Shown one piece after another: positions 1 through 64,000 of a stretch of 64,000 bases of DNA (the first letter of the stretch is position 1; the number at the start of each line of letters is the position of its first letter). Under the pieces are notes generated by a model, which saw nothing but the letters and a program-made list of their open reading frames with translations, was not told the origin of the DNA and did not search any database. A program made the translations under genes and the position numbers. Source of the DNA: Algoriphagus resistens. Its GTDB lineage: Bacteria; Bacteroidota; Bacteroidia; Cytophagales; Cyclobacteriaceae. The stretch covers positions 62,001-126,000 of the forward strand of contig NZ_LMXN01000011.1 in the NCBI RefSeq assembly GCF_001442615.1. Reading direction: 5' to 3'.

Positions 1-768
1 CTTTATAACCTCGAGATTTCCACAGCCTCTGATTCTGTGATCTATTCTACCGCCGAGCAGCCTTTCCCAGGCTATATCCAGGCAAATGATTCTATGCCGA
101 TAAATAATGGCATGGATGAGATTTTCCTAAGCTTGCGCAAAGGAGACAGTATTGCCTTTGAATCTAATGCGAAAGTTATTTTTGGCAATAATTTCCCTCC
201 ATTCTTAAAGGAGGATGATGTGGTAAAAGTGCGTTTGGGTGCTTTTGAGATTATGAATGAGGAAGCCATTCAGGCATACTTCGAAAAAGTTATGGCTGCA
301 GAAGAAGTGAAAAGAGAAGAGCGGGCCGCTGAAAGATTAGTCGAAGAGGATAAACTTATCCAAGAGTTCATCAAGGAAAAAGGACTTGATGCCCAAAAGA
401 CTGAAAGCGGGCTTTACTATGTGATAGAGGAGGAGGGAACAGGCGAACCTGTCACTGCAGGTACTACTATGCATGTCAACTATGCAGGTTATTTGATAGA
501 TGGAACCCTGTTTGACACTTCTATAGAGTCTTTGGCTAAGGAAAACAACGCGTTTATCGAAGGACGTCCCTACGAGCCACTTCCAGTAACAGTAGGTATG
601 GGCCAGGTGATTCCGGGTTGGGATGAAGGGTTGTTGCTATTGAAAAAAGGTTCTAAAGCAAAGTTTATTATTCCTTCACCACTTGGCTATGGTGAGAATG
701 CTATGGGAGCAAAAATCCCGGCTAATTCCATACTTGTTTTTGATGTAGATGTAGCGGATGTGCAATAA
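1..768 (+). CDS. FKBP-type peptidyl-prolyl isomerase, 5' end cut by window edge
   Basis: The reading frame is open from base 1, so the true start lies upstream; 255 residues are visible. The last 125 or so form a canonical FKBP fold: the substrate-pocket Trp sits in GQVIPGWDEGL, followed by KGSKAKFIIPSPLGYGE and IPANSILVFDVDV. The preceding part (around GMDEIFLSLRKGDSIAF) looks like a second, degenerate FKBP domain, joined by a charged Glu/Lys helix. Between the FDTS strand and the pocket there is a roughly 12-residue insertion (SLAKENNAF...) also present in the next two genes. Expected role: catalysis of proline cis-trans isomerisation or chaperoning of exported proteins. Whether it carries a lipoprotein signal cannot be seen. 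First of three tandem FKBP genes, 48 bases before the next. Confidence 0.9.
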   Translation, partial: LYNLEISTASDSVIYSTAEQPFPGYIQANDSMPINNGMDEIFLSLRKGDSIAFESNAKVIFGNNFPPFLKEDDVVKVRLGAFEIMNEEAIQAYFEKVMAAEEVKREERAAERLVEEDKLIQEFIKEKGLDAQKTESGLYYVIEEEGTGEPVTAGTTMHVNYAGYLIDGTLFDTSIESLAKENNAFIEGRPYEPLPVTVGMGQVIPGWDEGLLLLKKGSKAKFIIPSPLGYGENAMGAKIPANSILVFDVDVADVQ

Positions 769-816
769 GCTACGTATTGTAGGCATATCTAAGTAAACAA
801 TACTAAAACAAGCACA

Positions 817-1377
817 ATGAAAATTAGAGTATTTGCCCTTTTGAGCCTGATTGCAGGAAGCTTCGCTTTTGCATCTTGTATAGATGATGATGCCACTGAC
901 GATGTTATCTTTAATGAAGACTTAGCGGAAATTCAAGCTTACCTTGATACTACATCTATTGTAAATGTAAAGGAATATTACGATGAGGGTAGAGGGATCA
1001 CTGTAATTTGGCAAGAATTATCTGGTAGTAAGGATACTGTTAGTCTTGGAGATACCTTAAAGGTAAATTATGTAGGGAGATTACTTAACAATAGGGCATT
1101 TGATACCTCTTTCGAAGATATCGCGAAAGATGAAGGTATCTATAATTCTCAGAGGGATTACGACCCACTTGTCTTCCGGGTCGGAATTGGACAATTAATA
1201 GCAGGTTTTGAAATTGGAACTTTACAAATGGAAGTTGGAGATAAAGCTACCGTGTTCATTCCTTCTTATTACGCTTATGGCAAACAGGGGACATCAGGAG
1301 TAGTTCCTATCCCTGCCAATACCCCTATTTTATTTGAATTGGAATTATTAGATGTAATTCCGGGACCGCAGCAATAA
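817..1377 (+). CDS. FKBP-type peptidyl-prolyl isomerase, lipoprotein
   Basis: 186 residues. Residues 1-20 are a lipoprotein signal (hydrophobic core, lipobox FASC with Cys20) followed by an Asp-rich linker, so the protein is expected to be membrane-anchored and to act in the periplasm. An FKBP domain fills residues 65-183. The usual pocket Trp is replaced by Phe (IAGFEIGTLQ), which may lower isomerase activity. The domain carries the same insertion after FDTS (EDIAKDEGIYN) as both neighbours, so the three genes look like local duplicates. It is related in architecture to GldI, the FKBP lipoprotein of the gliding machinery of Flavobacterium, but nothing here proves a gliding role. Stop is one base before the next start, so the two are surely co-transcribed. 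Confidence 0.9.
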   Translation: MKIRVFALLSLIAGSFAFASCIDDDATDDVIFNEDLAEIQAYLDTTSIVNVKEYYDEGRGITVIWQELSGSKDTVSLGDTLKVNYVGRLLNNRAFDTSFEDIAKDEGIYNSQRDYDPLVFRVGIGQLIAGFEIGTLQMEVGDKATVFIPSYYAYGKQGTSGVVPIPANTPILFELELLDVIPGPQQ

Positions 1378-1378
1378 T

Positions 1379-1945
1379 ATGATTATACAAAGAGCTAGTA
1401 TTTTCTTTCTTTTAGTTTCAGCAGTGCTATTGATAAGCTGCGAGCCAAATAATCCTTACAATACAGGGCCAGTCTATGATGCAGCAGGTAACCTTGCAAA
1501 GGATAGTCTTTTGATTGTGGATTATTTGAAAACAGCCGAAATCGATAGCCTATATCGCATCCACGACCCTAGTGGAGTAGTGATTATCGTGCAGGAAGAA
1601 GGTGAAGGTTCTCGCCCCACGACAGGGAACACCGTTTATACCAATTACATAGGTTCGTTGATGAGTGATGGGACAGTATTTGATACGAATTTTGAGCAAA
1701 TAGCAAAAGAGAATGATATATATAATGAAGAAAGAGATTATGTTCTCCTTGACTTTTTGCTTACCGGCCAAGGGCAACAATCGAGCGTAATACAGGGTTG
1801 GCAGATTGGATTCAGACGGCTTAGGCCAGGTTCTAAAGCCAAATTGATTATACCTTCACCCTATGGCTATCAGAACGTAGGGAAAGGTGAAGTTCCACCC
1901 GATGCGATTTTGATATTTGATGTGGAATTCAAAGGAATGGACTAA
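1379..1945 (+). CDS. FKBP-type peptidyl-prolyl isomerase, lipoprotein
   Basis: 188 residues, starting one base after the previous stop. The lipobox is LISC (Cys21), so this is a lipoprotein. The FKBP domain (about 66-186) keeps the pocket Trp (VIQGWQIGFRRL) but has a Gln in place of the final Gly-Glu of the flap (YGYQNVG). It shares the insertion after FDTN (EQIAKENDIYN) with the two upstream paralogues. Transcription ends at a strong hairpin nine bases after the stop. Likely a periplasmic or outer-membrane-attached folding factor; the specific client is unknown. Confidence 0.9.
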   Translation: MIIQRASIFFLLVSAVLLISCEPNNPYNTGPVYDAAGNLAKDSLLIVDYLKTAEIDSLYRIHDPSGVVIIVQEEGEGSRPTTGNTVYTNYIGSLMSDGTVFDTNFEQIAKENDIYNEERDYVLLDFLLTGQGQQSSVIQGWQIGFRRLRPGSKAKLIIPSPYGYQNVGKGEVPPDAILIFDVEFKGMD

Positions 1946-1953
1946 AATAAATC

Positions 1954-1978
1954 AAGAGGGCTTCGGCCCTCTTTTTTT
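1954..1978 (+). terminator. Rho-independent terminator of the FKBP cluster
   Basis: Perfect 8-bp stem AAGAGGGC / GCCCTCTT around a TTCG tetraloop (1954-1973), followed by a run of T. This is a textbook intrinsic terminator. Confidence 0.95.
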
Positions 1979-2267
1979 GTTTTTTTCTGAAAGTCTTTTA
2001 ATCACGGAGGTCTGGGATGGAGATATAGTCTAAAATAAATTCAGCCTGCTTACCGTAGGCCGTGTTCATCAGCTGCCGTTCATGGAGCCATGATCAGTAT
2101 TTCTATTTGATCGCTCTTTTTCAAGTGTTGATAATTGATTTTTAGTGGTAACCCCGAATAGTAGAGGCGGGCTCGAATCTCGCATGGTTTACAATCATCT
2201 CAGGCTATGATCCTCTAGGTACAAGATCATACTCGATTTCAAAAAGTCACCCTATGGGCTTCTTCCC
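1979..2267. other. Intergenic stretch with an orphan leader element
   Basis: With the terminator this is a 322-base gap between convergent genes. No open frame with coding character is seen. Its main content is the minus-strand leader-like element at 2119-2243. A short T-arm-like hairpin (2169-2185) is present but no tRNA can be folded around it. Confidence 0.6.
2119..2243 (-). repeat. Orphan copy (G) of the dispersed leader element
   Basis: Read on the minus strand it opens with TGAAATCGAGTATG, closes its palindrome with CATGCGAGATTC, and then after about 30 unrelated bases carries the tail AAAATCAATTATCAACAC ending at TTGAAAAA. The same tail, with ATG instead of TTG, precedes the genes at 30498 and 34418. 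Here the frame behind the tail stops after 14 codons, so no gene follows: either a decayed gene or an element that spread on its own. A short frame starting TTG-Lys-Ser-Ser-Met lies inside the palindrome, as in copy D. Confidence 0.6.
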
Positions 2268-2582
2268 TTACGCTGCCAGTTTATGGGATTTGTCCTCCAA
2301 TTGAATCTTTTTTCCCAACCAGCCTAATACAAAAAAACTAACTACGAAGCCGATAATTGGAATGGATAAAATGAGCACTTGCCAGAAGAATGTACTTGTT
2401 TCTACCCCAAATTCACCAACAGTTGATTGGATTTCCGCCTCCCACTCTTGAAAAATCCCCAGTGAAGCCAGGTAAATCAAGTAGATCAATAGTGCCACCA
2501 TTACAACCGAGAAAATCATTCCCAGACGGATAAATACTTTGGCAATCTGAAAGCTTGGATCGAGTGAAAATGAATTGCTCAT
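2268..2582 (-). CDS. Small two-helix membrane protein, unknown function
   Basis: 104 residues. Two strongly hydrophobic segments (about 14-42 and 66-90) separated by an acidic, Glu-rich loop, with a Lys-rich C-terminus; topology suggests an inner-membrane protein with both ends in the cytoplasm. I do not recognise a family. It stands alone, 88 bases downstream of the ThuA-like gene on the same strand. A perfect 14-base palindrome at 2631-2644 lies in the gap before it and could be an operator. Confidence 0.7.
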   Translation of the reverse strand: MSNSFSLDPSFQIAKVFIRLGMIFSVVMVALLIYLIYLASLGIFQEWEAEIQSTVGEFGVETSTFFWQVLILSIPIIGFVVSFFVLGWLGKKIQLEDKSHKLAA

Positions 2583-2630
2583 AGGTAAAAGTTTTAATAA
2601 AAATGGGTTTCAAATTACTGTTAACCAAAT

Positions 2631-2644
2631 ATTTAACGTTAAAT
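2631..2644. promoter_or_regulatory. 14-base palindrome, candidate operator
   Basis: ATTTAACGTTAAAT is identical to its reverse complement and lies 49-62 bases upstream of the start of the small membrane protein gene. Perfect symmetry fits a dimeric regulator site, but AT-rich palindromes also arise by chance; no second copy was noticed in the window. Confidence 0.3.
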
Positions 2645-2670
2645 GCTTTTAAAAGTATTTGTATTATCCC

Positions 2671-3480
2671 TTATTTTTTCAAAAGCCAGTTCAGAGAACG
2701 GGAAATGACCTGCGTCTGTGGAGAGCTAGCGAGTGTAGTGCTTAAGGGTTTATTTGTGCCGCCATCGTAATCCATATCATTATGCCCCATATTAAAATAA
2801 ACCATTCTGTAATTGGTATTAGTCCAGATGACAGGATAGTATCCTTCGTGCCAGATCTCATGGGCTTTTGGACCTGTGCCTAGAGGAAAGCTTCTTGGAT
2901 CAATCGAAGCCAAGATCTCGATATCAGGGTTTTCCCGTAGGTCATGTTCCCATTTGTACCATTCATTTGGAGCTGCTTGGAGTTGGGTTGAAAGGCCGTC
3001 GAATATCTCATGATTAGGCTGTTCTATTTTGAGAATTGCTCCAGTTGGACGCCAGGTGTTGCTGTCATATTGACCAGAGCCCAGGAATTTTTCGTGATAC
3101 CAATCCCAGTTTTGAGGAAAATCAGAAGGAGTAAGGGCAAAAGCAGAAAAGTGGAAACCCATCCATGCACCACCGCTTTCCATATACTTTTCAAAGGCTT
3201 GCCGCTGTATTGAAGCTTCGGGGCGTGTATCTAGAAAAATCACCAATTGATAGTTCTTCAGGTTTTCAATAGTCATTTTGTCCCAATCCGAAGTAGAGGA
3301 GAACTTAAATCCTTTTTCCTTTGCGAGTTTTTCAAACCATGGTAGTGCTTCATTGACAAATGAAATATGCGCTAAGTCATTCTCCGCAGTGTAGAAGGCA
3401 ATAACTTTTGCAGCTTGCTGGGAAAATGAATTTCCGCTAACTGATAGGAGTAGAAAAGAGAGAATAAGAATTGCTTTCAT
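2671..3480 (-). CDS. ThuA-like domain protein, exported
   Basis: 269 residues with a cleavable signal peptide (1-20, SGNSFSQ). The remainder matches the ThuA / trehalose-utilisation glutamine-amidotransferase-like fold: the IAFYTAENDLAHISF opening, the central VIFLDTRP strand, GGAWMGFHFSAF and the closing VIWTNTNYRMVYFNMGHND. In Bacteroidota such proteins are often secreted and found near sugar-degrading enzymes; no enzymatic activity is established for most of them. It begins 36 bases after the stop of the giant Gly-rich gene on the same strand, so it may be its downstream partner, but the shared transcript is an inference. Confidence 0.85.
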   Translation of the reverse strand: MKAILILSFLLLSVSGNSFSQQAAKVIAFYTAENDLAHISFVNEALPWFEKLAKEKGFKFSSTSDWDKMTIENLKNYQLVIFLDTRPEASIQRQAFEKYMESGGAWMGFHFSAFALTPSDFPQNWDWYHEKFLGSGQYDSNTWRPTGAILKIEQPNHEIFDGLSTQLQAAPNEWYKWEHDLRENPDIEILASIDPRSFPLGTGPKAHEIWHEGYYPVIWTNTNYRMVYFNMGHNDMDYDGGTNKPLSTTLASSPQTQVISRSLNWLLKK

Positions 3481-3516
3481 TAAAGATGAAATAGATAAGC
3501 TATAGTTGAGTTCTTT

Positions 3517-6500
3517 TTATCTTCTCAGGATTTTGAGTTGCTCACTTTGGACACCCCAAATTAACTGCACAATATGAATTCCGGGAGCAGCTTGCTCAAG
3601 GTACTTATTAACAGCTATGCTTACCTCCTCAATAGAGCTTACCGAATAGATTTGAAAAACCCCTTTCACATCTGATATTTTTATCAGGATTTGTTCATCT
3701 TTAAAATTGCTTCTGTCCAGTAAATCAACCTTTACAAAGTCCCCGGGACTGCTGGGGTTTGGGTAGATGATCCAGTTTGACATGCCTTTTAGTCGATTGG
3801 TTTGAATGGAACGGGTTACACTATAATTGAAATCACCACTCAGATCTACCTGTTTAAGCCTGTAGAAGATATTTCCACCTGAAGCAGGGAGATCAGTATC
3901 TGTAAATTTATATTCAACAGTGGTGTCAGAATAGCCCTGTCCCTTCACTTCACCAATTTTAGTCCAGGTTCCTACATCATTCACTGCCTTTTCGATTTCA
4001 AAGTGGGAATTTTCCCATTCTTGGGCAGTGGCCCAGGAGAGTTCTCCTGATCGATTGGAGGAGTTGTATCTGGCTTCGAAATAGAGGTATTCAACTGCTA
4101 GTATGCGGTAATTGAAGTAATAAATATAGACGACACCATCGCCGCCTTTTCCGCCAGCGTAATAACCAGCTCCACCTCCAGAGCCTGTCTGATCTAACCC
4201 CGCTCCACCTACAGGATTTGTTCCATCAAGGTTTCCATTTCCACCTAAGGTTTTTTCATTTGGGGCTTTACCTCCTTTTCCAACTTTCTCAGCACCATTA
4301 AAATCATCGCCAATTCCGCCACCCCCCCCGCCGAAATACCTAATAGAATCTCCCATTGTCAATGAAATTCCAGCACCTCCGTCCCCTCCTTCACCTTGTC
4401 CACCACCAGCTGCCTTTCCAGTAAGTCCTGGTCCACCTAAGCCAGCTCCACCGCCTCCTGCGAATGCCATAGCATCTTTATTGTCACCATTGCCTGCCGA
4501 GTTACCAGATGCGCTCGAGCCGCCATTTCCTTTGAATTGACTTGTTGCCGCTCCACCTCCCCCAGCGGCTCCGTTTCCTCCATTGAGGGAATTTCCAGAT
4601 CCCCCACTTCCTCCTCCAGCTGCCACAGCTGATATTGTAGAACCATCAATTATACCTGTAATTGACGATGCTTCTCCTTGACTTCCACGATTTTGTGATA
4701 TTCCGCCTAAGCCTCCTTCGCCTACCACAATGTCAAAAAAAGAATTTGCAGGTAGTCCATAAGGTTGAGAACTTATAAAGGATTGTGTGGTTATTCCACC
4801 GGAACCACCACCGCCAGAACCAAATCCACTTCCTCCACCACCTCCAGCTCCTCCTATGAAACTGGAAAATTCAGCTAACCCTTCTGGGGCTGTCCATGTA
4901 TTATCACAAGTAAATTGAATTATGGTAGTTCCAGAAATTGCTCCATCATCAATTACTTTAAAACAAGGCGAGACTGGGGGGAGGGGATACGAAATAAGGA
5001 TTAAACCTTGTCCGCCAGACCCTCCTGAACTATTTCCATCTGATCCACCGCCACCTCCACCTGGAGTTTCGCCTGCTTTGCCTGCATTATTTCCGCTCCC
5101 TGTACCTCCATCACCACCTTGGCCACCTGTCGTGCCACCACCATTTCCTCCTTTTCCACCGGCAGAACCGGTATGAGAACCTCCTAACGCTCCATTTTCT
5201 GTTTGGCCGGTACCACCAGCGCCTCGGGTTTGACCGATGGCACCAAGTCCTCCTGAAGCAAAGGCAAGGCTCGAACTTTGAGGATTTGGATCACTACTAT
5301 CTCGTGTTGCATAACTTACTCCACCATTTCCTTGGTTTGTTCCCCCAGTTCCAATAAAAAGTCCAATGATTTCTCCAGGAACGACAGGAATAGTAACTTC
5401 TGTGTATCCTCCTCCACCTCCTCCTGCACCATTACTATTATCTTTTCCACCGGCACCACCACCTCCCCAAACTTTAATCGTGATTTCATAAATTCCTGCT
5501 GGAACATAAAATGTGCCGTTGGTTGGATAGACTGCTGATCGAATTCCAAAAAAAGTAATATTATTCTCTAATAAAGGGACAAAGCAATCATCAGTAACTT
5601 TCTTGATTTGAGTTATTGTCAGGCTAGTTAAATCTTCACTTAATATGGCTATTGATGAAAATATACCTACACCATTGTTGATGGTTACTGATGTAGTACC
5701 ACCACCTGAATTTGCCAAACCTAATGAGTAAGTAACTTCATAGATACCATCTGGAACAATATTACTATCCACATTAAACCTTACCGAGGCAGTACCACCA
5801 ATATTTGAAGGCGAAACAGATGTAATAGATTCAAAGGCATATTCTGGTTGCACGTCAATGAAGCCTGTAGCAGCGACTGTTCCACAGCCTCCAGTCAATG
5901 GAATGCTGTAGGGATAAATTCCAGGAGAGACTGAAGCTGCGACTGTTCCGCTAATGGTAATCGTTCCTCCCGACCAAGCGGCGGATAGACCTAGAGGTAA
6001 TCCATTTGCTCCCGAAATTCCTGCGTTAGCGATCCCTGTGGCAAGTGTAGTAGTGTGAGTAAAAGGTGTAATAGTGCGGTTAATAAAACAAGAACTAGGA
6101 TGCGCATCAGAAGATGCTGTAGTCATATTTTTTTGTACAGTAAGGGATGATGAAGTAGCTGGAGCAGTGGATCCGCACCCATTTACATCTAGATAGCTGA
6201 CAGTAATAGCTTTGTTTCCTGAAGTAAGCCATTGAAGTGTCAAAGTATTTGAACCGGTACTACCTCCTGAAACAATGGAGTAATCCGTTCCGGCTACTCC
6301 CGGAATAGTCCAAGCATAATTTAACTGACCTGCCTGAGTTTCATAGGTTACATTGCTATCTACACATTGAGTGCCTGTAGGCTCTACAGTGAAAGAAACT
6401 ACTGGAAGCGGATTTACTACCAATGCTCCAGAAAGTGAACTCGTTGCAGTGGTGCCGCACGTAAGGGATGTGACAACAACATAATAGTAGGTTGTTCCAC

Positions 6501-8472
6501 TTGAAGCTGAAGGTGGGATATAAGAATTGCTTGTAGCTCCAGAGATTAAATTTGGAGTGATATAGTCTGGCGTATCGTTACTAAACCACTGATAGGTCAA
6601 ACCTTGTTGAGTTGCTACTGAAATAGGAGAAAAAGCCTGATTTACGCATCTTGTTTGTCCTATCAAGCTTGGGGAATTTATAGCGGCTTGGGCGTTTACT
6701 GTGATAGTTCCAGTAGCATTTATAGCTCCGCATCCTCCTGATAGAGGAATGGAATAATTGAATACTCCTGAGATGCTCGGTGTACCACTTATAGTAATAG
6801 TATTGCCTGACCAAGAAGGTGTTATCCCTATAGGTAGACCTGTGGCTGAACCGATACCGGTAGCTCCAGTCGTTGTATGTGTAATTGGTGTTATAGCAGA
6901 ATTAACACAAACAAGTGGCGAAGCTGAAGCCGGTGTCACGGAATTGTTCGGGGTGACGATGTAGGCTGCGGAAACTGGACTCGTGACACTTGAACAGCTT
7001 GGAGAACTAACTATAACATAATAATAGGTAGTGCCAGCAACATTGGATGGAGGAACATAGCTATTTGATGTTGCCCCTGAGATTAAGTTAGGCGTATCAT
7101 AGTCGGGTGTATTATTGCTATACCATTGATAGGTGTAGCCAAATCCAGTTCCGATTGACATTTGGCTAAAAGCTACGCCGTTTATGCAAGTTGTACCTCC
7201 TGGGCTATTTTGGCTCTTGATGCTTGTGATCTCATTGATAGTAAGAGTTCCTGTAGCATTAATAGAACCACAGCCACCAGTAAGAGGAACTGAATATGGA
7301 AATGACCCAAAAGAGGTAGGAGTTCCTGAAAAAACAATCTGATTGGCAGCCCATGATGCTGTTATTCCATTAGGTAGCCCTGATGGAATTCCTATCCCTG
7401 TTGCTCCTGTTGTTGTTTGAGTCACTCCTGCAGGAAAGGCTGAACTTTGGCAAAAAGTGCTGGAGGAAATTGTTGAAGCAGAATTATTTGCGGAAACGGT
7501 TATTGTTCCATTTGCAATAGAGCTTGTACAACTTCCAATTGGAGTTACAGTGTAATTGTAAGTATTTCCTGTCGCACTAGCATTTGGAGCACCTGAAATG
7601 GTTACTAATCCATTTGAGTACGAACCAGTTATTCCAGGAGGCAAATTTGAAAATGAAGCACCATAAGCACCGACTATATTATATGTAATATTTACAATGT
7701 TCGAACCAGAACAAACAGTTTGAATAGTTGTATTTGCTGCTGAGGTTCTTGTGTTAGAACAAGTCCAAGAAATACTAATCTGGCCATTTCCACCATTTCC
7801 ACCAGAAAATCCGTCTCCACCTTCACCCCCTCCACCTCCACCAGGTTGAATTCCATTTTTACCCAGTGCCTGCGCAGCTGTTCCTGATGTACCACCGGCA
7901 CCACCTGAACCAGCTCCACCTAAACCAGTTCCTCCAATACCTAAATTATTGCCAATGGCCCCATTTCCTAAAGAACTTCCGGCAGCCCCTCCACCTGAAC
8001 CAGGGCTATTTCCCGAATTTAAAGGGGTAGAGGAATTTCCACCCTCTCTATAAAAATAAATTCCTGTTCCAGCAGTACCACCAATTCCTGCTGTGGTTGA
8101 ATTTCCCCTATTTCCGCCATTTGCAGTTAAAGTTCCAAATGAAGTTGGTGCCCCATTTGTAGATGCAGTTGTATTTGATTGACCTTGACCACCATTTCCA
8201 ATATTATATGTAAAAACTTCACCTGAGACAACTGGAAATCCGGTTGCTAGAAGAAAAGCACCACCTCCACCTCCTGCAGCTCCCTTATTTCCCAAGTTAA
8301 ATCCCCCACCTCCTCCCGCTCCCCAAATAGAAACGTTTAACGAAGTTACCCCATGAGGAACTGTAAAATTAGATGGTCCTGTTGCTGTAATTGTTTGAGT
8401 CTGCCCAAAAGCCTCCCAACCGATCGAAATCAGTGAAATAAAAAGTATGACTTTTAGTAAAGATTTTCCCAT
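3517..8472 (-). CDS. Giant Gly-rich and Ig-like surface protein with T9SS sorting domain
   Basis: 1651 residues. Signal peptide 1-23. Three glycine-rich cassettes lie at about 30-240, 980-1180 and 1185-1445, each opening with an aromatic strand such as FTVPHGVTSLNVSIWGAG and then runs of GGGG with Asn, Ser and Ala. Between the first and second cassette are alternating Ig-like modules: one type contains ATGIG...GLP.GI...SGT and ends PYSVPLTGGCG (three copies), the other contains YQW(Y/F)SN.TPDY.TPNLISGATSNSY (two copies), plus one PKD-like module. The C-terminal 190 residues hold a fibronectin-like segment and a type A T9SS sorting domain (IIYPNPSSPGDF... to QLKILRR). Expected to be secreted and displayed on the cell surface or released; adhesion or matrix role is inference. 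Confidence 0.9.
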   Translation of the reverse strand: MGKSLLKVILFISLISIGWEAFGQTQTITATGPSNFTVPHGVTSLNVSIWGAGGGGGFNLGNKGAAGGGGGAFLLATGFPVVSGEVFTYNIGNGGQGQSNTTASTNGAPTSFGTLTANGGNRGNSTTAGIGGTAGTGIYFYREGGNSSTPLNSGNSPGSGGGAAGSSLGNGAIGNNLGIGGTGLGGAGSGGAGGTSGTAAQALGKNGIQPGGGGGGEGGDGFSGGNGGNGQISISWTCSNTRTSAANTTIQTVCSGSNIVNITYNIVGAYGASFSNLPPGITGSYSNGLVTISGAPNASATGNTYNYTVTPIGSCTSSIANGTITVSANNSASTISSSTFCQSSAFPAGVTQTTTGATGIGIPSGLPNGITASWAANQIVFSGTPTSFGSFPYSVPLTGGCGSINATGTLTINEITSIKSQNSPGGTTCINGVAFSQMSIGTGFGYTYQWYSNNTPDYDTPNLISGATSNSYVPPSNVAGTTYYYVIVSSPSCSSVTSPVSAAYIVTPNNSVTPASASPLVCVNSAITPITHTTTGATGIGSATGLPIGITPSWSGNTITISGTPSISGVFNYSIPLSGGCGAINATGTITVNAQAAINSPSLIGQTRCVNQAFSPISVATQQGLTYQWFSNDTPDYITPNLISGATSNSYIPPSASSGTTYYYVVVTSLTCGTTATSSLSGALVVNPLPVVSFTVEPTGTQCVDSNVTYETQAGQLNYAWTIPGVAGTDYSIVSGGSTGSNTLTLQWLTSGNKAITVSYLDVNGCGSTAPATSSSLTVQKNMTTASSDAHPSSCFINRTITPFTHTTTLATGIANAGISGANGLPLGLSAAWSGGTITISGTVAASVSPGIYPYSIPLTGGCGTVAATGFIDVQPEYAFESITSVSPSNIGGTASVRFNVDSNIVPDGIYEVTYSLGLANSGGGTTSVTINNGVGIFSSIAILSEDLTSLTITQIKKVTDDCFVPLLENNITFFGIRSAVYPTNGTFYVPAGIYEITIKVWGGGGAGGKDNSNGAGGGGGGYTEVTIPVVPGEIIGLFIGTGGTNQGNGGVSYATRDSSDPNPQSSSLAFASGGLGAIGQTRGAGGTGQTENGALGGSHTGSAGGKGGNGGGTTGGQGGDGGTGSGNNAGKAGETPGGGGGGSDGNSSGGSGGQGLILISYPLPPVSPCFKVIDDGAISGTTIIQFTCDNTWTAPEGLAEFSSFIGGAGGGGGSGFGSGGGGSGGITTQSFISSQPYGLPANSFFDIVVGEGGLGGISQNRGSQGEASSITGIIDGSTISAVAAGGGSGGSGNSLNGGNGAAGGGGAATSQFKGNGGSSASGNSAGNGDNKDAMAFAGGGGAGLGGPGLTGKAAGGGQGEGGDGGAGISLTMGDSIRYFGGGGGGIGDDFNGAEKVGKGGKAPNEKTLGGNGNLDGTNPVGGAGLDQTGSGGGAGYYAGGKGGDGVVYIYYFNYRILAVEYLYFEARYNSSNRSGELSWATAQEWENSHFEIEKAVNDVGTWTKIGEVKGQGYSDTTVEYKFTDTDLPASGGNIFYRLKQVDLSGDFNYSVTRSIQTNRLKGMSNWIIYPNPSSPGDFVKVDLLDRSNFKDEQILIKISDVKGVFQIYSVSSIEEVSIAVNKYLEQAAPGIHIVQLIWGVQSEQLKILRR

Positions 8473-8508
8473 ACAACTTCAGTACATCGCGCTGAATTTC
8501 GTATTAAT

Positions 8509-8536
8509 AAAAACGCATTTCGAATTTAGCGTTTTT
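8509..8536 (-). promoter_or_regulatory. Hairpin in the leader of the giant Gly-rich gene
   Basis: AAAAACGC and GCGTTTTT form a perfect 8-bp inverted repeat with a 12-base loop, 37-64 bases upstream of the start codon at 8472. It could be a leader hairpin or an operator; no partner protein can be named. Confidence 0.35.
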
Positions 8537-8677
8537 CAGTTACAATTCTACTAGATTTTCCCATAACTACTTAAAAATAAAAGTGTTCTCAGTCGGTTTA
8601 TATTGAAATTAATAGGGAAAGTTGTGTTTCCGGGCGGGATTCCATACTGATGTATGAAGATTATCCAGCTAGTTACT

Positions 8678-8706
8678 AAAAAAGCCAATCCATTATAGAT
8701 TGGCTT
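8678..8706 (-). terminator. Terminator of the LVIVD lipoprotein gene
   Basis: On the minus strand: AAGCCAATC, a 6-base loop, GATTGGCTT and a T run, starting 26 bases after the stop codon of the gene at 8732-10345. Good stem and U-tract. Confidence 0.9.
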
Positions 8707-8731
8707 CTACTAAGAATCAGGGGCTTTTACC

Positions 8732-10345
8732 TTACTTAAGTTTTCCTTCAGTATCGGTAAATGAACCTATAATTTGTGCGCCGCTGTTAATCGTAACTGT
8801 GCCATAAACAGTGATCGAATTGTCTTCGCCTAAGAATTCCAAAGTACCTCCACTGTTCAGTTTTAAATCACCGTAGATTACAGTGCTGCCATGAAGCTGG
8901 AGTTTAGACTGGCTATTGATAATTAAGCTTCTATTCTTTTGATATTGTCCAAATACAAAGGACCCATTTACTGTCATCAATCCATTGCTGTTGATATTCA
9001 GGTTCTGTTCGATGGCCAAGGAACCGCAGAATAAGAAAGTGCCTCCGATGTTTACGTTTTTTAGTACCGTTGAACCGGAATAGGACTGGGATTCATTGCC
9101 GTTTACATTGAGATTGGGGCTTCCGCTATAGGACGGCAGGCCTTCACAAGAAACATCTGCGGACTCTTCATTTTTATTTATTTTCAGAATCTGAAGACCT
9201 CCGAAACCAGTAGCCACAAATACAAACTCCTCTTCGTTTCTAACAAAATTGGAAGAGCCGTCAAGATCCAAAACACCGAATTCTTTGATTGCAGCTAAAT
9301 CGGACACATCAGAAATAGAAATACCTGCAGCGCCATTTGCCATAAAGAGCAGGTTGTCATCCACAGAAACCGCGTTGGTAACAATATCTCCTTCAGCTAC
9401 ATCATCAGGACGGATTGGAATGGCTAATTTTTGAATTAAGCTACCATCAGTCATTTTGTAAATCCCAGCTCCGTTTGCACCTTCAGAAACATAAAGAGCA
9501 GCGTTATCGATATCCATAGTTCTCTTTGCGCCATCCACGTCTGCTGTCAATGGAATAGAAATCACTTCAGAAAGACTGTTCGGATCTAAAATGTGAATAC
9601 CAGAAGTTCCGCTAAGTACCGCCAGTTTATCGCTTCCAAATGCTACTGCCCTTAAGTCTTCCATTTCAACAGAAGCCCCCGGGGTTTGAGTGGCGTCAAA
9701 TAGTCCGATTACACCATCATTACCGCTGGTTACTGCTGTATTTGAATTGGTGTTTGCAAGGTCAGTAGCCACAAAACCAGGCAAAGATGTGTAAACAAAA
9801 TCTGACGTGAACCTACCACCAGCAACAGATACAGTGATCAGGTTGGCCGGGGAAGTGACATCCGTATTTTCGTCGATGTTCACCGCTGCTGCCAGGTATA
9901 GCTTACCGTTTTTATATTCTAGAGAGCTGATATCTGTATCTGTGAAAACAGCCTGCTCGGTAATCTGCGGGCTATAAGGATTTGTGATATCAAAGATATC
10001 CACTGCTCCTAAGTACGTATCACCTTCCATATTGTAAGAAACGTAAGCGTAGTTACCATCAATATCCACATGGGTAGCACGAAGCGTTTGGCTGCCTACT
10101 TCAGGAGCATCCACTTGGGAAACTAGCACCAAAGGCAGATCGGAAGCTTCTTCCTGGATTCTTCCTGCAGGGGCATTGGGGTCGATCAGGCTGACTACTC
10201 CCGCATTATCCAATTTCACACGGGCAGTGAGGGACTCACTGTCAGAATTGATTGTAATTGACCCCTCACTAATAGGATTTGAGGTGTCATTACATGAGTA
10301 AAACGTAAAGGCAAGGGCTAGGCCGAGTAGGTAATGTTTTTTCAT
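8732..10345 (-). CDS. LVIVD-type beta-propeller lipoprotein with C-terminal beta-helix
   Basis: 537 residues. Lipobox FYSC (Cys18). Residues 60-390 contain LVIVD-style propeller repeats: strands such as VDIDGNYAYVSY, AVDIFDITNPYSPQ, LAVLSGTSGIHILD and FVFVATGFGGLQILKIN recur every 45 residues or so. The last 125 residues change character to short hydrophobic and Asn/Ser-rich repeats (LNINSNGLMTVNGSF, LKLNSGGTLEFLG) like a right-handed beta-helix or bactofilin-like domain, similar in style to the N-terminal half of the protein encoded at 10655-12901. Probably an outer-membrane lipoprotein facing the surface or periplasm. Its promoter is at 10550-10579. Function unknown. Confidence 0.85.
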   Translation of the reverse strand: MKKHYLLGLALAFTFYSCNDTSNPISEGSITINSDSESLTARVKLDNAGVVSLIDPNAPAGRIQEEASDLPLVLVSQVDAPEVGSQTLRATHVDIDGNYAYVSYNMEGDTYLGAVDIFDITNPYSPQITEQAVFTDTDISSLEYKNGKLYLAAAVNIDENTDVTSPANLITVSVAGGRFTSDFVYTSLPGFVATDLANTNSNTAVTSGNDGVIGLFDATQTPGASVEMEDLRAVAFGSDKLAVLSGTSGIHILDPNSLSEVISIPLTADVDGAKRTMDIDNAALYVSEGANGAGIYKMTDGSLIQKLAIPIRPDDVAEGDIVTNAVSVDDNLLFMANGAAGISISDVSDLAAIKEFGVLDLDGSSNFVRNEEEFVFVATGFGGLQILKINKNEESADVSCEGLPSYSGSPNLNVNGNESQSYSGSTVLKNVNIGGTFLFCGSLAIEQNLNINSNGLMTVNGSFVFGQYQKNRSLIINSQSKLQLHGSTVIYGDLKLNSGGTLEFLGEDNSITVYGTVTINSGAQIIGSFTDTEGKLK

Positions 10346-10654
10346 AGTTTAATTTTAAATGCCTTATTTTTAAGATTCATCAAGAAAAATGAATTTCAGA
10401 AATTTAGCTTTGGAATTAAGTATCGTTTAAATTAATTAATCAAATGATATTATTGATTGATCGGTCTGATTCGGCGACAATTGATAGAATATTTGGGTTT
10501 CTATCAATACTTGATAGGTGTTGTTTAAGTGGTAAACCTAATAGTGGCGCAAATGTAGGAATAGTTTTAGTTTTACAAATAGCTATGGCGCAATAGTTTA
10601 TAAAAAAACACTAGTTGGTAGGCCGGAGGGGAATTAGATAGCTTGAAGGGTGAA
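10346..10654. other. Intergenic region with the lipoprotein gene's promoter
   Basis: A 309-base, AT-rich gap between two minus-strand genes. It holds the minus-strand promoter at 10550-10579, implying a leader of about 200 bases for the lipoprotein gene. No coding frame is seen, and no clear terminator for the gene ending at 10655. Confidence 0.6.
10550..10579 (-). promoter_or_regulatory. Bacteroidota-type promoter
   Basis: On the minus strand TTTG (10579-10576), an 18-base spacer and TACATTTG (10557-10550). This fits the Bacteroidota primary-sigma consensus of a -33 TTTG and a -7 TAnnTTTG. Predicted start is near 10543, giving a long leader for the gene at 10345. Confidence 0.75.
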
Positions 10655-12901
10655 TTAATTCCTTAACAATTTAATTTGCTGGGAATGATCCCCCCATTGG
10701 ATGTCAAGAATATAAAGTCCAGCGGATTTATTTCGGATCCAAGTGGATACCCACGGAGATACTTCATCAGGTGAAGTGAATGTTTGGGTTTCACCTGTCC
10801 CTACCAGATTTGTAAGGGAAATAGTGATGACTTCATCTTGGTACTGATGAAGCTGAATTAGGTCAATAGCGATGTCGGAATCGGAGGAACTTGGATTGGG
10901 ATAGGCTACCCATGCAGTGCTGCCATTGATTGGAGTTACCTCTATCGCCTTGGTGTTGCTATAGCTGAACTTGCCAGAGTAATCTACCTGCTTTAGTCTA
11001 TAGAAAATGCTTCCTCCGGATTTCGGGAGATCTTTGTCTAGGTAACTATACCTAACTGGTATCTCCGAATACCCATTACCTTCCACACTTCCGATAGTTT
11101 GCCATTCTTTGACATTGTTTACCGCACGTTCGAGTTCGAAGTGGGAGTTTCCCCATTCCTTGACTGTGGACCATTCCAGGAGGGCTGATCGGTCTCGGGA
11201 TTGGTAGGAGGCATTGAAGGATAGCAATTCGACTGGGAGAATTCTATAGGTGACTCTGATGATCACTAACCCGTTGGATCCACTTCCTCCTCCATCGCGT
11301 CCCCCGCCACCTCCTGATCCTGAATTATCCTTTCCGTTAAATCCTCTTGCATCCCGGTTTCCGTTCCCTCCAATAGATGATCCTCCATTTCCTGCAGAGG
11401 GCCTGCCTCCTCCATTTCCTTGTCCGGGATTGCTTCCGACTCCACCCCCACCAGCAGCAACAACTTTACTTATTCCGGCTGCATTGAGAATTCCTTCATC
11501 CACACCCAATAAAATAGTAGCGTAGGCAGGGCAATTTCCGCATGATCTGGAAAGATCCACTCCATCTGCACCATTGCCTCCTGTGTTTCCATTCCCATTG
11601 ATTCCCGGTCCATTTGCTCCTGCACCACCACCTCCGGATCTTTGATTGCCATTGCCCGAATTTCCTGAACTTCCCCCTCTATTGGAATTATTTGTGGTAG
11701 AATTTCCCCCGTTTCCATTTGAGTTTCCATTATAGGCACCTCCCCCTCCAAAGCCACCATTGTTCCCATTGCCGTTATTGAAGTTGGTTGATCCGCCCCC
11801 TCCACCACCTTGGGAAGTGATGATGCTATGGAACGCCGAATTCAATCCGTTTCTTCCAGCTGCATTGGCTGACAATGATCCTGTTCCTCCATAGCCTACT
11901 GTTACACTATATTCAGCCAGAGGTGTAATTGCCACATTATCTTGATAAGAAATCCCCCCAGCTCCTCCTCCTCCTGAGGCGTCACCGTATCCCCCGCCTC
12001 CGCCTCCTGCCAGGGTCAAAATCTGAGCGTCTATTAATTCCTCATTTGCAATTATCTGGGGTAAAACAAAGACGTCTGAACACCTATATATATAAACGAC
12101 GTCATATCCATTGACATCGGTGATTACGGAACTAGTATGACAAACAACAGATGGGCAGTGGCCCACTGTTGCCCCTCCTGCCAATTTTGGGTTGGCATTT
12201 CCAGTAGGCATTTTGTTTACAACTAGAGCAGAGCCACTTTGTTGGTAGTCATAGTCATTTCCCGTAATCCCTCCGTTGGAGTCAGTGTAAAATTCACCTG
12301 ATACGGAAATAGAGTTGCATTGATTACCGTTGAGTGCTTCTATTTTACTGCTTCCATTAATTTTTAAAGTTCCTGCAGTTAGTGTCCCTGCTAAAGAAAT
12401 TGTGGAATTATTCTCCAGGTGTCCCGAAATAGTTGCTGTACCGGAAATTAAAATGGGGGAATTGCTTTGGAAGGTAATATTTCCATTGACATTAAGTTCT
12501 CCATAGCTATTTAAAACGCCTCCGTAATTTTTCGGACCAGTGATATTTAATGTCCCGTAGTTATTAATTGTTGTCCCCCCGTTTAAGTTTAAATTGTTGG
12601 GATTGAAGGTGCCGTAGTTATTTACAGTCCAATTGCCATTCCAATTGCCTCCATTGCTTTTGTTAAGAGTAACACCCGGACCAATACAAAGTTTAGAGCC
12701 ATTTAGGTTTATTTCATTGGAATAAGTGAAATTTCCCTGGAAACAGATTACGGATGAAGCATTTTGATTAGAAGGGAAAGGGGTGGTAGAAGATGTAATA
12801 GTATGTGTACAAGGGGCGCAGCTCTGCGCCCACACCTCTACACCCCAGAAAATATGGGCGTAGCAAAAAATCATGAAAACGAATAGAAATCTATTCTTCA
12901 T
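10655..12901 (-). CDS. Gly-rich surface protein with T9SS sorting domain
   Basis: 748 residues from the Met at 12901, chosen over an upstream in-frame Met at 12940 because it directly begins a signal peptide (MKNRFLFVFMIFCYAH... ending VWAQ). Residues 30-235 are a repeat-rich beta-helix-like region (short strands such as LNLNGGTTINNYGTLNI). Residues 280-560 form a glycine-rich cassette with GGGGGG runs and Asn. Then comes a fibronectin-like segment (LPVELLSFNASYQ...) and a type A T9SS sorting domain (WVAYPNPSSSDSD to QQIKLLRN). The last 180 residues are clearly paralogous to those of the protein at 3517-8472. Secreted by T9SS; role unknown, probably structural or adhesive. Confidence 0.9.
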   Translation of the reverse strand: MKNRFLFVFMIFCYAHIFWGVEVWAQSCAPCTHTITSSTTPFPSNQNASSVICFQGNFTYSNEINLNGSKLCIGPGVTLNKSNGGNWNGNWTVNNYGTFNPNNLNLNGGTTINNYGTLNITGPKNYGGVLNSYGELNVNGNITFQSNSPILISGTATISGHLENNSTISLAGTLTAGTLKINGSSKIEALNGNQCNSISVSGEFYTDSNGGITGNDYDYQQSGSALVVNKMPTGNANPKLAGGATVGHCPSVVCHTSSVITDVNGYDVVYIYRCSDVFVLPQIIANEELIDAQILTLAGGGGGGYGDASGGGGAGGISYQDNVAITPLAEYSVTVGYGGTGSLSANAAGRNGLNSAFHSIITSQGGGGGGSTNFNNGNGNNGGFGGGGAYNGNSNGNGGNSTTNNSNRGGSSGNSGNGNQRSGGGGAGANGPGINGNGNTGGNGADGVDLSRSCGNCPAYATILLGVDEGILNAAGISKVVAAGGGGVGSNPGQGNGGGRPSAGNGGSSIGGNGNRDARGFNGKDNSGSGGGGGRDGGGSGSNGLVIIRVTYRILPVELLSFNASYQSRDRSALLEWSTVKEWGNSHFELERAVNNVKEWQTIGSVEGNGYSEIPVRYSYLDKDLPKSGGSIFYRLKQVDYSGKFSYSNTKAIEVTPINGSTAWVAYPNPSSSDSDIAIDLIQLHQYQDEVITISLTNLVGTGETQTFTSPDEVSPWVSTWIRNKSAGLYILDIQWGDHSQQIKLLRN

Positions 12902-12971
12902 GGGATGAAACTTGAGATTTTGGGCAAAGGGGGTGCCCAACTGATTAGTGATTAAGCGATTAAGGGTAATG

Positions 12972-12979
12972 CAAAGGTA
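12972..12979 (-). promoter_or_regulatory. Probable -7 promoter element
   Basis: On the minus strand TACCTTTGC, a strong match to TAnnTTTG, about 70 bases upstream of the start at 12901. No convincing TTTG at the usual distance, so only the -7 box is called. Confidence 0.5.
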
Positions 12980-13120
12980 TGTACTCTTCTATTAATATCT
13001 TAATTTTTATTCAAAGTAATGTAGTTTGTATAAACTAAAAGCGTTTTTAATTATTTGATGAATCGCTTGATTATTTTAAGATTTACGAGCTTTTCGTATC
13101 ATTTAGATTAGATTGGATAC

Positions 13121-13155
13121 AAAAAAGCCCTTAAATTATTCAATTCAAGGGCTTA
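13121..13155 (-). terminator. Terminator of rho
   Basis: On the minus strand AAGCCCTTGAA ... TTTAAGGGCTT followed by TTTT, starting 23 bases beyond the rho stop codon. Confidence 0.9.
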
Positions 13156-13177
13156 GGAAATTTAGTAAAAGATGGTT

Positions 13178-14968
13178 TTATCCGTTCATTGAAATCAAGA
13201 ACTCCGCATTGTCCCGGGTTCCTTTCATTCGTTGTAGCAGGAATTCCATAGATTCCTGGGAATTCATATCACTCATCAACTTACGAAGAATCCATACACG
13301 CTGCATTTCTTCTTTGTCCATCAACAGGTCCTCACGACGTGTACCTGAGTTAAGTACATCGATAGAAGGGTAGATTCGTCTGTTGGCAAGTTTACGGTCG
13401 AGTGCAAGTTCCATGTTACCGGTTCCTTTGAATTCTTCAAAGATCACTTCATCCATTTTAGAACCTGTCTCTACCAATGCGGTAGCGATGATAGTCAATG
13501 ACCCACCGTTCTCTACGTTACGTGCCGCACCGAAGAAGCGCTTTGGCTTATGAAGTGCATTGGCATCCACACCACCGGAAAGAATCTTTCCTGAACTTGG
13601 AACTACAGTATTGTGGGCTCTGGCAAGTCTGGTGATAGAATCCAGCAGGATTACTACATCATGGCCTACTTCTACCATACGCTTGGCTTTTTCCAATACG
13701 ATATTGGAAACCTTTACATGTCTGTCGGCAGTCTCATCAAATGTGGAGGAAATCACCTCTGCATTCACTGAGCGTGCCATATCTGTCACCTCCTCAGGTC
13801 GCTCATCGATCAGCAAGATCATCAAGTGGACTTCAGGATGATTTTTGGTAATAGCATTTGCGATCTGCTGAAGCAATACGGTTTTACCGGTTTTTGGCTG
13901 GGCCACAATCATTCCTCTCTGACCCTTTCCGATAGGGGCAAATAAATCAACTACACGTGTGGAGAACTTATCTCCTGTAGTAGACAGGTTTAATCTTTCT
14001 TCTGGGAAAAGCGGAGTCAAGTATTCAAAAGGGACACGGTCTCTGATTTCATCTGTAGTCTTGCCATTGACAGTGGCGATCTTCAAGAGAGCAAAATATT
14101 TTTCTCCTTCTTTTGGGGGACGGATAGATCCTTTGATATGATCCCCGGTCTTCAGCCCGAAAAGTTTTACCTGGCTAGGAGATACATAGATATCATCCGG
14201 GGAGGCGAGGTAATTATAATCCAATGAGCGAAGGAAGCCGTAGCCTTCCTGCATCATTTCCAATACGCCTTCATTTTCGATTACCCCATCGAATTCTCGT
14301 GGGTTTACTCCAGGACGCCTGCGGTTTGAATGGGGGACAGTCTCGGCTGCCGGCGCCATCACTTCGTCCGGTGACTTGAAGTTTCTCCTTTTTGGGAGCT
14401 CAACTTCCTGCTCCGGCTTAGGTGCTAGGCTTGTCGTCTTTGCTGGCTTTTCTTCCTGATTATCAGGAGTAATAGCTACTTCTTCAAATACTTTTTTTCT
14501 TGGTCTGAAAGTTTTTGGCTCTTCAGTGTTTGCTTCAGGTTGGGGGGTAGACTGAGGCTTTCTTTCAGGTTGTTCAGGCTGAGCTTCTTTTTTGGGTTTC
14601 CAGTCTGACTTGGTTTCTTTTGCCTTTGGTTCAGGACGACTTTTAGGCTCAGGAGTAGGTTTGGCTTCAGCAGAGGCTGCTTCCGGTACTTCCGTAACGT
14701 TTTGTCTTTTGAACTTAGGCTTGTATTCCGGTTCTTCGGTTGATTTTGCGGGAGCAGGTTTAGGTTTTTCTGCTGCTTGAGTAGGCTCTACCGTTGCCGA
14801 AGGCTTCTTTTTTGGAAGGGCTTTTTCAGGGGTGATGGCCTGCTGGTCGAGGATAGCATAGACGAGTTCGTCTTTCTTTAGAGATTTGTGGTTTTTGACA
14901 CCTAGCTCCTCAGCGATTTCCTTCAGTTCAGATAATAATCTGACTCTGAGTTCTTCTATGTTGTACAT
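13178..14968 (-). CDS. rho: Transcription termination factor Rho
   Basis: 596 residues from the Met at 14968 ([12 protein letters not shown]), which begins the Rho N-terminal helical domain; an in-frame Met 69 bases upstream is unlikely. Order: Rho N-domain (1-45), a disordered Pro/Glu/Lys-rich insert (about 50-225), the RNA-binding cold-shock-like domain ([16 protein letters not shown]...) and the RecA-like hexameric ATPase with P-loop [15 protein letters not shown] and Walker [14 protein letters not shown]. coli Rho is 419 residues; the extra length is the insert, which is common in Bacteroidota. It terminates transcripts by ATP-driven translocation on RNA. Single gene with its own terminator. 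Confidence 0.98.
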
Positions 14969-15175
14969 AAAGAGGGGATGAAATAAATAAAATGTAGTAA
15001 ATGCGGTATTTGAGATCGTGGATGATTTTCTGAGCAAAAAAGATCTGCAGGAAATAACTCAAGTCAAAGTGGGCTGACTTGCTCATTCACGGTGATGTCA
15101 CAATATTAACCGATGCGAATGTATTAACCAAATATTTGTTCTTGATCGTTCAATATTTCATTCATTTTGGACGAA

Positions 15176-15865
15176 TTAGCCATTTATCTGCCTCAGAATT
15201 AGCAAGGATTTCCAGTTTCCAGGATTGTCCAGGTGCTGGCTATAGAAGTCGAGTAGGTGATCCAAAAGCTTTTGGCGCAGGGATTTACTAACTTTTACCT
15301 CATTGGTAAATGAGTCAGACATGAGTGCTGTCAGATAAGTTTCAGCTTGATTAAGTTCGGCAGCAGTAAATGGTTGAGAACGGCTTTCGGACAAAAAACC
15401 GAGTGCTTCTTCCGGGGCAAACCCTAAAAAGCGCGCCTTTTCGATAAGGAACACCAAAGGGAATTGGCCGAGATGTACAGCTTTGCTATCTAAATGAAGG
15501 ATGCATTTTTTGAGAAAATCAAAGAGTGGCTCATTCTGATAGTTCTCATAAATGGATTTACTTATTACTTCTGTGATGAAAAGGGCAATTCCAGTTCGTG
15601 TAAAGTCAAAAGGAATGAGTTGATGTGCGCGCTGCAGTTGTGCTTCGGAGATCCGCTGTAAACCAGCGTTGTCTTTGTCATAGACAACAAGTTCGAGCAG
15701 GGTGAGTGGCTGGTATAAAGCTATTTTTGATTTGTTTCCCTGCGCACGTACACCATTTACCAGATAGGATTTAAGACCAAGCTCCCGGGTAAAGATCTTT
15801 ACAATGATACTCGTTTCTTTATATCGAATGGCACTCAGCACTATTCCTTGGGTCTTTTTAAGCAT
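15176..15865 (-). CDS. recO: DNA repair protein RecO
   Basis: 229 residues from the Met at 15865 (MLKKTQGIVLSAIRYKETS), the conserved opening of the RecO OB-fold; the longer frame upstream lacks similarity. The C-terminal helical part follows from about residue 85. RecO loads RecA on SSB-coated single-stranded DNA with RecR. The zinc-finger cysteines of some RecO proteins are absent here. Stand-alone gene, with 190 bases to the next gene upstream. Confidence 0.92.
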   Translation of the reverse strand: MLKKTQGIVLSAIRYKETSIIVKIFTRELGLKSYLVNGVRAQGNKSKIALYQPLTLLELVVYDKDNAGLQRISEAQLQRAHQLIPFDFTRTGIALFITEVISKSIYENYQNEPLFDFLKKCILHLDSKAVHLGQFPLVFLIEKARFLGFAPEEALGFLSESRSQPFTAAELNQAETYLTALMSDSFTNEVKVSKSLRQKLLDHLLDFYSQHLDNPGNWKSLLILRQING

Positions 15866-16054
15866 TCTATTATTCTGAAAGTCTTTGGGGTGTTCCTGCA
15901 GATACCCGCAGAAAAAGGTGCAGATATCCCGTGGTTTTTTCATCTATTCCTCGCCCATAAACGAGGTTTTAATCAGGCATTATGTTTTCAATTCACACGC
16001 ATTGGTTAGAGGAATAAGGCCTTAAACACCCGACATCTGTCACCCAACATCAAT

Positions 16055-16639
16055 CTATTTCTTATCCTCATAAAAACACCTCCTGCAGCGGGCTTCATAG
16101 CTTTCCTTTTCGCCCAGCACTACTTTTTCTTTTGCATCGGATAGCCGGAAGGAGAACGCTGCCAAGTCACCGCACTTCATACATATCGCATTCACTTTGG
16201 TGACATACTCAGCGATAGCCATCAATTTTGGCATAGGTTCAAAAGGGTTTCCTTCAAAATCCATATCCAGGCCCGCAAGAATCACACGTTTGCCCTGACT
16301 GGCCAGCTTCTGTGCCACGGGGACGATTTGTTCATCGAAAAACTGTACCTCATCAATCCCCACCACATCACAGTCTCCACTTAGCAGCAGGATATCATTT
16401 GCAAAGTGTACCGGCGTAGACCGGATAGAGTTGTCATTGTGGGAAACCACATCATTTTCATCGTACCGTTTATCTACCGATGGCTTGAATATCTCTACCT
16501 TTTGCTTTGCAATTCTGGCTCGGTTAAGCCTACGGATCAATTCTTCTGTTTTTCCAGAAAACATGGAGCCGCAGATCACTTCGATCTGACCTTTGTTGCC
16601 CGGAGACTTAAGCCTACCAATTGAAGGTTCTAAAAACAT
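16055..16639 (-). CDS. tdk: Thymidine kinase
   Basis: 194 residues from the Met at 16639 ([10 protein letters not shown]). Type II thymidine kinase: P-loop [11 protein letters not shown], the DEVQFF Walker B/lasso motif, [11 protein letters not shown] and a zinc ribbon with CMKCG and CRRC. Phosphorylates thymidine to dTMP in nucleoside salvage, in the cytosol. Seven bases after the stop of the ferredoxin gene on the same strand, so the two are co-transcribed. Confidence 0.96.
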
Positions 16640-16646
16640 ACTGATG

Positions 16647-16973
16647 CTATTCGCTATAGTGTACGTGAGGGAATTTATTGAATTTGTCAACCCGAACCAC
16701 AATCTCTCCTGATGGAAGTTCCGCCTGACAAGCCAGTCTTTCCCCGGGTTTTAATCTGCCTTGCCTGAAAAACTCAAGTTCCGCTTTGGTTGGGGAGGAG
16801 AGGTTTTCTTCTCCGGAGGTCAAGATGATTTTACAGGTGGTACATCTACCCTTTTTCCCACAGGCATGCATCCAGTCGATACCATTTTCATGAATAATTT
16901 CGATAACTTTACGATGAACACTAGTAGAATTAATCCTCAGATTAAATAGATTTTCTATGACGATTTGAGGCAT
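16647..16973 (-). CDS. 2Fe-2S ferredoxin
   Basis: 108 residues. Adrenodoxin/plant-type 2Fe-2S fold with cluster ligands in [12 protein letters not shown] and a fourth Cys in ERLACQAEL. Soluble electron carrier; its partner reductase cannot be told from context. Divergent to the plus-strand gene at 17008, with only 34 bases between the two start codons, so both promoters must overlap. Confidence 0.92.
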
Positions 16974-17007
16974 TTGTTCGTTGACTTTTGTAAAACACCA
17001 CTCTTCA

Positions 17008-18120
17008 ATGACAACTCAAATTAACAGCAATTATTTAGAAAAATATGCCGAAGACTATGCCGCAATAGTCATCGGGCAGTTTTTCTCTTCCAGGCAATAC
17101 ATGACCGGGCAGGATATTGTGAAGCTGACCAACAGTGTACAGGTGAATTTCTTTATTCTCAAAAGGCTATTCGAATTGTGGCAGGAGGAATTAGAAAAAC
17201 TCAAGAGTAACCCGTATTTTGATTACAGGGATATTACGGTCCATGAGGCGTTGACTGATTTTATGAATGTCCTTTCCAGGAGAATCAAGATAGAAAAAGA
17301 GCAATTGCAACCCCTCTTGCAAACAGCGGTGCAGCAGGCGGTCCAGCTTGCAACAGATCCGGTTACCTTTTACCAAAATGAGATATCAAAAGCTCCAGCG
17401 GGACAAATAAATGAGTTTCTCAAGGAAAACAAGAAGTATTACAAGTGGCATAACCAAGCAATTTTCTTTCTGATAGATAAGGCTGGGTTTGGCCATGACC
17501 AAAGCGCTTATTTACGTGCGGTGGCAGCCAACTATCAGGTGATAAAGGAATCGCTGGAATCTGTGAATTTGCTTCTCGCGACCTTTGGCGATGTAAAACC
17601 GTTTGATCTGGATGCTTATTTGGTCCAGGAAACCGCGGAAATACCTTCTGCTTCCATTCCAGAGATGAGTAAAGAGCAAGAGACAAAAAGCTCCTTCTTT
17701 GATCAGGTGGAAATAGAAGCTTCCGGCATTAGAAATAGTGCTGATGAGGTAGTAAAAGAAAGGGAGCCGGAACCTGTAAAAGTAGCGCAGCCTACCTATA
17801 GTAATGGTAAAGCCAATGGTTTAGATCCCTATAATTTGAAGGTTAAATTCGAAACACTCTCTTATAAGGGCATGAAGGGGATCATGGGAGAATTGGCAGA
17901 AAGTCTGGCCATCAATCAGCGTTTTATGTTTACCAAAGAACTTTTTGACGGAAATGCCGATTTACTAAAGCATGCATTAAAATCTATAGACAAATGCGGC
18001 TCATTTGATGAGGCAATTAGCCTGGTCAATTCCCGCTACGTAGGAGAATTAGGCTGGAAAGCAGATAATGAACCAGTCCAAGAATTTTTGTTGCTGGTTT
18101 ATAGAAAGTTTGAAGTTTAA
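17008..18120 (+). CDS. Conserved cytosolic protein of unknown function
   Basis: 370 residues from the ATG at 17008 (a TTG nine codons upstream is the alternative). No signal peptide or membrane segment. Residues 1-205 are mainly amphipathic helices (for example the LFELWQEELEKLK and RIKIEKEQLQPLLQ stretches); 210-270 is a Glu/Ser/Lys-rich linker; 275-370 is a compact helical domain opening LKVKFETLSYKGMKGIMGEL and closing FLLLVYRKFEV. I do not recognise the family, though the gene has normal codon use and ends at a good terminator. Confidence 0.85.
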   Translation: MTTQINSNYLEKYAEDYAAIVIGQFFSSRQYMTGQDIVKLTNSVQVNFFILKRLFELWQEELEKLKSNPYFDYRDITVHEALTDFMNVLSRRIKIEKEQLQPLLQTAVQQAVQLATDPVTFYQNEISKAPAGQINEFLKENKKYYKWHNQAIFFLIDKAGFGHDQSAYLRAVAANYQVIKESLESVNLLLATFGDVKPFDLDAYLVQETAEIPSASIPEMSKEQETKSSFFDQVEIEASGIRNSADEVVKEREPEPVKVAQPTYSNGKANGLDPYNLKVKFETLSYKGMKGIMGELAESLAINQRFMFTKELFDGNADLLKHALKSIDKCGSFDEAISLVNSRYVGELGWKADNEPVQEFLLLVYRKFEV

Positions 18121-18124
18121 TAAG

Positions 18125-18153
18125 AAAAAAGAGCTGGTTTTCAGCTCTTTTTT
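18125..18153. terminator. Bidirectional-looking terminator
   Basis: AAAAAAGAGCTG, loop GTTTT, CAGCTCTTTTTT: a perfect 12-bp stem with A and T tracts on both sides. It serves the plus-strand gene ending at 18120. Confidence 0.95.
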
Positions 18154-18276
18154 CTTTTTGAAAAATGATATCCCCGTAATTCATAGGAATTGCATAATTC
18201 ACAGATTATCTTGTTTTGCATGTTGATATGTTATGCACCAAAGCCTGCCTTTTAGCCATCAGCCCTGTCCAGTTCC

Positions 18277-18852
18277 ATGCAAGGATATCGTAAGCTTCGA
18301 AAAATAGTTTTATCCGATCTTGAGTCTAACTTACCCAAGTCCCTAACCTACCATGTATTAGATCATACACTTGATGTGCTGAATGTATGTAATCAATATA
18401 TAAAGCGGGAAGAGCTTTCTGAAAAAGAACGATATCTGCTGAGGATAGGTGCTATTGTACACGATATGGGGTTTCTCAAAGGGACTGTAAATCATGAAGA
18501 GGCCGGGGCAGCTATGGCAGAACTCATCATGAAGGACTTAGGTGTGAAGCAGGAAGATATAGAGAAAGTAAAAGGGTTGGTGATGGCTACTAAGATCCCT
18601 CAAAACCCCCAAAACCATCTTCAACGAATCATTTGTGACGCTGATTTAGATTATTTAGGAAGAAAAGATTACCCGGAAATCAGCCAGAGGCTATTCACGG
18701 AACTAAAGAACACGAATGTGATATCTACCGCTAAGCAGTGGAGAGAATTACAGATAAATTTTTTGAAGTCCCATCACTATCACACCCCCTTTGCAATCAA
18801 AAACAGAGAGCCACAGAAGCAAATCTGGCTTCAGAAACTGCTTGCTTCTTAA
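18277..18852 (+). CDS. HD-domain phosphohydrolase-like protein
   Basis: 191 residues. Metal-binding HD pattern: His in YHVLDHTLDVL, the His-Asp pair in GAIVHDMGF, His in NHEEAG and Asp in CDADLDYLG. HD proteins hydrolyse nucleotides or cyclic dinucleotides; the substrate here cannot be inferred. Single-domain and cytosolic. Its last four bases overlap the last four of rodA, which converges on it, so the two share no terminator. Confidence 0.88.
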   Translation: MQGYRKLRKIVLSDLESNLPKSLTYHVLDHTLDVLNVCNQYIKREELSEKERYLLRIGAIVHDMGFLKGTVNHEEAGAAMAELIMKDLGVKQEDIEKVKGLVMATKIPQNPQNHLQRIICDADLDYLGRKDYPEISQRLFTELKNTNVISTAKQWRELQINFLKSHHYHTPFAIKNREPQKQIWLQKLLAS

Positions 18853-20123
18853 CCCATTCTACCCAGCTGAAGCGCTCTGGAACTATCCATTTTGATGAAG
18901 ATGAAAAGCAAAATGGTAAAAGACCATAACGAAGAACCCCCATAACTGAAGAAAGGCAACGGAATTCCCACTACAGGGAAAAGTCCAATGGTCATGGCGA
19001 TATTGATCATGAAGTGGAATGTCAGGATTGAAATCACACCGTAACCATATATTCTGTTGAATCTATTCTTTTGTCGCTCAGCCATAAAGACCAATCGGGT
19101 GAGCAAAGCTACAAACAATGAGATAACCACCAGACTGCCAAGCCAGCCGAACTCTTCACCCAACGTACAAAAGATGAAATCGGTGTGTTGCTCAGGAACA
19201 AAATCAAATTTGGTCTGGGTGCCCTGTAAATAGCCCTTTCCAGTAAGTCCACCGGAACCAATGGCGATTTTGGATTGGGTGACATTCCAGCCAACGCCAA
19301 GGGGATCAAGGTCAGGATTGAAAAGCACCATAACTCTGTTTTGTTGGTGCTGGGGGAGCTTGGAAACTACATAATCAATGCTGTAGGTGAATGCGATCAA
19401 CCCTATTCCTATCAGGCTGAATGCGATAATCTGCTGAGGGGTCTTTTTTCCCAGGAGGATCAGGATGATGACTATCACCACAATTACCCCTGCCAGATAA
19501 AGATTGTTTTCTATACCCAAAGCGAGTAATACCAAAGCAATAAAGCTAAGTCCAAGCACATAATATTTCTGTGGAAGCCCTTCCCGATAGAACATGATCA
19601 AAAAGGAGAAATAGACCATGGCCGTCCCTGTATCCGGCTGAAGAATGATAAATACTATCGGCAATAAGAGCACGCCAAATGCCTGTAATTGATATTGGGT
19701 TTTGGAGAGATCAAAGGTTGGTCTTTCCATAAACTTGGCCAATGCCAATGCGGTTGCAAATTTGGCAAACTCCCCGGGCTGGATACGGAAGGAGCCAACG
19801 CCAATTGAGAGTATCTGCCCATTTACTTCTTTTCCCACAAAAGGAGTAAGTATGAGCAATACCAGCATTATCAGGTAAATAGGAATAGCCAGATTTTCGA
19901 AGAGCCGGTAATCTGCCGCCATGATTACGATGATGATGGCTATCGCTGTCCCTATCCATACCAATTGGATCCCGGAATTGATTGAGGTATCGAAGATGCT
20001 TTTATCGACTTGTCCGTCGTAGACTGCGGCATAGATATTAAACCAGCCTATCATTACCAATGCGAAATAGATCATGACGGTGATCCAATCCACCCGGTTT
20101 ATGTTGATATCTTTTTCGCGCAT
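18849..20123 (-). CDS. rodA: Peptidoglycan glycosyltransferase RodA
   Basis: 424 residues, SEDS family, ten or so membrane helices. Typical blocks are RIQPGEFAKF, ILQPDTGTAMVYF, the catalytic-site region around LDPLGVGWNVTQSKIAIGSGG, EQHTDFIF, EFGWLG and the C-terminal GIPLPFFSYGGSS. It polymerises lipid II together with PBP2 in the elongasome. The start overlaps the mrdA stop by one base (TAATG), last gene of the five-gene rod-shape operon. Confidence 0.97.
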   Translation of the reverse strand: MREKDININRVDWITVMIYFALVMIGWFNIYAAVYDGQVDKSIFDTSINSGIQLVWIGTAIAIIIVIMAADYRLFENLAIPIYLIMLVLLILTPFVGKEVNGQILSIGVGSFRIQPGEFAKFATALALAKFMERPTFDLSKTQYQLQAFGVLLLPIVFIILQPDTGTAMVYFSFLIMFYREGLPQKYYVLGLSFIALVLLALGIENNLYLAGVIVVIVIILILLGKKTPQQIIAFSLIGIGLIAFTYSIDYVVSKLPQHQQNRVMVLFNPDLDPLGVGWNVTQSKIAIGSGGLTGKGYLQGTQTKFDFVPEQHTDFIFCTLGEEFGWLGSLVVISLFVALLTRLVFMAERQKNRFNRIYGYGVISILTFHFMINIAMTIGLFPVVGIPLPFFSYGGSSLWSFTILLFIFIKMDSSRALQLGRMG

Positions 20124-21925
20124 TAATAAATGAAATTTCCGGCTAGGACGTATTCCTCCAGCGCAGGTCTGGAGATACTGTCTTTGAGATATTTTTCAAT
20201 CATCAGCGAAGCTGTACTTGCTGCAGCCCTACCTCCCCAGCCTGCATTTTCCACATAAACTGCTATGGCTATTTGAGGATTGTCTTTCGGGGCAAATGCA
20301 ATGAACACAGAGTGGTCTTCCCCATGTGGGTTTTGGGCAGTCCCTGTCTTTCCAGCTATCTGAATATCCTTCATGATCGCCCGGGTTGCAGTACCATAAA
20401 GTGCTTCGGCCATGGCATCCTGTACCATATTAAAATGGTGTGCATCTACGCCCACTTCGTGTTTGGTGAGGTATTCTTGAGGGATTTGATTTTTGTCTCC
20501 GTCAATTGATCTTATCAAGTGAGGAGTATAGTAGTAGCCTTTATTGGCAAAAATTGCAGCAAGGTTGGCCATTTGAAGCGGTGTTACTAATAATTCTCCC
20601 TGGCCGATTGAAAGCGAATAAATAGTGGAGTATTTCCAGCGTCCATTGCCGTAATAATGATCATAATAAGCGCTATTTGGGACCAAACCTTTCTTTTCAT
20701 TTGGCATATCCACCCCTAACGGGGACCCAAGTCCAAATTTTAACACCTTTTCTCTCCAGGCATTCAGTCCGATCTCTGTATCCTTGAAGGTATTGCTTGA
20801 AACTTCCTGATTGATAATCTGCCTGAAAGCCTGATGATAATACGGATTACAGGAATTTCGGATTGCTCCAAATAAATTTACCGGAGAAGGATGGTTGTGG
20901 CACGCCACCAGGGACTTGTTGCAGGCAAAAGTTGTTTCTGGAGTCAGTATACCTTCTTGCAGTCCGATAAGACTTTGCACAATCTTGAAAATGGAGCCCG
21001 GAGGATAGGTCGCCATGATCGGACGATTAAAAAGAGGCTTGGTTTCCAGAGCGTTCAGTGCGGTATAGCTTTTGCCGAATTCTGAGCCAGTAAGGGAGTT
21101 TGGATCATAGAATGGAGCGGAGATCATGGAAAGGATTTCTCCCGTTTTTGGCTCTATGGCCACCACAGATCCGGTTTTTCCCATCATAAGTTTTTCACCA
21201 TACTTCTGTAGTTCCATATCCAGAGACGAATTGACGTTATGCCCTGCTACAGACGCCGTGTCATATTCCCCCTCTTTAAAGGAGCCTTTGTCCACTCCAC
21301 GCACATTGACCATCTTGTATTTCACTCCCTTTTTGCCCCGTAGCTCATCCTCATAGAAGCGTTCCATTCCACTCAGACCTACGTAGTCACCTTGCACATA
21401 GTACCCTGAGCTGTCACGTTCCAGTTGTCTTCCACTGATCTCGCCGATGTAGCCCAAGGCATGTGAAGCTATTGGGTTAGGGTAGGAGCGAATTGAACGG
21501 GTCATGATAAAAAGCCCTGGGTAATCGATTAGAAAATCCTGAATTCTGGCAAAATCATTGGTGGAAATCTGTTTGATAAAAGTTGATGGTTTGACAGCAG
21601 AATATTTTCGGGCAGCCTGATAGGATTCTATCAAATGCTCTTTGGTAATCCCAAAAAGTTCCAAGAAACGGGTAGTGTCCCCCACCTGAAACTCTTTTGG
21701 AACGATCATCAAATCAAAAATAGGATTGTTGTATACAAGTAGTTTTCCCTTGCGGTCATAGACGAGGCCACGATAGGGGTGATCCACCACTCGTTGAATG
21801 GCATTTCGCTCAGCTCTCTTTATGAAGCTGTCGTCCATCACTTGTATCATGAATAGCTTGGTCAGTAGAACCAATCCTATTAAGAAGACAAAAATGATTA
21901 TTACTACGGGCCTTTGGTCGTTCAT
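20123..21925 (-). CDS. mrdA: Penicillin-binding protein 2
   Basis: 600 residues from the ATG at 21925, which overlaps the mreD stop by one base; a longer frame upstream lies inside mreD and is not used. One N-terminal transmembrane helix (VVIIIFVFLIGLVLL), a PBP dimerisation domain, and a transpeptidase domain with the active-site Ser in PPGSIFK, SCN in IRNSCNPYY, and KTGTAQ. It cross-links side-wall peptidoglycan with RodA. Confidence 0.97.
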   Translation of the reverse strand: MNDQRPVVIIIFVFLIGLVLLTKLFMIQVMDDSFIKRAERNAIQRVVDHPYRGLVYDRKGKLLVYNNPIFDLMIVPKEFQVGDTTRFLELFGITKEHLIESYQAARKYSAVKPSTFIKQISTNDFARIQDFLIDYPGLFIMTRSIRSYPNPIASHALGYIGEISGRQLERDSSGYYVQGDYVGLSGMERFYEDELRGKKGVKYKMVNVRGVDKGSFKEGEYDTASVAGHNVNSSLDMELQKYGEKLMMGKTGSVVAIEPKTGEILSMISAPFYDPNSLTGSEFGKSYTALNALETKPLFNRPIMATYPPGSIFKIVQSLIGLQEGILTPETTFACNKSLVACHNHPSPVNLFGAIRNSCNPYYHQAFRQIINQEVSSNTFKDTEIGLNAWREKVLKFGLGSPLGVDMPNEKKGLVPNSAYYDHYYGNGRWKYSTIYSLSIGQGELLVTPLQMANLAAIFANKGYYYTPHLIRSIDGDKNQIPQEYLTKHEVGVDAHHFNMVQDAMAEALYGTATRAIMKDIQIAGKTGTAQNPHGEDHSVFIAFAPKDNPQIAIAVYVENAGWGGRAAASTASLMIEKYLKDSISRPALEEYVLAGNFIY

Positions 21926-22446
21926 CAGATTCCTCTCCTGCGTTTGAAGAACAGTAGTTGTACAATTATAGCCAAAATGACTGTAAATATGGAAGAGAAA
22001 AGACTTTTGTTTAGCACGCCATAGAATCCTCCGGTTCCCCACTGATCAGCAATAAAAAACATCAGTGAAAAGGCAAAAACCAGAGGCAATGAATAGCTTA
22101 AATACCAGCCGATTCCCATCTCCGGAAGGGTAGGGTTGTTTGCATCATCATAGCCGCCATTTGGACTTATGGCTTTGAGCCAGTAGGTTCTCAAGAAAGC
22201 CAAAAGTGTCGCCGCTGCTGCGTGAAGTCCAAGTGTGTCATAGAACACGTCGATGAGCAGTCCTAGCCCAAAACTGATCAATATTAATGGAAAACTCCGC
22301 ATATTAATCGGAAAACTTAATATAGCCAACAGGTAAATGAAGCAGAAAGCCACGCCAAAAAGGGCAAGGTTTTTCAGCAGTAAAATCTGCACCGAAATCA
22401 GGCAAATCACCAGAAATATATGAGTGATCAGATTTCTAAAATTCAT
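21925..22446 (-). CDS. mreD: Rod shape-determining protein MreD
   Basis: 173 residues, five or six hydrophobic helices, few charged residues apart from the C-terminal FFKRRRGI. Position between mreC and mrdA confirms the call. Start codon lies inside the end of mreC (11-base overlap), indicating coupled translation. Confidence 0.93.
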   Translation of the reverse strand: MNFRNLITHIFLVICLISVQILLLKNLALFGVAFCFIYLLAILSFPINMRSFPLILISFGLGLLIDVFYDTLGLHAAAATLLAFLRTYWLKAISPNGGYDDANNPTLPEMGIGWYLSYSLPLVFAFSLMFFIADQWGTGGFYGVLNKSLFSSIFTVILAIIVQLLFFKRRRGI

Positions 22447-23272
22447 TTTCTATTTCTGATTGCTTGTAAAGGGAATCAAGCTCAGCCAATTGGGTGTTTT
22501 CGACCAAATAGACATAGTGTGCCTTGCTGAAATCCGTACTTAGGTTTATCACTATATCCAAATAATTAGGATCCTCACTTTGATCCACGCTCTCGATAAT
22601 ACCCACCAAAATTCCTTCAGGGAAAACAGCACTGTAACCCGTAGTGATGACGGTGTCTCCAGGGCTTGCGGTAACATGGCGGGGAACATAGAGTAGCTTG
22701 GTTTTCTTTGAGTTCTTGCCATCCCATTTCGTAGTTCCAAAAGAATCATTGGTTTTGATTTTGGAGGAAAGACTCAATTCAGTGTTCAGTAGGGATATGG
22801 CTACTGAGTAATTTTCAGATACTGACTTGATCCGGCCAATTACCCCTTGTTCGTTAAATACTCCCATTCCCGGTTTTACTCCGTCCTTGGCCCCTTTGTT
22901 AAGCGTGATATGGTTATGCGCAAACCGAAGGGAATTGCTGATTATCCGGGCGGCTCTGAAATCAAATTGTGCTTCCAATGCAGAATCCAACGGGATGTTT
23001 GCACTATCAGGAATTGCTTTTAGTGTTTTCAATTGCTCGGACAATGCAGCATTTTCAGTGAGTAATGCATCATTTGCCTCGGCAAGCGAAAAGAAATCCA
23101 CGACATCTGAGCGGGTTTTAAGTACAGACCCCGTCAGGGCATTGGAACTATTGAAGAAAGCTGCACCCTGAGGCGAATTATTGGAGACAATTAATCCTAT
23201 CGCCAATACTTCAAGCAAAACAAATAATAGAAAAGACCTTAGGCTATAAAGGAATTGAAGGATGCGTAGCAT
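22436..23272 (-). CDS. mreC: Rod shape-determining protein MreC
   Basis: 278 residues: one N-terminal membrane helix (FLLFVLLEVLAIGLIV), a coiled-coil (about 65-90) and the periplasmic beta domain with GVFNEQGVIGRI, VITTGYSAVFPEGILVG and the closing NLSTDFSKAHYVYLVE. Couples cytoplasmic MreB to periplasmic PBP2. Seven bases after mreB. Confidence 0.95.
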   Translation of the reverse strand: MLRILQFLYSLRSFLLFVLLEVLAIGLIVSNNSPQGAAFFNSSNALTGSVLKTRSDVVDFFSLAEANDALLTENAALSEQLKTLKAIPDSANIPLDSALEAQFDFRAARIISNSLRFAHNHITLNKGAKDGVKPGMGVFNEQGVIGRIKSVSENYSVAISLLNTELSLSSKIKTNDSFGTTKWDGKNSKKTKLLYVPRHVTASPGDTVITTGYSAVFPEGILVGIIESVDQSEDPNYLDIVINLSTDFSKAHYVYLVENTQLAELDSLYKQSEIENEF

Positions 23273-23279
23273 TCGGGGT

Positions 23280-24308
23280 TTAAGTCATCAATACTGTTCG
23301 GAAATTCTGTACGTTTTTCAAAGCAGTGCCTGTTCCGCGCACTACAGCTCTCAGCGGATCTTCTGCAATGTGGATTGGAAGTTTGGTCTTCTGATGAAGT
23401 CTCTTGTCAAGACCTTTCAGAAGCGCTCCCCCACCGGTAAGGTGAATACCGTTATCATAGATATCTGCGGAAAGTTCCGGAGGAGAAATCTCCAATGCTT
23501 TCAATACAGCTTCTTCTATTTTCGAAACTGATTTGTCCAGAGAGAATGCAATCTCAGAATAAGAAACCTTGATCACTTTGGGAATACCGGTCATCAAGTC
23601 ACGACCTCTGATCTCATAATCTTCCGGTGGATCATCGAGCTCTGTCAAGGCAGAACCAATTGCGATTTTTACTTTTTCAGCAGAGCGCTCACCGATCAGC
23701 AGGTTGTGCTGACGGCGCATGTAGTCCAGGATGTCTTTGGTGAAGGTATCACCGGCAACCCTGATACTCTGATCTGCTACAATTCCAGACAGGGCGATCA
23801 ATGCGATCTCCGTGGTACCGCCTCCTATATCCACGATCATGGATCCCATAGGTTTCTCGATGTCGATCCCGATCCCGATGGCCGCTGCAATTGGCTCGAA
23901 GATCATGTATACCTCTTTGGCTCCTGCATGCTCTGCGGAGTCACGCACAGCCCTTTTTTCGACTTCGGTGATGCCCGAAGGAATGCAGATTACCATCCGG
24001 TGCGACTGGGGAAACAAGCCTTTTTTCTGTCCCGGGATCATTTTGATCAAGCCCCTGATCATTTGTTCGGCGGCATAGAAATCGGCGATTACCCCATCCT
24101 TCAGCGGACGGATAGTTTTTATGTTTTCATGCGTTTTCTCATGCATGTTCATTGCTTCACGACCCACTGCCAACACGCGATTGGTGGTTTTGTCTATTGC
24201 GATGATTGAAGGTTCATCTACTACAATTTTATCTTTATGAATGATCAGGGTATTTGCGGTACCGAGGTCAATTGCAATATCACTAGAGAAAAAGTCAAAT
24301 AATCCCAT
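23280..24308 (-). CDS. mreB: Rod shape-determining protein MreB
   Basis: 342 residues, actin fold: phosphate-1 loop DIAIDLGTANTL, phosphate-2 MIVDIGGGTTEIA and adenosine loop HLTGGGALLKGLD. Cytoplasmic filament that positions the elongasome. First gene of mreBCD-mrdA-rodA; a -7 promoter box lies at 24386-24393. Confidence 0.98.
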   Translation of the reverse strand: MGLFDFFSSDIAIDLGTANTLIIHKDKIVVDEPSIIAIDKTTNRVLAVGREAMNMHEKTHENIKTIRPLKDGVIADFYAAEQMIRGLIKMIPGQKKGLFPQSHRMVICIPSGITEVEKRAVRDSAEHAGAKEVYMIFEPIAAAIGIGIDIEKPMGSMIVDIGGGTTEIALIALSGIVADQSIRVAGDTFTKDILDYMRRQHNLLIGERSAEKVKIAIGSALTELDDPPEDYEIRGRDLMTGIPKVIKVSYSEIAFSLDKSVSKIEEAVLKALEISPPELSADIYDNGIHLTGGGALLKGLDKRLHQKTKLPIHIAEDPLRAVVRGTGTALKNVQNFRTVLMT

Positions 24309-24385
24309 TGTTAGGTATTGAGTGTATTTACTGGAGTTAAGAGTTTAATATACTATGCTAAGCATTCATATTAAACGGGGGTCGG

Positions 24386-24393
24386 CAAAATTA
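24386..24393 (-). promoter_or_regulatory. -7 promoter element of the mreB operon
   Basis: TAATTTTG on the minus strand matches TAnnTTTG, about 80 bases upstream of mreB. A TTTG lies only 14 bases further up, shorter than usual spacing, so the -33 element is uncertain. Confidence 0.55.
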
Positions 24394-24558
24394 TTATCTT
24401 AATGGGACAAATTTGATAGAATCGGGATATTTTTTGGGAACAAAATCAAATGATTCCCATACAGCTTTAGTTTGTTGGGGATTTTCACATTGAAAAAAAA
24501 CCTAATTATCTCTAGCTCTTGATTTAGCGGTCTCATTGTTTTTAGTGCAAAATTATTT

Positions 24559-24566
24559 TACCTTTG
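24559..24566 (+). promoter_or_regulatory. -7 promoter element of rimP-nusA-infB
   Basis: TACCTTTG followed by C, a near-ideal Bacteroidota -7 box. The upstream box is weak (a TTGTTTTT stretch near 24536). Predicted start near 24573, so the transcript opens just before the hairpin at 24588. Confidence 0.7.
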
Positions 24567-24587
24567 CGTCGTATTCGAAAGTTTCTG

Positions 24588-24611
24588 GAGGGGACACCAT
24601 ATGGTCCCCTC
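24588..24611 (+). promoter_or_regulatory. Leader hairpin before rimP
   Basis: GAGGGGAC and GTCCCCTC form a perfect 8-bp GC-rich stem; the loop region itself contains the palindrome ACCATATGGT. It is followed by TTTC and lies 16 bases upstream of the rimP ATG, close to the predicted transcript start. Terminator-like hairpins before rimP are known from other bacteria (the rimP leader of Rfam). Attenuation or transcript-end protection are both possible. Confidence 0.6.
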
Positions 24612-24627
24612 TTTCATTATGCATACT

Positions 24628-25104
24628 ATGACTGAATTGAAACAAGCTATCGAAGAGATTGTTGAGAAGCATCTTCCGGATGAGAATCATTTCATTGTAG
24701 AGGTGAAGATGTCTGAGAAATCAGGTAAAAAGCTTCTCAATATCCTTCTTGACGCTGATGAAGGGGTGACTATCCAGGCTTGCGCTAAGCTAAGCAGGGC
24801 AGTTTCGGAAGAGTTGGAGGCAAAAGATTTGATGCCAGAAGCCTATATTCTGGAGGTTTCTTCTCCAGGGTTGGATTTTCCTTTGAGTAGTAGAAGGCAG
24901 TTTCAGAAAAATATCAACAGAGAGCTAAAGATTTCTTTGACCTCGGGAGAGGAAATCGTAGGCAAACTACTAGAAGTGACAGAAACCGGTGTAAAGCTAC
25001 TGGTTAAAAAGAAGAAGGAAAAAGGCAAAAAAGCCACTGAGGAGGAAATATCTCTCCCTTTTGAAGAGATGAAGAAATCAATTGTACAAGTATCTTTTAA
25101 ATAA
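24628..25104 (+). CDS. rimP: Ribosome maturation factor RimP
   Basis: 158 residues from the ATG at 24628 (MTELKQAIEEIVEKHLP); an in-frame ATG at 24601 lies inside the leader hairpin and is rejected. The N-domain carries LDADEGVTIQACAKLSR and YILEVSSPGLDFPL, followed by the SH3-like C-domain. Needed for 30S subunit maturation. First gene of rimP-nusA-infB. Confidence 0.94.
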   Translation: MTELKQAIEEIVEKHLPDENHFIVEVKMSEKSGKKLLNILLDADEGVTIQACAKLSRAVSEELEAKDLMPEAYILEVSSPGLDFPLSSRRQFQKNINRELKISLTSGEEIVGKLLEVTETGVKLLVKKKKEKGKKATEEEISLPFEEMKKSIVQVSFK

Positions 25105-25109
25105 ATCAA

Positions 25110-26354
25110 ATGGATGCCAAAGTCTTAATAGAGTCCTTCGCTGAATTTGCGAGATCTAAAAATGTGGATCGACCTACAATGATCCGTATCTTGGAAGATG
25201 TGTTCAGAGCGATGATTCGCAAGAAGTTTGAAACGGATGAGAACTTCGATGTGACCATTAACGCTGATCAAGGTGACCTTGAGATATTCCGTATCCGCGA
25301 AATTGTCGATGACAATTCAGAGGATATTTGGGATTTAGATAAAATCAGCTTTACGGAAGCCCGTAAGATTGAGCCTGATTTTGAAGTAGGAGAAGAAGTT
25401 TACGAGAAAATTGAATTGGAGGATTTTGGAAGACGTGCTGTACAGATGGCCCGTCAGACATTGATCCAGAGAATCAAGGACCTCGAGAAGGATATCCTTT
25501 ACAATAAATATGAGGAGCTGGTAGGAGAGATCGTAAGTGCTGAAGTTTATCAGATACTAGGAAGAGAAATTCTTCTGATGGATGGCGAAGGTAACGAGTT
25601 GATTTTGCCTAAGGCAGAGCAGATTTCAAAAGATCGCTTCAGAAAAGGAGATACTGTGAAGGCTATTGTCCACAGAGTGGATATGTCCAATGGCAATCCC
25701 AAGATCATTCTATCCAGGACTTCCCCTGTCTTCTTGGAGCGTCTGTTTGAAAATGAAGTGCCAGAGGTCTATGATGGGTTGATAACAATTATTAAAATTG
25801 TAAGAGAGCCAGGAGAAAGAGCCAAAGTGGCGGTTGAATCTTACGATGATCGAATAGATCCTGTAGGTGCCTGTGTAGGAATGAAAGGGTCAAGAATCCA
25901 TGCTGTGGTTAGAGAATTGCAGAATGAAAACATTGATGTAATTAACTATACAGAAAATCTGGATCTTTATGTCACCAGGGCATTGAGCCCTGCCAAGGTG
26001 TCTTCAATTTCCGTTAATGAAGAGACCAAAAGATTATCCGTATTCCTTAAGCCGGATCAAGTATCTCTTGCGATCGGTAAAGGCGGATATAACATCAAAC
26101 TTGCCAGTAGATTGGTAGGTTATGAGATCGACGTATTCCGTGAATTGAACGAATACGAGGAAGAAGATGTCGATTTGATGGAGTTTGTTGATGAAATCGA
26201 CAGCTGGATCATCGACGAATTAAAGAAAACAGGCTTAGATACTGCGAAGAGCGTATTGAGCTTGACTAAAGAGGACCTGACCCGAAGAACAGAACTTGAA
26301 GAAGAAACTGTGGATGAGATATTCAGGATCCTCGGACAAGAATTTGATCAGTAA
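25110..26354 (+). CDS. nusA: Transcription elongation/termination factor NusA
   Basis: 414 residues: N-terminal RNA-polymerase-binding domain (1-130), S1 domain (about 135-200), two KH domains (KGSRIHAVVRELQNENIDVI and QVSLAIGKGGYNIKLASRLVG) and a C-terminal helix-hairpin-helix-like tail (LKKTGLDTAKSVLSLT). Five bases after rimP. Confidence 0.97.
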   Translation: MDAKVLIESFAEFARSKNVDRPTMIRILEDVFRAMIRKKFETDENFDVTINADQGDLEIFRIREIVDDNSEDIWDLDKISFTEARKIEPDFEVGEEVYEKIELEDFGRRAVQMARQTLIQRIKDLEKDILYNKYEELVGEIVSAEVYQILGREILLMDGEGNELILPKAEQISKDRFRKGDTVKAIVHRVDMSNGNPKIILSRTSPVFLERLFENEVPEVYDGLITIIKIVREPGERAKVAVESYDDRIDPVGACVGMKGSRIHAVVRELQNENIDVINYTENLDLYVTRALSPAKVSSISVNEETKRLSVFLKPDQVSLAIGKGGYNIKLASRLVGYEIDVFRELNEYEEEDVDLMEFVDEIDSWIIDELKKTGLDTAKSVLSLTKEDLTRRTELEEETVDEIFRILGQEFDQ

Positions 26355-26416
26355 ATCGGGCGTAAGTTCCCGTGTAATACCCTAATTATTTAAGATTTCG
26401 AAAGAAGTTTTTGCTT

Positions 26417-29329
26417 ATGTCAGAAGAAAAAATGATGCGTTTAGGCCAAATAGCCAGAAAACTCAACGTGGGTACGGCAACCATAGTTGAGTCCTTGGCT
26501 AAAAAGGGCTATGAGGTGGAGAATAATCCGAATTCAAAAATCAACATGAATCAAGTGGAGATGTTGAATAAGGAATTCAAATCTTCTGCCCTGGATAAAG
26601 AGGAGGCATCGCACCTCTCTATAGGGAAGCGCCATGAGCCTATTTCTATGGAGCCTGAAACTCCAAAGGAAGAGCCAAAGCCAGCAGTGCCACCAGCTCC
26701 TGCCCCGGCACCTGCGCCTAAAGCAGCCGAAGCTCCTAAGCCAGCTGCCCCGGCACCAGCGCCCGCGCCGACTCCAGCTCCCGACCCTGCCCCAAAAGCA
26801 GCCGAAGAGCCTAAGCCTGCGCCGTCTTCTGTGCCTACTCCGCCTGCCGAGCCGGAGAAAATTTCTGCCGAACCCCCAAAATTAGAGGGTATTAAAGTTT
26901 TGGGAAAAATTGACTTGAGCAAAAACACTTCCCCTGCGCCAAAGCATAAGCAACAGTATGGTCAGCATAAACATGGTCAAAAACACGGAGAGGCAAGAAA
27001 ACCATATCCTGCCCAGCAGCCGAAAAACCAGCCGAAGCCTGCGCAGGAAGTAAAAAAACCAACTGCTCCTCCTGCACCTCAGGAAAAGAAAGAGCAACCT
27101 ACTCCAGCGCCACAGCAGCCGAAAGCACCGGTTATTCCGCCTGAGGAGAACACTGTGATTTCCGCAAAAGCAGAGTCCCTTAAAGGGCTTACCGTGCTTG
27201 GTAAAATAGAACTGCCTGCAGATCGACCTAAGAAAAAAGGCGGTCCTGTAGCATCTTCTGATGAAAGGGGCAGAGACAAAAAACGGCCGCGCAAGCGTAT
27301 AGATAAGCCGGGAGGATCAGGTCAAGGCAACCGTCCAGGCGGTGCCCAAGCTGGTAGGCCTCAGCAAGCTGGAGGAAATCGTCCAGGTGGAAACCAACAA
27401 AGAGGAGGGGCTCCAAGCAGAGTACAGAAAGCAGAGCCAACTCAAAAAGAAATTCAGGATCAAATCAAGCAGACTTTAGCCCGTCTTCAAGGTAAAAGCG
27501 CAGGAGGGGGAAAAGGCAAGAGCCGTAGAGATAAGAAAGCGGAAAGAGATAGAGATGTAGATTTTGAAACCGAAGAGACAAAAATCTTAAAGGTAACAGA
27601 ATTTATCTCTGCAAATGACTTGGCAGCATTGATGGACCTGTCTGTGAATCAGGTTATTTCTGCCTGTATGTCTTTGGGCATGTTTGTGTCGATCAACCAG
27701 CGACTTGACGCCGAAGCTATTACAATCATTGCTGATGAATTTGGGTATGAAGTAGAATTTACTAAATCTATTGAAGATGAAATCGAGGTAGAGGAGGAAG
27801 ATTCTCCTGAGGAGTTGGTAGAACGTGCACCTATCGTTACCATCATGGGTCACGTGGATCACGGTAAGACTTCCTTGCTGGATTATATCCGTATGTCAAA
27901 AGTAACTGCAGATGAGGCAGGGGGGATCACCCAGCACATCGGAGCTTATGATGTAATGACTAAAACCGGCCATAAGATTGCATTCCTGGATACTCCAGGT
28001 CATGAAGCCTTTACAGCGATGAGAGCACGGGGTGCGAAAATCACCGATGTGGCCATTATCGTAATTGCGGCTGATGATAGCATCATGCCTCAGACTAAGG
28101 AAGCGATCAACCATGCACAGGTAGCCGGTGTGCCTATGATCTTTGCGATCAACAAAATAGATAGACCAAACGCCAACCCTGCCAAGATCAAAGAGGAGCT
28201 TGCTAACATGAATCTCTTGATTGAAGAGTGGGGTGGTAAATATCAATCTCAGGATATCTCGGCCAAAACGGGTGAAGGTATTGACGATTTACTGGAGAAA
28301 GTTCTCCTGGAATCTGAGGTATTGGAACTCACCGCTAATCCGGACAAAAATGCAGCGGGTACAGTGATTGAAGCATCTCTGGATAAAGGACGTGGTTATG
28401 TTTCTACAATCATGGTTCAAGCAGGTACGCTAAGAATTGGTGATATCATTCTTGCTGGCCAGCATCACGGTCGTGTCAAAGCGATGTTTGACCATAAAGG
28501 CAAGAAGCTAAAAGAAGCAGGACCTTCTACACCTGTTCAGGTGCTGGGACTTGGTGGAGCGCCTCAAGCGGGCGATATCATCAAAGTCTACGACACTGAG
28601 CGTGAAGCTAGAGATATTGCCAACTCAAGAGAGCAAATCCAAAGAGAGCAAAGCTTAAGGACTAAGAAACACATTACCTTAGATGAAATCGGACGTCGTC
28701 TGGCTATCGGTTCATTTAAAGAATTGAATATCATCATTAAAGGTGATGTGGATGGATCTGTAGAAGCACTTTCTGATTCCCTGTTGAAACTTTCTAAGGA
28801 TGAAGTGAAAGTGAGCATAATCCACAAAGGCGTTGGACAGATCTCTGAGTCTGATGTATTGCTGGCCTCAGCTTCAGATGCCATTATCCTTGGATTCCAG
28901 GTAAGACCTTCTTCCAATGCGAAGAAGTTGGCTGAGCAGGAAGAGATCGAAATCAGGCATTACTCTATCATCTACGATGCGATTAACCAGATCAAAGATG
29001 CTATCGAGGGTATGCTGGAGCCGGAATTCGAAGAAGTGATCACCGGTAACATCCAGGTTCGTGAAGTATTCAAGATTACAAAGGTAGGTACTGTTGCAGG
29101 TTCATACGTTACGGATGGTTTTATCACCAGAAAGAACAAAATCCGTGTGATCAGAGACGGTATCGTAATCCACGAAGGAGAGATCGACCAATTGAAGCGA
29201 TTCAAGGACGATGTAGCAGAAGTGAAAGCGGGTTACGAATGTGGTATCTCCATCAAGGGTTTCAACAATATCGAGATTGATGATACCATCGAAGGGTATG
29301 AGATGAAAGAGATCAAGCGCAAGAAGTAA
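26417..29329 (+). CDS. infB: Translation initiation factor IF-2
   Basis: 970 residues from the ATG at 26417 ([13 protein letters not shown]). Opens with the IF2 N-terminal helical motif, then a 300-residue Pro/Ala/Lys-rich low-complexity stretch, then GTPase domain with G1 GHVDHGKT near residue 477, DTPGHEAF and NKID, and domains II-IV. GTP-dependent delivery of initiator tRNA to the ribosome. Long disordered N-regions are usual in Bacteroidota IF-2. Ends at a terminator. Confidence 0.98.
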
Positions 29330-29352
29330 TTTCTGCGAGATAATAAAATGAG

Positions 29353-29379
29353 AAGGAACAGCATCGCTGTTCCTTTTTT
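29353..29379 (+). terminator. Terminator of rimP-nusA-infB
   Basis: AAGGAACAGC, loop ATC, GCTGTTCCTT and a T run: perfect 10-bp stem. Confidence 0.95.
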
Positions 29380-29390
29380 AGTTTTACGGG

Positions 29391-29588
29391 ATGATGACAG
29401 CCATACTATATCTGATTTGGTTTATGTTTTATTTTGCGCTATTTAGCCTCGTGCTAGGCTTAATACGTCCGGTATTTGTGCTTTGGTTTATGGATAGGAT
29501 GAACCGCCTTAAAGTCCTTAAAATCTATGGGGTTTCAGCTATTGTTCTTTTGGGTATTTTAATTTTTTCAGAATATTATTTTAGTTAA
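29391..29588 (+). CDS. Small two-helix membrane protein, unknown
   Basis: 65 residues, two hydrophobic helices (4-32 and 45-63) separated by a basic turn, FMDRMNRLKVLKIYG. The arrangement of a first helix ending GLIRPVFVLWF, then a Lys/Arg-rich turn and a second helix resembles a small uncharacterised family common in Bacteroidota (from memory, not verified). It starts 11 bases past the infB terminator; ATG at 29391 or 29394. No function can be given. Confidence 0.55.
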   Translation: MMTAILYLIWFMFYFALFSLVLGLIRPVFVLWFMDRMNRLKVLKIYGVSAIVLLGILIFSEYYFS

Positions 29589-29674
29589 TTGAAATTTTTA
29601 GCGAATGATTTTGATTTAGATGGTTTTAATAAAATATCTTTACAATTATTATAAGCAAGTGTTGGTTTTACAAA

Positions 29675-30259
29675 TTGAATTTTAATACTTTTCGAATTGT
29701 AATAAACCCAGAATTGAAGAACTTCATTTCCATATTTCTTTTAGCGTGTTTTGCCATCTATCATTTTGGCTATTATGCATTCTATTTTTCGTATGATCAG
29801 CATCTGGAGAATAGGTGGAAGGAGATTATTTATAGTGAAAATTCCCTAGAAGCGGAGGAGAAGTTAATTGAAGTACCGCTTTCTATGCCGTATATGGCAA
29901 ATCAAGAAGAATTTCATCCTACTAACACGCCATACGAAAACGATGGGAAATATTACAGGATAATCAAACAGCGATATCAAAATGATACACTGCAATTGAT
30001 TGTGATGCCCGATGCCGGGCGCCGGGTTCTGGATAATACGGTTAAGAAATGGGTTTCTTTACTTGTTGGAGATGAATTACCACAAGATCAAAAGAACAGT
30101 ATTACGTTGAAGTTTTTTGTAAAGGACTATCTTCAGCCAAACCCTTTTTTATTTAAGGCTTACTCACAATCAACTATAGACTATGCAGTATGCGGTCTCT
30201 TTTTTCAGCATGTAAATCCAACTGAAGGTATTGACACCCCACCTCCTCAGTTTTCTTGA
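29675..30259 (+). CDS. Membrane-anchored protein of unknown function
   Basis: 194 residues if it starts at the TTG at 29675; no ATG is available before the membrane helix, so either TTG is used or the start is damaged. One N-terminal helix (about 15-38, FISIFLLACFAIYHFGYYAFYF) is followed by a soluble domain with VPLSMPYMANQEEFHP, KYYRIIKQRYQNDTLQLIVMP and, near the end, SQSTIDYAVCGLFF. This layout recalls an uncharacterised Bacteroidota family with the same YQA(D/N)QEEF-type motif (from memory). It is followed by a 238-base gap with leader elements. Confidence 0.65.
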   Translation: MNFNTFRIVINPELKNFISIFLLACFAIYHFGYYAFYFSYDQHLENRWKEIIYSENSLEAEEKLIEVPLSMPYMANQEEFHPTNTPYENDGKYYRIIKQRYQNDTLQLIVMPDAGRRVLDNTVKKWVSLLVGDELPQDQKNSITLKFFVKDYLQPNPFLFKAYSQSTIDYAVCGLFFQHVNPTEGIDTPPPQFS

Positions 30260-30288
30260 TTCTATTTTTAATTAGTGCCATCTGTGCT

Positions 30289-30308
30289 CATGGAATTTGT
30301 ATTCCATG
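30289..30308 (+). repeat. Short palindrome resembling a collapsed leader element
   Basis: CATGGAAT, loop TTGT, ATTCCATG: a perfect 8-bp hairpin. It matches the outer helix of the leader family (ATGAAATC ... GATTCCAT), and is followed by GGCTATA much as the full copies are followed by GGCCATAAA, so it may be a minimal or degenerate copy. It lies 88 bases before full copy A. Confidence 0.4.
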
Positions 30309-30395
30309 GCTATAGATGATATGTGTCTCTTTCCCTTCACTTGACAGAGGGGAACTGTGCGCATACTTACTTATAGAGAATCAAAAATTCATTTT

Positions 30396-30497
30396 ATGAA
30401 ATCGACACGATTAAAATCATCATTAATCCACACAGGGCAGTGATTATTTTAATCGTCAAAGATTCCATGTGACCATAAAAAAATCAATTATAAACAC
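30396..30497 (+). repeat. Dispersed leader element, copy A
   Basis: 102 bases ending exactly at the ATG of the barrel gene at 30498. Structure: outer helix ATGAAATC / GATTCCAT, inner helix of 17 pairs in 18 positions (ACGATTAAAATCATCATT with the complementary arm ending AATCGT), a loop with ACACAGGGC, then the A-rich tail CCATAAAAAAATCAATTATA. It differs from copy C (34316) at six positions only. It encodes a 15-residue peptide beginning MKSTRLKSSL and stopping within the 3' arm. Confidence 0.8.
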
Positions 30498-31439
30498 ATG
30501 AAAAAATACTTCAGGACGCTGATCCTGCTATGCGCAGGGTTGGGGCTGTCTTATCAATCCTTGGCACAAACTCCCACAGACGGGTTGATGATGCCAAAGG
30601 GGGATATCTGTTTCCTGCTCAATTTTGAGTATGGGCAATTTGATCATTATTGGGAGGGAGAGACCCTTCGGAAAAACGGAACGATAGCCAAGGTGCAGCG
30701 TAGAACGGCTATGGTAATGGCAGCCTATGGAATTACCAAGCGATTGGATGTGTATGCTGGGCTTCCTTACGTGAGTACCAATTCTACTACGCCAAATGGT
30801 GGAAAGTTTGCCGGAACTTCTGGGATCCAGGATCTGGCACTGGGGCTAAAGTATGAAGCCCTTCGCAAAAAAGGTGAAAAAGGTGAGTTGACTGTATTCG
30901 GTTCTGTGTTATTCTCAACGCCTGTATCCAATTATCTTTCAGATTATCAGCCGTATAGTTTGGGTATTGGTGCCCCTCAACTTGCGTGGCGAGCATTGGT
31001 AGAGTATGAGTGGAACTCTGGGGTGTATCTCCGAGGTCAAGCTGGCTACATCTGGAAAGGATATACTGAAGCTGAACGTGAATATTACTATAACGACGGA
31101 AGCTACTTCACATCATGGATGGATGTGCCCAGTGCCTGGACTTACGAAGCTGTAGTGGGTAAATGGTTTATGAATAAATCCTTTAGGGCAGAATTGAGCT
31201 ATAATTCTTCGAGATCTACCTCTGGTGATGACATTCGGGCATACAATGCGCCTCAGCCTACCAACAAAGTGGATATGGATCGTGTGGGAGTATTTGCACA
31301 ATATTTTTTCAACAAGCCAAAAGGATTGGGCGTGGTAGCATCTTATAGCCGTGTAATCCATGGCAGAAATGCTCCTGAGATGACAGCAATCAGTGCTGGA
31401 GTTACCTATCAATTCGGCCTTTTCTCTCCTAAAAATTGA
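30498..31439 (+). CDS. Outer-membrane beta-barrel protein (Phenol_MetA_deg-like)
   Basis: 313 residues, signal peptide ending YQSLAQ (residue 24). The rest is amphipathic beta strands with aromatic girdles (LDVYAGLPYVSTNS, GIQDLALGLKYE, VYLRGQAGYIWKGY) and a terminal strand ending in Phe (AISAGVTYQFGLF), as expected of an outer-membrane barrel. Pattern and length fit the transporter-like family known as Phenol_MetA_deg (MetA-pathway of phenol degradation), whose substrate is uncertain. It is four bases upstream of the haloperoxidase-like gene and begins directly behind leader copy A. Confidence 0.8.
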   Translation: MKKYFRTLILLCAGLGLSYQSLAQTPTDGLMMPKGDICFLLNFEYGQFDHYWEGETLRKNGTIAKVQRRTAMVMAAYGITKRLDVYAGLPYVSTNSTTPNGGKFAGTSGIQDLALGLKYEALRKKGEKGELTVFGSVLFSTPVSNYLSDYQPYSLGIGAPQLAWRALVEYEWNSGVYLRGQAGYIWKGYTEAEREYYYNDGSYFTSWMDVPSAWTYEAVVGKWFMNKSFRAELSYNSSRSTSGDDIRAYNAPQPTNKVDMDRVGVFAQYFFNKPKGLGVVASYSRVIHGRNAPEMTAISAGVTYQFGLFSPKN

Positions 31440-31443
31440 ACAA

Positions 31444-32985
31444 ATGAAAATACTTCGACTAATACTATTATCTCTGGTTACTGGAATTCTACTGGCAGCA
31501 TGTTCCATGGATTTGGAAACTGAACTGGAATATCAAAGCTATGAGTTTTCAGGAATAGATGAGAATGCAGGTACTTGGAAGCCGATTTTAATTTCCTCAG
31601 GAAGCCAACTTTCAATAGACACACCTTCGGGAGTAGAATCTGCTGAGTTTTTGGCTGAGGTCGAAAACGTGAAGTCTACCATAGCTTCTATGTCCGGTGA
31701 CCAACGGAAAAATGTAGATCATTGGACAAACAATGCGGTACTTCGTTGGAATGAAGTTGCACTTGGGCTGATAGCCAAGTATAATTTGATTCCGGGTCCA
31801 AACGAAGATGAATCCTATACGCTTCCTAGTCCAGCCAACCCGGCTGGTCCACCCGTGTTTCCTTTTGCGCATCCGCCTTATGCGAGTCGGGCCTTGGCAT
31901 ACCTTTCTGTAGCCCAATACGATGGATTGATTGCAGCATGGCATTATAAATTCCAGTTTAAAAGACCTGCACCTTATCAGGTTGATTTGGATATTCCCCA
32001 TGCGTATGTAGCTAATAATTTGCCTTCATATCCTTCTGAAGGAGCGGTTTTAGCTACAGTTTCCAGAAAAATATTAACTGCGATGTTTCCTTTGGAGGCA
32101 GACTACTTGAAAGAGTTGGAAGAGCAGCATCTGGAAAGCTTGATTTTGGCTGGAGAAAATGTGCCAAGCGACTTAGAAGCAGGAAAAAAGATAGGGGAGG
32201 AAATAGCAGGGATTGCTCTCGCAAGAGCAGCTGATGACGGGATGAAATATGCCCAGTCTCCTAAGGCAGTTTCAGATTCCCTGAGAGCAGCGGCATTTGA
32301 AAGATTTGGATGGCAGTGGGAAAATCTCGAAAGTCCGGTTCGTCCGGTTGGATTGACCCCGCTTTTTGGACAGGTGAAAATGTGGAGCGTCCCAAATGTG
32401 GAAGATACCCGGCCTGTGGTTCCACCGGCTCTGGATTCGGATGCATTTAAGAAAGATGTAAAGATCTTACAGGATTATGCAGATAATGTCACGCATGAAC
32501 GAAGAAGGATCGCCAATTTCTGGCAAGACGGTCTTGGTACCTACACTCCTCCGGGACACTGGAATGATATCGCAGGGGAATTTATCCTCAAATACAAGCT
32601 TAATTCTATACGGACTGCCCGCGTCTTTGCCTACATGAATATGGCGATCATGGACGGTGGGATCAGCTGCTGGGATGCCAAGTACTACTATTACTACCCT
32701 CGACCCATCCAGCTGATCAAGGATTTTGAGACGATTGCGGGCACGCCAAATTTCCCAAGCTATACATCTGGACATTCTGTTTTCTCCGCAGCTGCAGCGG
32801 AGGTATTAACTTATGTATTTCCTCAGGAAGGAACACTCTTTCAAGACTGGGCGGAAGAAGCAGCTATCTCCAGGGTTTATGGAGGAATCCATTGGACTTT
32901 TGATGCGACAGTAGGAACCACCCAAGGAAGGGATGTAGCCCAATACACAATTGATGTCGCCAAAATGGACGGCGCAGATAATTAA
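31444..32985 (+). CDS. Vanadium haloperoxidase / PAP2-family lipoprotein
   Basis: 513 residues from the ATG at 31444, four bases after the barrel gene; it starts a lipoprotein signal (LLAAC, Cys20). The C-terminal bundle has the full vanadate/phosphate pocket: Lys413 ... Arg420-Pro421 (KYYYYYPRP), Ser442-Gly443-His444 in SYTSGHS, and Arg477 ... His483 in SRVYGGIHW, with the spacings of vanadium chloroperoxidase. The N-terminal half has a parallel but broken motif: KRP at 173-175 and LPSYPSEGAVLA at 193-204, Glu-Gly where Gly-His is expected. Either halide oxidation with peroxide or phosphate-ester hydrolysis is possible; motifs do not decide. Membrane-anchored, outside the cytosol. Confidence 0.85.
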   Translation: MKILRLILLSLVTGILLAACSMDLETELEYQSYEFSGIDENAGTWKPILISSGSQLSIDTPSGVESAEFLAEVENVKSTIASMSGDQRKNVDHWTNNAVLRWNEVALGLIAKYNLIPGPNEDESYTLPSPANPAGPPVFPFAHPPYASRALAYLSVAQYDGLIAAWHYKFQFKRPAPYQVDLDIPHAYVANNLPSYPSEGAVLATVSRKILTAMFPLEADYLKELEEQHLESLILAGENVPSDLEAGKKIGEEIAGIALARAADDGMKYAQSPKAVSDSLRAAAFERFGWQWENLESPVRPVGLTPLFGQVKMWSVPNVEDTRPVVPPALDSDAFKKDVKILQDYADNVTHERRRIANFWQDGLGTYTPPGHWNDIAGEFILKYKLNSIRTARVFAYMNMAIMDGGISCWDAKYYYYYPRPIQLIKDFETIAGTPNFPSYTSGHSVFSAAAAEVLTYVFPQEGTLFQDWAEEAAISRVYGGIHWTFDATVGTTQGRDVAQYTIDVAKMDGADN

Positions 32986-33002
32986 TATCGAAACACTAAA
33001 CA

Positions 33003-33054
33003 CATGAAATCATCAAAGATTCCATGTGACAATAAAAAATCAAATTATAATCGT
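33003..33054 (+). repeat. Dispersed leader element, shortened copy B
   Basis: CATGAAATC, 6 bases, GATTCCATG and then the tail GACAATAAAAAATC..., ending at the ATG of the gene at 33055. The outer helix (one A-C mismatch) and tail of copies A and C are kept, while the long inner arms are gone. Its MKS frame runs without a stop straight into the next gene. Confidence 0.7.
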
Positions 33055-34161
33055 ATGCAAAATTATACCAAAATACTAGTGTTAGCTATCGCGATGTCTT
33101 TAGCTTATCTAAATACTTACGCACAAGGCTGCGTGGCAATCAGACAATTCTCTGGCCTCGGGAATGCTGTAGGTCAGGGAAATATTCTCAATCAGGGTGA
33201 ATGGAACGTCAGTGCCAACTACCGCTATTTCAAATCATTTAGACACTTTGGGGGAACGGAGGAACACCCCAATCGGGTAGAACAGGGCACCGAAGTGATC
33301 AATAAGCAGCATGGTCTGGATATCAATATCAGCTATGCCTTTTCGGAGCGGCTTTACGGAATCGTATCTCTTCCTTTTCAATACAATGAACGTAGTTCCC
33401 TGTATGAACATAATCGGACTGATAGACATACTACTTATTCCAAAGGATTCGGAGACATGCGGATCGGAGCTGGATACTGGCTGCTTTCAGGTGAAAAAGC
33501 CAAAAAAGGAAATACAGCAATTGGGCTTGGAGTCAAATTCCCAACTGGTGATTATGCCGCCACTAGTACCTTCTATAGAGGGGATGAAGGAACACCTACT
33601 GAAATGACTGTCGATCAATCTATTCAGTTGGGAGATGGAGGTACTGGCCTGATCGTGGATTTCCAGGGGCTCTGGAATGTAGGAGGGACTTTCTTCTGGT
33701 ATTATGATGGGTTTTATATGTTCAACCCCAAAGAAACGAATGGAACTCCTACCAATAGAAGCCGTCCTAACGAAGCAATCATGAGTGTTCCGGATCAGTT
33801 TGCCCTGAGAACTGGGGTTTTTAAGTCATTTGAAAAAATCCACGGGCTAGGCGTTTCCCTTGGTGGAAGAATTGAAGGGATTCCTGTCCGTGACGCTTTT
33901 GGCGGAAGTGAAGGGTTTAGAAGACCTGGCTACATTATTTCTGTAGAGCCAGGGGTAAGCTATATGCTGGGAAATGTGACAGGAACCCTGAATGTTCCTA
34001 TAGCTTTATTAAGAAACAGGACTCAAAGTGTAACAGACATTGAAAATTCCACGCCTGACAAGGTGGTTCATGGTGATGCGGCCTTTGCTGATTACCTGAT
34101 CAATTTCACAGTAGCAGTGAGGATTCCAAAGAAAGCTAAAGAGGTATTTAATTCACTTTAA
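33055..34161 (+). CDS. Outer-membrane beta-barrel protein, unknown substrate
   Basis: 368 residues from the ATG at 33055, which begins a clean signal peptide (MQNYTKILVLAIAMSLAYL... ending NTYAQ). The in-frame ATG at 33004 belongs to the leader element and would add 17 residues in front of the signal, so it is rejected. The mature part is beta-barrel-like (LDINISYAFSERLYGIVSLP, TAIGLGVKFPTGDYA, SVEPGVSYMLGNVTGTLNVP) and similar in style to the barrel at 30498. Follows the haloperoxidase gene by 69 bases and ends at a terminator, closing a three-gene unit. Confidence 0.8.
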   Translation: MQNYTKILVLAIAMSLAYLNTYAQGCVAIRQFSGLGNAVGQGNILNQGEWNVSANYRYFKSFRHFGGTEEHPNRVEQGTEVINKQHGLDINISYAFSERLYGIVSLPFQYNERSSLYEHNRTDRHTTYSKGFGDMRIGAGYWLLSGEKAKKGNTAIGLGVKFPTGDYAATSTFYRGDEGTPTEMTVDQSIQLGDGGTGLIVDFQGLWNVGGTFFWYYDGFYMFNPKETNGTPTNRSRPNEAIMSVPDQFALRTGVFKSFEKIHGLGVSLGGRIEGIPVRDAFGGSEGFRRPGYIISVEPGVSYMLGNVTGTLNVPIALLRNRTQSVTDIENSTPDKVVHGDAAFADYLINFTVAVRIPKKAKEVFNSL

Positions 34162-34168
34162 TCTTACT

Positions 34169-34202
34169 AACCCCAAAAGCAGCATTGCCTTTGGGGTTTT
34201 GT
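34169..34202 (+). terminator. Terminator after the barrel gene
   Basis: AACCCCAAA, 12-base loop, TTTGGGGTT, then TTTT. Confidence 0.9.
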
Positions 34203-34315
34203 TCTTTTATGCCCAGTGCCAATTTCCTTTAAGATGGATTTCCCATAGTTCACTGGGATTTTGTGCCATACCTAGGAAGATACCCGAGTTCACCACCCTC
34301 TAAATAACTAGTCCT

Positions 34316-34417
34316 ATGAAATCGACACGATTAAAATCATCATTAAAATACACAGGGCAATGATTATTTTAATCGTCAAAGATTCCATGTGGCCATAAAA
34401 AAATCAATTATAAACTC
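34316..34417 (+). repeat. Dispersed leader element, copy C
   Basis: 102 bases ending at the ATG of the DUF3179 gene (34418). Six differences from copy A. The inner stem is 17 of 18 pairs, the outer helix ATGAAATC / GATTCCAT and the tail GGCCATAAAAAAATCAATTA are kept. It encodes a 15-residue peptide beginning MKSTRLKSSL and stopping at 34361-34363. Confidence 0.8.
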
Positions 34418-35566
34418 ATGAAAATCTTGTTTTACTTTGGTTTAGGCTTTTTGCTGGTGTTTGAATTTCTGAAAATTTATTTCATCATGCCCTTTCCGGG
34501 CAGCCAGCAATGGGATAGCATTGATTTCGCCTACTTCCTGCATCGCTACAAAGCTGTGTTTTGGACGGTCGCTTTGATTTTGACAGGCATTGGCTTCAAA
34601 CCGGCCATATTAGGTTCAAAAAAATGGATTCCCTTCGGTTGCCTTATTTTGACTGTAGGTCTGATCGGTTTCTTCAATTTCAAAATGGCAGCGGATGCGA
34701 TGTTCAAAGAGCCGGAATCGCTAACCTTTGAAACTAAGGACGAATTTACAGGAAGTGATAGTATGCTCGTTGTGGTTACTGGTGATGAATTTGTCTCCAA
34801 AGCTTATCCTGTCCGCTATCTGGTATATCATCATCAGGTAAGGGATGTTATCGGCAGTGATCCGGTAATGGTCACTTATTGCAGTGTCTGTCGGACGGGT
34901 AGGGTCTTTTCTCCCTATATCAATGGCAAAGAAGAGTCTTTCAGATTAGTAGGGATGGACTATTTCAATGCGATGTTTGAAGACTCCCAGACAGGTAGCT
35001 GGTGGCAGCAAGCAACAGGGGAGGCTATTGCCGGACCCCTTAAAGGGCAAAAGCTAGAAGAGTTGGAGGCGTTGCAGATGAGTGCCTACACGTTTTTCCG
35101 TTCCTATCCCAATGGATTGATTATGGAGCCTGACCCAGCTTTCCTTTCCAGCTATGACTCTCTTGGAAAATACGAGCTTGGAAAAAGCGAGAGTAAGCTT
35201 ACCGGTACCGACCCTTTTTCGTGGAATGAAAAGTCCTGGGTGATCGGTATCATCCTGGATGGGAAATCCAAAGCGTATGACTGGAATGCGTTGAAGGAAA
35301 AACGGATCATTCACGATGAAATAGGAGGAGAGTCAATCGTGCTTTTGCTTTCCAGTGATTCACAGAGTTTTGTGGTTTTCAAGCGAAGAGCAACCGATTT
35401 CTTTACATGGAAAAACGACATCCTGACCTCAGATCTTGGGGAAACTTACTCCTATACCGGAAAATCCCAAGATCTCAATTATCCCGACCTTGAGCGGGTT
35501 CCTGCATACCAGGAGTTCTGGCACAGCTGGAGAACCTTCAGACCAAATTCAACAAAATACCCATAA
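34418..35566 (+). CDS. DUF3179 membrane protein
   Basis: 382 residues. Three N-terminal helices (about 1-25, 46-64, 70-90) anchor a DUF3179 domain: YLVYHHQVRDVIG, the CxxC-containing VTYCSVCRTGRVFSP, a Trp-rich SGSWWQQATGEAIAGP-like stretch (TGSWWQQATGEAIAGP), and WVIGIILDGKSKAYDW. The function of DUF3179 is not established. It is the first gene of a run of six (34418-41282) that also holds three CxxC proteins of the AhpD fold, a TonB-dependent receptor and an MFS transporter. Confidence 0.85.
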   Translation: MKILFYFGLGFLLVFEFLKIYFIMPFPGSQQWDSIDFAYFLHRYKAVFWTVALILTGIGFKPAILGSKKWIPFGCLILTVGLIGFFNFKMAADAMFKEPESLTFETKDEFTGSDSMLVVVTGDEFVSKAYPVRYLVYHHQVRDVIGSDPVMVTYCSVCRTGRVFSPYINGKEESFRLVGMDYFNAMFEDSQTGSWWQQATGEAIAGPLKGQKLEELEALQMSAYTFFRSYPNGLIMEPDPAFLSSYDSLGKYELGKSESKLTGTDPFSWNEKSWVIGIILDGKSKAYDWNALKEKRIIHDEIGGESIVLLLSSDSQSFVVFKRRATDFFTWKNDILTSDLGETYSYTGKSQDLNYPDLERVPAYQEFWHSWRTFRPNSTKYP

Positions 35567-35584
35567 TAATAGACCAAAATAACC

Positions 35585-36166
35585 ATGCCCCATATTGATT
35601 TAGAAGAACATCTACCCGGAATCACCAGCCTTTTGGAGTATCGCAGAGATTCCGCTGAACCAATCAGAAACCTGACTCAACTCCTGATGCGGGGAGCTTC
35701 CACGCTGACGGAAGGGGAACGGGAACTGATAGCGACTGTGGTTTCTCATGGAAACCAATGTCGCTTTTGCACCGCAGCTCATGCCTCAGTGACCAATAGT
35801 CTATTGGGAGAATGCGAAACAGTCGAAGCAATAAAGCAGGATATCGAAACAGCCCCCGTTACGGAGAAAATGAAAGCACTGCTTTCGATTGCCTCACTGG
35901 TTCAAAAAAGCGGTAAGTTGGTGACCTCTGAGTCAGTTGGCCGTGCCAAAAGTGCGGGAGCTACAGATCTTGAAATACATGATACGGTACTGATCGCAGC
36001 GCTTTTTTCTCTGTACAACAGGTATGTGGACGGTCTTGCGACCAACATGCCAAAGGACGAATCGTACTTCAAAAATCTGACTGAGCGTCTGACTACACAG
36101 GGATATAGAAGAAACCCTGGAGGCTACGATCATTTGAAAGAAGTTGTAAACCTCGATAAGCCATGA
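35585..36166 (+). CDS. AhpD-like / carboxymuconolactone decarboxylase family protein (1 of 3)
   Basis: 193 residues, all-helical CMD fold. The redox site is intact: Glu in GERELIATVVSH, then CRFCTAAH (CxxCxxxH). These residues in AhpD form the proton relay and disulfide that act in peroxide or thiol reduction; true carboxymuconolactone decarboxylases lack the CxxC, so a peroxidase-related role is more likely than ring cleavage. Shares the opening HIDLEEHLPGI and the closing EIHDTVLIAALFSLYNRYVDG with the two copies at 40178 and 40734. Overlaps the TonB receptor start by four bases (ATGA). Confidence 0.88.
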   Translation: MPHIDLEEHLPGITSLLEYRRDSAEPIRNLTQLLMRGASTLTEGERELIATVVSHGNQCRFCTAAHASVTNSLLGECETVEAIKQDIETAPVTEKMKALLSIASLVQKSGKLVTSESVGRAKSAGATDLEIHDTVLIAALFSLYNRYVDGLATNMPKDESYFKNLTERLTTQGYRRNPGGYDHLKEVVNLDKP

Positions 36167-38928
36167 GAAAGCATCTATTGACGGTTTTTTTACTGGTGTT
36201 GTTAAGTTCTGTGACAACCGCTCAGACGGTTCTTAAAGGGAAGGTGCTAGCTGCTGATAGCGGAGAGGTGATCGTAGGTGCCACAGTGATGATCAAAGGT
36301 AGACTCACAGGGACAGTGACAGATAACCTTGGCGCATTTGAACTTCCCACTTCTGTGTCATTTCCCCTTACGTTGGATATTTCATATTTGGGCTATCAAA
36401 AAACCAGTGTTGAAGTCTCGAATTCAGAACCGATTATCATCCGGCTGGAAATTGCCACCGAACTTTTGGGGGAAGTAGTCTTTTCAGCTTCAAGGATTGA
36501 GGAAACAATTTTCCAATCCCCGGTAACCATCGATAAAATGGATATGAAAGTGATCCGGCAAACACCTTCATTTAGCTTCTATGACGGAATTCAAAATCTC
36601 AAAGGAGTCGATCTGGTCACAAGTGGGTTGACCTATAAACAGATAAACACCAGAGGTTTTAATGAAATAGGAAACCCTAGATTTCTTCAGCTCATAGATG
36701 GTGTGGATAATCAAACACCGGGTTTGAATTTTGCAGTAGGTAATCTTTTTGGTTCTAACGATCTGGATATGGAAAGTGTAGAACTGATCCCCGGGGCAGC
36801 ATCAGCATTATACGGGCCGGTGGCCTTCAATGGGGTTTTGATGATGCGGACCAAAGACCCATTCCTCTATCAGGGACTAAGTGTACAAGCTAAAACCGGA
36901 ATAAACCATCTCAGTGAGGCCTATACTGATCCATCCGGAATTTATGATTTTTCACTACGATATGCCAAAGCATTTAATAACAAATTCGCCTTTAAGCTTA
37001 ACGCGTCAGCTTTTAAAGGATTGGATTGGTACGCCACAAATTATGAGGATATCGATGCCTTGACTCCGCCTGAGCAGAGAGGAGACACTAATCCTGCTCG
37101 CGATGCCCTGAACATTTACGGTGATGAAGTCGCTGTGACTATTCCGGACATAGGAAGGGTAGCGCGGACAGGATATGAGGAAAAAGACCTGATGGATTAC
37201 AATTCAAAAGGATTGGGCGTAAATGCGTCTTTGCATTATCGGATCAATGAAAATATGGAATTGAGCTATGGATATCAATGGGGGAAAGGTAAGGCTGCTT
37301 ATACGGGGAGTAACCGCTTTATGCTAAACAACTTTGTTCTTCAACAACACAAGCTGGAATTGAAAGGGAGCAATTTCTTTGTTCGTGGGTACATGGTGTC
37401 AGAGGATTCTCATGACTCATACAATTCCCGTGCTCTTGGTCAGCATATCAACCGGACTTGGGTAAAAGATTTGAATGGTCAGATAGTATCTCCTGATGAA
37501 GCTGATGCAACCTGGTTTGAAAGGTACGGTGCAGCATACAATGGCTTGGTTTCGAGTGTGAGTGGAGGGGATCATTCTTTAGCAAGGACTTTTGCGGATG
37601 AGGGTAGATTTGTCCCCGGCACTGCGGAATACGAGAATGAAAAAAATCGACTAATCCATGTTCAAGGCCTTGATGGAGCGGGGATACTTAGCCAAAGCCG
37701 TTTTTATCATGCCGAAGGGCAGTATGACTTCAGCAGACATATCGGATTTGTGGACCTGTTGGTAGGCGGGAATTTCAGGCTCTATGACATGTTTACAAAT
37801 GGTACCTTGTATGATGATGTGGACAAAGCTATAATCATTAAAGAAGGAGGAGCCTTTGTCCAGGTATCCAAGCATTTTTTGGATAGCAAACTCCGGTTTA
37901 CCGTTTCCGAGCGATATGACAAGAATCAAAACTTTGATGGCAGATTCACACCTAGAATTGCTGGCGTTTTCACTCCTTCCGAACGACATAGCTTTAGAGC
38001 TTCGTATCAAAACGGTTTTAGAAACCCTACTCCGGGGGATCAATACATCCATCTCAATGTAGGGCCGATAATTATTTTGGGGGGCGTACCGGGTAATAGT
38101 GAAGGGTTGAATGTATATGAGAATTCTTACACAGCATCTTCCGTAGGCGCATTTGGGACTGCTTTTGGACAGGAAGTAGGCTCAGGAGTACCATTTGAAG
38201 AGGCTTTAATGGATAACATGCCACTTCTCAAACAATCAGATGTGGATTACATCAAACCTGAGCGGATATCCACATTTGATCTGGGATATAGGGGAGCCTG
38301 GGGGAATAATTTCTCTGTAGATATCAATTACTACACTAGTCGATACACAGATTTTATCATCAACACCGTGGTGATTCGACCGGATAATGAAATCCTGCTT
38401 CCTGATGGTAGCATGAGCCCTATGGCTGCGGCAGATATCCTAACAGGGAATATCCAGGCTTTTCAACTATATACAAATGCCTCTGATGTGGTTTCTTCTC
38501 AAGGGGTCTCACTTGGGCTCAATTATACCTTTTCGAAAGGCTACTTGTTGGGAGCAACCGGAACTTGGGCGTCTTTCGATCTTATGGATGCAGATGCCGA
38601 AAATGTTCCCGCATTCAATACACCCGAGTTCAAAACCGGGGTCACCTTCGGGAATGCCGAGGTTACTGACCGATTGGGTTTCAATGTAGCCTGGAGATGG
38701 CAGGATGGATTTGACTGGAGAGGCACTTTGACGCAGCTGAGTCCCGGAAGGATTGAAGCCTACACTATGATTGATGCACAATTAAGCTATAAACTGCCGG
38801 GCATGAAGTCTGTGGTAAAGATCGGAGCTAACAATCTTTTGAACAATCAGGTGTATCAGGCATACGGATCACCGACTGTGGGAGGTATGTATTATATCAG
38901 TTTGACTTTTGATGAAATGTTCCGGTGA
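36163..38928 (+). CDS. TonB-dependent outer-membrane receptor
   Basis: 921 residues: signal peptide (to TTAQ, 20), a carboxypeptidase-regulatory-like domain (about 22-105, VLKGKVLAADSGEVIVGATV), plug with the INTRGFNEIGNPRFLQLIDG and GAASALYGPVAFNGV blocks, and a 22-strand barrel ending YYISLTFDEMFR. Imports a ligand across the outer membrane using TonB energy. It is not a SusC (no SusD partner, no STN domain). The ligand is unknown; neighbours suggest a small organic compound handled by AhpD-like proteins and then by the MFS transporter. Confidence 0.93.
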   Translation: MRKHLLTVFLLVLLSSVTTAQTVLKGKVLAADSGEVIVGATVMIKGRLTGTVTDNLGAFELPTSVSFPLTLDISYLGYQKTSVEVSNSEPIIIRLEIATELLGEVVFSASRIEETIFQSPVTIDKMDMKVIRQTPSFSFYDGIQNLKGVDLVTSGLTYKQINTRGFNEIGNPRFLQLIDGVDNQTPGLNFAVGNLFGSNDLDMESVELIPGAASALYGPVAFNGVLMMRTKDPFLYQGLSVQAKTGINHLSEAYTDPSGIYDFSLRYAKAFNNKFAFKLNASAFKGLDWYATNYEDIDALTPPEQRGDTNPARDALNIYGDEVAVTIPDIGRVARTGYEEKDLMDYNSKGLGVNASLHYRINENMELSYGYQWGKGKAAYTGSNRFMLNNFVLQQHKLELKGSNFFVRGYMVSEDSHDSYNSRALGQHINRTWVKDLNGQIVSPDEADATWFERYGAAYNGLVSSVSGGDHSLARTFADEGRFVPGTAEYENEKNRLIHVQGLDGAGILSQSRFYHAEGQYDFSRHIGFVDLLVGGNFRLYDMFTNGTLYDDVDKAIIIKEGGAFVQVSKHFLDSKLRFTVSERYDKNQNFDGRFTPRIAGVFTPSERHSFRASYQNGFRNPTPGDQYIHLNVGPIIILGGVPGNSEGLNVYENSYTASSVGAFGTAFGQEVGSGVPFEEALMDNMPLLKQSDVDYIKPERISTFDLGYRGAWGNNFSVDINYYTSRYTDFIINTVVIRPDNEILLPDGSMSPMAAADILTGNIQAFQLYTNASDVVSSQGVSLGLNYTFSKGYLLGATGTWASFDLMDADAENVPAFNTPEFKTGVTFGNAEVTDRLGFNVAWRWQDGFDWRGTLTQLSPGRIEAYTMIDAQLSYKLPGMKSVVKIGANNLLNNQVYQAYGSPTVGGMYYISLTFDEMFR

Positions 38929-40175
38929 TTCCTCAGACTATTTCCTTGAAAAATGCCAAAATTCAGGGAGAGAGAATTATCTCTCCCTATCTCTGGGGAG
39001 TGTTTTTTATTTGCTTTCTGGCGAATGTCAGTGGGGGAGTAGTTTCCACCATCGCATCGGTGTATTTGCCGGTTATTTCGGCAGAAATGTCTAGGATGAC
39101 GATGGGAGAAAGAGCAGCTGAAGATGTGAGTGCCTATATCAATGCGCTGTATTTGGTAGGCTGGGCTACGGGAGGTTTATTTTGGGGCATAGTGTCAGAT
39201 AGATTGGGCAGGTCTAGAGCGCTTAGTTTATGTCTGGCTTCAGTAGGTATTTTTACACTAATGGTTTCTTTTGCCCCATCATGGGGTCTAGTGGTGGTTT
39301 TTCGTCTCTTGGGAGGATTTGCAGTAGGAGGGGTGATGGTAATAACGATGACATTGCTATCTGAAATATGGCCTTCAGAGACAAGGTCGCAGGTAATGGG
39401 AATTGTGTCGGTGGGTTTCCCTGTTGGGATATTCTCATCAGGGCTGATTAATGCCCTTGTGAGTAATTGGAGGCAGGCATTTTGGATTGGAGTTGTTCCA
39501 ATTGCCTTGGCTGTGTTTGGTTTTCTTATAATCAGGGAATCATCACAATGGCTCTTTTCAAAACAATTGAAAAGCGGTAAAAACCAAGAGAAACTATTCC
39601 CAAAAACCCCTGGGCTGTTCTACGGAGCGATGATATTCGGCACCATGCTGATTGTACTTTGGTCAATATTTTCTTGGATGCCTACTTGGGTCCAGAGTAT
39701 TCTTTCTGGATCTGATGGACAGACTGAACGGGGAGCAATAATGATGATTTTGGGTGGAGGAGGGATTCTGGGTGGAATATTGTCCGGGTGGATAGTTAAG
39801 GTTTTGGGTGAAAGAAAAGCTTTGCTCATATGCTTTTTGGGAGTTTTCGGCATGTCAGTCTTTCTATTCGGTTTTATGCGAGAATTCTCAGGTTGGGTTT
39901 ATTTGGGAGCAGTGATCCTTTCTTTTTTCTTTGGAATCAGCCAAGGCGTGCTTTCCTTTTATATTCCCCAGCTATTTGAAGTAACTGTGCGGGCCCGTGC
40001 TACTGGCTTTTGTTTCAATGCCGGCAGATTTGTCACTGCTGCAGCAGTCTTCTCCTTAGGAATGCTTGTTTCCTTTTTTGGGGGATATGGAAATGCACTT
40101 TTAGGCTTTTCAATCCTTCTGGTTCCAGGGTTTCTTTTTGTCCTTTTCAGTGCACCTTATCAATCAAAACAATAA
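38925..40175 (+). CDS. MFS transporter
   Basis: 416 residues starting at GTG within the receptor's stop (GTGA), so translation is coupled; no better start exists before the first helix. Twelve membrane helices. Motif A is SDRLGRSRAL after helix 2; helix 4 region FRLLGGFAVGGVMV and the RESSQW turn after helix 6 place it near the aromatic-acid/sugar-type MFS groups. Likely moves the receptor's ligand across the inner membrane. Confidence 0.9.
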   Translation: MIPQTISLKNAKIQGERIISPYLWGVFFICFLANVSGGVVSTIASVYLPVISAEMSRMTMGERAAEDVSAYINALYLVGWATGGLFWGIVSDRLGRSRALSLCLASVGIFTLMVSFAPSWGLVVVFRLLGGFAVGGVMVITMTLLSEIWPSETRSQVMGIVSVGFPVGIFSSGLINALVSNWRQAFWIGVVPIALAVFGFLIIRESSQWLFSKQLKSGKNQEKLFPKTPGLFYGAMIFGTMLIVLWSIFSWMPTWVQSILSGSDGQTERGAIMMILGGGGILGGILSGWIVKVLGERKALLICFLGVFGMSVFLFGFMREFSGWVYLGAVILSFFFGISQGVLSFYIPQLFEVTVRARATGFCFNAGRFVTAAAVFSLGMLVSFFGGYGNALLGFSILLVPGFLFVLFSAPYQSKQ

Positions 40176-40177
40176 AA

Positions 40178-40720
40178 ATGTCTTATATAGATTTAGGAAA
40201 TGACCTTCCGGGAATTCGAAGTCTGGTGACTTTTCGTCCAGATACAGGAAAGCACTTGTATGATTTGGCCAGGGTAATTTTGGCAGAAAACAATTCGCTG
40301 TCAAAAGCGGAGAGGGAACTTATAGCCGCTCACGTTTCTAACCTGAATGGCTGTATATTTTGTACGCAAAGCCATGCCTCTGCGGCAAGGTATGCATTTC
40401 AGGAGCAATCATCGTTGGTGGACGAAGTACTGAAGTCAGGAAAATCCACCCAGCTAAGTCCCAAGATGAACGTCTTACTGGAAATCGCCGGGATTGTACA
40501 GCAAAGCGGGAAGCTTGTTTCAAAAGAACTGATTGATTCAGCGAAGAAGCTAGGGACTAAGGACATGGAAATTCACGACACGGTCCTGATAGCTGCGGTA
40601 TTTTGTATGTTTAATAGGTATGTAGATGGGCTTCAGGCATATACCCCAATGGATGATGCTGACTATAAATATATGGGAGAAAGAATGATCACCCTTCAAT
40701 ATCAATTTCCAATACAATAA
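40178..40720 (+). CDS. AhpD-like / carboxymuconolactone decarboxylase family protein (2 of 3)
   Basis: 180 residues from the ATG at 40178, two bases after the MFS stop (the longer frame upstream overlaps the MFS gene and is rejected). Active-site pattern intact: AERELIAAHVSN then CIFCTQSH. Same opening (YIDLGNDLPGI) and ending as its two paralogues. Confidence 0.88.
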   Translation: MSYIDLGNDLPGIRSLVTFRPDTGKHLYDLARVILAENNSLSKAERELIAAHVSNLNGCIFCTQSHASAARYAFQEQSSLVDEVLKSGKSTQLSPKMNVLLEIAGIVQQSGKLVSKELIDSAKKLGTKDMEIHDTVLIAAVFCMFNRYVDGLQAYTPMDDADYKYMGERMITLQYQFPIQ

Positions 40721-40733
40721 ACACTATACTGAA

Positions 40734-41282
40734 ATGGCGCATATAGATTTAAATAATGACCTTCCCGGAATCCGGGGACTGATGGCTTTCCGGCCGGAAG
40801 TGGCCGCGCATTTGAATGAACTCGCTGAACTGCTCCTAAGGGCTGATAATTCTCTTTCCAGAGGAGAGCGGGAGCTTATCGGGACATATGTTTCTTATCT
40901 AAATGACTGTGCCTATTGCCAGTCAGCACACCAGGTTTTGGCACAGCATTATATGGAATGTGGACTGGAAGAAATGGAGAAAATAAAGCGAAATCCGGAA
41001 ACTTCAGATCTCCCACCAAAACTAAAGACGTTATTGGCTATCGCAAAGTGCGTCCAACTAGGTGGAAATGCGGTAAGTGAGAACGTAATAAATCTGGCAA
41101 GGAAAGAAGGGGCCACAGATCTGGAAATTCATGATACAGTTTTGATTGCGGCTTCTTTCTGTATGTTTAACAGGTATGTGGATGGATTGGGGACACATGC
41201 ACCCTCTGATATCCAGTTTTATTTGGGTAGGGCAGAAAGTCGGGCCAAGGAAGGATATGCTGCTTACAATCCGCTTCATTAG
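40734..41282 (+). CDS. AhpD-like / carboxymuconolactone decarboxylase family protein (3 of 3)
   Basis: 182 residues, 13 bases after the second copy. Opening HIDLNNDLPGIRGL; site GERELIGTYVSY then CAYCQSAH, again CxxCxxxH. Last gene of the run; it converges on the cstA-like gene with three bases between the stops and no hairpin. Confidence 0.88.
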   Translation: MAHIDLNNDLPGIRGLMAFRPEVAAHLNELAELLLRADNSLSRGERELIGTYVSYLNDCAYCQSAHQVLAQHYMECGLEEMEKIKRNPETSDLPPKLKTLLAIAKCVQLGGNAVSENVINLARKEGATDLEIHDTVLIAASFCMFNRYVDGLGTHAPSDIQFYLGRAESRAKEGYAAYNPLH

Positions 41283-41285
41283 GGG

Positions 41286-42917
41286 TTATATCTTCGCCGG
41301 TTCCCTAACTTCTTTTTTCAAGCTTTTCGTAGCCAAAATCATTAATGAAATTGCTAAAACAAATAGGAGAGCTGCAATGATAGAAAGTACATAGACCTCA
41401 TCTTGGAAGTTTTTCCAGGCGAAAAGCCCTAGGGAAGAAAGTGTAACGGTGAACATGAAAAACATCGGAATGGTCACAAAGAGTGCATTGATATTTTTCT
41501 TGATCAGCCATACTGCAATGGTCAATAATGCAAGGGCCGCCAATAGTTGATTTGCGGAGCCGAAAATTGGCCAAAGGGTAGTGAATTCGCCTGATAGCAA
41601 TAATAAAATGGAGAATATGACTACGATTCCTGTAGAAGCATACCGGTTTTTTGCCAAAAACTGGCCAGCCGCCTGAGGTACGTCTTCGAAATATTCCTGT
41701 AAAGTAAATCTAGCCAGTCTGGTACAGGTGTCCAGGGTAGTAAGTGCAAAGGCAGAAACGGTCAGGGCTACAAAGCCTACCGCAAATTCTTCTGAGATTC
41801 CCAGAGTGGAGATCATTCCTCCAAGACCGGTAGAGAAAAGAGCAACAGGGCCTTCTCCGGAGAGACGGGATATGTATTCTGATCTTGTCAAGATGACCAC
41901 AGCCCCTACTGAGATGATCGCAAGAAATGATTCAATCAGCATTCCCCCAAATCCTACCAGTTTGGCATCTGACTCCTTGTCCAGTTGCTTGGAAGTGGTG
42001 CCTGAAGCCACTAGGGAATGAAATCCACTGATGGCACCACAGGCAATAGTTACAAAGAGGACAGGGAAAATATAGCCTAGATTTTCATCAGAAACATGGA
42101 TTTCGTTGCTCATCTGTATCTCAGGGTTGGCGATGAAAACACCCAATACCCCGGCGATAATCAATCCGTAAAGTAAAAAACTGTTCAGGTAGTCTCGTGG
42201 CTGTAACAACATACTTACCGGGGTCACTGAGGCCAGAAATGCATAGGCTAAGAGCACCAGAATCCAGATTTTGTAATCCAGCGTAAAGGGGATTTTCATG
42301 CCCAGGTACACAAAGAAGTACATCAGGATCACTCCGACAACAGAGATGATGAGAAACGCAGTCTTTTTATTGCCCACTGATTTATTAACTATCCCAAAAG
42401 CTATAGCTAACAAAATAAACAGGATGGATGCCGAAGCTACCCCTGGGTTTGTAACAAATGTTTTGGCAATAATGTCGGCGAATACGCCGATTACCAAAAT
42501 TAATGTGGAAAAACTGAAGATAACAAAGAGCTGCTTTCCCTTCATCCCGATTTGATTTCGGATGATTACCCCGATTGATTTTCCATTGGTCTTCAGCGAA
42601 GTAGCCATGCTTCCTAGGTCATGTACCGCGCCAAAGAAAATCCCTCCTACCAAAATCCAGATCACAGCCGGTATCCACCCAAAGGTCACTGCTATGATAG
42701 GTCCTACAATCGGACCCGCCCCGGCAATGGAAGCAAAATGATGCCCCAAAACCACAATTGGTTTACTTGGCTCATAATCTACTCCGTCCCGGTGCGTATG
42801 TGACGGAGCTGGGTTTTTATCGCTTAAACCAAATTTCCGGTATACAATTTTACCGTAAATGGTATAGGCCAAAAACAAGATGACTGCTGAAATGAGAAGG
42901 AGAACGGCAAGGTTCAT
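41286..42917 (-). CDS. CstA-family carbon starvation transporter
   Basis: 543 residues, about 14 membrane helices. Diagnostic CstA blocks: FASIAGAGPIVGPIIAVTFG, FFGAVHDLGSM, and the SGFHSLVASGTTSKQL loop. Shorter than E. coli CstA (701), as usual for this subgroup. The family takes up pyruvate or peptides at carbon starvation. It lies 165 bases downstream of the FAD oxidoreductase genes on the same strand, with no clear sign of co-regulation. Confidence 0.9.
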   Translation of the reverse strand: MNLAVLLLISAVILFLAYTIYGKIVYRKFGLSDKNPAPSHTHRDGVDYEPSKPIVVLGHHFASIAGAGPIVGPIIAVTFGWIPAVIWILVGGIFFGAVHDLGSMATSLKTNGKSIGVIIRNQIGMKGKQLFVIFSFSTLILVIGVFADIIAKTFVTNPGVASASILFILLAIAFGIVNKSVGNKKTAFLIISVVGVILMYFFVYLGMKIPFTLDYKIWILVLLAYAFLASVTPVSMLLQPRDYLNSFLLYGLIIAGVLGVFIANPEIQMSNEIHVSDENLGYIFPVLFVTIACGAISGFHSLVASGTTSKQLDKESDAKLVGFGGMLIESFLAIISVGAVVILTRSEYISRLSGEGPVALFSTGLGGMISTLGISEEFAVGFVALTVSAFALTTLDTCTRLARFTLQEYFEDVPQAAGQFLAKNRYASTGIVVIFSILLLLSGEFTTLWPIFGSANQLLAALALLTIAVWLIKKNINALFVTIPMFFMFTVTLSSLGLFAWKNFQDEVYVLSIIAALLFVLAISLMILATKSLKKEVREPAKI

Positions 42918-43082
42918 GAATGGAAATTTGGAAGTTGTGAGATTTTTCAGTGAAAAACCTATGCTAATTGGTTGATTTCAAAATAAGGCAATTTATACTT
43001 CTCCCCAAAGTAAAGTTTATCACCTTACTTGGTTTACTGTTTTTCGGACTCTTTCATCACTTCAGCAGGGGCGGGCAAATTG

Positions 43083-44765
43083 TTATTTGATTTGGTCTCC
43101 CACCGTCAATACCTGCCCATCTTTTAACAATTGGGTCTTCAGATTTTCATAGGGAAGATCTTGGACACTGGTTCCGTTTTCTAATGCCATCACTGCCGCA
43201 GTAGCTCCGGATTGTCCCAAGATCATGAACACAGGTTCCATCCGGATCGAACCAAATGCATTATGACTTGCGGAAACTGCTACAGGAACGACGAGATTTG
43301 TGATTTCCTCTTTTTTGGGAACAATGGAACCATAGGCTATCTCGTAGGGACCAGGCAATCCAACTCCTATATCCCCTTCATTTTGGACATGCCCATTTTC
43401 ATCTATAAAGCGCTGAATATTATGGGAATCAATGGTGTATGATCCCATGCCCACTGACTCTGGGGTAGGTTTTTTCTGAAGCAATTCGTTTTCTGTCATT
43501 ACGTATTTGCCGATCATCCTTCTCGCTTCCCTTACATAGATTTGATGTGGCCAGTTGCCATTATCAATAAATTCATCCTTCGCCAATCCCCATTTCTGAA
43601 ATTCTTCCTGGGTTTCTTTAGGCACTCTAGGATCATTTGCCACAAAGTAAAGCAGCCCTTTCTGATAGTTTTCATGCTCTTTGATGATCTCTTTTCTTCG
43701 CTCATAACTAGCCTCTGGATATTCATAGTTCATTCCAATATTGTCAGAGCTAAAAGGGCCATGGTTGTTTGTGTCTGTTTTCCTGTTGGGGATCATATCG
43801 AATTTATCAAACCATTCCCTCCAGCCTGCATCGAAGATTCGTACCAAGAGCTCGTACTGGGTGGAATCGTAATTGTCGGGTTTTGGAAAAGGAACCCTGT
43901 TGTCTGGATGATTGGACATGCAGGTTCTGAAGCAATATGCTTGGATTTTATTGTCACCTTCTCCCTTCACTCCCGGGTCTTCTGCACTAATTTTTGGGAT
44001 GAGTCCAGAGGATGGGTCGCCGGGAATCCAGTACGGATCAATAGGGTTGTCCAGGACCTGGAAATGGTGGCGGTGGTGATAAACACCGGTTTGGATACCA
44101 TTCCATTCCTCATTATATACACTGGTTGCTTCCCTTCCTACATGATAACTCACCCCGGCTGCGGCCATCAGGTCACCTTCATACGTAGCATCGATAAACA
44201 TTCTACCCTTGAATTCCTTTCCGTTCAATGTCCTGATGGCAGTAATCTTTCCATCTTCCACAGTTACCCCTGCGTCCCTGTCCAACCACTCGTCGCGATA
44301 AAGTTCTATTCCCATTTCCTTTATCCATTCGTCAAAAACTTCCTCTGCGACGTGTGGCTCAAAGATCCACATCGTCCGCTGATCTCCGTCTATAGCCGGT
44401 GTACCCTGGCCTTTGTTTCCAAAATCAGACGGGTCTTCCCATTTCCACGCGCCTTCTTGCTGGTACTTATTGTATACCCGTTGGTAAAATTCGCGGGAAA
44501 GCCCACCGATCACCTCCTTTTTACCGGTGTCAGTCCAGCCCAATCCACCCGAAGAGAGCCCTCCCAAATGCGTATCCGGTGATATGAGTAGAACGGATTT
44601 CCCCATTTTCTTGGCTTGGATTGCTGCTGTAATTGCCCCTGAAGTCCCTCCGTATACAATCACGTCGGTTATGTTTTCCTGTTTTTCTCTTGGGCTGCAG
44701 GATACTAAAGCATGGATTGCCAAAAAAGATAAGATGCAGAATTTAATGCTGTCTATGATTTTCAT
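43083..44765 (-). CDS. Exported FAD-dependent oxidoreductase, lipoprotein (1 of 2)
   Basis: 560 residues. Lipoprotein signal with lipobox LVSC (Cys23). FAD-binding Rossmann start DVIVYGGTSGAITAAI, then LLISPDTHLGGLSSGGLG; the middle [24 protein letters not shown] and the end [35 protein letters not shown] are typical of the FAD_oxidored (PF12831) group. Substrate unknown. Close paralogue of the next gene upstream. Export by Sec would require FAD to be bound outside the cytoplasm, since no twin-Arg motif is seen. Its leader is element copy D, so it may also be transcribed separately from the SusCD operon. Confidence 0.9.
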   Translation of the reverse strand: MKIIDSIKFCILSFLAIHALVSCSPREKQENITDVIVYGGTSGAITAAIQAKKMGKSVLLISPDTHLGGLSSGGLGWTDTGKKEVIGGLSREFYQRVYNKYQQEGAWKWEDPSDFGNKGQGTPAIDGDQRTMWIFEPHVAEEVFDEWIKEMGIELYRDEWLDRDAGVTVEDGKITAIRTLNGKEFKGRMFIDATYEGDLMAAAGVSYHVGREATSVYNEEWNGIQTGVYHHRHHFQVLDNPIDPYWIPGDPSSGLIPKISAEDPGVKGEGDNKIQAYCFRTCMSNHPDNRVPFPKPDNYDSTQYELLVRIFDAGWREWFDKFDMIPNRKTDTNNHGPFSSDNIGMNYEYPEASYERRKEIIKEHENYQKGLLYFVANDPRVPKETQEEFQKWGLAKDEFIDNGNWPHQIYVREARRMIGKYVMTENELLQKKPTPESVGMGSYTIDSHNIQRFIDENGHVQNEGDIGVGLPGPYEIAYGSIVPKKEEITNLVVPVAVSASHNAFGSIRMEPVFMILGQSGATAAVMALENGTSVQDLPYENLKTQLLKDGQVLTVGDQIK

Positions 44766-44855
44766 GTGTTTATAATTGTTTTTAAGGCCATATGGAATCT
44801 CGCACGGCGTATAATCATTCCTCTGTGTGTTGCGTGCAACATGCTCGATTTCATG
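44766..44855 (-). repeat. Dispersed leader element, copy D, with overlapping small frame
   Basis: On the minus strand: CATGAAATCGAGCATG, a 12-base inner palindrome GTTGCACGCAAC's region, CACACAGAGG, AATGATTATACG, GTGCGAGATTCCATATGG, then CCTTAAAAACAATTATAA and the start at 44765. It keeps both outer arms and tail of copies A and C while the inner arms differ. The small frame opening MKSSMLHATH is 30 codons here, runs through the whole element, and stops at a TGA that overlaps the FAD gene's ATG (ATGA), as in translationally coupled genes. Confidence 0.7.
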
Positions 44856-44898
44856 AGTTTAATGTTTAAAAGTAGCAGGTGTAGTCCCCAAATAATAG

Positions 44899-46560
44899 TT
44901 ACTCCAATCTCTGCTTATTTTCAAGCAATTCAGATTTGAGCTTTTCATAAGATAAATCCTGTAGCGCGACATTATCGTCTATGGCCAAAGAGGCTGCGAT
45001 GGCAGCGGATTGTCCCAAAACCATAAACACAGGCTCCATACGGATAGACCCAAAGGCGATATGTGTAGCACTGACACAAACAGGTACCAATAAATTATTT
45101 GCCTCCTCTTTTTTAGGGATTATAGCTCTATAGCTGATAGGATAAGGGCCGTCTACATGGGCTTCTACATTCCCTTCATTTTGCACATAGCCGTTGTGGT
45201 CCACATACCGCTGGATATTATGTGAATCCATCCCATAAGCAGCCAGGCCAACCGCATCTTCAATGACTTCGAGTCTTTCGCAGTGGCGCTGTGTCATCAC
45301 AAGATCACTGACCATACGTCTTGCTTCACGTATATACAGTTGATTTTGCCATCCGTCTTCATTCTCAAATTCATCCTTAGTAGTTCCCCACTGGGAATAT
45401 ACATTCCTGACTTTCTCCGGGATTCTTGGATGATTGGCCAGCGTCCACATCAAACCCTGCTGATAGTTACGGTGAGCTTCAACTATCTTTTCGCGTTCTT
45501 CATAGCTTGCTTCCGGATATGCATGATTTTGCCCAACAAAATCAGTTGAAAACCCCTGTCTGTTATTTGTGTCTGTTTTGCGGTTTGGCATAGTGGAATT
45601 GATCCATGGTAATTGGGTTTCCCCTGCCTCAAAATTCCTGAAAAGCAATTCATAGTTTATTTCTTCATAGCCCTCTGGCTTTTTGAATGGGATTCTGTTG
45701 TCCGGGTGATCTGTCAGGCACATTCTAAAACCGTACGCCTGGACTTTTTTGTCTCCAGAACCATCTATCCCAGGCCCGCCTTCAATGATGTAAGGAAGAA
45801 GTCCGCTTGCTGGGTTTCCTTTTTCTATGTAAGGATCCACACCCGGTACAAAATTATGGTTTCGGGCATTCCTGGATGCCTTTCCTTTAAGTGTCACACT
45901 CCAGTAGTTAGCCTGAACACCATTAAGCGATTCCTTGTATTGATCATTACTCTCTCTGCCTACGGTATAACTCACCCCTGCTGTAGCTAGTAGGTCACCT
46001 TCGTAGGTAGCATCCATAAACATCTTTCCTTCAAATGTTTTTCCGCTTTCCATGGTAATAGACTGGATTTTTCCATTGGATTTTTCCACCCCATCATCAG
46101 TTCTCAACAGCCTTTCCCCATAGACTATGTCTACTTTCTCATCCTCCAGCATCTGATGATAAACTTTCAATGCTGCTGAAGGCTCAAATGTCCACATGGC
46201 ATCTTCCCCTTCCTTGGTTCTGGTCTGTCCGCTGTCCATATACTCGTTTTTCTTCTGCCAATTCCAGTTTTCCGGCTGATCATAATAGGCTTTGATCCCT
46301 TGGTAAAATTCTCTTGATATTCCACCTATAGCCTGTTTGTTGCCAATATCTGTCTGCCCAAGTCCCCCAGTTGTCAGGCCTCCTAGTCGATGTGAAGGCT
46401 CGATAAGTACTACTGATTTTTCCATCCTTGATGCTTGAATTGCAGCAGCTATTCCTGCAGAGGTGCCTCCATAAATGACAATGTCATAACTTTGGGAAAA
46501 GGCATGTTGAGATAGAAATGTATAGAGAACAATACTTATTGCAATTAGTATTTTTTTCAT
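44899..46560 (-). CDS. Exported FAD-dependent oxidoreductase (2 of 2)
   Basis: 553 residues from the ATG at 46560 ([16 protein letters not shown]..., signal peptide ending AFSQ); the longer frame upstream runs through the intergenic hairpin and is not used. Rossmann motif [18 protein letters not shown], then [24 protein letters not shown] and [31 protein letters not shown], all shared with the lipoprotein paralogue downstream. Soluble periplasmic or secreted instead of lipid-anchored, so the two copies probably sit in different places. Third gene after SusC and SusD. Confidence 0.9.
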
Positions 46561-46607
46561 TTTGTAATAGTTGAAACTGTTGAAGTAATGATAATTCCCC
46601 TTCCAAT

Positions 46608-46656
46608 AACATGGCTCCCTCTCACTCGTAGTAGTTGTAGAAGAGGGGGCCATGTT
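46608..46656 (-). promoter_or_regulatory. Intercistronic hairpin between susD-like and FAD genes
   Basis: Arms AACATGGCTCCCTCT (46608-46622) and AGAGGGGGCCATGTT (46642-46656): 15 positions with 14 pairs and one mismatch in the minus-strand RNA, 19-base loop. No T run follows, so it is not a standard terminator; an RNA-stability or processing element that sets the ratio of SusCD to the downstream enzymes is plausible. Confidence 0.6.
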
Positions 46657-46680
46657 AGTGAATTTAAATTACGGTTAAAA

Positions 46681-48360
46681 TCAATAACCTGGGTTTTGGG
46701 TTAAAGCAGTGTTTGTTTCCAGTTCGATTCGTGGAATAGGCCATAAATAATCACGGCCTGGGTTGAAAGCTCTTGTTTCAATTACCACCATGTCGTCTGC
46801 ATTGCTGACATTGTCATAATTTGGGGTTCCTATCGGATCAATCATTGGAGGCTCATTAAGCCATCCTCCTTCTCCATACCGGTTGACCCTTCCTCTGACC
46901 GGGCCAGGTAGTACTTCCTCTGCTATTTTCCATCTGCGAATATCAAAGTATCGAAACCCTTCCATTCCCAATTCACTCCTTCTCTCTTTGCGGACTATGT
47001 TTCTCAGCTCATCCTGTGTCTTGCCACTGGTAATCGCTGGCATTTGCACTGATTCCCTTCCCCGGATTGAATTCAGAGCCTCATAGACTGATGCATCCAA
47101 TTCATTCATTTCGACTTTGGCTTCTGCATAATTCAACAAAACTTCTCCCAACCTGAAAATAGTAAGACCTTGATCAGAAGCACCTACATTGGTAGGATAA
47201 TCTGCTGCATCCACATGCTTTCGAAACAGGTATCCGGTAAATGAAGCATAGGCATGCTGGGCTTCAATATTCGGGACCCGTACTTTTTCATCTCCCCGAA
47301 ACTCCCAGGTTTGCGTACTGTCCTTATGCGTTTCAAAAACCCAATTCACCAACCTTGATCCGGGTACCACCAAAGTATACCCTAAACGGGGGTCTCTATT
47401 TTCAAATGGCCGCTGAGTGTTATAAAGTGGAGATTTATCAATCGGTAATCCGTCTATGCAATCGAACGTGTCCACAAAATCCTGTGGTGGCTTCTTATTT
47501 GAATGCCCCAATGCCATTCTGGACAAGAAGTCCCTGGGTGTATTATGGGTAGTCACCCCTCTAAGATACTGAACCCTCATGATCACCTCTGGTGAATCGT
47601 CCCCTGAGAATGTAAACATTCCTGCATAATCCGGGTCAACTTGATATGCACCTGAATCCATGAGTTCTTTCGCGGCAGAAGCCGATTCCTCCCATCTTTC
47701 ATTCCAGAGCGCAACCCGGGAAATCAAAGCCAACACAGAGCCTTTCGTAACCCTGCCCTTTTCAGAAGCATCCATAGGAAGGTATTCCTTGATTTCATCC
47801 AATTCTGAAAGCACAAAATCTATTACCTCGCTTTTTGGGGTTCGCGGTGTTTGCGATTCTTCCAGTGTTAGGGTAGTGGTGACTAATGGTATATCTCCGT
47901 ACAGTTCTGCCAGATAGGCATAGAAATAGGCTCTCAAGAATCTCGCTTCTCCTACCAGACGGTTGTATTTTGCAGGATCCATTGTCGCTCTGAGTTCCTC
48001 AGATCCGGAAGTAATGTAATTTACCCGGTTGATTGCTCTATAAAAGGCAGACCAAAATCCATTGGTGTACCCATTGTCTGCGTTTTGTTCTCCTCTTCCC
48101 AGGGCTTGAAGTGCGTTTCCGTTTCTTTCCCATCCATCGTCCGAAGCAAAATCAAAAGACAAAAACCACACGGCATTTTCAGGTTTATACCAGAGTCTGT
48201 TATATACGCCGGTAACAGCCATCTCCAGTTCTGTTTCATTAGCAAAAAAGGTCTCACTAGACGGAGAGTCTAGTGGTAACCTATCCAAATATTGATCATC
48301 ACAGGACTGAAAGAAAACCAATAAGGAAACAGTACATATATATTTAATTAGCTTTATCAT
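46681..48360 (-). CDS. SusD/RagB-family nutrient-binding lipoprotein
   Basis: 559 residues. Lipobox FFQSC (Cys20) and the family signature right after it, DDQYLDRLPLDSPSSETFF. TPR-like helices follow (LVGEARFLRAYFYAYLAELYGDIPLV, a hallmark stretch), and the end is FNPGRDYLWPIPRIELETN...NPGY. Surface lid of the SusC channel. Starts 12 bases after SusC. Confidence 0.95.
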   Translation of the reverse strand: MIKLIKYICTVSLLVFFQSCDDQYLDRLPLDSPSSETFFANETELEMAVTGVYNRLWYKPENAVWFLSFDFASDDGWERNGNALQALGRGEQNADNGYTNGFWSAFYRAINRVNYITSGSEELRATMDPAKYNRLVGEARFLRAYFYAYLAELYGDIPLVTTTLTLEESQTPRTPKSEVIDFVLSELDEIKEYLPMDASEKGRVTKGSVLALISRVALWNERWEESASAAKELMDSGAYQVDPDYAGMFTFSGDDSPEVIMRVQYLRGVTTHNTPRDFLSRMALGHSNKKPPQDFVDTFDCIDGLPIDKSPLYNTQRPFENRDPRLGYTLVVPGSRLVNWVFETHKDSTQTWEFRGDEKVRVPNIEAQHAYASFTGYLFRKHVDAADYPTNVGASDQGLTIFRLGEVLLNYAEAKVEMNELDASVYEALNSIRGRESVQMPAITSGKTQDELRNIVRKERRSELGMEGFRYFDIRRWKIAEEVLPGPVRGRVNRYGEGGWLNEPPMIDPIGTPNYDNVSNADDMVVIETRAFNPGRDYLWPIPRIELETNTALTQNPGY

Positions 48361-48372
48361 AGTTGTGGGTGT

Positions 48373-51300
48373 TTAGAAGGTGAGATTTAATCCCATGGTA
48401 TAGGTGGACATCTGAGGGTACCACCCGCCATCACTTACTGGCGCTTCAGGATCATATCCCTCGTAAAAATTGGTCACAGTAAACAGATTACGACCGCTCA
48501 GATACAACCTTAGATTCTGCACTTTTAGCTTTTGCAGGATGTGGTTAGGGAAAACATACCCTAGCTGTACACTTTGAAGACGCAGATAGGCAGCGTTGCT
48601 CATCCAAAAACTGGAAGTCTGCTGGTTGTTGGTCTGGTTCCAAGCCAATCGCGGATAGCTGGCATTGGGATTTTCCGGTGTCCATCGATCTTTATGTTGT
48701 TCCTGGACGGTTCCTCCTAAGAAAAAAGGCATAATTCCTTGGCCATACAAGTAGCCATCAGCCTTTCCTACTCCCTGAAAAAACACGGACAGATCAAATC
48801 CTTTGTATCCACCATTCAGCTTTAACGCGTAGGTGTATCTAGGAATATTACTTCCAATCACGGCCAAATCCCGGTCATTGATCATTCCATCTCCATCCAG
48901 ATCTTTGTATTTGATATCCCCTGGTGCTACATTCCCAAATTGTGTGGCGTGATTATCCACCTCTTCCTGGGTCTGAAAGTATCCATCTGCGACATACCCG
49001 AAGAAAGAATCAACCGGATGACCTTCCCTGTCTACGGTCAGCCCGGTATTGTTGATGCCTCTCATGTCAATAACCTCATTTATCACATCCGAAAAATTCA
49101 CCATTACCCCATAATTGAAATCTCCGATCCTGTTTCGGTAATTCAGCATAAATTCATAGCCGGTATTGTGGACTTCACCGGCATTTTGGAATGGGGCATT
49201 CAATCCAAGAGTCAATGGGATATTTAAGGGTAATAAAATATCCTTGGTCTTTCTTTTATAATAATCTACCGTGACATCCAATTTGCCCCAAAGATTAAAT
49301 TCCAAGCCAATATCTGTTGTTTCGGTAGTCTCCCATTTAATGTCCTTGTTGGCCATGCTGTTCAGTGCAGCACCTGGAGAGTTGATTCCATCGAACGCAT
49401 AATCCTGAGCACTGCCTCCCAGAGAAATAAATGCAGCGTAAGGATATAGTCCAATGTTTTGATTTCCTAGCCTACCCCAAGAGGCTCTAAGCTTTAGCTG
49501 ATCAATCACATCGCTTGTGCCTTCCATAAAGGATTCTTCAGAAATTCTCCATCCTGCAGAAAATGAAGGAAAAACACTTGCCCGGTTTCCTTCGGCAAAC
49601 CGGGAAGAGGCATCTCTTCTTAAGTTGGCTTCAAATAAATAGCGCTCATCAAAATTGTAGGTGGCTCTGCCAAAAAGTGACTGAAGTGCCCAATGGTCTG
49701 CTGATCCACCTGTTTGCTCATTCAGCCGGTTACCTGCATTGATCTGTTGGTAGTCAGGGAGTGGAAACACTTCCCTTTTAGCAGAAATCCATTGATTGGT
49801 CTGATCTTCTTGCTGATAACCTGCCGTAAGACCAAAAGTATGAATGTCATTGAAAGTTTTGTCAATGGAAATCATAGCCCGAAAGTTATTGTACCATTCC
49901 CTTGTATACTTTTCGGTCAGTGAATTTCGCTGGGGAACAAAGAACGTCGGGGTTTCTCCATCGCGTGCATAGGTTTGGGTAATGTTAGAAAAGTTCTTTT
50001 CATGGGGGTTCCACAGCTTTGGTGCATACATCACTTCTGCAGAAAGCCAATCTGTTAATTTGTAATTTAGTCTGAAGTTCAATATCGCATCCAGGCTCTC
50101 CACAGTACTTATGCCCCCGTCTTTTGCCCTTGCCAATGGATGATCGCCATTCCACCCCTCACCATATCGTCCGTTTGATAAAATGCCAACTTCATTTGCA
50201 GGGATTCTGCGCATCCAGTGAAAGACATAGCCGGTACCATCGGAAGGTTGTTTTTGATCGGCTTGTCTTAAAAAGATATCCATAGATAACTTGAGTCTGT
50301 CTGTCACATTGATATCTGAGTTGAACCGTAGGTTGTAGCGTTTGAAGCTAGTATTGGGAATGATGCCATTTTGATCCAGATAACTAAAAGAACCTAGCAC
50401 CTTTGCTTTTTCGTTCCCCGCATTTACGCTTACGTTATGGCTCTGCATAAAAGCGGAATTGCTCATCGTCAGTTCTTGCCAATCCGTATCCGGATATTGA
50501 TCTGATGGCATCCCTGCCATGTAATCTGCTATAAACTGATCTGAATATTGCGGGTCATTTCCAATGTTGGTAAATGCTTCATTCGCCAGCATCATGTGAT
50601 CCAATGCACCCACTATTTCAGGCATACGCGTTGGGACTTGTAAACCCGCATACATATTGTAGTTTACATGTACCCCGTCTTCCCCTCTCTTTGTGGTGAT
50701 TAATACTACTCCATTTGCAGCTCTGGAACCATAAATCGCCGCTGAAGCCGCATCTTTTAATACAGAAATACTTTCTATCTCATTAGGATCAACGTTGTTC
50801 ATATTTGTTTCAACTCCATCTACCATAATCAGTGGATTGGAATCTCCCAAAGTGCCGACACCCCTTATTCTGATATTTCCGCCGTCGCTGCCTGGCTGCC
50901 CGCTTCGCTGGGTAACGGTGACTCCTGGGGCAACGCCCTGTAGGACCATGGATGATTGTCCTACTGGCTGGTTTACTATTTCATCAGAAGAAATTGCGCT
51001 GACTGCGCCGGTGAGGTTGACTTTTTTCTGTGTGCCATAGCCTACTACGATTACTTCTTCCAGATCAGAAAGACTTTCGGCCATAGTTATGGTAAGCTCA
51101 CTTTGATTGCCTACTTCAATCGTTTGCTCCTCGTACCCGATAAACGAGAATACCAAAATGCCTCCCTCTGGTACGTCAATTGAAAATTTGCCATCTACAT
51201 CAGAAATTGTACCCTGGGTAGTCCCTTGTACGATTACTGTCACTCCCGGAAGTGGAAAGCCGCTTTCATCCACTATTGTGCCCTTGACCTCAGCAAATTC

Positions 51301-51696
51301 ACCTTGCTCTGAAATAGTCACATAGGGCAGGCGAGGATTTTTTTTGACGTCAATACCATTGTTTACTTGCCTAAATCGTAGATTAGACTGAGTGGATATC
51401 TGTCGCAAAAAACTTTCTACAGAGCCTGAATGATCTTCCAGGCTGATAATGATGTTCTGATCAATCTGCTTATGATCATACAAAAAATTAAAAGGAGTTT
51501 GGTTCTCTATTGATTTGAAAAACTGAATGAGGGACATTGACTCTTTGTCAATTTTTACCCTAACCTTATCAATCGATTTATACTGTCCATTAACATCTGT
51601 TGCCAGTACAAAGTTAAAGACCATCATTTGTACTATAAAGCCATACAAGAAGTACTTGGACAACATATAGATTGTCTTTTGTAAGTTTAATTGCAT
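48373..51696 (-). CDS. SusC/RagA-family TonB-dependent transporter with STN domain
   Basis: 1107 residues: signal peptide, STN (secretin/TonB short N-terminal) domain at about 45-115, carboxypeptidase-regulatory domain (about 127-195), the SusC plug start VIVVGYGTQKKVNLTGAVS, the GVGTLGDSNPLIMVDGVE region and the barrel to the C-terminus (TYTMGLNLTF). The STN domain is the part that contacts a FecR-type anti-sigma factor, and a FecR gene and an ECF sigma gene lie directly upstream: uptake is coupled to transcriptional induction. No glycoside hydrolase is present, only two flavoproteins, so the ligand may not be an ordinary polysaccharide. Confidence 0.95.
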   Translation of the reverse strand: MQLNLQKTIYMLSKYFLYGFIVQMMVFNFVLATDVNGQYKSIDKVRVKIDKESMSLIQFFKSIENQTPFNFLYDHKQIDQNIIISLEDHSGSVESFLRQISTQSNLRFRQVNNGIDVKKNPRLPYVTISEQGEFAEVKGTIVDESGFPLPGVTVIVQGTTQGTISDVDGKFSIDVPEGGILVFSFIGYEEQTIEVGNQSELTITMAESLSDLEEVIVVGYGTQKKVNLTGAVSAISSDEIVNQPVGQSSMVLQGVAPGVTVTQRSGQPGSDGGNIRIRGVGTLGDSNPLIMVDGVETNMNNVDPNEIESISVLKDAASAAIYGSRAANGVVLITTKRGEDGVHVNYNMYAGLQVPTRMPEIVGALDHMMLANEAFTNIGNDPQYSDQFIADYMAGMPSDQYPDTDWQELTMSNSAFMQSHNVSVNAGNEKAKVLGSFSYLDQNGIIPNTSFKRYNLRFNSDINVTDRLKLSMDIFLRQADQKQPSDGTGYVFHWMRRIPANEVGILSNGRYGEGWNGDHPLARAKDGGISTVESLDAILNFRLNYKLTDWLSAEVMYAPKLWNPHEKNFSNITQTYARDGETPTFFVPQRNSLTEKYTREWYNNFRAMISIDKTFNDIHTFGLTAGYQQEDQTNQWISAKREVFPLPDYQQINAGNRLNEQTGGSADHWALQSLFGRATYNFDERYLFEANLRRDASSRFAEGNRASVFPSFSAGWRISEESFMEGTSDVIDQLKLRASWGRLGNQNIGLYPYAAFISLGGSAQDYAFDGINSPGAALNSMANKDIKWETTETTDIGLEFNLWGKLDVTVDYYKRKTKDILLPLNIPLTLGLNAPFQNAGEVHNTGYEFMLNYRNRIGDFNYGVMVNFSDVINEVIDMRGINNTGLTVDREGHPVDSFFGYVADGYFQTQEEVDNHATQFGNVAPGDIKYKDLDGDGMINDRDLAVIGSNIPRYTYALKLNGGYKGFDLSVFFQGVGKADGYLYGQGIMPFFLGGTVQEQHKDRWTPENPNASYPRLAWNQTNNQQTSSFWMSNAAYLRLQSVQLGYVFPNHILQKLKVQNLRLYLSGRNLFTVTNFYEGYDPEAPVSDGGWYPQMSTYTMGLNLTF

Positions 51697-51786
51697 AATT
51701 TTGAGTGGTTTATTGAAAATTTCATTAGACTAAGTCCGAAGGTTTTCCTATTCCCCAATAGTTTAACCACCTTCAGACGACCAACT

Positions 51787-51816
51787 AAAGCCAGCTGATT
51801 TAATCAGTTGGCTTTT
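51787..51816 (-). terminator. Hairpin after fecR, possible weak terminator
   Basis: AAAGCCAGCTGATT and TAATCAGTTGGCTTTT form a long stem with one mismatch. The T run on the minus strand is short (GGCTTTAG), so termination is likely partial. It separates the sigma/fecR unit from susC. Confidence 0.55.
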
Positions 51817-51860
51817 CTGCTAAGAGTCATTTATAAATTCTACTTTCATGGATGTTTCAG

Positions 51861-52904
51861 TTAATTGTTGAAATGGATTTTAACTTTTTTGTTTTCTATT
51901 TTATAGTTGAAGTTTTCAATATTGGACATGCTTTTTAGGACATTCTCAAGTGTCTGGTTTTCAAACTTTCCGTTAAACCTCCATTCTTCTTTGGGAGACC
52001 CGGCTAGGCTGATTTCTACTCCATACCATTCTTCTAGGCCTTTCTTCACTTCTTTCAAGGTTGATCTGGTGAAAATCAATTTTCCGGTTTTCCATCCCAA
52101 TACATTTTCAGTATTGAATCCCTTCACCCTGCCTTCATTATTGGTCGTTTCGTACCTCAGCTCTTCTCCGGGATTAAGAAAAAAATCCAAACTGTCGCAT
52201 TGATAATTGATAGCAACTTTGCCTGTCACCAGGGAAACCCGTATTTCCGTAGGGTTTTTTGCGTTAATATTAAAAGAAGTCCCAAGGGCGATGGTGATTA
52301 GACTGTCAGAATTAACCATAAAGGGCTTCTGCGCATTTTCAGAAACTTCGAAGAAACCCTCTCCCTTTAACCTGACCAGCCTTACCGTAGAATCAAAGGT
52401 TTCGGGATATTCAAGGCTGCTTCCTGAGTTCAGCCATACCACAGTCTGATCTGGAAGTCTAAAATTCAACTTTTCGCCTGGAATGGTAGATTTGGATATC
52501 CAGGTAACCTCTCGTGATTCTTCTTTTTGGTTGTCAGCGTTGAGATTGAGAAATAGCACTGAGAGTAAAAAAATCCCAATTAAAATTGCTGCTACTTTTG
52601 GAAACTGCCATGATTTTTTCTTCCAAACTCTCTGATTGTCTGGTTTGATTGAAACGGACTGCCCTTCTGGCTTACTTTCTTTTTCCCGAAGTAACCTGGT
52701 AAGCACTTCCTTTTTGGTATCACTGGAAGCTATTGGTGCCGGAAACTGCAAACCCAAAATAATTTCCCGGGCAAGCTTGACATCTTCAATCCGGTCAGGA
52801 TTGGCATGCATCCAGCTTTTCCAAAAAGTGGCCAATTCATTGTCTGGATATTTAACCCATCTGACGAATTCAAGATCTTCTAAAAGGTCAGTTATAGCAC
52901 TCAT
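51861..52904 (-). CDS. FecR-family anti-sigma factor
   Basis: 347 residues: cytosolic N-terminal sigma-binding part (1-100), one membrane helix (about 103-120, VAAILIGIFLLSVLFLNL), then the periplasmic FecR domain (STIPGEKLNFRLPDQTVVWLNSGSSLEYPETF and the FFEVSENAQKPFMVNS block) and the C-terminal STN-contact domain (GWKTGKLIFTRSTLKEVKKGLEEWYG). Holds the ECF factor inactive until the SusC at 48373 signals ligand. 137 bases after the sigma gene. Confidence 0.95.
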   Translation of the reverse strand: MSAITDLLEDLEFVRWVKYPDNELATFWKSWMHANPDRIEDVKLAREIILGLQFPAPIASSDTKKEVLTRLLREKESKPEGQSVSIKPDNQRVWKKKSWQFPKVAAILIGIFLLSVLFLNLNADNQKEESREVTWISKSTIPGEKLNFRLPDQTVVWLNSGSSLEYPETFDSTVRLVRLKGEGFFEVSENAQKPFMVNSDSLITIALGTSFNINAKNPTEIRVSLVTGKVAINYQCDSLDFFLNPGEELRYETTNNEGRVKGFNTENVLGWKTGKLIFTRSTLKEVKKGLEEWYGVEISLAGSPKEEWRFNGKFENQTLENVLKSMSNIENFNYKIENKKVKIHFNN

Positions 52905-53041
52905 TTACACTAGTATTAAAAATCATTTGTACCAGGTAAAGGGGAAAAGGCAGAAAACAACGCCAAAAAAAAATACTTATTTTTGATAGAACCCAAAATA
53001 AGCTTCCTTGGTAATTGATGTTTCTGAAATAAAAAAGTTGT

Positions 53042-53689
53042 CTAAGGCAAGAAGGCAGTAAAAAAAGCAGGTAAGAAGCCCAAAGAATCCCTTAGGCATT
53101 TTAGGGATTTATAAATTAAATCCCTTGCAGATTTCGAATCGGAAAGCTCCATCAACTCAGCTACCTCCTGGTAAGACAAGCCCTCGAAATATACGTAGTA
53201 GATAGCTTCTCTTTTTCTTGGGGAAAGCTTGGCGATTGCCGCATTTATGCTTTGGGACTTTTCAACATTAATCTGACGGTCTATCAACGTTTGTTCGTGG
53301 GAGAAAGTGATCTCAAAACTATCCTGGGAGGCAAGTTCCTGCTTGAGGTTCGTCCACATTTTAAGCTCTTTGTATATCCTTCTTTTGAGGCACTTGAACA
53401 GATAAAATTTAATTGAATCGGTGTCTCCAATTGATTTACTGCTGTTTTTCAAATCCAGGAACACATCATGAATGGCGTCTTTAACCAATTCCTCATTACT
53501 GTTGATCCGCAACCCATAGCTATACAAAGTGTCAAAAAAACGTTCATAAATAAGGATGAAAGCGGAATTGTTGCCAGACTTAAATCCTTTCCAAAGCTCA
53601 AGGTCAGTGGAAAACGGTGGATTTTCTTCTTTACGGCTATTCTCCATTTCCGATCCTCCGGTAACAGGGTTTGGCAAATTGCTATTCAT
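53042..53689 (-). CDS. ECF sigma-70 factor (FecI-like)
   Basis: 215 residues (or 201 if the second Met is used). Region 2 at about 30-105 (AFILIYERFFDTLYSYGLRI ... AIHDVFLDL) and region 4 at about 140-200 (INAAIAKLSPRKREAIYYVYFEGLSYQEVAELM). It directs RNA polymerase to the susCD promoter when released by FecR. The helix-turn-helix is complete. Confidence 0.94.
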   Translation of the reverse strand: MNSNLPNPVTGGSEMENSRKEENPPFSTDLELWKGFKSGNNSAFILIYERFFDTLYSYGLRINSNEELVKDAIHDVFLDLKNSSKSIGDTDSIKFYLFKCLKRRIYKELKMWTNLKQELASQDSFEITFSHEQTLIDRQINVEKSQSINAAIAKLSPRKREAIYYVYFEGLSYQEVAELMELSDSKSARDLIYKSLKCLRDSLGFLPAFFTAFLP

Positions 53690-54063
53690 CAGATAAGAGG
53701 GTCTATTGTGCTTTAAAGGAAAGAATAATTTTTCTCAATTAAAATCTGATTAACAGCTTACATTCCTCAAGTTCAGCTAATTCTGGGCTACTTGCTGAAT
53801 TCCTTGCCGCATATAGCCTGATTTTACCAATGATTTAAACAGGCCGAAGTCGCCTTGAGGATACTGTCGTAATAAGGGGGTTCTAGCCGGATGTAATCCT
53901 GTTTTTCTATCGAAAGGGGCATACTACAAAAGAGATTTCCCATAGGGCGCCGTTTGAATGTATGCAATTGATTTCCCAGCCAATTTTTAATCTGGTTTTA
54001 TTTACGGGATTTAACGACTAAATTTGTAACCTTTGACTCGTCAAAAAAACCTAAAAACTCAAT
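53690..54063. other. Divergent region between the ECF sigma gene and accD
   Basis: A 374-base gap. It contains the accD promoter at 54019-54026; I see no coding frame, no repeat and no clear promoter for the sigma gene. Confidence 0.6.
54019..54026 (+). promoter_or_regulatory. -7 promoter element of accD
   Basis: TAAATTTG matches TAnnTTTG, 38 bases upstream of the accD ATG. A second near-match (AACCTTTG) follows eight bases later. Confidence 0.55.
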
Positions 54064-54906
54064 ATGGCTTGGTTTAAAAGAACTGACAAAGGCATCAAAA
54101 CATCTACAGCTGAGAAGAAAGATGCACCCGATGGCCTTTGGTTTAAGACCCCAAATGGAAATATCATCCATACCAGAGAGCTCAAGAATAACGCTTATGT
54201 ATGCCCAGATGATGATTTTCATGTGAAAATCGGGTCGAAGGAATATTTTGAAATTCTTTTTGACAGCAACAAATTCAAGGAACTGGATGCCAATATGACA
54301 TCTGGGGACCCTCTGAAATTCACAGATACCAAACCTTACGTTTCCCGCATAGAGGCTACGATTAAAAAAACAGAGCTGAATGACGCTGTGAGGTCTGCCG
54401 TGGGCAAAATGAATGGATTGGACATTGTGATTGCCTGTATGGATTTTAATTTCATCGGGGGATCCATGGGTTCTGTAGTGGGAGAAAAAATTGCAAGGGC
54501 AATTGATCATTCTCTGAAAAACAAGATCCCTTTTCTGATGATTTCCAAATCTGGTGGTGCCCGCATGATGGAGGCTGGATTTTCCTTGATGCAAATGGCT
54601 AAAACATCTGCAAAGCTTGCGTTGTTGGACCAGGCAGGAGTGCCTTACATTTCCATGCTTACCGATCCTACTACCGGTGGGGTTACCGCATCATATGCCA
54701 TGTTGGGGGATTTCAATATCGCTGAGCCAGAAGCGCTGATAGGTTTTGCAGGACCAAGGGTAATCCGTGAGACAATAGGCAAAGATCTGCCAAAAGGCTT
54801 CCAGAGTTCAGAATTTGTGCTGGAGCATGGATTCCTTGATTTCATCGTAGATCGGCGTCAGCTGAAAGGCCGATTGACCACCTTACTAAACCTTTTAAAT
54901 AATTAA
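54064..54906 (+). CDS. accD: Acetyl-CoA carboxylase carboxyltransferase beta subunit, zinc finger lost
   Basis: 280 residues. Crotonase-type carboxyltransferase core is intact ([73 protein letters not shown]). The N-terminal zinc ribbon, normally four Cys (CPxC and CPxC), is reduced to one: the first pair reads KTPNGN and the second VCPDDDF. The shape of the segment is otherwise kept. I recall other Bacteroidota AccD with the same loss, so this is probably lineage-wide. Makes malonyl-CoA with AccA for fatty-acid synthesis. Confidence 0.95.
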
Positions 54907-54983
54907 TCTGGTTACCACAAAAAGGATTTGATTATTCGGGTCAAATTTGACCTATGATTTAGCCTCTTTTAGTGATTAATAAA

Positions 54984-54991
54984 TATATTTG
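54984..54991 (+). promoter_or_regulatory. -7 promoter element of nqrF
   Basis: TATATTTG, exact fit to TAnnTTTG, 48 bases upstream of the nqrF ATG. Indicates that nqrF has its own transcript. Confidence 0.6.
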
Positions 54992-55038
54992 TGCTCCCGT
55001 ATTGGGCCAATCCATAAGAAAAATTAAACCAAAATTTC

Positions 55039-56343
55039 ATGGGTTCAGTAATTATCACATCCATTGTAGCTTTTACGATAATCATCTTGCTACTGGTATT
55101 TATTCTCCTTTTTGCCCAGTCTAAGCTGGTCAATTCCGGGGATGTCAACATCATCATCAATGGTGACGAGAGCTCTCCAATCGTAACCTCAGCGGGAACC
55201 ACTCTCCTTTCTACGCTAGGAGGGCAAAAAATCTTCCTTCCTTCCGCTTGCGGTGGTGGCGGTACCTGCGCCATGTGTAAGTGCGTGGTCGAAGAAGGCG
55301 GGGGAGAAGTTCTTCCTACCGAAGTAGGCCACTTGAGCAGGGCTGAGCAGCAAAGTAACGTCCGTCTGGCATGTCAGGTGAAGGTGAAAAATGACATGAA
55401 GATCCGGGTACCGGAAGAGATTTTCGGTATCAAGAAGTGGGAATGTGAAGTCATCTCCAACTACAACGTTTCTACTTTCATCAAGGAGTTTAAAGTTAAA
55501 CTTCCTGAAGGCGAGACGCTTGACTTCGAAGCAGGTGGATATATCCAAATCGATGTGCCTGTGATCACAGTGAACTTCAAGGGAATGGATATCACTCCTC
55601 ATCCTGATCTAGGTCACCCTGCTGACGTGTATCAAAGTGACTGGGATAAATTCGGTCTTTGGGACTTGACGATGAAGAATGACGAGGAGCTGTTCAGAGC
55701 TTATTCCATGGCCAATCACCCAGCAGAAGGTAACATTGTGATGTTGACTATCCGTATTGCTACACCACCTTGGGATAGAGCCAATAACAAATGGATGGAT
55801 GTGAATCCAGGTGTTTGTTCTTCGTATGTGTTCTCCAGAGTCCCTGGTGATAAAGTGACTATCTCCGGGCCATATGGTGAATTCCATATCAATCCTACAC
55901 AGCGTGAGATGATTTATATCGGTGGTGGTGCAGGTATGGCTCCATTGAGAGCACAGATTTTCCACCTTTTCCATACAGAGAAGACCAGTAGAAAAGTTTC
56001 CTACTGGTATGGCGGTAGATCTAAGAAAGAGCTTTTCTACACTCCACAGTTTAGAGATATCGAAAAAGAATTCCCGAATTTCCAATTCAATATTGGATTG
56101 TCTGAACCACTTCCGGAGGATAACTGGAAGATCAAGAAGTCACTGGATGACAAAGAAGGTGACGGATATGTTGGATTCATTCACCAAGTATTGTATGACA
56201 ATTATCTGAAAGATCACCCAGAGCCGGATGAGGTAGAATACTACCTGTGTGGCCCGCCTTTGATGAACTCAGCAGTTTTGAAGCTGCTAGATGATCTGGG
56301 AATTCCTCAGGAAAATATCCGATTTGATGACTTCGGAGGTTAA
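55039..56343 (+). CDS. nqrF: Na+-translocating NADH:quinone reductase subunit F
   Basis: 434 residues: one N-terminal helix, 2Fe-2S ferredoxin domain with [13 protein letters not shown] and a fourth Cys in [12 protein letters not shown]-binding domain with RAYSMANHP, and an NADH-binding domain with [13 protein letters not shown] and [10 protein letters not shown]. Entry point of electrons from NADH into the Na+ pump. nqrA-E are not in this window; the gene sits between accD and an arginase-fold gene with its own promoter and terminator. Confidence 0.97.
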
Positions 56344-56352
56344 TTGAAAACA

Positions 56353-56380
56353 AAAGATCCCGCTCAGGCGGGATTTTTTG
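56353..56380 (+). terminator. Terminator of nqrF
   Basis: ATCCCGC, loop TCAG, GCGGGAT and a T run. Perfect 7-bp GC-rich stem. Confidence 0.95.
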
Positions 56381-56596
56381 TTTAACCCGAATTCTATTTT
56401 AGGATCTGTACTGAGATCCGAAAAGTCAAAATAAATCAAACACTTAGCGAATGAGGCATAGCACAGCTCTGGTGAATGGGTTAAATGAAGCGAAGCGATT
56501 GATTTTGCAATAGTTTTGAATCGTTGTAGGAAGTCTAATGCATATTTCGGGTTTAACCCCATTTTTGATTATTTTTACCAGAGACAATCACCCCTT

Positions 56597-57748
56597 ATGA
56601 ACATTCAATCTTACTTTGATCCTGTAGCCGAGTACCTTTGGCAGAAAAAATATCCTGACAATTCTTTTTTCAAGCAAATCCACTTTTTCGGAGAGGAATT
56701 TCCAGACCTCAAAGGAGTACAGATTGCCCTTGTAGGGATCCGGGAAAACCGGGGTCTTGCTAAAATTGAAAGTGCCGATCGGGGAAGCAGCGAAATCAGA
56801 GAGAAGCTATACGATCTCAAGAAAGGCTTTGGAGCCTATAGGGTAGCTGATTTGGGAGATTTGATTTCCGGAGAAAAATTAAGTGATACTTACCAGAGGA
56901 TGCAGGAAGTGGGCGATTTTTTGATGAAACATCAGATACTTCCGATATACTTCGGAGGGTCCCACGATCTGGACTACGGGCAGTACCTGTCTTACCAGAA
57001 AATGAAGAAGCTGGTCAGTCTTTTGACCGTCGATGCCAAATTGGACATGGAAGAAGATGGGCCACTAGCAGATCAGCATACTCAGGAAATCATCCTTCAT
57101 CAGCCTAATTTTCTCTTTTCTTCTGCGCATCTGGCATATCAGAGTTTTCTGGTAGACCCGTCTTTGATCAACGTGATAGAAAAGTTGTATTTTGAACATA
57201 TACGCTTGGGAGAGTTGAGAAATGAGTTCAAAGAAGTGGAGCCGTTGATACGCAATGCAGATTTGTTAAGCTTCGATTTGTGTGCAATTCAGTCAGCGGA
57301 TGCTCCAGGTGCAGTGAATGCAGAGCCCTTTGGATTGACAGCCGAGGAGGCCTGCCAGATCTGCTGGTTTGCCGGGACCAATGAGAAGTTGAGTTCTATA
57401 GGAATTTATGGGTATGAACCCTATTATGATGATGCGGCCAATAAGACGGCGAAGGTAGTTTCCGTGATGATCTGGTATTTCTTGGAAGGATTTTATTCCC
57501 GTAAAGACAGTCTTTCTTTCAAAAGCAGTGATTATACCAAGTACACTGTTTCATTGGACACCAAACCGAATACACTTGTTTTTTATAAAAGCAAAAGAAG
57601 CGGCAAATGGTGGATGGAGATTCCCCACAATGAAACAGAGAAATTTGATCGGGTTAGTACAGTGCCTTGCAGTTATGCGGACTATCAGATGGCTCAAAAA
57701 GGGGAAATTCCTGAGCGCTGGATCAATGCTCAAATCAAGTTGCTTTAG
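56597..57748 (+). CDS. Arginase/formimidoylglutamase-fold protein with altered metal ligands
   Basis: 383 residues from the ATG at 56597 (MNIQSYFDPVAEYL). The ureohydrolase scaffold is recognisable: FGGSHDLDYGQYLSY (120-133, His123 kept), LTVDAKLDMEEDG (144-155) and LLSFDLCAIQSADAPG (224-238). Active enzymes have DAHxD and DxD in the last two; here His is replaced by Lys148 and the second Asp by Cys229, so at least two of the six Mn ligands are missing. A catalytic role as arginase or formimidoylglutamase is doubtful. Overlaps the next gene by one base, so it belongs to the same unit as the b5-like and kinase genes. Confidence 0.8.
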   Translation: MNIQSYFDPVAEYLWQKKYPDNSFFKQIHFFGEEFPDLKGVQIALVGIRENRGLAKIESADRGSSEIREKLYDLKKGFGAYRVADLGDLISGEKLSDTYQRMQEVGDFLMKHQILPIYFGGSHDLDYGQYLSYQKMKKLVSLLTVDAKLDMEEDGPLADQHTQEIILHQPNFLFSSAHLAYQSFLVDPSLINVIEKLYFEHIRLGELRNEFKEVEPLIRNADLLSFDLCAIQSADAPGAVNAEPFGLTAEEACQICWFAGTNEKLSSIGIYGYEPYYDDAANKTAKVVSVMIWYFLEGFYSRKDSLSFKSSDYTKYTVSLDTKPNTLVFYKSKRSGKWWMEIPHNETEKFDRVSTVPCSYADYQMAQKGEIPERWINAQIKLL

Positions 57749-57975
57749 TGAAGACCTATACCAAGCAGCAACTTGCTCTGCGCAATGGTCAGGATAAGCC
57801 CGAAATATGGGTCGCTTACCTAGGGGTAATTTATGATGTAAGTAGTTCCAAACTTTGGAAAAAGGGGATGCACTATGAGCATTGGGCTGGTCAGGATCTT
57901 ACTGAAGAGCTACCTGATGCTCCTCACACAGAGAAAGTATTTGAAAAATTTCAAGCCATTGGGCAATTAGCATAG
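57748..57975 (+). CDS. Small cytochrome-b5-like heme/steroid-binding protein
   Basis: 75 residues starting at a GTG that overlaps the previous stop by one base. The pattern TKQQLALRNGQDKPEIWVAY, then GVIYDVSSSKLWKKGMHYEHWAGQDLTEEL, matches the cytochrome b5-like heme/steroid-binding family (short, single-domain version). His pairs are present in HYEHWAG and PHTEK. No signal peptide. Followed without a gap by the kinase gene. Confidence 0.8.
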   Translation: MKTYTKQQLALRNGQDKPEIWVAYLGVIYDVSSSKLWKKGMHYEHWAGQDLTEELPDAPHTEKVFEKFQAIGQLA

Positions 57976-58830
57976 ATGATTTTAATCGCAGATAGTGGGT
58001 CTAGTAAAACTGACTGGAGAGTTATTCATTCAGATCGCAGGATAAGTCAGCACCGCGGTATTGGGTTTAATCCCTATTACCAGACTTCTGAGGAAATGGC
58101 GATTCAGATGCAGGATGACGTCCTGATTAACTTGGCCAGTGAAATAGAAGAAGTATTTTTCTATGGTGCAGGGTGCTCCTCTCCTGATAGAAAGCATGAG
58201 GTCTCATCTGCTCTTCAGACTGTTTTTCCAAAAGCTATAATCACAGTTGATCATGATCTCACTGCAGCGGCCAAGTCCACCTGTGGTCACCAGCCGGGAA
58301 TTGCCTGTATTTTGGGCACCGGATCAAATAGTTGTGATTATGATGGAAAGGTAATTATAGACACCCGCCCTGCTCCGGGTTATATTTTCGGAGATGAGGG
58401 AGGTGGAGGCTATGTGGGCAGAAAGCTTTTGAAAGATTTTATCAATGATGAAATGCCTGAGGAGATCAAAAAAGAGCTGATTGAAAGTTTTCATCTCACT
58501 GCTATTTCCATCCAGGAGCATGTGTATCAGAAACCTTTTCCGAATCGGTACATGGCCAGCTTCTGTAGATTTATCACCGAGCACAAATCCGTTCCTTATT
58601 GCTATATGCTCTACTACAATTCCTTTCAGGAGTTCTTCAAGCAGCATGTGATGAAATACAAGGATTACACGGAGAAGCCTGTGAATTTCGTGGGCTCTAT
58701 CGCATATTACAACAGTGATATCCTTCGCAAAGCTGCCTCAGATGTGCAGATTAATGTAAATCTAATAATTGAAAGCCCGATTGCAGGCTTGACACTTTAC
58801 CACAAAGAAGAATTAGAGAATAGAGCCTGA
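57976..58830 (+). CDS. BadF/BadG-type sugar kinase, probable MurNAc kinase
   Basis: 284 residues, ASKHA fold. Phosphate loop MILIADSGSSKTDWRV, second loop CILGTGSNSCDYDG, and GDEGGGGYVGRKLL; the closing segment is VGSIAYYNSDILRKAA. In Bacteroidota this family phosphorylates amino sugars. With murQ next door the likely substrate is N-acetylmuramic acid (the MurK role described for Tannerella forsythia); GlcNAc is the alternative. Start codon directly abuts the previous stop. Confidence 0.85.
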   Translation: MILIADSGSSKTDWRVIHSDRRISQHRGIGFNPYYQTSEEMAIQMQDDVLINLASEIEEVFFYGAGCSSPDRKHEVSSALQTVFPKAIITVDHDLTAAAKSTCGHQPGIACILGTGSNSCDYDGKVIIDTRPAPGYIFGDEGGGGYVGRKLLKDFINDEMPEEIKKELIESFHLTAISIQEHVYQKPFPNRYMASFCRFITEHKSVPYCYMLYYNSFQEFFKQHVMKYKDYTEKPVNFVGSIAYYNSDILRKAASDVQINVNLIIESPIAGLTLYHKEELENRA

Positions 58831-58911
58831 TCCCGTGCCTACTGGATCACACTGGGATGATTACAAATCCTGCGAGATTCCATATGGCCTTTAAAAGTCA
58901 AATTGTAATCA
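58831..58911 (+). repeat. Orphan leader element, copy E
   Basis: Begins right after the kinase stop codon. GATGATTACAAATCCTGC, then GAGATTCCATATGGCC (as in copy D) and the tail TTTAAAAGTCAAATTGTAAT, which is close to that of copy B. Where the other copies have the start codon this one has ATA and stop codons follow, so no gene is led by it; murQ starts 161 bases further on. Confidence 0.55.
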
Positions 58912-59008
58912 TATAAATTAAAAAGCCGCCGTTCGTATCATCACGGATGGCAAGTGTTATATCCAAATTTCGGTTTGTGGGACGCAAACCTAGGCAAAGC
59001 AGAAAACA

Positions 59009-59071
59009 GAGCATGATCAGCATCTGTTAGCAGACAGGTGCAAGATACCGTGACCTTTAAAAAATTACACA
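59009..59071 (+). repeat. Divergent leader element, copy F, before murQ
   Basis: GAGCATGATCAGCATCTG ... CAGACAGGTGCAAGATACC, then GTGACCTTTAAAAAATTAC and the murQ ATG. It shares the order GAGCATG / ACAGG / GATxCC / GACC / A-rich tail with copies A and D, but similarity is low. Confidence 0.4.
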
Positions 59072-59884
59072 ATGAAAGTAACTGAAAGTACCTCCCATTA
59101 TGACAATTTGGAGCAAATGAATTTGTTGGATTTGCTCTATAATATCAATAAGGAAGATAAGAAAGTACCGCTTGCTGTAGAAAAGGTGATTCCGAAAATC
59201 AGTGAATTGGTAGACCATATCGTACCACGGATGGAAAAAGGAGGTAGACTGATTTATATCGGGGCTGGCACCAGCGGCAGGCTTGGCGTATTGGATGCTT
59301 CCGAATGCCCACCTACGTATGGAGTTCCATTCGATATGGTCTTAGGGCTTATAGCAGGAGGGGATAAAGCGATCAGAAAGGCTGTGGAGAATGCCGAAGA
59401 TGATCCTGATCAGGCATGGAAGGATATTTTGGAATATGGATTCAATGATCAGGATACCGTTATCGGGATTGCAGCATCCGGAACCACTCCTTATGTCATC
59501 GGAGGGGTTAAAACTGCGAGAGCAAATGGACTTTTAACTGGAAGCATTACCTGTAATCCAGACTCTCCACTTTCAAAGGAAGTGGCTCATCCAATAGAAG
59601 CAGTAGTTGGGCCTGAGTTTATCACGGGAAGTACACGAATGAAATCCGGCACAGCGCAGAAGCTTATCCTCAATATGATATCCACCACTGTGATGATCAA
59701 ACTTGGAAAGGTGAAAGGTAATAAAATGGTAGATATGCAGCTTTCGAATGCCAAGTTGGTGCAGCGTGGTACCAAGATGATTATGGAGGCTACGGGGCTT
59801 GATGCGGAGAAAGCCAAAGGGCTTTTGCTTAGTGAAGGATCTGTTCGAAAAGCCACCGAATATTTTTATAAAAACCAAAAGTAA
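59072..59884 (+). CDS. murQ: N-acetylmuramic acid 6-phosphate etherase
   Basis: 270 residues, SIS fold: LIYIGAGTSGRLGVLDASECPPTYG, IAASGTTPYVIGG and the family mark GPEFITGSTRMKSGTAQKL. Cleaves the lactyl ether of MurNAc-6-P to GlcNAc-6-P and D-lactate during peptidoglycan recycling or scavenging. About 30 residues shorter than the E. coli enzyme at the C-terminus. Pairs with the kinase gene upstream. Confidence 0.96.
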   Translation: MKVTESTSHYDNLEQMNLLDLLYNINKEDKKVPLAVEKVIPKISELVDHIVPRMEKGGRLIYIGAGTSGRLGVLDASECPPTYGVPFDMVLGLIAGGDKAIRKAVENAEDDPDQAWKDILEYGFNDQDTVIGIAASGTTPYVIGGVKTARANGLLTGSITCNPDSPLSKEVAHPIEAVVGPEFITGSTRMKSGTAQKLILNMISTTVMIKLGKVKGNKMVDMQLSNAKLVQRGTKMIMEATGLDAEKAKGLLLSEGSVRKATEYFYKNQK

Positions 59885-59935
59885 GCTTCCCGGAAAATTA
59901 TTTGAGGAGATGATTAGAAATATCTAGATAGAACG

Positions 59936-59943
59936 TATCTTTG
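59936..59943 (+). promoter_or_regulatory. -7 promoter element of the pseudouridine synthase gene
   Basis: TATCTTTGCAG, close to the ideal TAnnTTTG. Predicted start near 59950, right at the foot of the first leader hairpin. Confidence 0.65.
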
Positions 59944-59950
59944 CAGCCCG

Positions 59951-60008
59951 ATTAAGCGATTGGTTTTCAATTGCTTAATTGTCAACAATCAATCCAGCAG
60001 TGATGCTG
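59951..60008 (+). promoter_or_regulatory. Two-hairpin leader
   Basis: Hairpin 1: ATTAAGCGATTG, loop GTTTT, CAATTGCTTAAT (12 pairs including one G-U). Hairpin 2: CAGCA, loop GTGA, TGCTG (59995-60008), ending seven bases before the ATG. The leader is only about 65 bases, so nearly all of it is folded; autoregulation by the RNA-modifying enzyme is possible but unproven. Confidence 0.5.
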
Positions 60009-60015
60009 CAATTCT

Positions 60016-61344
60016 ATGAAAGATAACAATCCAAAAAAGCCGTTTTTCGGCGAAGGGAAAAAAGATTCCAAACCTTCCAATTCAGGACAAAGAGGAGGGT
60101 ATAAAGGGAAATCAGAGGGATTTAATAAATCCAAAGATTCAGGTTTTTCTAAATCTGGCGCAGGAAAGAAGCCTTTCAGCAAAAGCGACGATGACTTTTC
60201 TGATTTCAACAAAAAATCAAGATCCAACAAAAAGGAAGGCTTCAAAACGCTAGGAGAAAAGAAATTCGGTTCTAAATCTAATTTTGGAGCCAAGAAAGAG
60301 CAAGGTTCTGACTATTCAGAAAAGAAGGATTTCGGTACTGGAAAGAAACAGTTTTTTGCTAAGAAGGAAGAATCTGAAGGGCCTAAACCCTACAAGAAAG
60401 AGTTTAAAACAAGTAAACCCGAGTCCTCAGACAAGCCAGGTGGACTTATTTACAAAGGACGTGGTAGGGATCAAAAGCCGGTTTTTGCGGAAGGAAGACC
60501 CACTTACAAGTCTGATAAGAAAGAAACAAGAGGTTTCGGTAAAAAGCGTTTTGTGGATCAGGACACGAACGTAGAAAGACCGGATTATAACTTCGAGAGC
60601 CTGCCTCAAAAGAAGAAAAAGCAGGAGAATGAAGAGCATCTTATCCGTCTGAATAAATACATCGCCAATTCAGGTATTTGCAGCAGAAGGGAAGCTGATT
60701 CACTTATCAGTCAAGGTTTGGTTACCCTGAACGGAGAGGTTTGTACAGAGCTTGGCCGCAAAGTAAAGAAAACCGACCGTGTAGTATATCAGGGTAGAAA
60801 AATCAATCCTGAGAAGCCGGTTTACGTCTTGCTGAATAAACCAAAAGACTTCATCACTACCACTGATGATCCTATGGATCGTAAAACAGTTATGAATCTT
60901 GTTGGGAATGCCTGTGAAGAGCGGATATTCCCAGTAGGACGATTGGATAGGAATACCACCGGGTTATTGTTGTTTACCAATGACGGTGAATTGGCTGCTA
61001 AACTTTCTCACCCTTCCAATGAAATCAAGAAGATCTATCAGGTGACCCTGGATAAACCCCTTACCAAGAAAGATGAAGAAGCTATCATCGAAGGCTTGAC
61101 CTTGGAGGATGGAAAAGCTGATGTAGATGATATGCAGGTCTTGTCCTTGGATAGAACTATCCTAGGTCTGGAGATTCACATAGGAAGAAACAGGATTGTC
61201 CGTAGAATCTTCGCTCATCTGGGCTATGATGTGACCGCACTTGACCGTGTGGTCTTTGCAGGATTGGACAAAAAAGATCTGAAACGGGGGCATTATAGAT
61301 TCCTCTCAGAGCAGGAAGTGATCCGCTTGAAGTTCTTTGTATAA
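60016..61344 (+). CDS. RsuA/RluB-family pseudouridine synthase with long disordered N-terminal tail
   Basis: 442 residues. The first 205 are low-complexity (Lys, Ser, Gly, Phe; many KKPF/KKEF-like repeats). Then S4 domain (LIRLNKYIANSGICSRREADSLI) and the catalytic domain with GRLDRNTTGLLLFTNDGELA, Asp being the catalytic residue, and IGRNRIVRRIFAHLGYDV. Family members isomerise uridines in 23S or 16S rRNA; RluB-type is most likely but the exact site cannot be read. Basic tails of this kind are frequent in Bacteroidota homologues. Ends at a terminator. Confidence 0.93.
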   Translation: MKDNNPKKPFFGEGKKDSKPSNSGQRGGYKGKSEGFNKSKDSGFSKSGAGKKPFSKSDDDFSDFNKKSRSNKKEGFKTLGEKKFGSKSNFGAKKEQGSDYSEKKDFGTGKKQFFAKKEESEGPKPYKKEFKTSKPESSDKPGGLIYKGRGRDQKPVFAEGRPTYKSDKKETRGFGKKRFVDQDTNVERPDYNFESLPQKKKKQENEEHLIRLNKYIANSGICSRREADSLISQGLVTLNGEVCTELGRKVKKTDRVVYQGRKINPEKPVYVLLNKPKDFITTTDDPMDRKTVMNLVGNACEERIFPVGRLDRNTTGLLLFTNDGELAAKLSHPSNEIKKIYQVTLDKPLTKKDEEAIIEGLTLEDGKADVDDMQVLSLDRTILGLEIHIGRNRIVRRIFAHLGYDVTALDRVVFAGLDKKDLKRGHYRFLSEQEVIRLKFFV

Positions 61345-61349
61345 GCATT

Positions 61350-61376
61350 AAAAGCTCCTGAATCGGGAGCTTTTTT
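61350..61376 (+). terminator. Terminator of the pseudouridine synthase gene
   Basis: AAAAGCTCC, short loop, GGAGCTTTTTT. Clear stem and T run. Confidence 0.93.
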
Positions 61377-61970
61377 CATTTAATGCCATATGCTTGCTTC
61401 TCCAGAAGCGCAAATGAAACAGAGCTGACACCAAATGTATAAAGATTTAGGGTAGGACAAGGTGTTAAGAAATCTTCAAGGCTGAGTCTGCCTATGCGCT
61501 GGGAAAGTTTCATTTTATTCACTTTATTGCATAAGTCTTTTAGTTAATGAAATCCAAAATCCCGAGGTCATGACCCCGAGAGCAGCGATTCGGGGATAAG
61601 CAATTCGGGAGCTGTCATTTACCGAACTTTTATAGCATCCATCCGGGCTTAAATCCGGAAGACAAATCCTAAGTCTATAGTGAAAAGTCAAGGTATTAGG
61701 ATAGCACGGGTCTTGAAGAAGTGTTCCTGAGGTGTGACTATCTGGGATACTTTGATGTACAGACAAAAATATTAGTCGTCATAGAAAGCGGGAAATTTTG
61801 GCGATTATCTGCCTAGGGATATCTGAATATCCGCTATAAAATGGGGACAGTAAATAAGCTACAGCCAATAAGTGCAACTCACAATGGAAGCAGCCATAGA
61901 TAAGACACCATACTCTTTGTATAAGAATTAAATATTTTTCATATCGGATTTAACTGTTAAAATTAAAATT
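61377..61970. other. Long non-coding stretch
   Basis: 594 bases with no convincing gene; an 80-codon frame on the minus strand (61524-61766) has no recognisable features. Small palindromes are present: GGTCATGACC (near 61567), repeated CGATTCGGGGATAAGCAATTCGGG-like words near 61590 (GATTCGGG / AATTCGGG), and ATCCGGGCTTAAATCCGG (near 61640). The upstream box of the next gene may be TACTCTTTG near 61911. Could hold a small RNA or a decayed gene. Confidence 0.4.
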
Positions 61971-63998
61971 ATGTCTAATCAAATCAGTATTAAAGGAAAT
62001 GTATCATTTGACCGATCCAGTGATGTTACTTCAACTGTGAAATTGTGGGAAGCAAATAATAAGGAGTCGATTGGGGAATATACCGTGACAGCAGAAGCGA
62101 AAGGTAAATTTACCATAAACGCTACTGCCGAATCAGATAACCCTATTTTCTATATCACTGTTGAATTGCATGATCCAAACGTAGTTCTACTGTCAGTTCT
62201 GTCTCCGGATTTGAAGGAGGATATTACAAAGAATGGGATTGTAGTAAATGAATTAACGACAGTGGCAGCTGCGTTTACCTGCGCTCAGTTTTTTAACGGA
62301 CTTCAGCTGTCAGGAAATCTACAAGGAGTAAGGATTGCAGCCAAAAATACCCCAAATCTTGTCAATCCTGTCACAGGATCTTGGGGTGATGTGTTAATAG
62401 ACCCATTCAACATCACGCAGAATGAGACGCTGGCACGCTTGAATACCTTGGCAGCACTCATCACGGCCAGCGGTACGGTAACTATTGAGGAATACAACTG
62501 GCAGAGTGAATTTTTGAAGTATGCAACACCGTTAGGAGGCCAGCGGCCGAAGAATACTGCCGAGGCTATGATTGGTATTGCCCAATCTCCCTGGCTATAT
62601 CCGGCAGACCTGTTTAACCTTTTTGATGAAGCCTATCCCCAGCCGAAAGATGGCTTCCCTGCAAAGCCCAACAGCAAGGTTCCGGTCAGCCGGAGGAGTT
62701 CCCCTTTTGTACCTTATTTGAGTTTTGCCCCAGAGGATTTTGCATTGATTTTAGCTTTTGGCCAGGGTGGAATCTGCGCCCCCGGAAAGCTATCTCTTGA
62801 TCAAGATGGAAACTTGTGGACTGGTTTGAACTGGATGCCGGGAGCACAGAATGGGGTATACCAAGGTATCGGTGGGGGGCTGGTTAAGCTTGATTCAGCA
62901 GGCCGGTTAATGTCACCACCAGTAACCGGTTACACGGGAATGGGGGTTGATGGCGCAGGCTGGGGTACTGCAGTCACCAAGGATGGCACCTGTTGGGTGA
63001 CAAGTTTTAATGGGGCTATTGGGGTATATAGACTGGAAGACGGTTCACCGGTTGTTGATAAAGTTCCGGAAGAGCTAGCTGGAGCCTTAAACGAGATTGG
63101 AGGATTGCAGGGCATTGGTGTTGCACCAAATGGTGATATCTGGATTGTCGGGACCTCATCCAATCAGATGCTTCATTTTCCAGAGGGAGACCTTTCAAAA
63201 GGCAGGGTCGTTGTCAATGAAAATCTTACCAAAGTGCTTTCTGCCCCATTTGCGGTTTCGATAGATAATTCCAACCGCGTCTGGATTAGTAATACGAATG
63301 GTAAATCGTTGGTGCGCTATTCGCCATCTGAAGAAAACAGTCCGGTGGAACGCTTTATCCTAGCAGGCGGTGGACGTGGTGTGGCACTTGATTCAAAAGG
63401 GAATTGCTGGGTAGCCTGTAACACAAGCCCGGACTTTCCTTCTACAACTCCTACAGACGGTGTTTCCATCATCGAAGGATTTGCTCTTGGCTATCCGCAC
63501 CTCGCACAAACACTTGGACGCAATCATATAACCGGTTCCGTTTTTATGATTCCTTCCGATGCCAATCCGATTGACACGATTGATCCTAACACCCACGAAT
63601 CTAATTTAACGCCTTATGGAGATGGGGAACTGAATGCACCCTGGGGTATATCAGTTGATGGCAATGATGATGTCTGGGTAGCCAACTTTATGGGTAGAGG
63701 AGTATCGTTTATGGCCGGTGCTTCACCTGGCGGACGTACCGAAGCTTTTAAGACAGGTGATTTGATTCATACCATTCATTCCGGTAGTATTCAGATGCTG
63801 ACCGATGTCGTAGTTGATCAAGCAGGCAATCTCTGGTGTGCCAATAACTGGAACCTGCCCCAAACCGTAATGGAAGCGAAATCTGACCCCGCCTATTCGA
63901 CATGGGGTGGAGGCTCTGGTGTATTGGTGATCTATGGAATAGCTAAACCAGCTCAGACTCCCCTTGTTGGTCCGGTTAGCGGTGTTCAAAGCCTATAA
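61971..63998 (+). CDS. NHL/SMP-30-type beta-propeller protein without signal peptide
   Basis: 675 residues, complete (stop at 63996). Residues 1-80 look like a small beta-sandwich (ISIKGNVSFDRSSDVTSTV); 80-230 are helical with VVNELTTVAAAFTCAQFF and LARLNTLAALITASG, a block that precedes NHL propellers in other bacteria (from memory); 240-660 form the propeller, with repeated LDQDGNLWTGLNWM, VAPNGDIWIVGTSSN, IDNSNRVWISNTNGK, LDSKGNCWVACNT, VDGNDDVWVANFMG and VDQAGNLWCANNW strands. No Sec or lipoprotein signal and no T9SS domain, unusual for this class in Bacteroidota. Ligand and function unknown. Confidence 0.85.
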   Translation: MSNQISIKGNVSFDRSSDVTSTVKLWEANNKESIGEYTVTAEAKGKFTINATAESDNPIFYITVELHDPNVVLLSVLSPDLKEDITKNGIVVNELTTVAAAFTCAQFFNGLQLSGNLQGVRIAAKNTPNLVNPVTGSWGDVLIDPFNITQNETLARLNTLAALITASGTVTIEEYNWQSEFLKYATPLGGQRPKNTAEAMIGIAQSPWLYPADLFNLFDEAYPQPKDGFPAKPNSKVPVSRRSSPFVPYLSFAPEDFALILAFGQGGICAPGKLSLDQDGNLWTGLNWMPGAQNGVYQGIGGGLVKLDSAGRLMSPPVTGYTGMGVDGAGWGTAVTKDGTCWVTSFNGAIGVYRLEDGSPVVDKVPEELAGALNEIGGLQGIGVAPNGDIWIVGTSSNQMLHFPEGDLSKGRVVVNENLTKVLSAPFAVSIDNSNRVWISNTNGKSLVRYSPSEENSPVERFILAGGGRGVALDSKGNCWVACNTSPDFPSTTPTDGVSIIEGFALGYPHLAQTLGRNHITGSVFMIPSDANPIDTIDPNTHESNLTPYGDGELNAPWGISVDGNDDVWVANFMGRGVSFMAGASPGGRTEAFKTGDLIHTIHSGSIQMLTDVVVDQAGNLWCANNWNLPQTVMEAKSDPAYSTWGGGSGVLVIYGIAKPAQTPLVGPVSGVQSL

Positions 63999-64000
63999 CA

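Follow-up and report, generated by a model that had tools for sequence, protein, structure and literature searches.

The palindromic leaders described in the earlier note belong to a repeat family that, judged from its mobile-element anatomy at the sequence level, is very probably (probability of about 0.85) a non-autonomous, structured mobile element of Cyclobacteriaceae. The element inserts directly 3' of an ATG (rarely another triplet) in the hexamer ATG|AAA without duplicating any target bases, and its 3' end recreates ATG|AAA. Owing to this terminal ATG, a gene struck at the start codon still has an ATG before codon 2. The family is larger than first described, and its tandem arrays, target hexamer, and element-owned ATG are additions to the earlier note.

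In the window, i.e., the whole 64-kb stretch of DNA analyzed, a search with the family profile identified six copies (starts at 30397, 33009, 34317, 44854 on the minus strand, 58821, and 2241 on the minus strand; Table 1), with E values ranging from 1.8e-22 for the best to 3.2e-6 for the weakest. One further match at E = 0.17 was taken as chance, and the reversed window, used as a control, gave nothing at E ≤ 1. Copies A (30396-30497) and C (34316-34417) had been reported as 102 bases each, with six differences and each abutting an ATG, and this was borne out; the shortened copy B (33004-33054) and the diverged copy D (44854-44766, minus strand) are likewise present as described. Two earlier claims have to be revised. 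The ATG that was placed outside the element is part of it and forms the 3' end, and the 5' end follows a left ATG. Also, D is not a version of A with a replaced inner arm, but belongs to a commoner subfamily, type 2.

Table 1. Units of the repeat family in the 64-kb window
Feature	Position	Strand	Remarks
Unit A, type 1, AAATCG...CACATG	30399..30500	+	Left target ATG 30396-30398; own 3' ATG 30498-30500
Unit B, type 1 minus inner stem	33007..33057	+	Left ATG 33004-33006; own 3' ATG 33055-33057
Unit C, type 1	34319..34420	+	Left ATG 34316-34318; own 3' ATG 34418-34420
Unit D, type 2	44763..44851	-	Left ATG 44854-44852; own 3' ATG 44765-44763
Unit E, type 2, diverged	58821..58914	+	3' end CATATA
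Possible decayed tail of a second unit	59038..59074	+	Weak; E = 0.54 for 59038-59064
Unit F, diverged	2125..2241	-	Ends CACTTG|AAA

The 3' ATG of unit A serves as the start codon of a 313-aa ORF (30498-31439), and a 368-aa ORF begins at that of unit B; neither ORF has a Pfam match at E ≤ 0.001. A DUF3179 protein starts at the 3' ATG of unit C, and an FAD-dependent oxidoreductase (PF12831) starts at that of unit D. In genome G019, the orthologues of both latter genes have an empty site, where the flanks align as close as 3 bases to the junction for unit C and right up to it for unit D, while no element was called at the orthologues of unit B's gene in G021 and G019. Downstream of unit F, no long ORF starts within 120 bases. 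The suggestion that murQ is also led by a unit is plausible, but in the window itself the case is weak: unit E ends in ATA, and the SIS-domain (murQ-like) gene, which starts with the ATG at 59072, is immediately preceded by the possibly decayed stretch 59038-59064. In another Algoriphagus (L307), a gene with a matching protein start (MKVTESTSHYDNLEQM...) has a full unit as leader.

Family matches were found in 73 of 148 Cyclobacteriaceae genomes. In the genome that contains the window (G000), copy A as query gave 55 matches at E ≤ 1, and among the matches listed, 30 cover 100 or more of the query's 111 bases. The 45 regions examined in this genome contain 103 units in 58 arrays, 33 of which are tandem with two to four detected units (up to five in the named genomes), and units within arrays run head to tail. 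The repeat family is not a product of chance; further genomic copies are present, and the likeness of A and C is not the duplication of a single locus, and therefore the finding stands. Most units are 92 to 102 bases long, with type 2 (~92 bases; including D) as the commoner subfamily and type 1 (~102 bases; A and C) as a variant. Compact units have the layout AAATCGAG - variable hairpin - CACACnGGGATGATTAT - CATGCGAGATTC - CATnTG - A-rich tail - CAn'ATG, while among the 66 of 296 units without both compact motifs, 40 exceed 105 bases and have nested hairpins. The plasmid and phage collections searched gave no family match, and a pattern match in a "Chloroflexi" metagenome-assembled genome was dropped, having no profile match there. 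Literature searches limited to CC-licensed PMC articles brought up no account of this element, which is weak evidence of absence.

The earlier note had offered two explanations, and the one favored by our data is a palindromic mobile element that inserts at gene starts and supplies a new leader, based on presence/absence at orthologues with precise junctions, the unrelatedness of the genes, and near-identical recent copies. Among 82 gene-by-genome pairs, no element was called within 130 bases upstream in 73, a count in which decayed units may have escaped calling. The flanks were alignable above shuffles in 31 of these 73 element-free comparisons; among those listed, homology on both flanks came to 10 bases or less from the junction in 22 (11 genes) and stopped more than 10 bases short of it in 9. 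For gene g27, a relative has GTG|AAATATATA, and G019 has GTG|AAATCGAG...ATG|AAATATATA. For gene g17, which we take to be rlmN-like with the insertion lying inside the gene (empty site CAG|AAAAAA), the empty CAG|AAAAAAGAC compares with the filled CAG|AAACCAAG...ATG|AAAAAGGAC. In both cases, the old triplet (GTG or CAG) is kept on the left of the filled copy and the element's own ATG is on the right; therefore, the element extends from AAATCGAG to CAn'ATG and is inserted 3' of the ATG in ATG|AAA. The junction at gene g18 is ATG|AATAAT. Overall, the left triplet is ATG in 183 of 214 first-of-array units, and the right triplet is AAA in 287 of 296 units. The left-ATG anatomy is also present in 25 of 33 single-unit arrays that precede ATGs opening no long ORF.

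Arrays end at the ATG of an ORF of at least 80 aa in 39 of 58 cases in G000 and in 61 of 92 non-edge arrays from 80 listed loci of the named genomes (7 edge cases set aside). Across 177 kb of G000, taken as the null expectation, such an ORF begins at 37 of the 70 non-coding ATGAAA sites, and recognition of start codons beyond the hexamer was not significant (one-sided p = 0.07 in G000 and 0.06 in the named genomes). Compared with TGAAA alone (46/184), the start-codon excess in G000 was large (p = 9e-9). Thus, hits at start codons mostly reflect how commonly genes begin with ATGAAA, and we infer that the bias arises mainly from this target together with the loss of insertions within genes. The genes led by units are mutually unrelated and presumably include the housekeeping-type genes rlmN, pth, rsgA, and bshA. 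Coupling to an upstream ORF was rejected as a general feature, since the left-ATG frame stays open throughout in no more than 98 of 296 units; in the form that measures 95 bases from left ATG to 3' ATG, this frame closes at a TGA overlapping the new ATG.

In compact units, covariation links the internal CATnTG to CAn'ATG, the 3' end of the element itself. Counting only units with both compact motifs, this pairing is Watson-Crick in 197 of 230 units, compared with a mean of 76.5 and a maximum of 104 in 2000 letter shuffles, which ignore the relatedness of units; after collapse to one unit per hairpin signature, it is Watson-Crick in 147 of 174. A covariation analysis ranked this pair fifth. Pairing is kept in 57 of 71 internal units, which precede no gene, and in 140 of 159 terminal units, while a crude reading of 39 longer units gave Watson-Crick pairing in 20 only. 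Helix P2 pairs at only 74%, and since helix alignment A1 was chosen partly by the same motif, the constancy of the motif there is partly selection. In unit C, the 3' end is mutated to CTCATG, and thus the CATGTG/CACATG pairing is lost. The internal CAT, which lies 3' of the main hairpin in the unit alignment, can pair with the target ATG too, and at the left junction, GATTC-CAT is complementary to ATG-AAATC with one A.C mismatch; because the CAT is near-constant, this pairing counts as a complementarity and not as covariation. RNA folding of A and C reproduced the inner stem reported at 17 of 18 pairs (17 pairs and one mismatch), and both fold better than shuffles (z of −4.83 and −2.75, respectively). 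D (z of +1.09) and B (z of +0.42) fold no better than shuffles; for type 2, the support for structure is covariation.

Based on these pairings, we suggest that the internal CAT may act as a guide, pairing first with one and then with the other of two partners, the target ATG and the 3' end of the element itself, and that a single-stranded form (DNA or RNA) would be cut and joined at both paired sites by an enzyme supplied in trans. By analogy, this logic would be that of the guide/cleavage-site pairing in IS200/IS605. Arrays would grow by re-insertion at the recreated ATG|AAA. For the guide step alone, we lean slightly in favor of the internal CAT. The full scheme is tentative, with the odds against it: a single CAT guide would read the target ATG as well as the ATG at the 3' end of the element, the gene would get a new start codon, the enzyme would lie outside the known Y1/RAYT groups, and the 5' leaders of many unrelated genes would be rewritten family-wide, with translation changed via an AUG-burying helix.

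The IS200/IS605 family is not known to make target duplications, and the single insertion orientation, the short left motif retained, and the lack of target duplication in our element are of this type. For IS608, the excerpts consulted describe guide/cleavage-site pairing, insertion 3' of a target motif, and re-programming of the target by changing the guide (PMC5934647). The likeness comprises insertion 3' of a short motif kept on the left, structured ends, and possibly guide/cleavage-site pairing. In contrast to IS608, the target is ATG|AAA instead of TTAC, the guide lies 3' rather than 5' of the hairpin, one guide could serve both sides, and the element has a start codon as its right end. 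Since one triplet provides the left as well as the right motif, arrays can form, unlike in IS608. Pneumococcal BOX elements are modular repeated units upstream of genes and resemble our element in this respect; to our knowledge, they do not sit at the start codon with an ATG of their own. Classical MITEs carry terminal inverted repeats and target duplications; our element showed no such repeats when its ends were compared by eye, and no duplication at its junctions. MITEs and enterobacterial RU sequences share with it that they are described as short non-autonomous mobile repeats between and within genes (PMC2759123, PMC10969869). Small derivatives of the IS200/IS605 type are represented by the free-standing IS605 stem loops of Borrelia, as far as the excerpted account goes (PMC2775950), and by PATEs, likened here from a brief description. 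Different from IS200/IS605 elements, no cognate tnpA sharing the element's ends was found at the loci examined and no cargo was seen.

Among the other mechanisms, an integron-like or other tyrosine/serine-recombinase system, in which a circular unit recombines conservatively at ATGAAA sites sharing a short core, would also be expected to give the TGAAA core at junctions, the directionality, the tandem arrays, and the lack of duplication. However, a core of ~3-5 bases is short, and recombination of duplexes needs no conserved pairing of the element's own end; we consider this explanation unlikely.

Recent movement and the search for an enzyme bear on the possibility that a REP-associated tyrosine transposase spreads the units as it would REP palindromes. 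Median nearest-copy identity, based on units of fetched loci and thus less than whole genomes, is 0.989 in G106 (54 units, 21 identical) and 0.947 in G000 (84 units, 6 identical). Recent near-identical copies are thereby present in two of three genomes examined; the third, G014, has 126 matches to the element model, and all 38 units examined there are old. G000 has five Y1 matches (IS200/IS605-type in four of five checked), none of them with a unit nearby, and its sole RAYT-model match is weak (7.4e-4) and falls on an IS200/IS605 tnpA. G014 has no PF01797 match and three weak RAYT-model matches. Given these matches in the active G000 and the old G014, no Y1 group tracks activity. Among 29 tnpA loci fetched from the genus, a unit was present only at L228, inserted at the tnpA 3' end. 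RAYT-model matches at E ≤ 0.001 occur in all 20 genomes searched (above the model cut-off in 13), and 20 regions with weak Y1 matches have units in three only: three units inserted in RAYT-copy reading frames (L398 and L399) and two elsewhere (L399 and L401). The idea of an autonomous copy in G106, based on weak Y1 matches beside units, was dropped, as units are in fact inserted in RAYT pseudogene reading frames. Our element shares with REP/BIME sequences and their RAYTs the high-copy palindromic repeats, tandem groups, and proposed trans-mobilization, as given in the parts of the reports available (PMC8266576, PMC3733652). However, REPs are 20-50 bases and mostly GTAG-tagged, whereas our element has ~92 bases or more, one orientation, and precise 3'-ATG boundaries; a 20-50-base palindrome with a GTAG or CGTC tag is absent from the unit alignment. 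Although the units are palindromic, high-copy, gene-flanking DNA, the recent copies in a genome with one weak RAYT match and the few units in weak-Y1 regions, partly as insertions into RAYT copies, make spread by RAYTs improbable. Overlapping loci totaling ~2.0 Mb were scanned for cargo-bearing copies. The scan found 55 right halves that lack a type-2 left half and are, on visual inspection, mostly type-1 or diverged copies (one probably chance, two at locus ends); none of them enclosed a gene together with a far-off left half. The searches for Y1, RAYT, and reverse transcriptase linked no cognate enzyme to the family.

The other explanation in the earlier note, a cis-regulatory RNA of a regulon, would be a conserved riboswitch-like leader whose CAT switches translation by pairing either with AUGAAAUC upstream or with the AUG of the gene. 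The start codon indeed lies within the covarying 3' helix, the predicted fold of copy A pairs its AUG, and the two CAT helices are mutually exclusive. Nevertheless, we regard such a leader as very unlikely: the element is uncalled at most orthologous starts and its insertions are precise, the led genes are unrelated, arrays reach five detected units, and both the pairing in internal units and the anatomy before ATGs without a long ORF are retained. Also, the window has no Rfam match at gathering thresholds, and six loci searched at E up to 1 gave two sub-threshold Rfam matches only, outside units. Spread of the unit through RNA by reverse transcription would fit units transcribed as leaders at gene starts and the RNA folds of A and C, but is highly improbable given that G000 has recent identical copies and no match to PF00078, a reverse transcriptase model found in 12 of 16 genomes searched, and that the ends are precise at the junctions examined with no target duplication.

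For gene annotators, the non-autonomous mobile element is a warning, as every unit places several ATGs ahead of the true start. Should the single-guide model be true, a changed guide might re-program the target, as described for IS608 in the excerpts consulted (PMC5934647). A parasite with a start codon as its 3' end and a common gene start as its target would avoid the main cost of insertion, gene breakage. The family shows a route by which mobile DNA may exchange the 5' leaders of genes throughout a genome, housekeeping-type genes among them.

For 26 genes led by units in Algoriphagus resistens (G000), we located orthologues in six congeneric genomes, and flanking stretches were compared for many of them from five (all but G015). 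The earlier note had proposed comparing orthologous loci. In 73 of 82 gene-by-genome comparisons no element was called near the start, an upper bound for empty sites because decayed units escape detection (g21 in G019 resembles one). Upstream flanks were alignable in 31 of the 73, and in 22 of these (11 genes, counted from the listing), including the genes led by copies C and D, both without the element in G019, homology approached the junction to 10 bases or fewer from either side; in the other nine it ended further away. Some relatives bear units at the same start (e.g., g15, g18, g20, g27, and g38 in G019). These alignments indicate that the element is an insertion, the second of the two readings offered in the earlier note (regulon RNA or mobile element).

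The start of g27 reads GTG/AAATATATA in G021 (empty) and GTG/AAATCGAG...ATG/AAATATATA in G019 (filled; slashes mark junctions). The left GTG is thus the former start codon, and the ATG to the right was brought by the element. For g17, which from its sequence we take to be rlmN-like, relatives have ATGGAAGCAATTCAG/AAAAAAGAC and G000 has ...CAG/AAACCAAG...ATG/AAAAAGGAC; the insertion point lies a few codons inside the gene, and the element supplies the new ATG. The target at g18 is ATG/AATAAT. Based on these junctions, the element extends from AAATCG to CAn'ATG, and target bases are not duplicated. Among 306 distinct units from many genomes, 293 start with AAATCG or AAATCA and 183 of the 214 that are first in their array have ATG as the left triplet, while AAA directly follows the 3' ATG in 287 of 296 units. 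Because the 3' end recreates ATG/AAA, re-insertion there would yield tandem arrays, and arrays may grow in this way.

The previously described copies A and C proved to be 102 bases each, with six differences, both directly against an ATG. A family profile picked out six copies across the window; run on the reversed window, it gave nothing at E ≤ 1. Searching G000 (6.13 Mb, 43 contigs) with copy A yielded 55 matches, and with a type-2 unit 63 (here, 40 of the 204 candidates from a first look were scored). In 45 stretches (206 kb), picked mostly for matching the element, we counted 103 units, grouped into 58 arrays (25 with one unit, 24 with two, 6 with three, and 3 with four); these counts are lower bounds, since a third, diverged unit type (ATGAAATACCCATGACGGG...) trailing recognized units largely escapes the profile. 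Some of the 19 arrays that do not end at the ATG of an ORF of ≥80 aa are followed by a unit missed by the profile, and in some the closing ATGAAA soon runs into a stop. The ORFs with the 86-base stretches listed below are probably paralogous genes.

Coordinates of features in the window and in fetched loci (L)
Feature	Location	Detail
Inner stem wholly gone, outer helix and tail kept	window 33004-33057	
Inner stem wholly gone, outer helix and tail kept	L214, ~7387	
86-base stretch	window 35957	within ORF at 35585
86-base stretch	window 40553	within ORF at 40010; 70% identical to first
86-base stretch	window 41109	within ORF at 40734; 74% identical to first
Third unit type	L004, after 1605	with ACACAGGGGGATGATTATTACT
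Third unit type	L027, after 1781	
Third unit type	L311, first array	
Unit antisense at 3' end of IS200-like tnpA	L228 (G009), ~1943-2029	

The suggested covariance-model search of relatives, in which no more than 28 candidates were scored for each genome, found the element in 73 of 148 genomes of its own family and 47 of 84 genera. Named records with the element are Cyclobacteriaceae; among the matches listed, a pattern scan of named genomes identified Algoriphagus, Lunatibacter, Cyclobacterium, Pleomorphovibrio, Mongoliibacter, Aquiflexum, and Belliella. A DNA search of 38 genomes detected it in 13, each one of the 24 that belong to its own genus, and in none of 14 from other families; plasmid and phage records gave no match. 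Within fetched loci, an identical copy exists for 21 of 54 units in G106 and 6 of 84 in G000, and the best nearest-copy identity among 38 units in G014 was 0.821. These identities indicate that recent movement differs between the three genomes.

Covariation in 95 type-2 units (92 to 97 bases) placed a small hairpin and one long-range pair in the top five, the latter joining n of GATTC-CATnTG to n' of the 3' end CAn'ATG. In the 230 of 296 units holding both motifs, n and n' were Watson-Crick in 197 (shuffles, mean 76.5 and maximum 104), comprising 57 of 71 internal and 140 of 159 terminal units, and in 147 of 174 once near-copies were collapsed. Of the 66 units outside this count, 40 exceed 105 bases, with nested hairpins often splitting or replacing CAT; a crude reading of 39 of the 66 gave Watson-Crick pairing in only 20, which speaks against a strict need for it. 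CAT is also complementary to the left ATG (GATTC-CAT with ATG-AAATC, where an invariant A.C mismatch falls on the junction), a candidate helix too constant to show covariation. Across 34 diverse units, chosen partly by motif so that motif constancy there partly reflects selection, the share of paired cells was 91.8, 74.3, and 96.1% for the three helices, and the total fell from 89.3 to 7-44% when helix partners were slid out of register. Folded individually, copies A and C did better than shuffles, and D and B did not. In many longer units (L208, L209, L255, L279, L290, and others), additional hairpins rich in G+C (CCCGA..TCGGG, CCTGCC..GGCAGG) occur close to GAGATTC or following ATCGAGC, often splitting or replacing the CAT guide; these are perhaps other palindromic elements nested within units.

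A more novel reading, tentatively held at a probability of about one in three, is a new kind of mobile element in which one CAT guide would serve both the target ATG and the element's own 3' ATG, with an enzyme outside the known Y1/RAYT groups, and which would rewrite leaders; the 20 of 39 in longer units lowered it from 0.35 to 0.32. The proposed logic resembles that of IS608, which inserts 3' of a motif that is kept and whose guides recognize both cleavage sites by pairing (PMC5934647). Of the five Y1 matches in G000, the four checked are IS200/IS605-type, the single RAYT-model match coincides with one Y1 match, no unit lies near any of the five, and reverse transcriptase gave no match; thus, no enzyme was tied to the element among these matches in G000. 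G014 has no PF01797 match and three weak RAYT-model matches. Units beside weak Y1 hits in G106 are insertions into RAYT pseudogene copies. Two such copies (L398 and L399) hold different units at the same internal ATG/AAA, and one of them carries an additional unit at CAGG/AAATGCCC, a site unoccupied in the other. The element's anatomy suggests how it may be mobilized, and we do not claim IS200/IS605 membership.

In 177 kb of G000, with genes called by a simple ORF-based method, 37 of 70 non-coding ATGAAA sites were starts, and 179 more sites lay within coding sequence. Over this null, the excess of arrays ending at starts was not significant in G000 (one-sided p = 0.07) or in named genomes (61 of 92, 7 edge cases set aside; p = 0.06). 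The left triplet of single-unit arrays was ATG in 25 of 33 before short-ORF ATGs and 84 of 92 at long ORFs. The ATGAAA hexamer and loss of insertions inside genes therefore probably account for most of the placement at start codons noted earlier, with 39 of 58 G000 arrays ending at ORF starts.

An upstream ORF coupled to the gene was rejected as a general feature, as only 98 of 296 units fit. The 3' helix takes in the gene's new AUG, which is paired in the predicted fold of copy A, and the element may be predicted to reduce translation of the gene it leads.
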